Origin: Maylandia zebra
Taxonomy: Eukaryota; Chordata; Actinopteri; Cichliformes; Cichlidae
Assembly (NCBI RefSeq): GCF_041146795.1
Contig: NC_135177.1
Location: forward strand, 23,162,560-23,226,559
DNA: 64,000 nt
Direction: 5' to 3'
Under the pieces are notes generated by a model that saw nothing but the letters and a program-made list of their open reading frames with translations, was not told where the DNA came from and ran no database searches. Positions 1 through 64,000 of the stretch are shown here, piece by piece (position 1 is the stretch's first letter; each line of letters starts with the position of its first letter). The position numbers and the translations under genes were made by a program.

Positions 1-3000
1 AACTCTGATCAGGAGCTGGAGACGAAACCTGCCGACGCCTGAGTGACTGCTGCTCACCGTCATAACCATTTCCTGTGAGCGAAAGGCATTCAGACATCGT
101 CTAAGAGTTTAAAACAAAACAACAAATACGAGCAGGTAAATCTGATCACCTCCAATGTAATTGTAAATATGAGAGTTTTGTCTCTGTATTTCACCGGCCA
201 TCTCTCTGACGAATGTTAACAGTTTTCCTCTACGATCACATCTAATAGCTGACCGACAACAAATCCAGACTCAAACAAATAAGTGAAACACTTCCTTGTG
301 AGGATAATCTGCGTATCCATGACCTGCTTCCTTGTTGTCCCCTTTCACGGACTTTACTCCCTTTGTAAATGACTGCACATACACTTCCTTATTGGCTTCA
401 ACCTAATGAGTTAGCTTTACCCAGCCAGAAGGGAAAAGCACACTGAAAACAAGGATGTCAGATATTTTGTCTTGAAGTGCTAAAATCATAAATGTCTTTG
501 ACTTTACAGGAGAGGGGAGGAAATTAATGCATTTTAACAGCGGACAGGGATGCCAGGAAATGAAATACAACACGCTGCTGTGTACAACAAAAGCAACAAA
601 AGGTTTTTAATAACAGGATGTCGTTAACAAACATTTACCTAGAGAAAGCACTGCGTCCCAATGCTTTGCAGAGGCTTTAATATGACCTTTATAACAAACT
701 AAATCTTCACAGAGGAAATGCTGAAATGTATTGCACTTTCAACACTGTTACAAATCAGGGAACGTTACAGCCGGCGCAAAAACAAAACCCCCCCCACAAA
801 TAATAACCTCAAGACCATACAGTGCGAACTAACAGTGAGGGAATGGCAATAACTCAATAACATCATGTATTAACTTTCTGCTGAAGTGCACTGAGGAGAT
901 CAAACAGTTTTACATTAATGTTACAGAAATGTTTGTATCACAAAAAATGAAAATATGGCCTCTCTAAAACATCATCGCTGCCTTAAAGAGAATTAACAGT
1001 TGAGACATGCTCAGGGTGTTCCCCACCTCTTGCAGTCAGCTGAGATTGGCTCCTGAATTTATTTTAGGAGCTTTATTGACAATATCCCCCAATCCTAGCT
1101 GTGCTGTTTTCAATGACAAACACTGGCAGCTTATAGAAAATTGTAAGTCTTCACATTAAATGTTTGGTCCCTACCCAGAATGTTACACGATGGCAGTACA
1201 GACATTTTGGCAGTGAACGGACTATTGTTATCATTTACATGGCACACCTTTCCCTGGATACAACAGCATGCAGTGGAGATGCTCCTGATATGATCTAAAC
1301 TGCTTACATCTATAAGCAGAACAGTGAGGGGAACTAATGCAAAAAAGATAAAAGAAAAAAAAGGAATTTAGAGGATTAAAATTTAGGACACAGTAATGTT
1401 TGGCATACAAAAATAACAGAACATACAGTGTGTGCATGTGTGTATATAACATATATATATATACACATATAACATATTACCTAAAACAGTTAATGAGGTC
1501 CTAATTTAATTAGGCAGGAATACAAAAGGTCAATTCTTATCAAACAGACCAAAATAGCTGAACTAATGACACACTCATTAGGTTATCTCCATCATAAAAC
1601 TAGTCATTCATCATTCTAATATAGGCTGTAGCCAGGATCTCAACATGACATGCACCTCGTTTGATTAGAAATACAATTCAAGACTGCTTATACCTCATGA
1701 AATACTATCAAGACCACCATACAGGTGACAGGAGTGGATTACTAGTGCAGCAGGTAATGGTAAGAATCTTTCAGATGTGAATACAAGCACTGAAATCTGG
1801 GTGTTTGCTCCTTTTAGTGCCCTTAACTTAAAAAAACCCCATGCACCACTGGTATTATCCATCACTTCCAGGTGAGGAAACGGCCGTCTTTTTTTCTTTT
1901 TCTTTTTAAAACCACACATTTTCAACATTTTACTTGAAAGATAATTGCAGTAACACACTTATAACAACAACATATGGATACTAAGGGGACTGAAACCACT
2001 CCCATGTCTTACAGACACAGTTAGTAAGTATGAATATTTACCTACGTTAGTTTTGCTACATACAGAAACAGATTTAGTCAATCATCTGTGTCCGAGGTAC
2101 TCGTTGCTCTTATAGTAATAGGTTTAACTGCAAGAGGTAAAGGTAACCTTGTAAGCATTTCACGTTTAGATCTGGAATCGTAGATGGATGCATCTATGCT
2201 CAGTATCTTGTCAACGTGTGGACTGGAGGAGCTGGAGATCGAGTCTCCAGACATTTCTAATACTAGACGACCTACTTTACACCTGGCCCAGCCAGGGTCG
2301 TGGACTCATAGATGGTGGTTGTGTAAGTGAGGAGTGCAAGGAGTCCACCCAGAATCTACCTCTACCACTACTGCAATCCTATACACCTGTTGGTACAATA
2401 TTTTGAAGAACAAGAAAAACAAAGGATGTATGGTACAAATTGTGGTTTGGTTGCATCAGAAAGGCAACCCGGTATAAAAAAAACAAAACACCAATCAGAC
2501 ACCTGCTGTGGTGACCTCTCACGAATAAGGGAGTAGCCAAAAGTAGCTTTCCTTATATGATACTACTACTGGGATCCTGCACTTTCAAAGTCGAGTTCTA
2601 CGCCAGCAAAAAGGGTTTCTCAGATTGATTTCATGTCAAAAAATAATGTTGAAACTGCTAACAGGCTTTATCAAAAGAGAAACAGAAGGAGTTTGTGAAG
2701 TTTAGGCGTTTGTATCCACGTGTGAAAGATTCCTCAGTAATGTTAAGATATCTGCTGCACTGTAACCGTTTACAGACCAGCTGCCACTCACACTCTAAAA
2801 GCCTTCACGGCGCTCGAGGATTCCTCTTCCGCTGTTCACAGCATTTGTATGAATATGTTTATATGAAATGCACTTTTATTTTTGTTTTTTAACTAAACAA
2901 GATTTGAACTTTTCTCTTGGACCTGTGTGAGCTTTCTTGTTAGGAAGATAAGTGTTGGTGAAACCAGCGTTTGAAATTCTGCTCTTGCAGCAACCTCCTC

Positions 3001-3050
3001 CTCCTCTCCCAAAAATGATCTAACCAGTTTTTATTTCCTTGCACCTCCTT
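1..3050. other. 3' flank of mboat7, no gene seen
   Basis: This stretch lies downstream of the mboat7 stop on the minus strand. It probably holds the mboat7 3' UTR and the start of an intergenic region. AATAAA-type signals on the minus strand occur at about 3029-3034 and 2874-2879, so a short UTR is possible; others lie further left. Open frames here are short, lack splice context and resemble nothing I know. A short AT microsatellite sits near 1448-1470. I see no RNA gene or clear transposon. Confidence 0.6.
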
Positions 3051-9566
<6,516 letters not shown>

Positions 9567-9575
9567 TGCTCTGCT

Positions 9576-9576
<1 letters not shown>

Positions 9577-9612
<36 letters not shown>
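9577..9612. repeat. (CA)n at the mboat7 start-exon acceptor
   Basis: A 36-bp AC run on the plus strand, read as (GT)n on the mboat7 strand. It lies only about 6 nt upstream of the acceptor CAG/AGCA (9571/9570) of the exon carrying the start codon, in the place of an ordinary polypyrimidine tract. Confidence 0.9.
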
Positions 9613-9614
<2 letters not shown>

Positions 9615-10743
9615 TTATAATGCAACCCACATGCAAAGTAAAGCATGAGAGAAACACTCCATGCAAATACTCAGAAATAAAGTTTGTGTGCTGAGAGTGA
9701 GGGATATTTCTAAGGGCCGCCACAGTGCAGTGAATTACACAAACAGACCACTGAGGCCAGAGTGGCTAGCAACAGGAAGTCTAAATGTAGGAAAGGAGCC
9801 TAAAGTACACAAGAAATACTACAACCTCCTCTAAACACCATTTGAAGGACAGATTTATTTTCTGCATTTTAGTAACAACAAATCACTTGTGCTTGTGTAA
9901 AATTATCTCGCCAGCAATTATTAGGTTTGCTGAATTTGAACTTCAGCGGTTGTGGTGCCATATGCACTGGTATACTTTGCGTCAGCTCAAAATGTAATCC
10001 TAACAGCCCTTCTAGTCTCCCATAGTTTATATCGAAATTCAGCACAGTAATAGTTTATCCATTTGAATAAAAATGAATAGTTACAAACATTGAGTCCACA
10101 CTTATCCAGCCTGAATCTTTATATCCCAGCTTTTTCATTTTTTATATACTTTTTATATTCTCCACAAATGTGCTGCACAGGAACACACTAGGGTCTAAAA
10201 TAATAATAACGATAAAAAGCCATTTTAACATCATCTGTACACATCCGCGAACCCTTGTGAGAACACAGAGTCGTCTGTAACACCCCTCACATGGTTAGAA
10301 AAAACCAAAGAAAATCTGCTCTACGTGAAGGAGAAATTATCCATGTTAAGGTAACTTCCGGTGACAAGACAAGAAGAGCCCCTTGTGCAAGAGCACACTT
10401 CTCTTTTTATTAGTGTGGAAACCACTGTCGATTATATTCCGGGGTTAAAACGTGGCTGCTGTCAGTTACCATCAGTATGCACACCTTCAACAAGATAGGT
10501 GCAGTGTTGTAGTGAGTAGTAACAGCACTGTGTGTGCGGTGCTGCTTGACTGAATAAACTGGGTTAAAAACACAAGATTACGCATAAAACCCACGTAACG
10601 GGAGTTTAAGCCACGGCTCCACAACCGTTAACAGGCAGGAAGGAGACAGAAAGCAAAACTATCAGTCCACATTAATGTTTCATATTGGATTGAACACCGT
10701 TAGAGCAGTAGACACTGTTACTTACATTTATACAGCGGGATAC

Positions 10744-10815
10744 CTGTCCGTTTGAAGACTGGTAACACACCTAACTAGCCATTCACACTTTAACACCGGA
10801 TCAGTTTTCACTTCC
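10744..10815 (-). promoter_or_regulatory. Putative non-coding first exon and promoter of mboat7
   Basis: The start-codon exon of mboat7 begins at an acceptor (9570), so an upstream exon must exist. The best donor upstream on the minus strand is ACAG/GTATCC with its last exonic base at 10744. It follows a stretch that could be a short 5' UTR beginning near 10800. No TATA box is evident. The position of the transcription start is inferred, not seen. Confidence 0.4.
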
Positions 10816-10892
10816 TGGTTGACGAGCGATGCGTCAGAGATAGATTATACCATTTTTTTAAAATCATATTTTAAATTATATTATTTTATTAG

Positions 10893-10970
10893 CGACAGAA
10901 ATGAAAATGGAAGAAAACGGGGAATAAACAGCCTCGACTGGGGACTCGAACCTGCACCTTTACAGTCAGC
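10893..10970 (-). tRNA. Degenerate tRNA-like sequence (possible GTA anticodon)
   Basis: On the minus strand there is an A-box-like TAGCTCAGTTG and a perfect B box GGTTCGAGTCC with normal tRNA spacing. An anticodon-loop-like CTGTAAA lies between them, which would read GTA (Tyr). The acceptor arms do not pair, the T stem is poor and the D stem is imperfect. A decayed tRNA or a SINE head is therefore more likely than a working tRNA gene. Confidence 0.45.
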
Positions 10971-11804
10971 CTTTTCAACAACTGAGCTAAACAAGCGCTC
11001 GGATTGTACCATTATCACTTTAACGGCAGGGGTGCGGATTGGATGTCAGTCTAAAACGATTCATTTCCATATTATCTGCATTTAACGCTGTGGCTCACTG
11101 TATTTTACTGAAAACTGTCGAGCAATGGACGTGAACCTTGAAATGCATATTTTTATACCCCAGTTAATGGTTGTCATTTCCAAATTGTCCAAATAGACTT
11201 TGAAACATTAAAAGAAGCTTTAGAGTATTTTTTTTTTCAGAAATTAAAAGTACAGTAATTACAGTATGCAGTGTAGTACGGTGTGTGCGATATTGAAAAT
11301 AAAAACAAACCCACAGCTTTGTGTCATTCAGTTACAATAACTCATACTGCGTACTAGCTAGCATGACGGAGTTTCTATACAGCTGGGTAGGTGCTATGAA
11401 GTTACTGATAGTGAACTTTTATTTTATTCACAAGGTTAGTTAGTAGAGAAAAACGGAATCGTCTCGTATTCAGAGAAAATATTACTCAATATTTGGTATT
11501 GAGCTGAATATGAATACAGTTTGTCCCGGACTTCAGCTACAATGAAAAAGACACAAAGCTGGAGTTTTTCTGTGTCTTTACGGTGCACAGCTGCCTCTTC
11601 TTCTCTCATTCTCTCTCCCTCCCTCTCCTGTTGCTACTTCAATCATGAAACTGATCAATGATCAGCTGATCGGCTTTTCTCTCTCGTTTGTTTATCGCCC
11701 ACTTTGCGCCAGAAAGAAGAAACCAGCGGATGTCGCGTTAAACAACAGCATCACATTTAAGCTTGATCAGCTGTTGTTAGAATGTATTTAATATTATTTT
11801 CTTA
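10971..11804. other. Intergenic, no gene seen
   Basis: Low-complexity, AT-rich sequence between the tRNA-like sequence and the fold-back element. It includes a pyrimidine-rich tract near 11590-11635 and palindromic TGATCA clusters near 11650-11675. I recognise no coding exon, RNA gene or transposon terminus. Confidence 0.5.
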
Positions 11805-11821
11805 CGGTGGCCCCTAGAGAC

Positions 11822-12050
11822 AAAGCACGTACAAACTCCAAAACACATGCAAATTCCAAAACACATGCAAATTCCAAAACACGTACAAATTCCAAAACAC
11901 TTGCAAAATCCAAAACACGTACAAATTCCAAAACACTTGCAAAATCCAAAACACGTACAAATTCCAAAACACTTGCAAAATCCAAAACACGTACAAATTC
12001 CAAAACACTTGCAAACTCAAAAACACATGCAAATTCCAAAACACAACGGA
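11822..12050. repeat. 18-bp tandem array, left arm of the fold-back element
   Basis: About 12-13 tandem copies of an 18-bp unit containing TCCAAAACAC, alternating mainly among CGTACAAAT, TTGCAAAAT and ATGCAAAT variants. Because 18 is a multiple of three, the array opens long frames on both strands (for example KTRTNS repeats). These frames are an artefact and not a protein. Confidence 0.95.
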
Positions 12051-14437
12051 AGTGCTCCAGGACGCTAGGGGCAGTGTTGAGCTTTTGTTACCTAGTAACT
12101 ACACAAGCCAGGAAGTACCAATGACCGGATTTGGGGTTTGCAGCCTTAAAGGCCGCATTTTAAGGCCGATTACGTCACAGCGACAAGAGAAGGCTTTCCC
12201 AATTCAAAGGCTGCTCGAAATGCGGCCCTCAAATGCGTCCATAATTTCCCTGAATTTTAAGGATGGGTCGGTGTAGCCTTCATGGCCCAACATATCCCAG
12301 ACTTCATAGTGCGGTGGTGGTGTGGATAATTTTGCCGAAAAAAAAACGGTGGAAGCGGAGCGGAGGAAGTGTAAACTTTCAGAAGTAAGTACTGAATATT
12401 ATGTCACTTATTTATGCGCAAATATTTTTTTAATGAAGAACATTAAACCATTATTGTTGGCCACATGTCGGGAAAGTTATGTGACATTAGTCATGTCTGT
12501 ACTTTCAGAATTAACTTGGTTTTAAAGCCTTTACTTTAAAAAAATATATATAGTCGACCTTAATCTTACAGAGATTGTGATGATTTTGTGGATAATTAAA
12601 GTCAGTCATATATCCACAAACACAACAAGCTGAAAGTCAGTGATGCTGCTCGGTTTGCAGTCCTGAATATCACAGCACAAGCAGGATTCACTGCACTGTT
12701 AATGTTAGCTGTGTTATATTGCTGCCTCTGTTCGGTGGTGTCGAGCCAAACGGACTTTAACGTGTGTTTGAACGAGCTGAAGGTTCACTCGTTAAGCTGA
12801 AAGAAAGATGCTTTAATCACAGGAGTCACACATGTGTGTCCACTGTACCATCTGGGAACTCCTCTTGTTTCGTAATAACACAAACACTAAATCCTCCTTC
12901 TTTTGTGCTGTTTTGTAGCAGTGTATACACCTGAGACTGTCACCTGTCTGTCTGTCCTGCACTCTCTCTGTTTCTTTCTCTCTGATTGTGTAATAAAAAT
13001 ATGAACATGTGTTTATAAGTCACACTTGTGTTTGAATCCTGCAGCTTATCACACATTTGATTTCCATGTGTGACGACTGCAAGTGTCCAGAGTGAGGACA
13101 GACTGAGGGACCCACTGCTGCACATCATCTGTGAGGCTTTGCACCCCTGATGATCCACCAGGACAAACTCAACATTGTGTGAGGAAGAGGAGGAGGAAGA
13201 GCCAGCAGCAGCTGACAGATGGAGAGAATAGACAGACTGTTCCCTGTTTGTGAAGGACTGCTAGAAAAGTTTAAAATAACTAATTGTCTGTCCTGAATCA
13301 GTCTTATTAGGTAATGTTCAAATAATTTTATCATTCCAGTGTTTTCAGTGTGGGAGAAAGTACTCAGGGCCTTCAAGTTACACACTATGAAAGGCAGCAA
13401 CAAGTGTAATATTCAGAAACCTAAAGTATGTATCAGCAGCAGAATGGAGCTAAAAACAAATGTTTGTTTCAGTTCTATGAAGCTTTGAGTATTTTGGATC
13501 AGTAGCACTGCTGTGTTTGTTGCATCATATTGCTGTAATTGTTTATATGCTTTATATATTCTGAGCTAAGTTGATCTATAGTGTTACATCATATTCTGTA
13601 AGGATGTTATGTGTTTGTTTACTTTCTGCCCAGTTTGACCCATTTAGCAGAAGCCAGCCTGTTTAAGGCTCTGATATCTATTCTGTATGACTTAAAGCAG
13701 TTATGACATGGTCTGATTTTCTCACCCAATAAAGGAATATTTCATATATCAGTCTACTCTTCATTTTATCAGAAACAGTTATCACAGCTTGTACATTTTC
13801 TTTTTATAAATATATGTAAGCAATGAGCCAAATTTAGTAATGCCAGCATGAAGGAACAACATTTGTCTCTTATATATGATACACCTATATATGCACTGTC
13901 AAAGATACTTGTCTTTGAGTGAAGATTTAAGGTGATAAGACATATAAATAACTGCAACTTGAATCTGTACTGAAGCTCAGTATTTGACACAGAGTTCATG
14001 TTCACTGCTGTAATAGCTAATAATGATTAATATAATAACTAGAATATTGGCCATATTATATTTACATTACCAAAGTGATATGACTTTAGTCTCATGAACA
14101 ACATCAGCTAATTCTTATTTACTAATTAATCTTGAAATGACTGTTCAGTACAGAAATGAAGCCCAAAAATCATGTTTTACTGTCCTGTGGTCTCAGCCTC
14201 AGATACTTATCAAATCACACAAAGCTCATGTAGAAACAAACAAACAAATGAACAAAATATGTTCTCCCTCATTTCTGTCAAACCAAGTTGTATGACACGT
14301 TTCCAGCGGTTAGTATCACGGTTGCTAGGCAACCTGGGAAGCGCGACGGAGACTAGACCGTCCCATACAGACAAACTTGCCGTTTATTTTGCAAATCGAG
14401 CTCAACACTGCCCCTAGCGTCCTGGAGCACTTCCGTT

Positions 14438-14866
14438 GTGTTTTGGAATTTGCATGTGTTTTTGAGTTTGCAAGTGTTTTGGAATTTGTACGTGTTTTGG
14501 AATTTGTACGTGTTTTGGAATTTGTACGTGTTTTGGATTTTGCAAGTGTTTTGGAGTTTGTACGTGTTTTGGAGTTTGTACGTGTTTTGGAATTTGCATG
14601 TGTTTTTTAGTTTGCAAGTGTTTTGGATTTTGTACGTGTTTTGGAATTTGCATGTGTTTTTTAGTTTGCAAGTGTTTTGGGTTTTGCAAGTGTTTTGGAG
14701 TTTGTACGTGTTTTGGGTTTTGCAAGTGTTTTGGATTTTGCAAGTGTTTTGGAGTTTGTACGTGTTTTGGAGTTTGCGTGTGTTCTTTAGTTTGCAAGTG
14801 TTTTGGAGTTTGCATGTGTTTTGGAATTTGCATGTGTTTTGGAGTTTGTACGTGCTTTGTCTCTAG
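14438..14866. repeat. 18-bp tandem array, right arm of the fold-back element
   Basis: About 23-24 copies of the reverse complement of the same 18-bp unit. It therefore sits in inverted orientation to the array at 11822-12050 and is nearly twice as long. Units with TTTAG in place of GGA recur in blocks, suggesting expansion by segmental duplication inside the array. Confidence 0.95.
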
Positions 14867-14875
14867 GGGCCACCG

Positions 14876-16401
14876 TACATCAGTCACATGATCACATTTA
14901 ACCAATGATCGCCCTTGACGGCAGAACGCGCTGGTTACGAGCCGGGAACGAGCTCACAAAGAGCACGCACATTTTTTGCGGTCCGGAGCTGCAGGAGAAA
15001 CACAAGTTAACTCAGAGACACAGACTTACTATATTTCTTCCATACAGACTGATGCCACAAAACCAGTAAGTAGGTGTACAGCGTACACTGTAGTGTGTAG
15101 CACCCAGGAGTATTATCTTATTACGTACACGTTGGTAAGCTGTCTTGTTGCAACTGACAAACGAGCGTGCTGTGTGTGCAACAGCGCGACAAACATTACC
15201 TGTCCTTTTATTAACTGCACAAGTAGTGCTGGTCATAGCTGCTGGCTACCTGTGTAAGGCTGTCATGGGTCTGTAGCTCTGTCACCGTTTTAGGGAACAT
15301 ATTTAGTTTTAAAGTATTTAGAACATATTTAGTTTTAAAGTAAGTTTCCGGGCTTTTCCTGCCTTTCTGGAGGGATTATATTTCACTAAAAAACGATCTA
15401 ATATTCATGTCCACATAATAATTATTATAATTATAATATATTAAAAAACACACGCTGTATTTTAAAGAACATACATTAAGAAGCAGATTATATTAGATTT
15501 ATATTTTAAATAAGACAAAAGTTGGATTTTACAGCAGTAAAATGATTGTATCTCTACAGTTTAAAAATGTAATAAGCTTTGCCCCTGCACAGAGTGGATA
15601 GTGAAACAAATGGAATCATCATAAATACATTATTTTATATTTATTACTCCCCCTCCTCTTTGCTTTATTATTGTAGCTCTAGTAATAAATAATAATGTAA
15701 GGATTCTGGATCAGCACCATGATGCCCATAGTATATACAGTATTCTGAAGAAGGTCTAAAATGTCACTTTGTGTGTGTGCATGTGTGTGTTTTATTTAGA
15801 TGGATTTTTAAAAAAAATATTACTCATGATATAACATTGTCCAGACATGCCTGGTAAGGACATGAGGAGGAAACAGAGCTGTGTGAGGCTACTAAAGGCA
15901 GTGCTATAACATTTTTCTCTCATCATTTTATTGTAGATTAAGTGCTGGAGTTGTTAGGTGTGGATGATTAAATTATAGTTTATTGCAATAGCAAGTTGTG
16001 CCTTGTTCTCACATAGCAAGTGGAGAGTGATATATGAAAAGATGGGATGGAAGGAAGAAGAGAAGCAAAGAGTGATTCACAGGCAGAGCCTAAGCGCTGT
16101 CACCAATCTTTGCATTTAGTTATTATCTCATGACACTTGTTTAATCAGCTACCATCTCTCCTATGGACTTTTTAATGTCTACAGTCTCAGATCAACACAG
16201 CCCTGCCCTCCAGCACTATCCACAGCAACCCCTCAACAGCAACATTGTACCCATCAGGTAAAACATCGGCTACGTTTGCTTTGCCTTGTTGCCCATATTA
16301 GATTCTTGATGAATGTGCGTTGTTGTTATTCAGCCTGGCTCAATGTGCCCCTTTTTAGCTTTAAGCACCCGCCCCTTTAAACCTCTCTGCACGGCCCTGG
16401 C
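14876..16401. other. Intergenic, one orphan exon-like segment
   Basis: No complete gene is seen. At 16185-16257 on the plus strand a 73-nt segment has a good acceptor (CTACAG before it), a donor (GTAAAA after it) and an open Ser/Thr/Asn-rich frame. No neighbouring exon could be linked to it. The rest is AT-rich with a few TG runs near 15770-15790. Confidence 0.4.
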
Positions 16402-17457
16402 TCAGAGCACTGGGCTGTGCAGTTTGGGATCGCTGTCCCGATGTCTCTTCTTTTTCTTTTTCTTCTTCATTTCCGCAGCTCTGTCTGAATCTCCGTCAGA
16501 ACTTCTACGGGATGACAGAGAACCAATCACATTGTTTAACAAAACCAAGATCTCAAGCTTTACGGCCAGCCTAAGACAGAAAAAGTGACCCATTATCAAT
16601 AAAATGATGAAAATTCTTTCCGTTTTTAAGAAAATATTAATACTGATAGTGAGCTTTAACCCCATATTATTTTCAAAAAAAATCTAGCTTAAAACAAACA
16701 AACACATTTCCTTCTGTTTTCATTAAAGGATCGAGAGAAAGATGGCAATACTCACCCACTCTCACGGTGTCTGTCTTTATCCTTTGATTTCTTCTTTTTC
16801 TTACTCTTTTTGTGTTTTTTAGTGTGGCGGGCCTCAGAGCTGTCGTCCCTGTCTTTGCTGAGAGTCCTCTTGCGATTTTGAACCTCTTTGTCTGGAGAGG
16901 AAAGGCGAGCCCTTGAACTTGTTTGTTTCTGGTGCTGTAGAAGGTGAGAAATTTCCTTCCTTTGAGGAGTAATTTTCTCTCTCTTTGCCATTACTCTTAT
17001 CCTTAATTGTCCAGGAGTCTTTACTATCCTGCAACCACCTCCGACTGCCACGAGACTCCTCTCGGTGGGAGTAACCATATCCCCTTCGCTCATGGTCAAT
17101 GTCCTCTCTTGACCGGTAGCGGTAGTAATGGTTAGAGCACCTGTCGCGATCACGCTCCCGAGGGTGCTGGAAGGTTCGCTCCCGGTGACGATCGGCCTCC
17201 CATTCCCTGTAGTAACGTCCAGAAAGGGGGAAACAATCCCTGTACTGGCGGTGGTGACTGTCTTTGTAGTCCCGTCTGTACCGGTGACGATCATCGTCGC
17301 TTTCTCGTTCGTGACTCCTATCCCTGTAGTGTTTTTCTCTATCTCTGCCAGAGCTAGAGTACAGTCTTTTCCTGTCTCGGGAAGATCATTTTTCATTGCA
17401 ACTAGAACTAGGCTTGGACTGATACTTGGACTGATACTGCTCCTTTAGTATTTAGTC
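16402..17457 (-). pseudogene. usp42: usp42-like pseudogene, 3' part (basic C-terminal region)
   Basis: This is the C-terminal coding region of a ubiquitin-specific protease 42-like copy. A large exon ends at a good donor at 16756 and a last exon runs 16504-16402. The frame is rich in Arg-Asp, His-Arg and Ser-Arg, then reaches KKHKKSKKKKKSKDKDRHR. The last exon adds a KKKKKKKRHRDSD tract and a stop. This order matches the basic tail of vertebrate USP42. The frame has an in-frame TGA at 17388-17386, and no splice acceptor is visible at its upstream edge, where it abuts copia sequence. I infer that it was one exon with the segment ending near 31420 before copia inserted. An unrelated RS-type nuclear protein is a weaker alternative. 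Confidence 0.7.
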
Positions 17458-17492
17458 CTTCAGTCCCTGTTGTTGCACATTTTGCGACAACA

Positions 17493-18012
17493 CTGCCTTT
17501 TTGTCCAGCTTCTTTCTCTGTCTGGAATATGAGCATAGGCAACACAACCAAATACTTTCATATGGCTAATGTCTGGGGTTTTTTTCATACCATCTCTGAT
17601 AGGGTGTTTCGTTCTTTAAAGCAGATGTTGGGAGCTTATTCTGTATGTAAGCTGCAGTAGCAACAGCTTCTGCCCAGAATGTGTTTGGCAACTTTGCATG
17701 TGACAGCATGCTTCTAGCTGATTCCACTAGAGTTCTGTTTTTTCTCTCTGCAACACCATTTTGCTGTGGTGTGTGTGGTACAGTCATTTCATGGTGGATG
17801 CCTTGAGCTTTCAAATATTCTTGAAACTCTTTAGATGTGTATTCCCCACCATTGTCAGTTCTGAGTCTTATTACTCCCTGTCCACATTCATTTGAGAAGG
17901 TTCTTTCAAGCTCTTTGAACTTGCTCAGGACTTCTGTTTTTTCTCTTATGAAATACACTTTACAACATCTGGAGTAGTCATCAATGAAAGTCACAAAGTA
18001 CTTTTTTCCTCC
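17493..18012 (-). pseudogene. copia integrase core, frameshifted
   Basis: An integrase catalytic core with the three acidic positions in place: FIDDYSR (first Asp), RTDNGGEY (second Asp) and QQNGVAERKNR (Glu). The frame begins where the 8.4-kb element interrupts it, continuing the block that ends at 26449. Near 17580 an A/C run shifts the frame, so the following HMKVFGCVAYAHIP block is out of phase and meets a stop. Downstream the element is truncated. Confidence 0.88.
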
Positions 18013-18630
18013 TACCCAGATAGCAAGGAAACATTGAAACAATGTTGAGTCAATATCAGGTGATGTCATTGAATCAACGTTGAAGTGTGACGTTGACCTA
18101 ACGTCACTCTTGCACCCTTTTTTAACGTTGAAACGTCAGGTTTTGATGTTGAATCAATGTTGAAACCTGACATTGATTCAACGTTATATTTTCTAATACT
18201 GTTGACATTGAAACAATGTCAGATTCTGATATTGAAACACTGTTGAGCTATGGTGTTGATTTTCCACCTCTTTCGCACAGTTGCTTTTTATTAAAACAAC
18301 AGTTAAATCATGACTGGAAATCTACCTCTCTTTATAGGTATTTTAACCAATACTAAACTACTGCATGTTTCCATCAATACTTAAACCACCTAAACACATA
18401 ATTGTACTTATTCCTCAAATTGGACACCCTTTAAAAAAAAAACAAAAACCAAATGTCTCACAATGTATCATGTCAATATTAATATCCTAAAATAAGAAAG
18501 CATTGCATGTGATGTAACAGAGAAAAAACTAAACAAAAAAAGGTCAATAGGCATGTTTCGTTTGCTAAATACTTTATTAAAAGACAGTTTCCTATTTACA
18601 TTTATATGTTTCACAGAAGTTTGTAATTTT

Positions 18631-18778
18631 TTACTCTGGGATGGGGATGCATGATGTGCGTCCTGCACCACCCAAACGATCTGGGGCGTATCGGAGCCAT
18701 TTCTGCACTGCTTGTGCAAAGACAAACTCGGACATAGAGTTTGCCCCTAACTGCTGCGTCAGGCCATCTAGGACAAAA

Positions 18779-18819
<41 letters not shown>

Positions 18820-20460
18820 AAAAAAGTGAATTAGAGCACATGAATAAGCTCTTGTTAACTGTCTTTAAAACAAAATAAACATGGGGTCCTCGGGCTGTAC
18901 AAACTACAACCCGAGGACTAAACAAGCCAAAGACCAAAGACTCCATCTCCAGATTAACCGGACATGAAAGTCTTGTTATTAAGAAGGACAAAGTAATATA
19001 GCAAAAAAACAGTAAAACTTACCAAATATGCATTTGCAGAGCGCTGTATCTTTAAATGCCCTTTTTTGCTTTGTCTGGTCCTTGGTTTTTTTCCCTGCCC
19101 AGTTTAGTACCGAGGCCAGCTCGTTTGTAATGGCATAAGCCATTACACGGCGGACTCGCACCTCCAGTGTGGTCCCTCCAATCAAGGTAAAGCGTCTCAC
19201 CTATAGACACATTTTAAGAGATGGAATTAGCGTGTCTCATGTCTTTAATGTGTATGCAAGTGCTTGTGTGTTTAATCAACAGGCCGTTGTTATGTATTTA
19301 AATCACATCTGACAGCTATTACACTTTATAGTTACAAAGTGTACATAACCTTTATATACTTACCATTGCCTTATTTGCCTCTTGTGATTGAAGAGGTGCC
19401 TCTGCATTGTTTAGCTCCTCAATGTTGTGCAAGGGCAAATCCAGAGGCAGTACCCCAGCATCTACCGATTCATTGCAGCCGGTATTGCGGATGGCTCTGA
19501 CCTCCTCACGGAGTTCGTTAACAGCTCTTGTCAGGTCTGACAGAAAAAGATAATTTTTTTTAAGTATTTAAGAATACAGACAACTTGTCAAAAGTTTCCT
19601 TGTGTCACACACAGATATGTACAAAGACACCAGACAGTATTTTATTACCTGGTATTGTCACTCGAGGCGCCTGGGGAAACCGTTTTTTTGTGGGCTGCTC
19701 ATCCTCTGAGTCACTATATGTGTACAGGGGATTTGGTCTAAAGAAAAAAAGTTGAAAACGGTCATAAGTAATTACAAATGTGCTTTTGGAATATTAATTC
19801 CTAAAGTTACAGTTTGATTTATAACAACACACACAGGAAACGGAGATGTGCAAGAAGGTACAGTATACAAGGAATTTTTGAAGTGCACAAGTGTACACGG
19901 CTTTGCATCTATAAAAAGTTTACAAGCTTCCACTTTTTGGACTATATTATGTGGTGATATTGCAGTAAGGAAGCACCACAGATATGTATAAAAGACAAGA
20001 TCATAAATTCTTAGCAATCAAAGATATGTTTGTGAAATAAAAAAAGTTTTACTTGTGCTTTCTTTTATGACTGGTCTGAGTTTCAGCTTCGGACTGAAGG
20101 TCAGACGTATCACAGTGTTCACTTAGATATTTCTGAAGACTGCGTTCTGCTTCGTGAAATGTGCCTGGAAGTACAAACACAATGTATGGCCAGACATAAA
20201 TTAGGACACGAAAAACTTGTTATTGTTACATTTATACAACACCAATCCAGATGATACCCACCATGGCTTATTAGAAGTCGGACTGGTGCATAGGTGAGCC
20301 ATGTTGCACCAGGATGAACTCTCCTCTTTACTGTGGCGTGGATCCTGAATGTGTCTCACGGAGGATATGGAGGCTATGACAATTTCTCCCCATTTATCCA
20401 TGAACTAGGGACTATTTCTGTACCACCAGTGCTGAACTGCACAATGCACCAGTCTTTCAT
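18631..20460 (-). pseudogene. DUF4806-type protein gene, six exons, two early stops
   Basis: Six exons with GT/AG borders join in one phase: 20460-20262, 20164-20053, 19737-19649, 19536-19364, 19200-19023 and 18767-18631 (888 nt, 295 codons plus stop). Exon 1 encodes a short N-terminal module (MKDWCIVQFSTGGTEIVPSS, then a PPYPP stretch and TWLTY). The middle is acidic and charged. Exons 4-6 carry a domain resembling DUF4806, with TLIGGTTLEVRVRRVMAY, NWAGKK, KRAFKDTALCKCIFG and a C-terminal KWLRYAPDR. DUF4806 proteins are common in fish and invertebrates and often linked to transposons; their biochemical role is unknown to me. Codons 29 (TAG) and 35 (TGA) are stops, so this copy cannot make the full protein from the first ATG. 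Confidence 0.7.
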
Positions 20461-21269
20461 TTTTATCTTTTTTTAAAATTTGGAGTCCTTTTTTGCCCTG
20501 TCTAGGATAAACAGGAAACAGATAATTACAATATATTTCATAGTCACTACAAAACTTGATCTATTGATTGAACTAAATAATAAATAATAGCTTAAAATGT
20601 ATATAGGCAACAATTACAAGCAAACCCGATAAAACAAACTTTTTTTTTTTAAACATACAACTGCGTGTGTATATGTAAGCATTTAAACACTGAAGATAAT
20701 AAAATTAACAGTATTTTGTCTAAGTCTGCCATTGTAGGAATTCATGGCACCGAGACAAAAACTTGGCGCACAGTGTGGCATCAAAATAGGCGCACACCTT
20801 TGACGCTGCGTTTTCTCCGTCTTCCTTTGTCCACATGTAAATGCTAAAACGGAGTTTTCGAAAATATCCCCCCTGGCAGGCGTCTTTAAACACTTAGACC
20901 CCCGGAGAGCAGTCATTTTGGGTTTCTACCTTAGACCCCCGCGGAGTCATCATTTTGCGTTTCTACCTTTAAAAGCCGGAGAGCAGTCAGTCAAATGCTG
21001 GAAGTGGAAGCTAAATTGGCTAGTCATTCATATGTATATTAGGTTGTTACCTAGGAATTCTGGAGGGAGGGGAGTGGGGGTGAGTGATTGAGGGGGTGGG
21101 GGAGTGGAGTGTTTCAGTTTGCCATCTTAGGGAGAAATCAACACACATGGGTGTAGGTCCTTTGTTGCTGAGATTTATTGATGAAAACAGTACAAAAAAC
21201 CAACCATTTGTACACATATGTACAAATAATAATAAAAAGTGAGTGAGTACATTTCAACATTTTCAGCAA

Positions 21270-23265
21270 TCACTCACAATCCTGGCACTGCCATGGTATC
21301 TGTCGTCTGCATTTACCACATGTGTATCTGTAGCAGTGAACACATCGCACAGTGGCCTGATTTTTCTTGCATTTGTGTTTGACCTGACACGTGGCTCTTT
21401 TTCCAGGGCCAGGTGTGGAGGGTTGTGTCCAAAGCAACTGTTCTTTTCTTGCCTTCTTCGCAGCTACATGAGAGCGAGCCAACTCTGTTGCAAGCGCCAC
21501 CAGGAAGTCCACCCGTCTTTCCTTCGTCCCGGTGCATGCTTGATACAGCACATGTGCATTCAGTGCTGCCATGTCAATCATGTTATAAAACACGGCAACT
21601 GGCCAGCGCCGTGTTCCTTTGCGGACAGTGTACTCCCGAACCATCTGGTCCATCACATCCACGCCACACTTTGTTTTGTTGTAAAGGGTGACAGTGTTTG
21701 GCTTCCTTTTGGTAGTGTTATCAGTCTGAACCACGCTGTGCATGCTGCTAAGAATATAGACTGTCCTCTTCCGTTTGGCCGCATACGCCGTCAGCGTGGC
21801 AGCAGAGGTTGAAAACACCTAAGAAATAAGATAAATTGTTATTTCCATAGCCCTTTTACACACAATGAAACACATAAACATAGAACCACAAAAGACCTGC
21901 AACATACCTGAGTGGTGAATTCATTGCGATCTGTCTGTCTAGTGGATTGAGGAATTTCCCTGCGAATCTTGTTGACTGTGCCGAGGATGGTGGTTTTCCG
22001 TCCAAGAAGTTTTTGCGCAAGTGAAAGCGATGTGAAGAAATTGTCCGTGGTAACATTTCTGCCCTTGTCTAGGAATGGTTCCATCAGCCTCATCACTACA
22101 TCGTCAGACAGTCTCTCCCCACTGGGACGATTGGGGTCCTTGCCAAGATATGGGAAGACATTGCAAATGTACTTGGATTTTAGGTCGCAAGCCACCCAAA
22201 ACTTGATCCCAAACTTGTCAGGTTTACTTGCAATATACTGCAGGAAACAGCACTGAGTCTTTGATGGGAAAAGCTGTTCATCAACGGTGATATGTAGACC
22301 AGGGTTGTAGCACGTGATGCAGTTGGTGACAAATGATCCCCACACACTGGAAATTGCAGCGAATTTATCAGTCTTTGCTCGATCACAGCGGGTGGACTTG
22401 TCATCAAAGCGTAGGTGTTGCATGATGTCTTGGAAGCGGTTTCGTGCCATAGTTCCAATTATCTGTGGGTTTCCCAGGTTTGCTGACCAGCAGTCATTTA
22501 CAGATGGAACCCTGTTAACCCCCCGCAAGATGACAATTGCAATAAATGCCATTAGTTCAGGGAGGTCCATGAACCAATGAACATGCTCCGTTTGCTGTGC
22601 ATGTTGAATAGTCCATTCTTGAATGCTACGAAGCATGTCAAGAGTGATGAAACACAGGAAGCTCTGAAGGCGACTTGAGATACTTCTCCTGGCCTTAGCC
22701 GTTGGCTCTCCATCTGCAGCGTACGCTTCTATTGGGGTGAAAGGGAGACAGGTCCCCACCTGTTCTTCGCGCCACACTGTGCCATCTTTCGCTGTCTCAG
22801 TCCCCAAACAAGCTCTCTTTTTAGGTGGAGAAGCAGTCTCCTCATCTGCAGTGTGAACAAATTCAAATTGTGAGCAATGGGAAGGTCAAACAAAATCACA
22901 AATGCATGCATAGATACTAATTATAATTCCAGTATCTCCTCATCTGTATCAGAATAATGTCTGAAATATCTTACTTACTACATCCATTTACTTGTTTGAA
23001 ATGAAATAGGAAATGATATGAAATGTCTTCCTAAATAAAAAGAAACAACTAGAGTTAGGGTTACTAGCTAACCCTAATCCTGCTCTGCTTTTTTAGTATT
23101 TTTCACTTACTTGTTTGAAATGAAATAGGAAATAATATGAAATGAAACCTAACCTGAAGACTGATCAGACAGCTCCGAGTCCGAATCCGGCTGAAGTTGT
23201 AGGTCTTCTCCATCCGAGTCACAAGGGTTGACTTCACTCAGGATCATTTCCAAGGCCTGCTGCAT
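21270..23265 (-). CDS. piggyBac-type transposase (PGBD-like), intact
   Basis: Three exons, 23265-23154, 22845-21908 and 21818-21270, join in frame to 1599 nt (532 aa plus stop). The protein starts with an acidic segment and carries the DDE_Tnp_1_7-type core. Its three catalytic aspartates can be placed at D226 (HITVDEQLFPSK), D305 (NVTTDNFF) and D404 (GVDVMDQM). The WPVAVFYNMIDMAALNA helix and a C-terminal cysteine-rich zinc domain (CVHCYRYTCGKC) follow. Family enzymes cut and paste at TTAA via hairpin intermediates. No stop or frameshift was found and all splice borders are canonical, which is unusual inside such an old nest and suggests a recent arrival. Whether it is expressed is unknown. 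Confidence 0.9.
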
Positions 23266-23381
23266 TTTCTTTCCTTGGAGAGGAGGTTCGTACACCACAG
23301 GATTCTTCAGGGCAATGAAGGATTAGGCTAAATGCAGTGAGATTATATCCACCTCAACACAAAAGGAAGTCCCCCACCCCC

Positions 23382-23384
<3 letters not shown>

Positions 23385-23433
<49 letters not shown>
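23385..23433. repeat. (CA)n microsatellite inside the piggyBac element
   Basis: About 49 bp of pure AC repeat, close to the right inverted repeat of the piggyBac-type element. Confidence 0.95.
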
Positions 23434-23435
<2 letters not shown>

Positions 23436-24679
23436 GAGGCAGTTGGCAGTTAGACATCAGCAATCATTCACACACACCCACTCCCCTCCAGAATTCTCAG
23501 GTAACGACCTAATTTACATATGAATTGATGCTAAAAGACTAGCAAAGTTCGCTTCCACTTGGCTAACAGAGGGTTAGAAAAGTCTGGGACTTCTACTGTT
23601 AAAAATCTCAGTTTTCAGTTGATGAAAACGCAGTTTACGTGTGGACAAAAGGTGCAAACGCAAGGTAGGTGAGCGTGCAGCGTAGAGTTTGAATTGAGTG
23701 CGAATCGAAGTGGGTGCTCTCCAATCATTAAAAGTAACAAAGTCATTGAACACATTTATACAGTTACTTTTACGTTTATCAATCATATATCACAGATTTA
23801 CAATTTTTTGTAGTACTATGCTAAAAGCAACTACAGAGCGAAAGTCTGGGTCAAGCGCCGAGGCGACGGCAAGAACAAAGGAACCCTCGAAGCGTTAAAG
23901 CTAGCTTTGTAAGGGAATATAACGGAAAAGTATGAAACGAAAATGTTTTCTTTGTTGATAGACTTTGTTTGCAGTGCAATTTATTTGTTGCCGGATTGTA
24001 AGATGAAAGTAGACAAAATTTCGGGCTCCCACATTTTATCCGAAACTTTACATTAACAAGTTTTTTTTAGTTTTTTTTTTACTGTTATTCAAATGCAACC
24101 ATGGAAATAACGAATAGAACAAAAGTCATTCATTCTTACCTTATACTAATCGTGGTGCAGGCCAGTGCAGTGCATGAACTGATGCCTTCTCCGGTCAATT
24201 CCGCTGAGAGTAAATCTAATGTCCCGCTCTACTGTACAAGACAATGGTTACCTGGAGGGACGTACCAATGTGATAGGGGTGCTGCGGAATAGTCCAAGTG
24301 GTAGCAGTTTTAATTTCCCGCTCAACCATAAATTGATGATTTTTCAACGTGATTGTTGTCACCTTGTCAACTATAACTTGATCAACAATCAACGATGACA
24401 GAACAACAGTGAATCAATGTTATTTCAATGTCAGTGTCAGGTTTCATCAGTATTTCAAATCAAATCAAATCACTTTTATTGTCACATCACATGTGCAGGC
24501 ACACTGGCACAGCACATGCGAGTGAAATTCTTGTGTGCGAGCCCCACAAGCAACAGAGATGTGCAAACACAACAACACAAACGAGCAAAATACAAGAATG
24601 GCTAATCTGAAACTAATAAATATATGTACAATATATAATAGTGTATGCATTTCTGGATGTGTATACTAAATATTTTCCT

Positions 24680-24681
<2 letters not shown>

Positions 24682-24716
<35 letters not shown>

Positions 24717-24742
24717 CACATTTTTACAAATTAAATAGTAAA

Positions 24743-24774
<32 letters not shown>
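24682..24774. repeat. (TG)n and (AT)n microsatellites in the L2 3' UTR
   Basis: A TG run (24682-24713) and an AT run (about 24746-24774) separated by an A-rich spacer, downstream of the L2 reverse transcriptase frame. Confidence 0.9.
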
Positions 24775-24781
<7 letters not shown>

Positions 24782-24876
24782 CAGAGGTTTGTAGTTGGAT
24801 ATTGTGCAAAACAAGTGGCATTTATATACAGTATGTAGTGCATAATGTTGAAGTTCCAGTAGTGAAGCTGAGGTGT

Positions 24877-26304
24877 CTATGACGTGTTCAGCAGTCTGAT
24901 GGCCTGATGGAAGAAGCTGTCTCTCAGTCTGCTGGTACGGGACCGGATGCTGCAGAACCTCCTTCCTGATGGAAGCAGTCTGAACAGTTTATGGCTGGGG
25001 TGACTGGAGTCCTTGATGATCTTCCCCGCTTTCCTCAGGCAGCGCTTCCTGTAGATGTCTTGGAGGGAGGGAAGCTCACCTCCAATTATCCGTTCAGAGC
25101 ACCGCACTACTCGCTGGAGAGCTTTGCAGTTGTAGGCGGTGCTGTTGCCATACCAGGTGGTGATGCATCCAGTGAGGATGCTCTCAATGGCACAGTGATA
25201 GAAGGTCCTGAGGATGCGGGGGCTCATGCCAAATCTTTTCAGTCTCCTGAGAAAGAAGAGGCGCTGCTGCGCCTTCTTCACTGTTTTGTTTATGTGTACT
25301 GACCACGTAAGATCCTCAGCCAGATGTACTCCAAGGAACCGGAAGCTGCTCACTCTCTCCACAGCAGCTCCGTTGATGGTGATGGGGGTGTGTACTTCTC
25401 TGCACCTCCGGAAGTCCACTATCAACTCCTTTGTCTTTGCGACGTTGAGGGTGAGATGGTTGTCTTGACACCAGTGGGTCAGGGCGCTGACCTCCTCCCT
25501 GTAAGCCGTCTCATCACCATTGGTGATAAGACCCACAACTGTAGTGTCGTCCGCAAACTTCACAATGATGTTGGAGTTGCTAGTGGCTGTGCAGTCGTAG
25601 GTGTAGAGTGAGTACAGGAGAGGGCTCAGTACACACCCCTGTGGAGCACCAGTGTTCAGTGTGATGGGGGATGAGGTGATGCTGCCCAGTCTGACCACCT
25701 GGCGTCTGTCAGACAGGAAGTTAAGGATCCAGCTGCAGAGGGAGCTGCTCAGTCCTAGATCCAGCAGTTTCCTGTCCAGCTTCGAGGGAACAATGGTGTT
25801 GAATGCTGAGCTGTAATCTACAAACAGCATTCTCACATACGTGTCTCTCTTCTCCCGGTGTGACAGGGCAGTATGTAGTGTCAGGGCTATGGCATCATCA
25901 GTGGACCTGTTGTGGCGGTATGCGAACTGTAGAGGGTCCAGTGAGTCTGGTAGTGCAGAGCAGATGAAGTCCCTGACCAGCTTCTCGAAGCATTTGCTCA
26001 CGATGGGGGTCAGGGCTACAGGTCGCCAGTCGTTCAATGAGGAGATGGTGGAGGATTTGGGTACAGGGACGATGGTGGCCATTTTGAAGCAGGCTGGGAC
26101 TACAGACAGAGAGAGGGAAAGGTTGAAGATGTGTGTGAACACTCCAGCCAGCTGAGCCGCGCATGACTTGAGGACGCGGCCGGGAATCCCGTCCGGACCA
26201 GTAGCTTTGCGCGCGTTCACCTTCCTGAAGCACTTCCGCACATCCTCCTCAGACACAGTGTGCACACTGACGTCATCCGCGGTGCGCACACTGTCCGGTC
26301 TCAT
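24877..26304 (-). CDS. L2-like reverse transcriptase, N-terminally truncated but open
   Basis: A 475-aa frame with the order of a CR1/L2-group reverse transcriptase: KATGPDGIPGRVLK (fingers), LDPLQFAYRHNRSTDDAI, FVDYSSAFNT (first catalytic Asp), TGAPQGCVLSPLL, and KFADDTTVVGL (FADD active site, near residue 250). The C-terminal RFLGVHLAEDLTW, AQQRLFFLRRLKRFG and SCHP-like SSHPSHKLFRLLPSGRR blocks follow. The enzyme would copy LINE RNA by target-primed reverse transcription. The frame is free of stops, so the copy is fairly young, but without the endonuclease half it is unlikely to move itself. The first Met is only the first ATG left after truncation. Confidence 0.88.
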   Translation of the reverse strand: MRPDSVRTADDVSVHTVSEEDVRKCFRKVNARKATGPDGIPGRVLKSCAAQLAGVFTHIFNLSLSLSVVPACFKMATIVPVPKSSTISSLNDWRPVALTPIVSKCFEKLVRDFICSALPDSLDPLQFAYRHNRSTDDAIALTLHTALSHREKRDTYVRMLFVDYSSAFNTIVPSKLDRKLLDLGLSSSLCSWILNFLSDRRQVVRLGSITSSPITLNTGAPQGCVLSPLLYSLYTYDCTATSNSNIIVKFADDTTVVGLITNGDETAYREEVSALTHWCQDNHLTLNVAKTKELIVDFRRCREVHTPITINGAAVERVSSFRFLGVHLAEDLTWSVHINKTVKKAQQRLFFLRRLKRFGMSPRILRTFYHCAIESILTGCITTWYGNSTAYNCKALQRVVRCSERIIGGELPSLQDIYRKRCLRKAGKIIKDSSHPSHKLFRLLPSGRRFCSIRSRTSRLRDSFFHQAIRLLNTS

Positions 26305-26448
26305 GGTGTTCGCTGTGTCGAATCTAGCGTAGAATACGTTTTCAATGTTGTTTCAACATTGGTTTTGTGTTGATATTTCAATCCTGACGATTCTGATGGT
26401 TCAGATGGAAAATCAACATCTGTTCAATGTCTCCTTGCTATCTGGGTA

Positions 26449-27480
26449 GTGACTCAGTTTGAAAACGACCACAAACGTCACTATGCACTAATTGCAACTT
26501 GCGTTTTGTTCGTATTTCTCCCACTGATTTGTAAGGTTTTCTTGATAATTTGCCCTCAACACAAGCTTCACAAAAAATGTCCTCCTCTTCATTTGTAAGG
26601 CTAACTCCTTTTACCAAGTTTTTTACTCTTTTCAGATTTGTAGTGTGACCTAGGCGCTGATGCCACATACTTGCTGGAACTGAAGCAGTTGACGCTCCAT
26701 GACAGGTTGTGCAGTTTCCCTCAATATCCAGCTGATACAAGCCGTCAGATCTTTGTGTTCCCATTCTATGGAGAGCTCCATTCTTTCCTCTTATGTAGCA
26801 ATGAGTCCTTTTGAAATTCACTGTGTTTCCCTTCTTGGCAGCAGCTCCCACTGAGAAAAGGTTCATTGATAACTTGGGAACATACAGCACATCATACATT
26901 GTGGCATCTTTTCCATTACTAACTCTGAATGACATTTTCATTGTTATGTTGCCCAGACCTAAAGCCTCAACTACTCTGCCATCACTGAGTTTTACTGTTT
27001 GTGGTTCTGAAAACTCTTGGTAGTTCTGTAGAGCTTCTTTATTCCATGTCATGTGTTTTGACACTCCTGAATCAATTAACCATTCTTCTTGTTGTGCATC
27101 ACTTTTACATGACTCATTTACAACAAAAGCTCCCTCAAATGCGTCCTCTTTGTCCTTATACACCACGCTTTTAGCCTTGTGGGCCTTGTATTTCTTTTTA
27201 ATGCTTGGACAATCACGCTTGATATGTCCTTCCTTCCCATATTTGTAACATCTCCATGAGTCGGAGCTGTTTGCTCCCACTGTTTTTGATCCACTCTGTT
27301 CATTTCTATGCATCTGAGATGACATCGCTGATACACTACTGGACACAGTGGTGTTGTCAGTAAGCACTCGCTTTTGTTCCTCATTTATCAAGGCTTGTTG
27401 AACAAACTGTAGTGTCAGACTGTCCATCTTTGTCTCCAAAGCAGTAACAACAGTTGCATAGCTGGGTGGCAAACTACCTA
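26449..27480 (-). pseudogene. copia gag 3' part, protease and pre-integrase block
   Basis: This minus-strand frame continues from the gag segment beyond the hAT insertions. In order it shows a C-terminal gag region, a zinc knuckle, the protease active site WLIDSGVSKHMT, and a GAG-pre-integrase region (LWHQRLGH-like MWHQRLGHTTNL and CEACVEGKLSRKP) with the HHCC zinc residues of integrase. The knuckle reads CYKYGKEGHIKRDC: the second Cys of the usual CCHC set is Tyr, so zinc binding is probably lost. The frame is otherwise open until the 8.4-kb element cuts it. Confidence 0.88.
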
Positions 27481-27488
27481 GAAGGGTG

Positions 27489-28772
27489 TAGTGATGGGTC
27501 GTTCGCGAACGAAATGGCTCTTAGAGCCGGTTCTTTGACGTGAACGACGCGAGCCGGCTCCTTATCGCGAGCCGTCACGTGGGTTTTTTGTTTTTTTTTC
27601 TTTCTCTCAGCCTCTCTCTCGCACTTTTTTCCCGCTTCACTCTGCACGCGGGCCTTGTGCTTTACGCTGGGCAGAGGGGGGAGGGGCGGTAGTTACACTC
27701 AGTAGCACAGGAACAGAGCCAGAGAGAGAGAAAGAGAGGCAGGGACAACAACATTAGAAAGGTATAGTAATCATCCACAACTATTTTCGGTTGCAGATGA
27801 TAAAGGATTGAGAAAGTTTATTCATGCAGGTCCATATGACAGAGAATATGCATGTTCTTTTAGTTTTCATATTATAATTTATATTTAATTGTGTTGTGGT
27901 TTGCAGTGTTTTGTGTTCTTTTCACTTTAAATTTGTGAAAGGAAAAAGCTGAAAATTTAAATAGTTAAAACTTGAAATGTGAATAGTTGATTTTTGTACT
28001 ATATGATTTATTTATTACATTTTATGTGGAGTGAATAAATAAAAGTATATTTACGGTGGCCCCTAGAGACAAAGCACATACAAACTTCAAATCACGTACG
28101 AACTCTGAAGCATGTACAAACTCCAAAACACGTAAAAACACGTACAAACTCCAAAACACGTAAAAACTCCAAAACATGTAAAAACACGTACAAACTCCGA
28201 AGCACGTAAAAACTCAGAAGCATATAAAAACTCAGAAGCACATAAAAACTCAAAACACGTACAAAAGACAACAGAAGTGCTCCAGGATGCTGGGCGCAGT
28301 GTTGAGCCTTTGTTATCTTGTGGCTACACAAGCCAGCAAGTACCAACGACCGGATTTGGTGTGTGGTAATAACAGGTAAATGAACTTTTTTTTAAATTAT
28401 TTGAATATATATATGAGTGCCTGTGTATAAATACACAAACAATACACACATGCTTTCAATTGTGTAATTTAAGTGATCTAGTAGCTCTGCTTTGGAAGTT
28501 CAGTTCATGCTAGAAATGTGTTTTGGAGTTTGTACGTGTTTTGTCTCTAGGGGCCACCGCATATATTTATATATAAACATATATAAATAAAACCACTTGT
28601 TTTTACGTTAGTAATTCCTTTTGTGCATAATTTTATATTATTGTTAATAATAAATTAATTAAAGCAACAAAACAACCTGAAGAGCCGGTTTGGAGCCGAA
28701 AGAGCCGGCTCTTTTTAGTGAGCCGAACCGAAAGAGCCGGATCTCTAAAAAGAGCCGGAAATCCCATCACTA
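27489..28772. mobile_element. Non-autonomous hAT element
   Basis: Flanked by a perfect 8-bp duplication GAAGGGTG (27481-27488 and 28773-28780), the mark of hAT transposition. Its termini are TAGTGATGGG and CCCATCACTA. Near both ends it is rich in GAGCCGGCTC-type palindromes (27510-27580 and 28680-28760). There is no transposase frame. It carries a shorter nested copy of the fold-back-like element (28054-28559). Confidence 0.93.
28054..28559. mobile_element. Short fold-back-like element nested in the hAT
   Basis: A 506-bp relative of the element at 11805-14875. It has the same terminal sequence (CGGTGGCCCCTAGAGACAAA on the left, its complement on the right), diverged 15-18-bp repeats in the left arm, and the same inner block GAAGTGCTCCAGGATGC followed by the ACACAAGCCAG region. 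The right arm has shrunk to a single repeat unit. The left flank is TA and the right flank is CA, consistent with a TA duplication that later mutated. Its core is only about 200 bp. Confidence 0.8.
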
Positions 28773-28785
28773 GAAGGGTGACAAT

Positions 28786-30793
28786 TAGGGCTGGGACAAC
28801 GCGTCGACGTAATCGATTACGTCGACGCAAAAAATACGTTGACGTAAAAAAATCTGCGTCGATGCGTCGTCACTTTCAAAAAAAGACATGGCGGCAGCGA
28901 GTAGCGGAATCATGAGTGAGGCAGTTGCAGTCAACTTAAATCACTCCACCCGAACACGCAGTTCTACAGTATGGGGATATTTTAACAGAAAAGGAAGTGA
29001 TTCAGTCGTTTGCCGGCTTTGTGAGGTGGAAATGGCCTATCATAAAAGCATGACGGCTATGCACCAGCACCTCGAACGACGGCATCCAGGAGCAGCTTCT
29101 GCAAAGGACAAACCACCGTAAGTTTTCAACTTTTTTACTAACGCTAGTTTTTACCCGTTAATTCATCCAGACCGCCCCCCCCCCGTAGACGTACACTCAC
29201 TCATAGACACAGATAAACACCCAACCTCCGTAAATGCAAAACTCATTTAAGCTGCTGAGCAGTAACATATAGCAGCTGCTGTTGTTATTGTTTGTTTTTT
29301 TGTGGCCCATGCTGGCAAAATGAGTCTGAATGCACGCAGGCTGATTATCAGAATCGGCGAAAGACAAAAATGTGAGACAGCGAATTGGCCGCAGGAGAAA
29401 TGTTAACAAGGATAATGCACCACCTGCTAAACGTAGCCGTCGTGGACACTGTTACAACATTGTTAAAGTGCTTGCAAAAGCAAAATGACAATGAACTCTT
29501 GATTTGTCAAATTTAATGTGTTTCATCCTATTTGAATGCTGTTTTTATACATTATGCTTCTCCAGCTTGATCTTATAAGTCAAAGTTATGCCATCTAATG
29601 ACTAGAAAGCAGTGCACCAGTAAAGGTGCCATCAGCTATGGCTGTTTAAACATTATCTTTTCCAGCCATCATGATTACTGCATATCATATGTTCAACATT
29701 GGGGATTATTATTAACCTCTTACTGTTATGCTATGAAAGCACATGGCATAACAGTGTGTGTGTATCTATCTATCTAGCTCAACCAGATCCTTATCAAATT
29801 ATTTTGATATTATGCTTTCCATATAATTATTTTGTAATTATTTGAATTCATCTGTGCGCTGTGTGTGATTTATGATTTCAGGAATAAACAGAAAAGTCTG
29901 GAGGACTACTGTCAGAGAAGAAGTACACCATGCACCCCCCAGGAGGTGGCTGTACTTACTGAGAGCGTCTTAGCTATGATTTTAAAAGACAAGAGACCAC
30001 TTGCTGTGGGTGAGGGATTCAAAGAAATGCTGACCACTTTCCAACCAGGTTACACTCTGCCGTCTAGGCGTCATTTTACAAGCATGATGGAGAGAAAGTA
30101 TGAAACTTCAGTGGAGAAACTAAGGAATGAACTAAAAAAAGCCACATCCAAAATCTCCCTTACCACTGATGCTTGGACAAGTCTGGTCACAGAGTCCTAC
30201 TTAGGGGAAACTTGTCATTTCATTATTTGTTCAAAGACGCCATTGCTGCTGTTTGTATATTATTAATTTTTTGCTATGATTTCCTTTGTTATATTTGTTT
30301 TGCAAAACATTTAATTTTTTGTTAAAAACAGAAGATTGTAGTACAATGTTATTGTGGATTTTGTTTTGTGAAGGAAGAGCACTTTTTGGCAGAAAGCAAA
30401 GTGAATATTACATTTTGTTTGTTTAAAGACACCATTGTTGCTATTTATTTGAAATGTTTTGTTAACTTTTCCTTAATTTTATATATGTTTGCACATTTCA
30501 TTTCTTGTTAAATGCTATCTCTATTGTATTGATTGTACGACCTCTACAACTTTATTTTGCAATTTTTTTATTTTTTATTAAAAGGTCTTCAAATGAATAG
30601 ATTTGTGTTTTTCATTTATATACATAAATTAATAAATGTGAAATTGCTATACAAGTCAAATAATGGGGAAAAAAATCGTTAATCGAATCGAAATCGAATC
30701 GGATTGAAAAATGAATCGTTAGATTAATCGATGCATCGAAAAATTAATCGCTAGATTCATCGATTAGGAAAATAATCGTTTTGCCCAGCCCTA
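28786..30793 (+). mobile_element. hAT element with a BED-finger gene, catalytic domain missing
   Basis: Flanked by a perfect 8-bp duplication GTGACAAT (28778-28785 and 30794-30801). The ends are TAGGGCTGGG and CCCAGCCCTA, typical hAT termini. The 2,008-bp element encodes only the N-terminal part of a hAT transposase. Its subterminal regions are rich in TCGATTA/TAATCGA motifs, likely transposase-binding sites. It lies immediately next to the other hAT, and the two target duplications overlap by three bases. Confidence 0.93.
28888..30266 (+). CDS. BED zinc-finger, truncated hAT transposase
   Basis: Two exons, 28888-29117 and 29882-30266, with a GT donor and an AG acceptor, join in frame to 204 aa plus stop. 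The N-terminal half is a BED finger ([20 protein letters not shown], then HQHLERRHP) with the C-x2-C and H-x4-H zinc ligands. The second half resembles the region between the BED finger and the catalytic core of ZBED-like hAT transposases, ending near SLTTDAWTS, which normally carries the first catalytic Asp. The RNase-H core and the dimerisation domain are gone. It could make a DNA-binding protein without catalysis, or be a decayed leftover. The first ATG (MAAASS...) is the likely start. Confidence 0.72.
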
Positions 30794-30801
30794 GTGACAA
30801 T

Positions 30802-31236
30802 TTGATCTTCCTCTTCAATTACAGAACCTATTGCCCCTAGCTGATCAGTAAGTTCCTTCATCCTCTTTAAATGATCATTGAGATGTTCTCCTTCCTTCAT
30901 TTCACACCGGAAGTACTTCTTCAGAAATAGCTTGTTAGCAACAGTATCTCTTTCAAACTGTGCTTTTAGCATCTCCCATGCTTCTTTGGGGGTCTTACAG
31001 TTTGTTATCAAGTACAATTGGGGTGTACTTACATTCAGTACCAGCACTGAAAATGCCTTTTCTTTCTTCCGTTCAAATTCAGCTCGTGCTTGGGCATTAG
31101 CATCCGCAGCTAACTGCTCCGTCTCCTGTACCATACCCCACAGTCCTTTTGCCTTCAACAGGTGCTCCAGTTGAAATTTCCACGTTGCCCAATTCTCCGG
31201 TCCGCTCAGCTTGTCAATAAACAGTCTATCTTCCAT
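30802..31236 (-). pseudogene. copia gag, N-terminal part
   Basis: This minus-strand frame starts MEDRLFIDKLSGPENWATWK and shows the UBN2/Retrotran_gag_2-type pattern of copia Gag: LKAKGLWGMV, APKEAWEMLKAQF-like TPKEAWEMLKAQF, LFLKKYFRCEMKEGEHLNDH and LTDQLGAIG. It is open and ends at the border of the hAT at 30793; the frame continues beyond both hAT elements at 27480. Gag would form the particle that packages element RNA. Confidence 0.88.
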
Positions 31237-31302
31237 TGTGAATCCCACAATTCTGTTTATGACTCCCAAAAGAAACGTGTTAGCAGCTTCCCTTGGCGAC
31301 CT

Positions 31303-31316
31303 CTGGGCCCATAACC
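31303..31316 (-). promoter_or_regulatory. copia primer-binding site, complementary to initiator tRNA-Met
   Basis: The plus strand reads CTGGGCCCATAACC, identical to the anticodon-arm region of animal initiator tRNA-Met. The element RNA therefore carries its complement directly after the LTR. Use of an internal half of tRNA-iMet as primer is the mechanism known for Drosophila copia. Confidence 0.8.
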
Positions 31317-31418
31317 TGATGTTTTTAACGAACACCTTTTGAGTGTAATGCACAGACACACCAACAGAGGGCAGTAATATCCCTTCAACATACATTGTAA
31401 AATTACTATTACAACACA
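31317..31418 (-). repeat. Short 5' LTR of the copia element
   Basis: The region between the usp42-like exon and the primer-binding site is only about 100 bp. On the minus strand it begins TGTGTTGTAATAG and ends AACATCA just before the primer-binding site. No second copy was found, because the 3' end of the element is missing, so the borders are inferred. Confidence 0.6.
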
Positions 31419-31419
31419 T

Positions 31420-33378
31420 TTATCTTGTGGTAGATCCTTGGCTTCATCCTTGCTTACGCTAACTTTCTGTCGAGCTGCAGAGGCCCCACTGGTGCTTTGA
31501 GAGCAGCCCGGCTGAGGGGGTAAGGCTGCAGGGTTGCCATCTTGCCCAGAAGAAGAATGAGCGGAAGCAGATTCTTTAGCTGCAACAGAAGGGGTAGTTG
31601 TAGCAGTAGCTGAGGGTGAAGCGCTAACGGCGGAGGATTCTGTACAGTGAGGCAGGGGTTCAGATGGAGTTTTACCCCTTGTGACAGGAGTGGAGAAATC
31701 CTGGCTTTCATTAGCAGCAGGATGAATGCTCTGAGAAGAACTAGCCTGGGATGAGGCATCTTTGCTGGAAAAATAAAATACAAAAGCAATATGAGCAATG
31801 CTTTGTCACACTGGCAGAGAGGAAAGTCTGCACAGTTTTAAGATCACTCCTCTAAACTTAAAAATTTAAATGCATAAAATGGACAGCAGAGCAATAATTT
31901 TTTTTTAGTTCAGTGTTAAGCTTACTTTGGTTGGCTATGGTCATTGCCTATTCCATTAGCAACAGGAGCCGTAGACGTCAAACTGCCATGATTACTGCCA
32001 GAGATCTGATGTGGCCAAAATAAATAAAAGAAATATTAATATAATATAATATTAACCATGACAAAGCATCAACATTATAACATTAGGTTATAATAATACA
32101 TTTTCTACAAGAAAAGTGGGAATAAACATGTCTACATTATTAAATAATGATGGGAAAAGTTCTACTGAAGGAATAAGCCTAGAATGTTTAAAAATACCGA
32201 TGTTTACTCACTTGATGTAGAAGAGGACATATGCCTGCTGGTTGAGAACGGTCCTAATGTCACTGACTGACACGGACGAGTCATTCATCTGAAACCACTG
32301 CAAATTGCTGGCCTGTGAGACAGAATGAGAGAGATGTGACACAGCAGATTCAGTTTCTGAATTGAATTTGAGCTAAAAAGAAGAATCTTATGGTTATATA
32401 GGGGTCTTTTTTTTTTTTCTTTCTTTCAATGCATACAAAGTATTTTTCTCTGTTTGCATTCAGTTTTCTGCTTAAATGTGTTGTTTATGGTGTGTGTTTG
32501 TTTGTACTAAGCAACAGCAGCATTCAAACAGATTCGGGCACAGCCAGTACCTTAATATAGCAGAAATAGTGTCCAGCATGACAACTCAATCCAGAGTGAA
32601 CCAGCACAGCATACAGCCTGTAGAGCTGGGGCTCCCCGTGGGACTGAGACATGAAGGGCCGCAGATCCAGATGCTCCAAATACTTCACATCCTGATGACC
32701 ACCACACAAAGAATTTCAAACATTACATGCAAATATCCTGTTTTATAATAAAACAAAGCATCTGTCATGTATCTTTATGACTTAAGCAGACACTATTGGC
32801 CATTTGACTTTGTGATTTTGCCTCCACTGAAGTCTGCAAAGCGTTTGAGTGAGAGGGTGAGCACATTGGCGCTGCGATGGATTGTGAATCTTTTTGAGTC
32901 CGTTACCATTTTTTTGCACCTGAAGGAAACAAACATTCATCATGGTTTGGCATCTCTTTGACTTACTTGGTGCATTTGTAAGCATTTTCGCCATCCAGCT
33001 GTTCTGGCTTGACAAACTGCTTCAGAGCTTTGGAGACATTTGGAGCAGTCTATATGAGCAGAGAGAGAGAGGAAAAACCTCACACTCCATAATGCAGAGA
33101 ATACATAGTAGCAACGTCACTTTGAATGTTGTCCAATTACCTTAATTTCCAGAGTGATATCCAGAAAAGGGTCAAATGTATCTGAGACAGCTTTGCAGTT
33201 TAAACGTTTAACAGAAACAGAAATCAGTGCTATGAGTATCACACAAGCTGTAAGACATAAAAAGACAAATAAAAGAAAAATAAATCAAACCTTAAAAAAC
33301 AGTGACTTACCTCTGGATCTTAGGTACCCGCCAAACACTTGATGGATGAAAGAGGTTGCCTGCGTTTGCCTGTCCAAT
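31420..33378 (-). pseudogene. usp42: usp42-like pseudogene, 5' part (half of the protease domain)
   Basis: Exons of a USP42-like deubiquitinase: 33378-33311 (TQATSFIHQVFGGYLRSR), 33211-33141, 33049-32967, 32919-32808 ([18 protein letters not shown]), 32691-32551 (catalytic-His box [11 protein letters not shown]), 32312-32212 ([16 protein letters not shown]), 31994-31926 and 31765 to about 31420. The N-terminal half of the domain with the catalytic Cys box is absent. The acceptor before 33211 reads CTG instead of CAG. The donor after 32808 is TC instead of GT. The first Cys of a zinc-binding VKC-x2-C pair is Arg. The last exon runs into the copia LTR without a donor. The frame is otherwise open, so this is an unprocessed, recently inactivated gene copy. 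Partial overlap with USP36 is possible, but the basic tail fits USP42. Confidence 0.8.
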
Positions 33379-33873
33379 CTATAATAAAAAGATAAAGCAC
33401 AAAAGTTAACTAATAAGGACAGTGCAACAATTAACTGATTGACCATTTATTTTTTAGCATTTTGGAACCAGACGATCACTTTACAGTATTCAAGTAGCAG
33501 AAAAGACAATAGGAGGAATTGGAGCACGATTAATTACTTAAGAGGCCATCTGCTGCTACACGGGAAGAATTGATTTGATGAGAATTGACACTTTAGGTTC
33601 TTAAAAAAATAAATTAATTAATAAATTATTTTTAGGAGTCTAACAAGAAGCACAACACTCAGCCCAGTGCATCTGTTAAACGTGTAGTTTTGGTTAAATG
33701 TGCACATAGACTTCGAAGCTCTATCCACAGTATTTCTGATTTCGCGCCATTACCCCGATTCATAGCGGAAGCCGGTTTTTTACTTCCGCTTGCGCTGTTG
33801 TTGACAGTTGCGGGGTTACACCTTCACTGTTGATAAAGATTTCTCTCACTGCAGTTTGTTTTACCTGGAGTAA

Positions 33874-35991
33874 ATGGCAACACATCGAAGGTGGATACAC
33901 AGTAAAGATGTTTTAAAAAGCAGCGAGGACAGTTCAGTTGCAGTGCCTCACCCGTCACTTCTCACGGAGTGGGTAGATGACATGAAACTATGGCCCGATG
34001 TTAGCTACATCGACATTATTAATTACCTTGTATTTTCCGAAGGCGTTGATGGCGAGGAATTACGTAATTACAAGAGCACCGAGGCGTATAATTACCTGCA
34101 CAGCAACAAAATTGATAAAGTACTGCTCAACAAACAAGGCGACTTTATTTTTCTTAAAGCAGCTGTAGAGCCGAGCCAGAGTATTAATCAAGCGAAACAC
34201 TTAGCATGGGCAATGCTAAGAGAAAGTGGAGTAGTGGAGACAGTCGGCTGTTCCTGTATCGCCGGATTAGGGAGATCATGTAGCCATGCGGCTGCTATTC
34301 TGTGGAAGGTATATCACTTATCTGGATATCACAATGTTTAAATCACTGAAACAAACACTGGACTGGTCAAAGGCTGTGATTAAGGAGTCACGCTACTGCC
34401 ATCTAGCCAAGTATTACGTGGAGCACTGTTTACATGTGAAAGCCACTCGTTAACTTTGTGTGGGCTGTATGCTGTACAATCACATGAAGATAAAATATAA
34501 AAAAAATAAAAGACTGAACATTAAGGTCAAATTTACAAGACAAGAAAAACTATAGTTATAAGAAGTGACACAGAGTAGTATAATACATGTTTGTTTATAT
34601 GTATATTTGTACACACACACTACTTTGAAAAAAATTAGACTGTGGATGTATATTTCTGCATCAAAAAGTAACTGACTATTAATATGAAATGGATAATATG
34701 GGTGACTTTGCCAGTGTTTATATCTGTTTTGGATATGATTCAGGTGTATTGACCCAGGGTCATATCTATAACATGCAGGACACCAACCGTGTACTGCTTT
34801 TGTTAGTGTAAACTTCCTCGTTATGTTAAATCTTGAGTATTGACAGTGAGAAAAAACTATTAATATTTGTTACAGGTGCAGAATGCTGCGATCAGTGGAA
34901 AGACAGGGCTTGCGTGTACAGACGAGCAGCGCAGGTGGAATGCAGGGACAGCAAAGAACCTTGAACCTAAATGTCTAAGCCAGATAAACTTCAGACATCA
35001 CAGGGCAGAGCAGCAGTACGATGTGAACTCCCGGACTGCAGTGACACAATCTCTCCCTAACACACCATATCACCTTACACATCAAGACTTTATTGACAGT
35101 GTTAGCAAAGCACCAGTGAAGCCACTTTTCCTCCTCAAGAACACATTAATTGGAAAGTGTTACAATGCCTCACCATCTGCAGGTCCTCACCGCAACAGTA
35201 AAGTTGATGAGCAATTTTTTCAGCCACACCAAGCACACAGTTACAAACTAAGCTGTAATCCATGCAGGGCATTCTACCAGGCATACATTCAAGTTTCTGA
35301 AGAGCAAGCAGAACAATTACAAGAAGAAACAAAAGAGCAAAGTGCATCTGATTTGTGGCACAACTGCAGGAAAATCAGACTTACAGCAAGCTCTGCTAAA
35401 AAAGTTCCAGTACGTGCCACCACAAAAAATGACAAATTTTTATCTGAGCACATGTACCCTTCCTTTCGTGGGAATTATGAAACAAACTATGGTAAAGAAA
35501 ATGAAGTTAAAGCTTGTCATCAGCTGAAAGAACAGGGTATGAACATCCTTCACATGGGTAGTGTTATCAGCATCCAGGAGCCATGGCTCTCTGCGAGTCC
35601 TGACGGGGTCATTGACTCAGATGTGCTTCTAGAAATAAAATGTCCTGTGCAGACTTATCCTTCACTCACGGAGCAGCTTACCCAGAAATGCAGCGATATC
35701 AAACTGGTAGATGGAGAACTGCAGCTGCAGAAAACTGGCAGCAGAGGCTATTACATGCAAGTGCAACTTACAATGTTTTGCACAGGGCTCAAGACTGCCA
35801 CACTTGTGATCTGGACACCTACTGAGCATGTTTCATTTACAGTGCAATATGATGAAGCATTTGTAAAGGAACAAGTAAAACGCTTGAGAGGGTTTTACTT
35901 CTCATATTTCTTACCTCGACTTGTAGAGGAGTATGCAGCAGGACGGTTTCAGTTAAATGAGAGATACTTGAAGATAATGGGCAAGCTTTAA
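33874..35991 (+). CDS. SWIM-finger / YqaJ-like exonuclease protein of ISL2EU
   Basis: Two exons, 33874-34308 and 34876-35991, join at a GT/AG intron to 516 aa. Residues about 130-145 form a SWIM-type zinc motif (CSCIAGLGRSCSHAAAILWK). The C-terminal half is a YqaJ/lambda-exonuclease-type nuclease: KIRLTASSAKK near the domain start, then SPDGVI with D388, and LEIKCP with E398 and K400, the D...E-x-K metal-binding set. In ISL2EU elements this gene accompanies the transposase; its exact role in transposition is not settled, and end processing is an inference. All signature residues are kept and no stop occurs. The start ATG lies shortly after the terminal repeat. Confidence 0.88.
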
Positions 35992-36342
35992 TACATGTTA
36001 CAACTATAAATGGGACAGTCAGACACCAACATGTCTGCAGAGTTTGGTCTCTGTCTTGTGAATGAAAGGAGACATTCAATATGAAATCTGTTAAATATTT
36101 CAATACAACTAAAATGTACGTAGTTGTAACATATGGTGGGAAATGAATGACAAACTGACAACATTAAATGTTGTGAATAGTTCTGTATTTCTGTAATCTT
36201 CCAACACAAAAAAATGTCAAGAATGCACAACTAATTATTGTAGATTTGAGAAAAACATTTTTTTTTCATTTAAGAAATTTATCACATTGTGGTTGAATAA
36301 AAAAGTAATAATTGTTCAATTGATTGATTGCAATTGTTTTAT

Positions 36343-36380
36343 ATATACACATACATACATACATACATACATACGCACAC
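36343..36380. repeat. Short CATA/CA microsatellite
   Basis: A short run of CATA units followed by CA units between the two stop codons of the ISL2EU genes. Confidence 0.75.
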
Positions 36381-36561
36381 ACACACTGTATCACATAACC
36401 TTTCATCTAGAACACAAGATAAAAAAGTGAGACCTGGAATTATTTACTCTCTACATATATGTACATCAAATTTTAAAATAATTACATTACACTATGCAAC
36501 TTTATGTCCTGAGTAACCATCTTAATATCCCCGAGTCCACAATTGTTCATAACATACACAA

Positions 36562-38520
36562 TTATTGTGTATCACGAATGAGATCCTCTCTTAAGTTCAC
36601 TAGAGCAGCACATATTCTCAGTATCTTGTCTACTTTAGGAGCCATGCTTATAGGAACAATTTGTGAAAGTATTTTGTAGACTTTCAAGCGTCTGATTGCT
36701 CTTTCAACATGGATTCTTACATTTGCAATCCGACGTGTGTATGTTACCTGTTCCTCAGTTAGCTGTCTACGTTTTTTTGTGAAAGCGGGTATTACTAATC
36801 TAACTTTTCTCTCAAAGAGTAAGTCTTTAATTGTAAAACCTCTATCTGCCATGACTTCATCACCAGGTTTTAGGTATGTTAATATTCCAGAGTCCATTGT
36901 GATAAATTTGTCACTACATCGGCCGCCATATGCCGCAGACACAAACATGATTAGTCCACATGGTGCAACAGCAACCAAATATTTGACTGTGTTGTGTGAA
37001 TAATAATGGCTGTATGATTCCCCTCTTGAGCCCAGATTTCTGGGTTTCTGTAAAAGGGTCTCACTGCAGTCTATAATGCATGTACTATTTGGAAAGTTCT
37101 TCTTGAAGGCTTCAGGCATAGTTGCTTGAATAGTTTCTTTTGGCAGCCATGGAATTAATGGTCGGAGAACTTCCTCCAGCTTGTCTAACCAGTGTGAGAT
37201 GATCTTGCTGGCCATGCTTTGTGATATATGAAACTGGCGGCTTAGGTCACCTATTACACGGTTACTCTTTAATTTCATAAGTGTCATGAGGACTTGATCT
37301 CGGACAGGCATGGTAAATTCATTGTTGTCATATCCTTCCAGTGTCGACACAAGTGTGTTAAATGTTTCTAAGGCTATCCCAGTGTACAGCAAAGCGTCTG
37401 CATCATTTTGAAGAATGAAATATGCAACTTCATCACACTGAGTCATCTTATCCTGCACATCTTTTCTGCGAGACCTGTTGCAGTATTGATGGTCTTGTTG
37501 CGAAGGATCCTCCCACTGTGTGTGGACTGAGTGCAGATGTGGCTCAGGGGGTTGTGTGGAGATGCTGGCCTGGTCTAATTCCACTGAACGTAACACTGTG
37601 GAGTCTGAATAAGACAAAAATATGATCAGATGTACAGTCAAACTGTTAGCATAAGAGAAACTGTAAAGTGTCACTTAGCTTATTATATTTGAGTGAAATT
37701 TCTCATTCTACATTTTTTCACACAAATGCAAAATCATAAATGTCAACATAAAATGTTCCTAAGTCCCCTAAAAATTTGTCACAATTTTATTCAATTAATG
37801 TGATTAGATTTTATTTTACATTCTAAAAAAAGTCACAACTGTTGGTATTTTGCAAAGGTTGCCTTTAACTTTTTTACTTGAGTTTTCTCGACTTGAAAAA
37901 ACATGTTCTTTATAAACACAAACCTAAGACTTTTACAGCCCTTGGAGCTAATCTTTTGGCATTATTATTATTATTATTATTATTATAAACTTTCGTTAAA
38001 ATTTAGACTTTGCTGCTAATAACCAGCTAGTGCTGATACTAACGCCATTCACCATAGGCTATTATTTAGTAAAAGTAAAGAATTGCGTGTTTAAAATGCG
38101 AAACGGTGGCAAACCACATTTACACTTTCACTTACCGGGTACAGATTCTGTGTTTTTGTTCGTATTACTGGAAGCTGTCACACTCAAAGTGGTCCGAGTG
38201 AGCCTTCTTCTTTTCTTCGGTGGGGGTCGGTCATAGCCCAGATAAAGCTCCGGGTCGGGGTGTAGCTCTGTGGGCTTTTTATCGATAAAATGAAAGGAGC
38301 AAACATAAACTCTCTTTGGAGGGTGTTTGAGTCTTAAAGCTGCCAGCCACGCCAGTTTCCGATCCTCCTTCCGCGGCATAGAGTGCAGTGCGTAGGGCGG
38401 TGGGCACGGACAGGCCTTTCTAAGTTGTTGATGCTCAAGACAAAATGTTTCTAATGCGTTTTTCAGTTTTCTTGAATTATTGTGGCAGCCGACGACAGCA
38501 CACGTTGAACCCGAGCTCAT
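36562..38520 (-). CDS. THAP-domain DDE transposase of ISL2EU
   Basis: Two exons, 38520-38136 and 37604-36562, join in frame to 475 aa plus stop. The N-terminus carries a THAP-like C2CH zinc module (CAVVGCHNN ... VYVCSFHF) for sequence-specific DNA binding, followed by a basic KKRRRLTR stretch. After a helical region with a helix-turn-helix look (IGDLSRQFHISQSMASKII) comes a DDE_Tnp_4-type core. It has D307 (CIIDCSE), D382 (MADRGF) and E429 (RIHVERAIRRLK), all three metal-binding residues. The gene is convergent with the YqaJ-type gene. No disruption was seen, so the element may be able to move. Confidence 0.9.
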
Positions 38521-38684
38521 CTTCGAACAGGTAAAGCCACTTATTACCGCACAAAGTAACTGATTTTGTTGTTAGCAACGACTGAACGCTGGGTCTCGCT
38601 TTGAGTAACCGGAAGTATAAAACCGGACAACGGAAGTAGTGGTCTGTCATGGCAGCCTACGTACGCTCTTACAGAAACCTGTGG

Positions 38685-39404
38685 ATAGTAACACATAGAA
38701 AAACCTGGATTTTCTGAATTTTGCTGCTGCAATAATAGCACGAATGCCATTAGGGTGAATAAGAGATGACCTGAGGGGTTGAGTGCTCCTGCTCAAACTG
38801 CTTACCCTGTTGGCTCAGAAGAAATCTATCTGATTGTTAAGTGATGACGTGACGAATCCTACTTCCGGGCCTAAAGTAGTCTGCGTTTAATATGGCTTTT
38901 GTGTTGTTAACATGTTTAATGTTTTGTATTTTCTTCTATTTGATCTCAAAAAGCTCCTAAAACAGTCAGTGATCCCCGTTGACCTCCCTCGGCTTTTATT
39001 ACCGCTAATCATTTATTTAAGCTCAGTTTTTAAAACCTTAGGATGTAACTACAGCCCAGCCCATGCAGCAGTATATGAATGACTAACCTCGTATTGTGGA
39101 TGGATTATCTCAGTTGTTCTCCTGGCTGAAGTTTGGTCCTTTTACAGCATCCTGCCATGCGATTACATTTGTTCCTGACCACCGAGAAAACTCACGTTAA
39201 CTTTTATCGAGTGGAAAAAAAGTTAGCTTGTTTATATTATGCTAACATAGCTGTGTCGCTAGCGGTCACGTAGCACATCATTATATACCAGCTAGCCCAA
39301 CTTCAGTAACCCTACAAACGTCACTGCTGTTTAGTTTTCTGTCTTCATTTATGTTGGAAGTGATAGCAGAGCTGTACGTTTTAATTTGTTTCCAAAACCA
39401 AATT
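38685..39404. other. Intergenic, no gene seen
   Basis: Unremarkable AT-rich sequence between the ISL2EU element and the next fold-back remnant. No splice-linked open frame, RNA gene or transposon end is recognised. Confidence 0.5.
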
Positions 39405-39699
39405 TGTGTTTTGGAATTTGCATGTGTTTTTTAGTTTGCAAGTGTTTTGGATTTTGCAAGTGTTTTGGAATTTGTACGTGTTTTGGATTTTGCAAGTGTT
39501 TTGGAATTTGTGCGTGTTTTGGATTTTGCAAGTGTTTTGGAATTTGTACGTGTTTTGGAATTTGTACGTGTTTTGGAGTTTGCATGTGTTTTTTAGTTTG
39601 CAAGTGTTTTGGAGTTTGCATGTGTTTTGGAATTTGCAAGTGTTTTGGAGTTTGCAAGTGTTTTGGAGTTTGTACGTGCTTTGTCTCTAGGGGCCACCG
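39405..39699. mobile_element. One-ended fold-back-like remnant (18-bp array)
   Basis: About 15-16 copies of the 18-bp TGTTTTGGAATTTGCANG-type unit in the orientation of the right arm of the 11.8-kb element. It ends in the same terminal sequence (TTTGTCTCTAGGGGCCACCG) followed by TA. There is no matching left arm or inner block nearby, so this is a solo arm, perhaps left by deletion. The open frames it makes on both strands are not genes. Confidence 0.85.
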
Positions 39700-40206
39700 T
39701 ACTTTCTAGTATCAGCTGATGTTTGAAACATGAAGATGAAACCAGGAGATGTCCTTACTGAATCATCAGAGCTGAACAGATGATGGAGAAACAGGTTTAC
39801 CTTTTAGGTGACATGAATGAGTTGAAGGGAAGTTATGAACTGTTTCTGAGAGACAAATAACACCAGGATCCTTTTCTACAGCTGACAGCTGGCAACTGTG
39901 CAGGGGCGGGTCTAGCAAAACTTTGTCAGGGGGGCCAGGTAGGGCATTAACAGGGAATCTTACAACCAAAGTTTTCATCTGATGTAAAATGTATAGAAAT
40001 CATACATATACTAACAAGACAGTGTACATCACTGTTACAACAGCGTTTGTTTTCATTCAAAGGCTTTATGGCTTTTCCTATAATACCTGGCCAATTTTAT
40101 GTTTCTTTAAGCAAGTTCTTCATGACTGAGCCAAGTGTCCTCTTTTTTGGAAATCAAAATATGGTCACCCTACTTTAGATGCCACTAAAAGCGAAAACAT
40201 TTAAAG
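39700..40206. other. Intergenic, no gene seen
   Basis: Between the solo fold-back arm and the hAT MITE. No gene or RNA is recognised; the last 8 bases (40199-40206) are the left copy of the MITE target duplication. Confidence 0.5.
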
Positions 40207-40423
40207 CAGGGGTCCCCAATCCCAGTCCACAAGGGCCGGTGTCCCTGCAGGTTTTAGATCTCACCCTGGGTCAACACACCTGAATCACATTGATTAGTTC
40301 ATTACCAGGCCTCTGGAGAACTTCAAGAGGTCATTTAGCCATTTACATCAGCTGTGATGGATCAAGCACACATCTAAAACCTGCAGGGACACCGGCCCTT
40401 GCGGACTGGGATTGGGGACCCCG
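40207..40423. mobile_element. hAT-type MITE
   Basis: A 217-bp element with a perfect 8-bp duplication ATTTAAAG (40199-40206 and 40424-40431). Its ends form an inverted pair, CAGGGGTCCCCAATCCCAGT facing ACTGGGATTGGGGACCCCG. The inverted similarity continues inward (GGGCCGGTGTCCCTGCAGGT). There is no coding capacity. Confidence 0.93.
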
Positions 40424-40431
40424 ATTTAAAG

Positions 40432-41411
40432 TGTCGGCTTTTTAAAAATGAAACCTTAATAAAATATATGAGAGACATGGTGCCCGAACATATAGTTTCA
40501 ACCTCGATAAGCCAGTTTTCTTTATCACAATATCATTCTGTGACATTATTGTGGAGAAATTTTGATCCACTCTTCTACACTCCACAATATTGCTTCAGTT
40601 CACCAAGGACCTGTACAGTTTGAGATGTAGACATCAGGTGTTTTGCCGTTTTTTCTGAACATTGCACCATTTGGCGTTGGGATAAATTTGCTGGGAAATC
40701 CTCTCCTGAGAGGTGTAGCATTTTGTTAACACACACCTGAGTGCTCTATGCTGACGCTCAGTCATATATCAGGCCCGGGATAAAGACAACATATGTTCTG
40801 TTTTTAATTATTAGTCTCTTCTAAGTCTAAAAAGGGAAACCCTTCTTAAACAGGAAGAGTAGTGGAGGTACCAAGGAAATATAAAATATAGGGTTCTAAA
40901 ATATAATTTATTTCACATAAAAACCGTCGAGCTGCTCAGTCCCTCCCGACATAGTCCTTAAGTCTGTGACGTACCGCCGCTGCCACCTGACGTCTCTCCC
41001 CAAAGCGTTTCTCCCCATCCACAAATCCACAAATCAGTGGAAGTGTGGAAGGTGTTCTAACAAAAGTTTTCTGAGACGTGACCAGAGGGAAGAAAACTAT
41101 TTAGAAATTGTGGAAAAGTTTGAAGTCAGTATGTATGTATGTATGACCCATGGCTATTGAGCGCTGAAAATCAGAAGCCTTTGTCACATAAGCAAGAATG
41201 AAAAAGAAACACTGAAAGTAGTAAGAAGGGTGAGGAACAAGTCCACTGTATGTGATCTGTTTCAGCGAGGGAGTTCATGTTAACATTTAACATGTGCCCC
41301 GTGTGCGGCAGCCTGTTACAGCAGCTCTGCTCAATCTGAGTTTCTTTCTTTCTTATCTTTTCTTCTCGTAATTTTTTATAACTAACGTATCAGTAATTAG
41401 ACTCTGCAACC
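40432..41411. other. Intergenic and likely 5' UTR of the L2-like LINE
   Basis: No separate gene seen. The part next to the LINE frame (roughly 41270-41411) is probably LINE 5' UTR, but no TSD was found to set the border. Confidence 0.4.
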
Positions 41412-44400
41412 ATGTTCTACCGTTTTGTGCTAGTTCTGGTCGTTTTTCTTAGTTTATTTCTACTTTTTTCACGCGTGTCTGGGGACCCAGAGCAGGGATC
41501 CTTTGTTTACAGTAAGGATCAGCTGTTAGCGCTGCGTCCCGCAGCGGTACTGCCGGCGGACAGACCCGACATTCCCAGCGAGCTGAGGAGGAAAAGACGG
41601 GGGTGTCGTGCTGAGAAGGAGCGCCGTCGCCCGAGAAGGAGACGTTATCGACCATCTCTTCCTTCTGTAATCATTGGAAACGTAAGATCTTTGCCCAATA
41701 AGATGAATGAGCTCACGTCGCTAACCTGGTCACAGAGGGAGTACCGGCAATGTAGCATCATGATGCTAACGGAGTCGTGGCTAACACCGCTAACTCCGGA
41801 CACAAGCGTGACACTACCGGGATTTCAGATGCTGCGAGCGGACAGGACGAGAGAGAGCGGTAAGAGGAAAGGAGGGGGACTGGCAGTTTTTGTGAACGAC
41901 AGATGGTGTAACCCTGGGCACATCACTGTGAAAGAACAACTCTGCAGCAGAGACATTGAGCTGTTAGCCGTTAGCATGCGTCCGTACTATCTGCCCCGGG
42001 AATTCTCGCATGTTATCGCAATAACAGCGTATGTCCCCCCCTCGGCCAACGCGGATGCAGCCTGTGACACTCTCCACTCAGTGGTCAGCAGACTGCAAAC
42101 ACAATCTCCGAGAGCCCTTCTCATAATATCAGGGGACTTCAATCATGCCTCTTTGGACTCCACACTGCCCACCTTCACCCAGTATGTGACCTGCTCAACC
42201 AGAGACAATAAAACACTGGACTTACTGTATGCCAATGCTGAAGAGGCATACAGTTCATCACCTCTCCCTCCACTGGGCAAATCTGACCACAACCTGGTGC
42301 ACCTTGTCCCTGTGTATGAGCCCTTAGTGCGCAGGGTGCCACCAGCCACCCGCACAGTGCAGAGATGGTCAGAGGAGAGCGAGGAGGCTCTTAAGGACTG
42401 TTTTGAGTCGACTGTGTGGGAGGTGATCTGTGACGACCATGGAGAGGACATCGACAGCCTTACTACATGCATTACTGACTATATTAATTTCTGTGTGGAT
42501 AACACCGTACCTACCAGGACTGTACGGTGTTTCTCCAACAACAAACCTTGGATTACCCCAGAAATTAAAGCTGTCCTCAAGCAGAAGAGGAGGGCCTTCA
42601 AATCCAAAGACAAAGAGGAGTTGAAAAGGGTGCAGAGAGAGTTGAGGGGACTGATAAGGAATGGGAAGGACAGCTACAGGCAGAAGATGGAGAACCAGCT
42701 TCAGCAAAACAACGTTGGTGAAGTCTGGAGAGGCCTCAGAACCATCTCAGGCCACAAACAGCAGAACTCTCTGCCTGGGAGGGATGTGAGGTGGGCAAAT
42801 GAACTGAATCATTTCTTCAACAGATTTGATTCAACCATGAGACAGTCTACAACATCGGCTGCAGACTCACCCACCCCCACTGCTGCTGTTCCACCTCTGA
42901 CACCTCAGACACTTCACACCTCCTCTATTCACCCTGCTCACTCCCCCCCACCCCCAACAACAGCATCCAATACACACTCAACACAAGGCTCCAGCCTGTC
43001 TCTCTCAACCACCCAGGTTAGGAGGGAACTGAGGAGGATTAATGGCAAGAAGGCAGCGGGCCCAGATGGCATCAGCTCGAGGGTCGTCAGGTCCTGCGCG
43101 GACCAACTGTGTGGGGTGATGGAGCACCTCTTCAACCTGAGCCTGAGGTTGGGAAGAGTCCCACAGCTCTGGAAAACCTCCTGTGTTGTACCAGTGCCAA
43201 AGACTTCACGCCCCAAGGACCTCAACAGCTACAGGCCGGTGGCTCTGACATCCCACCTGATGAAGACCCTGGAGCGGTTGGTCCTGGCTCAGCTTCGGCG
43301 CCTAACAAGCTCATCACTGGACCCACTTCAGTTTGCCTACCAGCCTGGCATTGGCGCGGATGATGCCGTCATTCACCTCCTACATCGTTCCCTCGCTCAC
43401 CTGGAGACCGCTGGAAGCACTGTGAGAATCATGTTCTTTGATTTCTCCAGTGCCTTCAACACTATTCTTCCCTCGGTTCTGAAGGACAAGCTGGAGAACT
43501 CTGGAGTGGACCATCACCTCACTACCTGGATTTTGGACTACCTCACCGACCGACCACAGTATGTGAGGACTCAGGGCTGTGTGTCGGACAGGGTCGTCTG
43601 CAGTACGGGGGCCCCACAGGGAACGGTTCTGGCTCCGTTCCTCTTCACCATCTACACTGCAGACTTCTCCCACAATTCCACCCAGTGCTTCCTGCAGAAG
43701 TTCTCTGATGACTCTGCAATAGTCGGCCTCATCACTGATGGCGACAACAAGGAGTACAGAGGACTGACTCAAGACTTTGTGGACTGGTGCCAGCTGAACT
43801 ACCTCCAGATCAACGCCAGTAAAACCAAGGAGCTGGTGGTAGACTTCCGCAGGCACAAGCATTCTCCACTGCAACCACTGAACATCCAGGGTATGGACAT
43901 TGAGGCTGTGGACAGCTACAGGTACCTTGGTGTTCATCTGAACAACAGACTGGACTGGACTCATAACTCAGACGCCCTCTACAGGAAAGGGCAGAGCAGG
44001 CTGTACCTGCTGCGGAGACTCAGGTCGTTTGGGGTGGAGGGCCCACTCCTGAAGACCTTCTATGACTCTGTGGTGGCTTCTGCTATCTTTTATGGTGTGG
44101 TCTGCTGGGGCGGCAGCATCTCTGCTGGGGACAGGAAGAGACTGAACAGGGTGATCCGAAGGGCCAGCTCTGTTCTAGGATGCCCTCTGGACCCAGTGGA
44201 GGTGGTGAGTGACAGGAGAATGGCAGCTAAGCTGTCATCCCTGTTGGACAACGTCTCCCACCCCATGCAGCAGACTGTGACAGCACTGAGCAGCTCCTTC
44301 AGTGGGAGACTGCGGCACCCACGGTGTGGGACGGAGAGATTTCACAGGTCTTTCCTCCCCACTGCTGTCAGACTCCACAACAAAGACTTTAACTGAACAA

Positions 44401-44706
44401 ACACACACATCCACACATGTGCAATAACACTAATTGCAATAATCTTTTCTGGCATCGTTGTATTTTTACTCAGTTGTATATAGCATTCGTATTCTATTTT
44501 TATCTTATTGTATATTTTTATTCTATTTTATTCTACTGTATATAGTATATTATTTTATTCTATTCTGTACAGCTGTGTACTGTATTTATTCTTATTGTAT
44601 TCTAATTTTTGCGTCATAACTTTTGCACTGTCCACTTCCTGCTGTGACAAAACAAATTTCCCACGTGTGGGACTAATAAAGGTTATCTTATCTTATCTTA
44701 TCTTAT
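41270..44706 (+). mobile_element. Near full-length L2-like LINE
   Basis: A plus-strand non-LTR element with an intact endonuclease/reverse transcriptase frame (41412-44396). A short 3' UTR ends in GGGACTAATAAAGG and a TTATC pentanucleotide tail (about 44682-44706), typical of fish L2-type elements. The 5' border is uncertain. A separate ORF1 was not seen. A later-decayed LINE piece of another kind begins right after the tail. Confidence 0.85.
41412..44396 (+). CDS. LINE endonuclease-reverse transcriptase (L2-like), intact 994 aa
   Basis: One uninterrupted frame. Residues 1-25 are strongly hydrophobic and followed by GDPEQ, resembling a signal peptide or membrane anchor. A basic stretch (about 60-80) precedes an apurinic-type endonuclease (about 86-320) with E121 (TESWL), D242 and N244 (SGDFNH) and the D292-H293 pair (KSDHN). 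A linker leads to the reverse transcriptase (about 555-830), with AAGPDGISSRVV, LDPLQFAYQPG, FFDFSSAFNT (D677), TGAPQGTVLAPFL and an active site reading FSDD (D766, D767) instead of the usual FADD. The C-terminal YRYLGVHLNNRLDW and SHPMQQ-type blocks complete it. The enzyme nicks target DNA and primes cDNA from the nick. No break was found, so the copy may be active. Confidence 0.93.
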   Translation: MFYRFVLVLVVFLSLFLLFSRVSGDPEQGSFVYSKDQLLALRPAAVLPADRPDIPSELRRKRRGCRAEKERRRPRRRRYRPSLPSVIIGNVRSLPNKMNELTSLTWSQREYRQCSIMMLTESWLTPLTPDTSVTLPGFQMLRADRTRESGKRKGGGLAVFVNDRWCNPGHITVKEQLCSRDIELLAVSMRPYYLPREFSHVIAITAYVPPSANADAACDTLHSVVSRLQTQSPRALLIISGDFNHASLDSTLPTFTQYVTCSTRDNKTLDLLYANAEEAYSSSPLPPLGKSDHNLVHLVPVYEPLVRRVPPATRTVQRWSEESEEALKDCFESTVWEVICDDHGEDIDSLTTCITDYINFCVDNTVPTRTVRCFSNNKPWITPEIKAVLKQKRRAFKSKDKEELKRVQRELRGLIRNGKDSYRQKMENQLQQNNVGEVWRGLRTISGHKQQNSLPGRDVRWANELNHFFNRFDSTMRQSTTSAADSPTPTAAVPPLTPQTLHTSSIHPAHSPPPPTTASNTHSTQGSSLSLSTTQVRRELRRINGKKAAGPDGISSRVVRSCADQLCGVMEHLFNLSLRLGRVPQLWKTSCVVPVPKTSRPKDLNSYRPVALTSHLMKTLERLVLAQLRRLTSSSLDPLQFAYQPGIGADDAVIHLLHRSLAHLETAGSTVRIMFFDFSSAFNTILPSVLKDKLENSGVDHHLTTWILDYLTDRPQYVRTQGCVSDRVVCSTGAPQGTVLAPFLFTIYTADFSHNSTQCFLQKFSDDSAIVGLITDGDNKEYRGLTQDFVDWCQLNYLQINASKTKELVVDFRRHKHSPLQPLNIQGMDIEAVDSYRYLGVHLNNRLDWTHNSDALYRKGQSRLYLLRRLRSFGVEGPLLKTFYDSVVASAIFYGVVCWGGSISAGDRKRLNRVIRRASSVLGCPLDPVEVVSDRRMAAKLSSLLDNVSHPMQQTVTALSSSFSGRLRHPRCGTERFHRSFLPTAVRLHNKDFN

Positions 44707-44714
44707 GCTAACTG

Positions 44715-45340
44715 AGCAAGAGGAACTGACCTGAAAGATAGGATCATCGCCAACCTGGAAACTTGGACCCTCGGTAGCCGGTTACCAAGATTATGTGAAG
44801 TAATCTTGTAGAAGTAACCACCACCCTCTGAGGGTCTACTAGAGGAAGTCAATACAGCACTACAGACAATCGAGGAATCCAGTATGGAGGCACTAATCAT
44901 GGCAACACAGAAACAAGCTCTAAGGACAAGATCCACAGAGGCTGGGGTCTATCACACCAGGCAAGACCCCAGGTGCAGGCTGTGTTAAGATGCCTCTGAG
45001 ACAATCCAGCACATAACAGGAGGGTGTAAGATGCTAGCAGGCAGGGCATACATGTAAAGCTATAACCAAGTGGTCAGCGTAGTACACAGGACCATCTGTG
45101 GAGTGTATGGCCTGGAAGTCCTGAGGTCAAAATGGTTGGTCAAGAATGACTGAGCTAAGATTCTGTGGGACTCCTAGATACAGACGGACAAAATGTTGGT
45201 GGCTAACCAATCGGACATAGTGGTGGTAGACAAGCGAAGAAGAGCCCAGGAACAACACCTGAGATCTCTGTCCAGAAGACTGCAGTCCTAGGAACAGCTA
45301 AGATTCTGTGCAGGACCCGTAAGCTCCTGAGCTTGAAGGA
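44715..45340 (+). mobile_element. Degenerate LINE fragment with a restriction-like endonuclease motif
   Basis: The plus strand encodes, with many stops, pieces of a non-LTR retrotransposon C-terminus. These include VYHTRQDPRCRLC and the block KMLVANQSDIVVVDK, which corresponds to the P-D...D active site of the restriction-like endonuclease in R4/Dong/Rex6-type elements. The Pro of that site is changed to Ser here. The frame is broken at least six times, so it is an inactive fossil. Confidence 0.65.
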
Positions 45341-45689
45341 TAGATCGAATATATATTTAAAACTTGCTATATAAGGCTTTGATAGATGTCTTATTAAGAC
45401 GTTGGATGTCTACAAGACTGAGTCAACTGCTTTTAAAATAAAGTTGTGTTTTTACTGTATTACCTGTACTGTGTTTCTGAAATCTGGCCCCTGACATATT
45501 CCCTTCATGAAATAATAATTAATAAAAACTAAAACTAATAGAAACTGAACTAAAACGAAACATTTTCAAAAAAAAAGAAAAAAGAAGCTAAACTGAAATG
45601 AGAAAACTCACTCTAAAAACTAACTGAAACTAAACTCAATAAAAGCGAGTCTAGAGAAAATAAAAACAAATTTATTACAAATACAGACG

Positions 45690-46385
45690 TCCTGTATAAG
45701 AAGGGCCAGAGTCGACCCCACCTGCTGAGGAGACTGAGGTCCTTCGGAGTCTGCTGGACTCTGTTAAGACCATTCTATGATACTCTGGTAGCATCTGCCT
45801 TTTTCTTTGCAGTGGCCTGCTGAGGGAGCGGATGCACGGACAGGGACAGGAGCAGGATTGACAAACTGGTGCAGAGGTCTAGCTCTGTGCTGGGATGTGC
45901 TCTGGAGTCTGTGGAGGTGGCGAGAGGAGGATGTTAGTAAAGCTGACATCCATCATGAACAACCCACATCACCCTCTGCATGAATCTGTGAGTGTGCTGA
46001 GCAGTTCCTTTAGTGAGAGACTGAAATACCCTTGCTGCAGGAAGGAGCGCTTTCACAGATCATTCATCCCAACAGCAACTCCTCAATCACAATGTCATGA
46101 GTCACTGGACATTGTTGACATCCACGGTCACACTTCATGCATGTGTATCATCCATATGTATATTTATTGTGTACATGTGTGTGTGCGTGTACATATTTAT
46201 ACTTTTAGATATCTATTACTTACATAGTAATAGTAACAACTCTCTATCCATAATCACGTACAGTGTATGCTACTGTTGGATATAGTGTTTACTTATTTTG
46301 TATTTTTTGTACTTTTCTTCTTCCATCTGTACCTGAGCTGAGGTAACACAAATTTCCTCACCGTAGGATCATTAAAGTCTTATGT
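45690..46385 (+). mobile_element. Decayed 3' fragment of an L2-like LINE
   Basis: A plus-strand remnant similar to the C-terminal end of the intact LINE upstream: YKKGQSRPHLLRRLRSFG, then SSSVLGCALESVEVA, and SFSERLKYPCC after frameshifts. It ends with a 3' UTR-like GTAACACAAATTTCCTCACC and ATTAAAGTCTTATG. Frameshifts and stops show it is old. Confidence 0.75.
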
Positions 46386-47354
46386 TAAGATTACAAAACT
46401 ATAAGACCTAAGACCTTGAGCTTGTCATCCACAGGCCTAGTTTGAGTTTTCAATCCTATGGAGATGACACAAGCTTTACAGCTCTTTAACCTCAGTAACA
46501 ATCTTAAACTCAACTTCCTGTGTTTCTATGTTGCTAAATATGAATAAGAGTGACGTAATAGTTGTCAGCTTAATCTGGCATCTAGCACACTCACAGCTAC
46601 ATACCTGAGCTCTATGTCTATAAAGCTGTATAGTTTTAAAAACCTCAGTATAAATAAGCATGTCAGTTCAGGTGTCAAGTTTTGTTTCACACAGTTAAAG
46701 AGACTTAGTAAAATTAACTCAAACGAAAAGAAATCTAGAGTCAGTACATACTATTGAATCTCATACACCATCTTGATTGAAAAATCCAGCAGCCACACAT
46801 AGTAACATTGTGTGGTTTTTCTAAAATGTTTTGTTATATTAATTATGTTTCTCTCTAATTATGTTGCCCCTCTTTTAACCACTGGTTAAATAACTTAACA
46901 TCAAGTTTAGCTCTTGAGAAATTGACCTATATTGTTAGAAAGAAGGCTTCTGAATTTTACATCTGGAAGATATTTTTGGATCTACTGAGGAGTGGGGATG
47001 TGGGGGGGGGGGCGGTGGTGAGTGAATAAGACAACTAATTAATGGATAATGTCTGACTTGCTGTTGGGAATATACTATGTAACCTATATTATGATTTTTT
47101 TTTTTTTTTAAATTGTATTTATTTGTATGGTTTAATTTATTTAACTATGCATTTATTTGGAACCTTTTAGGATTAACACTTCAATTATCGTTATTACTAT
47201 TATTATTAGTGTTGTTATTATTATTTTAATGACTGCCATACGTTCATTTTATGTTGGTGTTGATACTGTTGAAAAAACAAATAAACATACGTTTAAAAAA
47301 AAAAAAAAAAAACTGCATAGAGTCAGCTACTTTTTTTTTGGATAAACCAAACAT
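46386..47354. other. Intergenic, no gene seen
   Basis: AT-rich spacer downstream of rps9, with a G-run near 47003, homopolymers near 47097-47110 and 47297-47312 and short TTA repeats near 47190-47225. No gene recognised. Confidence 0.5.
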
Positions 47355-47412
47355 TTTATTGAGAATTGTCACAACAGGAAGTATCAAGAAACACTCCTGT
47401 ACAACATCCTTC

Positions 47413-48837
<1,425 letters not shown>

Positions 48838-49573
48838 TTATAAGTGCCTGCAAAACCAAGAAATTACAATGAGGGGGACGCTACATATAAGATTTATACC
48901 ATTTTACACTTTTAATAGGTTATTCAAGGTTGACATGTTATTTGAATCTTGTGCACAGAAGACATTTTAAAGGCAAACATTATGCACGTTCAGCAATAAC
49001 TCATGTTACAATTTACAACTAAGACAATCAAGTCAACCTCAAAAAGTAGAGTCAGTTTAATTAAGCCAAATAGGCTCTCCATCTGTCAGTCTAGTTCCGT
49101 TTTTCAAAGCGTTTACTGAATAATATAAAAAAGACATTAACTTTTTACCAGGCTAAAGGGACCTACAACCGTCACTATTACTTCCATGCTTCAACTGTAT
49201 CGGTCAGATTTGCCACACGATCGTACGGTTTATGAAGACAAGGGTAATGTGTAAGGACCGAATTGACTAGAAACACTGATACATCGGATGCGCTTCATTA
49301 AATGTTTCTGAAACTACAATAAATCGCGTATAAACGTTTAACAGACCGGGCATCCGTAAGACTAGGCCGCAGCTACACCGCACCACGTTGTTTAATGTTA
49401 GCAGCTAGCATTAGCTTAAGCGCTTTTCGTTTAAAAACGCTTTAAAAAAAACATGCAGGTCTTCAATCGGCACAGGCATAAGTTTAGTTTCATGTCCTAT
49501 GACTGTTTTTCAACGTGGAAGTCCACATACACTCGGTTTGTATTGCTGGTAAGGATGAGGATGGTAACCGTAC

Positions 49574-49607
49574 CTGTCTCGCTCAGGCTCGCGCAGTAAA
49601 GAGGAAG
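49574..49607 (-). promoter_or_regulatory. rps9: rps9 transcription start with 5' TOP motif, non-coding exon 1
   Basis: On the minus strand, CTTCCTCTTTACTG begins at 49607, a C followed by a pyrimidine run as in mRNAs of ribosomal proteins. The exon ends at the donor ACAG/GTACGG (49574). TOP mRNAs are translated under mTOR/LARP1 control. The exact start base is inferred from the motif, and a second CTTCCTTT lies about 10 nt upstream. Confidence 0.75.
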
Positions 49608-50365
49608 TTAAAGGAAGTCCATAATCATTTATAGGGCCTGCGAGCACACTACATATCCCATGATGCCTCTCACCGCCCAAACGGAAGTCGGGCCCGCTGG
49701 GTTTGTCGCTCTCTGTTGGTCAAAGCGAAGAGCACAACCTGAACACATGGAAGAAGTTAAGATGAAGTTTGTTTATGCGCTTGAATCACGAACAGGCCTC
49801 ATGTTATTACATAGATGGTATAACACGCAGCTTCAATGTGCACAGAGAGGCGGGAAAGGCCTGCTTCTTTCACTCTGCACAGAGGTTTGACTGAGTGGTC
49901 ACAGATCTCCTCTTACAAAGTGAGAGTGAGGGAGGTAAGGTGGTAAACTCAGAGAGAAGGACATGGGTGACTATTTATATAACTCTGAAATGGGACCCTG
50001 ACCATGTGTTTCTGTCTGTCAGGCTGCATGATCAACTGATGGACACACAGAAGCTCACTGGCTTTCTCTTTCACTGCTCTAAATCCCATCTTTTCCGGGT
50101 GTTTTGGGGGTTTCCCTTGTGTTTTCTTGCTTGACTTCATTTTCGAGGTGAAGCAAAAGTCTTAAGCGTGGTCTTTTTTTCCCACCTCCCTCACTTTCTT
50201 GGAGTTTCTGTTTCCTTCATTTGGGATTTTTCCTCCCTTTTTAAAAAAAAATTCCAGCCTGATCGCCTGCTCTTCTGTGTGTACATCAACCCTTCCTTTC
50301 CCCCTGCTCTCCTTTTCCTCCCATTTTCCTCCGTTCCTCATCTCCTCGTGTGTCGTTTTTGGGCT
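49608..50365. other. rps9-rbfox1l intergenic region and likely rbfox1l 5' UTR
   Basis: The two genes are divergent (rps9 leftward, rbfox1l rightward) and their start codons lie only about 1.5 kb apart. Near the rbfox1l ATG the sequence is pyrimidine-rich (50170-50345). A TGCATG element, the RBFOX recognition site, lies at 50025-50030. No coding exon is seen. Confidence 0.55.
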
Positions 50366-62109
<11,744 letters not shown>

Positions 62110-62506
62110 GGCCCGGTGAAGGGCGGGGTCGTCGGGCATCTCTGTTGAACTTTGGGACACTGCAGGGCAGATTACAATAATCCTTAAAAACAACCTCGGA
62201 AATGTGGCACACGTGGTGTCACCTCCTGTCTCCATCACAACCTCTCTTCGGGAGACTAAACAGACTGAAGGTTAAAATACTGTAGGACCCACTTACCATC
62301 CGCTCTGCTGGAGAATACGTAGGAGACGCTGTCGCTTGAAACCTTTTAATGCTTTGCTTTTTTTTTTTTTTTTTTGGATAAGTGGTTAAAAAAATACTGT
62401 GAGATTCTTGTGTTTAATAATTTGGGATTTTTTTTCAGGGGTCAAACTGTGCAAAAAACATTTTGTACAATTTTAAATGATTTATTTTTGTTGGCATTTA
62501 TCTACT

Positions 62507-62583
<77 letters not shown>

Positions 62584-63800
62584 CGTGCGGGAATGTCTGT
62601 GAGTTTCAACATCAAGAGAGCGATTTGGCTGCGACACTGATATTGCAACTAAAAGCACAGAAATAATGTTTATCAGCTGGACTTATTTTTATTTCTAACA
62701 ATCTACCTCTAAATCTACATGTTTAGCTTTTCATACAGCCGTTACATTTAATCCTTGTTTGCAGTTTCTTGAGTCCTTTCCTACCTTTCTGTTCATAAAT
62801 ACTAACACAGTGTAGTTTCTGTTTTCTGGCTTCACTCCTTGCTACCTTGCTTGAGCTTTGATGACCGGAGGGTCACTGTCCTGTATTTTCTCCCTCTTTT
62901 CTCCTTCATTACTGCTAAATGACTTCTTTTCTTGTATCAGTTAGTTCTTCTTGGCTTTGTTTTACTCTATTCTGCTTTGTTTGATGTTTACCTCTGAATA
63001 AATCAGACTTTTTTCTCCTCTATCTCTTCTGTTCTTTATTCTGCTTCTCCTCACTCCCTGGGTTTCTGGTTTTTCTTCTGTGGCAACGCAACATTACATC
63101 GACAAGGCTATAGAAAAAAAAAACCCAAACAAACCCTTCTTTTATTTTCTTTGTGTGATTTCACTGCTTACTGTTTAGTTGCATCATTCTCATATTTTTC
63201 CCTCCTCCTTCTAACACTCAGTGCCAGTATTCATGCTCTACATGTATGAAAACCATCCTGGGCCTGTTTTCTATTTTCTGCACATTCTAAACTTCCAGAT
63301 TATTGGCCTGTGTTTCATTTCCTTTGTAAGTTTCACCTCATGTGATAGATCAGCAATGCATTTTAATCTTTTCTTATTAAGTCTTATAAGTGTTTTATGC
63401 AACAACTTCTTTACTCCACGTTTGTTTCCTCGTGTGAATTTCTTCTGTACCGTTTCGCTGCTCTGCTTCTGCCTTTTTTCTTCTTAGTAGTATTTCTTTT
63501 AGCGTTTAGTCTTTTTCGTTTGCCAGCTTTCTTGCTATTTTTAAACTGAACTGTCCTTTGCCATTATATGCCTTTTGCTGTTTGCATGACAAAATGATTT
63601 TTTTTCCTGCTGCACTTTCTACATCTTTAACCTTCCACACTAACTTTTTTCCAGCTGCTCTCAAGGATTTTTAATCTGTGTTGGTTAAAGTAAAAACTAT
63701 CACCATATGAAGAACATTAAACCATCGTGCTTCGTCTGCTAGCTGATCTGCTTTATCACAGATGCCATCATTCAACATCTTCATAATAAACTGTTTGCAA
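62110..63800 (+). other. rbfox1l: rbfox1l 3' UTR
   Basis: Non-coding sequence downstream of the rbfox1l stop. It contains a (GT)n run, T-rich stretches and a TGCATG site at 63583-63588. An AATAAA at about 63785-63790 is the best candidate for the polyadenylation signal, giving a UTR of about 1.7 kb. An earlier AATAAA lies at 62997-63002. The final 200 bp of the window (to 64000) show no gene. Confidence 0.6.
62509..62579. repeat. (GT)n microsatellite in the rbfox1l 3' UTR
   Basis: About 71 bp of uninterrupted GT dinucleotides roughly 400 bp after the stop codon. GU repeats in RNA can bind CELF or TDP-43-type proteins. Confidence 0.95.
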
Positions 63801-64000
63801 GCAACTCTGTGCTCCACTGAACTGCTAGATTTCAATCAACTCCAGCAAAAACAAAAGACAGTATGTGCTCTCTGTACTTTTTTTTTTTTTTATTAGACGT
63901 CTTTCCAAAAGATATGTACACAATATTTACAAAATGGCAGTTTATCCTATCAGATCTATGTAGCCATGGGAATGAGGGATAGGGAGGGCGCATTACAGAT

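What the first reader, a model, noticed from the sequence alone, without database searches (positions are those of the whole stretch)
11805..14875. Fold-back-like transposon family whose inverted ends are 18-bp satellite arrays
The two arms are inverted copies of the same architecture: a 20-bp cap (CGGTGGCCCCTAGAGACAAA), an array of an 18-bp unit, then an inner block shared by both arms. The arrays differ in length (about 229 and 429 bp). A TA flanks each end. Two related copies in the same window (28054-28559 and 39405-39699) differ mainly in repeat number and core, so this is a family. Long tandem-repeat inverted ends recall Drosophila FB elements; I know of no described teleost family with this unit. 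It may also seed satellite DNA.
Basis: partly seen in the sequence, partly recalled or inferred. Interest (0 to 1): 0.75.

Follow-up and report, generated by a model that had tools for sequence, protein, structure and literature searches.

The report
Jumping DNA with satellite-like inverted ends
In what looks like a fish genome, a family of passive jumping genes, repeated hundreds of times, has ends made of short tandem repeats pointing at each other; its end letters and insertion marks fit the IS3EU class of transposons, which makes it a fold-back-style version of a known class.

Summary
The 20-bp cap occurs five times in the window without mismatch; two inverted arms of 18-bp units (12 and 23 full units) enclose a 2.3-kb core at 11803-14877. 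The window's own genome (962 Mb) holds 756 exact copies of TACGGTGGCCCCTAG and 16 full-length copies of this core (its own included) at 95-100% identity: a recent, dispersed family. The flanking TA is not the target duplication; it belongs to the element. Outside it lie 6-bp duplications: 9 of 14 distinct elements match at 5 or 6 of 6 bases, against 1 of 132 mismatched pairings; 13 of 15 empty sites favour 6 bp over TA. TACGG..CCGTA ends plus 6-bp duplications are the published signature of IS3EU transposons, not of Tc1/mariner. The second window copy rides inside a hAT-like element, which multiplied it. The third is a solo arm. The main window copy lacks a duplication and may be a recombinant (inferred). 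No autonomous copy was found, so its transposase is inferred. It works like fold-back elements but has another duplication length: a new variant of a known kind. Repbase and Dfam could not be searched.

The parts
11797..11802 (+). 6-mer outside the left end of c1 (TTTTCT); does not match the right one
11803..11820 (+). c1 left terminal inverted repeat TACGGTGGCCCCTAGAGA
   Evidence: 5 exact caps in window; 756 copies of its first 15 bases in the genome
11821..12036 (+). c1 left array, 12 full 18-bp units
12037..12083 (+). c1 left inner block (partial unit plus CGGAAGTGCTCCAGGACGCTAGGGGCAGTGTTGAGC)
   Evidence: identical to the right arm; the block follows the array in 23 of 29 arms parsed
12084..14398 (.). 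c1 core; no transposase among the 10 ORFs scanned; 16 full-length copies of 12330-14380 (own included) at 95-100%
14399..14445 (-). c1 right inner block
14446..14859 (-). c1 right array, 23 full 18-bp units
14860..14877 (-). c1 right terminal inverted repeat
14878..14883 (+). 6-mer outside the right end of c1 (CATCAG)
28046..28051 (+). left 6-bp target duplication of c2 (TATATT)
28052..28561 (+). c2: short family member, degenerate left array, right arm of one unit plus a partial one
28562..28567 (+). right 6-bp target duplication of c2 (TATATT)
27489..28772 (.). hAT-like element (TAGTGATGGG..CCCATCACTA, 8-bp duplication GAAGGGTG on both sides) that carries c2; hAT label recalled from end type
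39406..39701 (-). c3: solo arm, 15 units plus cap and TA, no inner block and no second cap found

Best explanation
A non-autonomous cut-and-paste DNA transposon family of the IS3EU type. Its ends are TACGGTGGCCCCTAGAGA, then an array of 18-bp units, then a 36-bp inner block, inverted at the other end. A DDE transposase supplied in trans (inferred: an IS3-type integrase-like enzyme) recognises the ends, perhaps through the repeated units, cuts the element out and inserts it with a 6-bp staggered strand transfer (the duplication is shown, the enzyme is inferred). The arrays grow, shrink and are evened out between the two arms by slippage, unequal exchange or conversion (variation and within-element similarity are shown, the mechanism is inferred). 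Some copies may be recombinants between elements (inferred from missing duplications), and one lineage was multiplied as cargo of a hAT-like element (shown by shared flanks and empty sites).
For: 756 exact copies of TACGGTGGCCCCTAG, reversed-pattern control 0 and 1; 473 copies of the 24-mer of cap plus first unit, control 0; 730 of 756 have the array's C at one tested position. 16 full-length core copies (own included) at 95-100% among 40 candidates scored of 2050. 6-bp duplications: 7 of 12 distinct elements at 5-6 of 6 bases, against 1 of 132 mismatched pairings; two further pairs, picked from the list by coordinates alone, both perfect, GCCCTG and AAAGAG; one more has 5 of 5, one 6 of 7. 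Empty-site test: of 15 uninserted hAT-like copies 13 fit the 6-bp model better, 1 the TA model, 1 tie; some of the 15 are near relatives. Published IS3EU traits: TA..TA ends and usually 6-bp duplications (PMC10045372, passages); TAYGG..CCRTA ends (PMC12730594, passage). rva_4 integrase genes with long open frames occur in this genome. Arms of one element resemble each other more than arms of different elements (10 elements, 0 of 5000 permutations).
Against: No copy with these ends and a transposase was found. The closest rva_4 match lies 37 kb from any of the 226 cap rows compared (100, 100, 26, partly the same caps); the first two lists stop at C5 and C3. The one rva_4 locus read (3.5 kb) showed no such ends. 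That rva_4 is the IS3EU enzyme is recalled. Three of 14 elements, c1 among them, show no duplication. One empty site (L041) fits TA better, and the tract is AT-rich. Likeness of the ends to catalogued IS3EU sequences was not testable.
Confidence: 0.75

Rival explanations
1. A TA-inserting Tc1/mariner-like or pogo-like non-autonomous element, with TA as the target duplication.
For: TA flanks 4 of 5 window ends. A pogo/Tigger transposase lies near one copy, L025. One of 15 empty sites fits TA better.
Against: 6-bp duplications outside the TA; 13 of 15 empty sites; the pogo element has its own ends, TACCGTATTTTCACGACCATAAG, around its gene.
Confidence: 0.05
2. A hAT-type family with 6-bp duplications (hAT6), or another superfamily with 5-8 bp duplications.
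For: hAT5 and hAT6 groups make 5- and 6-bp duplications (PMC12730594, passage).
Against: The TACGG..CCGTA ends match the IS3EU motif; the hAT-like ends seen in the window are TAGTGATGGG. hAT6 ends were not compared.
Confidence: 0.12
3. c1 is a recombinant: its left half came from one insertion and its right half from another, through ectopic exchange between elements.
For: Outer 6-mers TTTTCT and CATCAG do not match. Chimeric Galileo copies lack matching 7-bp duplications in the same way (PMC3573991, passages). An end with CATCAG outside exists at C17:38576028.
Against: The pattern allowed 32 flanks and gave 5 hits where about 6 are expected by chance (my arithmetic); for CATCAG alone about 0.18 are expected; the other predicted flank, AGAAAA, was not found. 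c1's arms resemble each other (0.82). A deletion beside one end would look the same.
Confidence: 0.45
4. c3 is the right end of the ISL2EU-like element at about 33.7-38.7 kb, making this an ISL2EU family.
For: THAP, DDE_Tnp_4 and YqaJ genes lie just upstream of c3.
Against: That element has other inverted ends (CTATCCACAG..); no left cap was found; ISL2EU makes AT duplications with ends usually starting GG (PMC4482050, passages).
Confidence: 0.02

Closest known systems
IS3EU / GingerRoot superfamily
   Same: TA..TA ends, TAYGG..CCRTA motif, usually 6-bp duplications (against 64, 86)
   Different: No transposase seen in the copies examined; ends carry 18-bp tandem arrays, which the passages read do not mention
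Drosophila Foldback (FB) elements
   Same: Long inverted ends built of short tandem repeats of varying number (recalled)
   Different: Duplication length (9 bp in FB, recalled) and end sequence
Tetris of Drosophila virilis (PMC4079207)
   Same: Non-autonomous, with inverted ends made of a flanking part, internal tandem repeats and an inner domain; repeats expand towards satellite (passages)
   Different: 220-bp units and 8-10 bp duplications there; 18-bp units and 6 bp here
Galileo (P superfamily; PMC3573991)
   Same: Arm length varies through internal repeats; chimeric copies without matching duplications (passages)
   Different: 7-bp duplications, about 210-bp internal repeats and a P-type transposase there

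Membership tests
IS3EU/GingerRoot | TA..TA ends with TAYGG..CCRTA | tested here: met
   TACGG..CCGTA; T in 69, A in 57, C in 61 of 71 caps read; 756 exact TACGG.. ends; motif
IS3EU/GingerRoot | 6-bp target duplication | tested here: met
   9 of 14 distinct elements at 5-6 of 6 bases, 11 of 14 allowing 5-7 bp, 3 of 14 none; control 1 of 132; empty sites 13 of 15
IS3EU/GingerRoot | IS3-like DDE transposase between the ends in an autonomous member | tested here: inconclusive
   none recognised in the copies examined; rva_4 genes in the genome, none within 36 kb of the compared caps
IS3EU/GingerRoot | first 11 bp align to a catalogued member with at most 1 mismatch (Repbase rule, PMC4455052, passage) | not testable with these tools
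   Repbase and Dfam are not available here
Tc1/mariner | TA target duplication | tested here: not met
Drosophila Foldback (FB) | inverted ends of tandem repeats | tested here: met
Drosophila Foldback (FB) | 9-bp target duplication (recalled) | tested here: not met
ISL2EU | AT duplication, ends usually starting GG (PMC4482050, passages) | tested here: not met
Dada | no terminal inverted repeats; inserted in small RNA genes (PMC3706591, passages) | tested here: not met
   has inverted ends; no Rfam or tRNA match in the window
hAT6 | 6-bp duplication with hAT transposase and hAT-type ends | tested here: inconclusive
   length fits; ends and enzyme not comparable here

The most novel reading that the evidence does not exclude
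IS3EU-type ends have independently evolved the fold-back plan in a vertebrate: the 18-bp units act as repeated transposase-binding sites, arms are kept alike within each element, the arrays promote exchange between distant copies (giving chimeric elements such as c1), and they expand into satellite-sized arrays.
Probability: 0.3. Interest if true: 0.65.

Novelty: new variant of a known kind. Interest (0 to 1): 0.5.

Why it matters
Fold-back ends are best known from flies. Here several hundred ends, many of them young, sit in one chromosome-level genome on what appears to be a superfamily with a different, integrase-like enzyme. Convergence of end design, arrays as binding sites, exchange between copies and the birth of satellites become directly testable. 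It also shows how a TA beside inverted ends can mislead classification, and how one mobile element can be multiplied as cargo of another.

Tried and rejected
Rejected: TA as target duplication; c3 as an end of the ISL2EU-like element; the pogo transposase in L025 as source (own ends; 98 scored matches); the 16.5-kb pair L021/L022 as autonomous copy (a c1-type core interrupted at one point by about 13.4 kb; its two longer open frames outside the arrays have no Pfam match); the Tc1-like frame inside L026 as source (Tc1 by eye, recalled; it lies between two parts of the core). Weak Pfam matches in the core (E6, GAPES4, Gig2-like, AAA_lid_7) are below their cut-offs and taken as chance.

Led nowhere: exact cap, inner-block and unit scans of viral contigs and cap and inner-block scans of prokaryote genomes, plasmid and phage BLAST, sequence strings in papers, Rfam and tRNA scans, a first exact empty-site pattern (0 hits; the joined-flank search then found 15), rva_4 relatives in viral contigs. 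Not answered: the count of c2-in-hAT junctions. One search stopped with an error in its last part; redid that part.

Left out of counts: L005 (same flanks as L004, inverted), L006 and L008 (same hAT site as c2) were shown but left out of the 12. L011, L012, L015, L017 and L019 overlap other loci. One search scanned 10 of the 26 frames listed (array frames and some shorter ones were left out). Frames of other copies were judged by eye at 90 aa or more in 14 loci. In one search the left arm of L003 was cut at a fixed length because its inner block was not found.

Full report
What is there. At 11803-14877 an element (c1) is bounded by TACGGTGGCCCCTAGAGA in inverted orientation. Inside each end lies an array of 18-bp units (12 full units left, 23 right) and then an identical inner block. 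The cap occurs five times in the window without mismatch, with none in 100 shuffles. c2 (28052-28561) has a degenerate left array and a right arm of one unit plus a partial one; c3 (39406-39701) is a solo arm of 15 units, and no partner cap was found.

Scale. The window lies in a genome of 962,127,851 bases in 63 contigs. The 24-mer of cap plus first unit has 473 exact copies with 0 in the reversed-pattern control; TACGGTGGCCCCTAG has 756, controls 0 and 1. 26 of the 756 lack C at one fixed array position, a one-base proxy which, with the 473, says that most of these ends carry the array. The core 12330-14380 has 16 full-length copies (own included) at 95-100% among 40 candidates scored of 2050. 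I read 40 loci, chosen from the 100 places listed of 473; 5 of them overlap others, and L021 and L022 are two ends of one pair, which leaves 34 distinct places.

Two lineages. 19 of the 34 places have the hAT-type flank beside a cap; 14 of these 19 plus the window copy were aligned and share the insertion site, some with one truncated flank. In the window the carrier spans 27489-28772, with TAGTGATGGG..CCCATCACTA ends and the 8-bp duplication GAAGGGTG on both sides; the hAT label is recalled from these ends. So c2-type copies were multiplied mainly as cargo. L025 has a c2-like left end with other flanks. The remaining places are mostly c1-type: different surroundings, the same core in whole or part, arms from 1 to about 120 units.

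Target duplication. The TA beside each cap looks like a mariner footprint but is not. A search with the joined hAT flanks found 15 uninserted relatives among 40 scored of 2005 candidates. 13 of the 15 fit one TATATT (6-bp model) better than the TA model, L041 fits TA better and L048 is a tie; several of the 15 are near relatives, and a substitution and a 1-bp indel remain in most. The tract is AT-rich, so other sites matter more. Of 12 distinct elements with both ends, 7 show matching 6-mers outside the TA at 5 or 6 of 6 bases, against 1 of 132 mismatched pairings. L004 has 5 of 5, L021/22 6 of 7. Two further pairs, picked by coordinates alone, have GCCCTG and AAAGAG, both perfect. c1, L002 and L003 show none. 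Thus 9 of 14 have a 6-bp duplication and 11 of 14 one of 5-7 bp.

Classification. IS3EU families have TA..TA ends and usually 6-bp duplications (PMC10045372, passages read); a fungal set ends with TAYGG..CCRTA (PMC12730594, passage read). The present ends, TACGG..CCGTA, fit. Dada has no terminal inverted repeats and targets small RNA genes (PMC3706591, passages). ISL2EU makes AT duplications with ends usually starting GG (PMC4482050, passages). hAT6 makes 6-bp duplications and remains a rival, because I could not compare ends with Repbase.

Transposase. Ten frames of the c1 core have no Pfam match above cut-off. In 14 other loci, frames of 90 aa or more showed by eye only a Tc1-like frame in L026 and a pogo frame in L025; the pogo frame was confirmed by Pfam and has its own ends. 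The rva_4 integrase family, which I recall as the likely IS3EU enzyme, has 161 matches in the genome, many with long open frames. The closest lies 37 kb from any cap compared: 100 rows, 100, 26. The lists cover only the first contigs, so an autonomous partner elsewhere, or one with diverged ends, is not excluded.

Arrays. Of 29 arms parsed, 25 begin with the same first unit and 23 end at the inner block; the parsing broke at small indels in some of the rest. In 10 elements the arms of one element resemble each other more than arms of different elements (mean 0.80 against 0.57; 0 of 5000 permutations; L027 and L039 are near relatives). L023 has an arm of about 120 units with no cap found at its outer end; L027 has about 70 and 50 units.

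c1 itself. Its outer 6-mers differ (TTTTCT and CATCAG). Chimeric Galileo copies show the same sign (PMC3573991, passages). A search for partner ends found one cap with CATCAG outside (C17:38576028) and none with AGAAAA; the pattern gave 5 hits where about 6 are expected by chance, so this is a lead at most.

Known or new. Fold-back elements with repeated ends are known from flies, and Tetris is a close structural parallel that seeded a satellite (PMC4079207, passages). In the searches made I saw no report of this unit or of an IS3EU family with such ends. Most of those papers I saw only in the listing, and Dfam could not be searched. I therefore file it as a new variant of a known kind. On checking, the confidence for c1 as a recombinant went from 0.5 to 0.45, because the chance expectation had been given for one flank only.

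Noticed in passing
window 33720-38690: ISL2EU-like transposon by gene content: YqaJ (+ strand), THAP and DDE_Tnp_4/HTH (- strand), inverted ends with CTATCCACAG; its AT duplication was not seen.
   Followed up: partly
window 21270-22885: piggyBac-type transposase in two frames (DDE_Tnp_1_7; piggyBac label recalled).
   Followed up: no
window 17566-18135, 26438-27520, 30757-31419: Copia-type gag and integrase pieces on the - strand, perhaps one element split by insertions that include the hAT carrying c2.
   Followed up: partly
L025 4163-5440: Intact-looking pogo/Tigger transposase with 98 scored genomic matches and TACCGTATTTTCACGACCATAAG ends.
   Followed up: partly
L060 375-2322: rva_4 integrase-type transposase pieces; equal top scores on several contigs suggest recent copies.
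   Followed up: partly
window 12087-12099 and 14321-14333: Near-palindromes GTTACCTAGTAAC and GTTGCTAGGCAAC close to the inner blocks resemble X-box (RFX) motifs (recalled), perhaps promoter remnants.
   Followed up: no
L023 3785-5944: One arm expanded to about 120 units (2.16 kb), satellite-sized, without a cap found at its outer end.
   Followed up: partly
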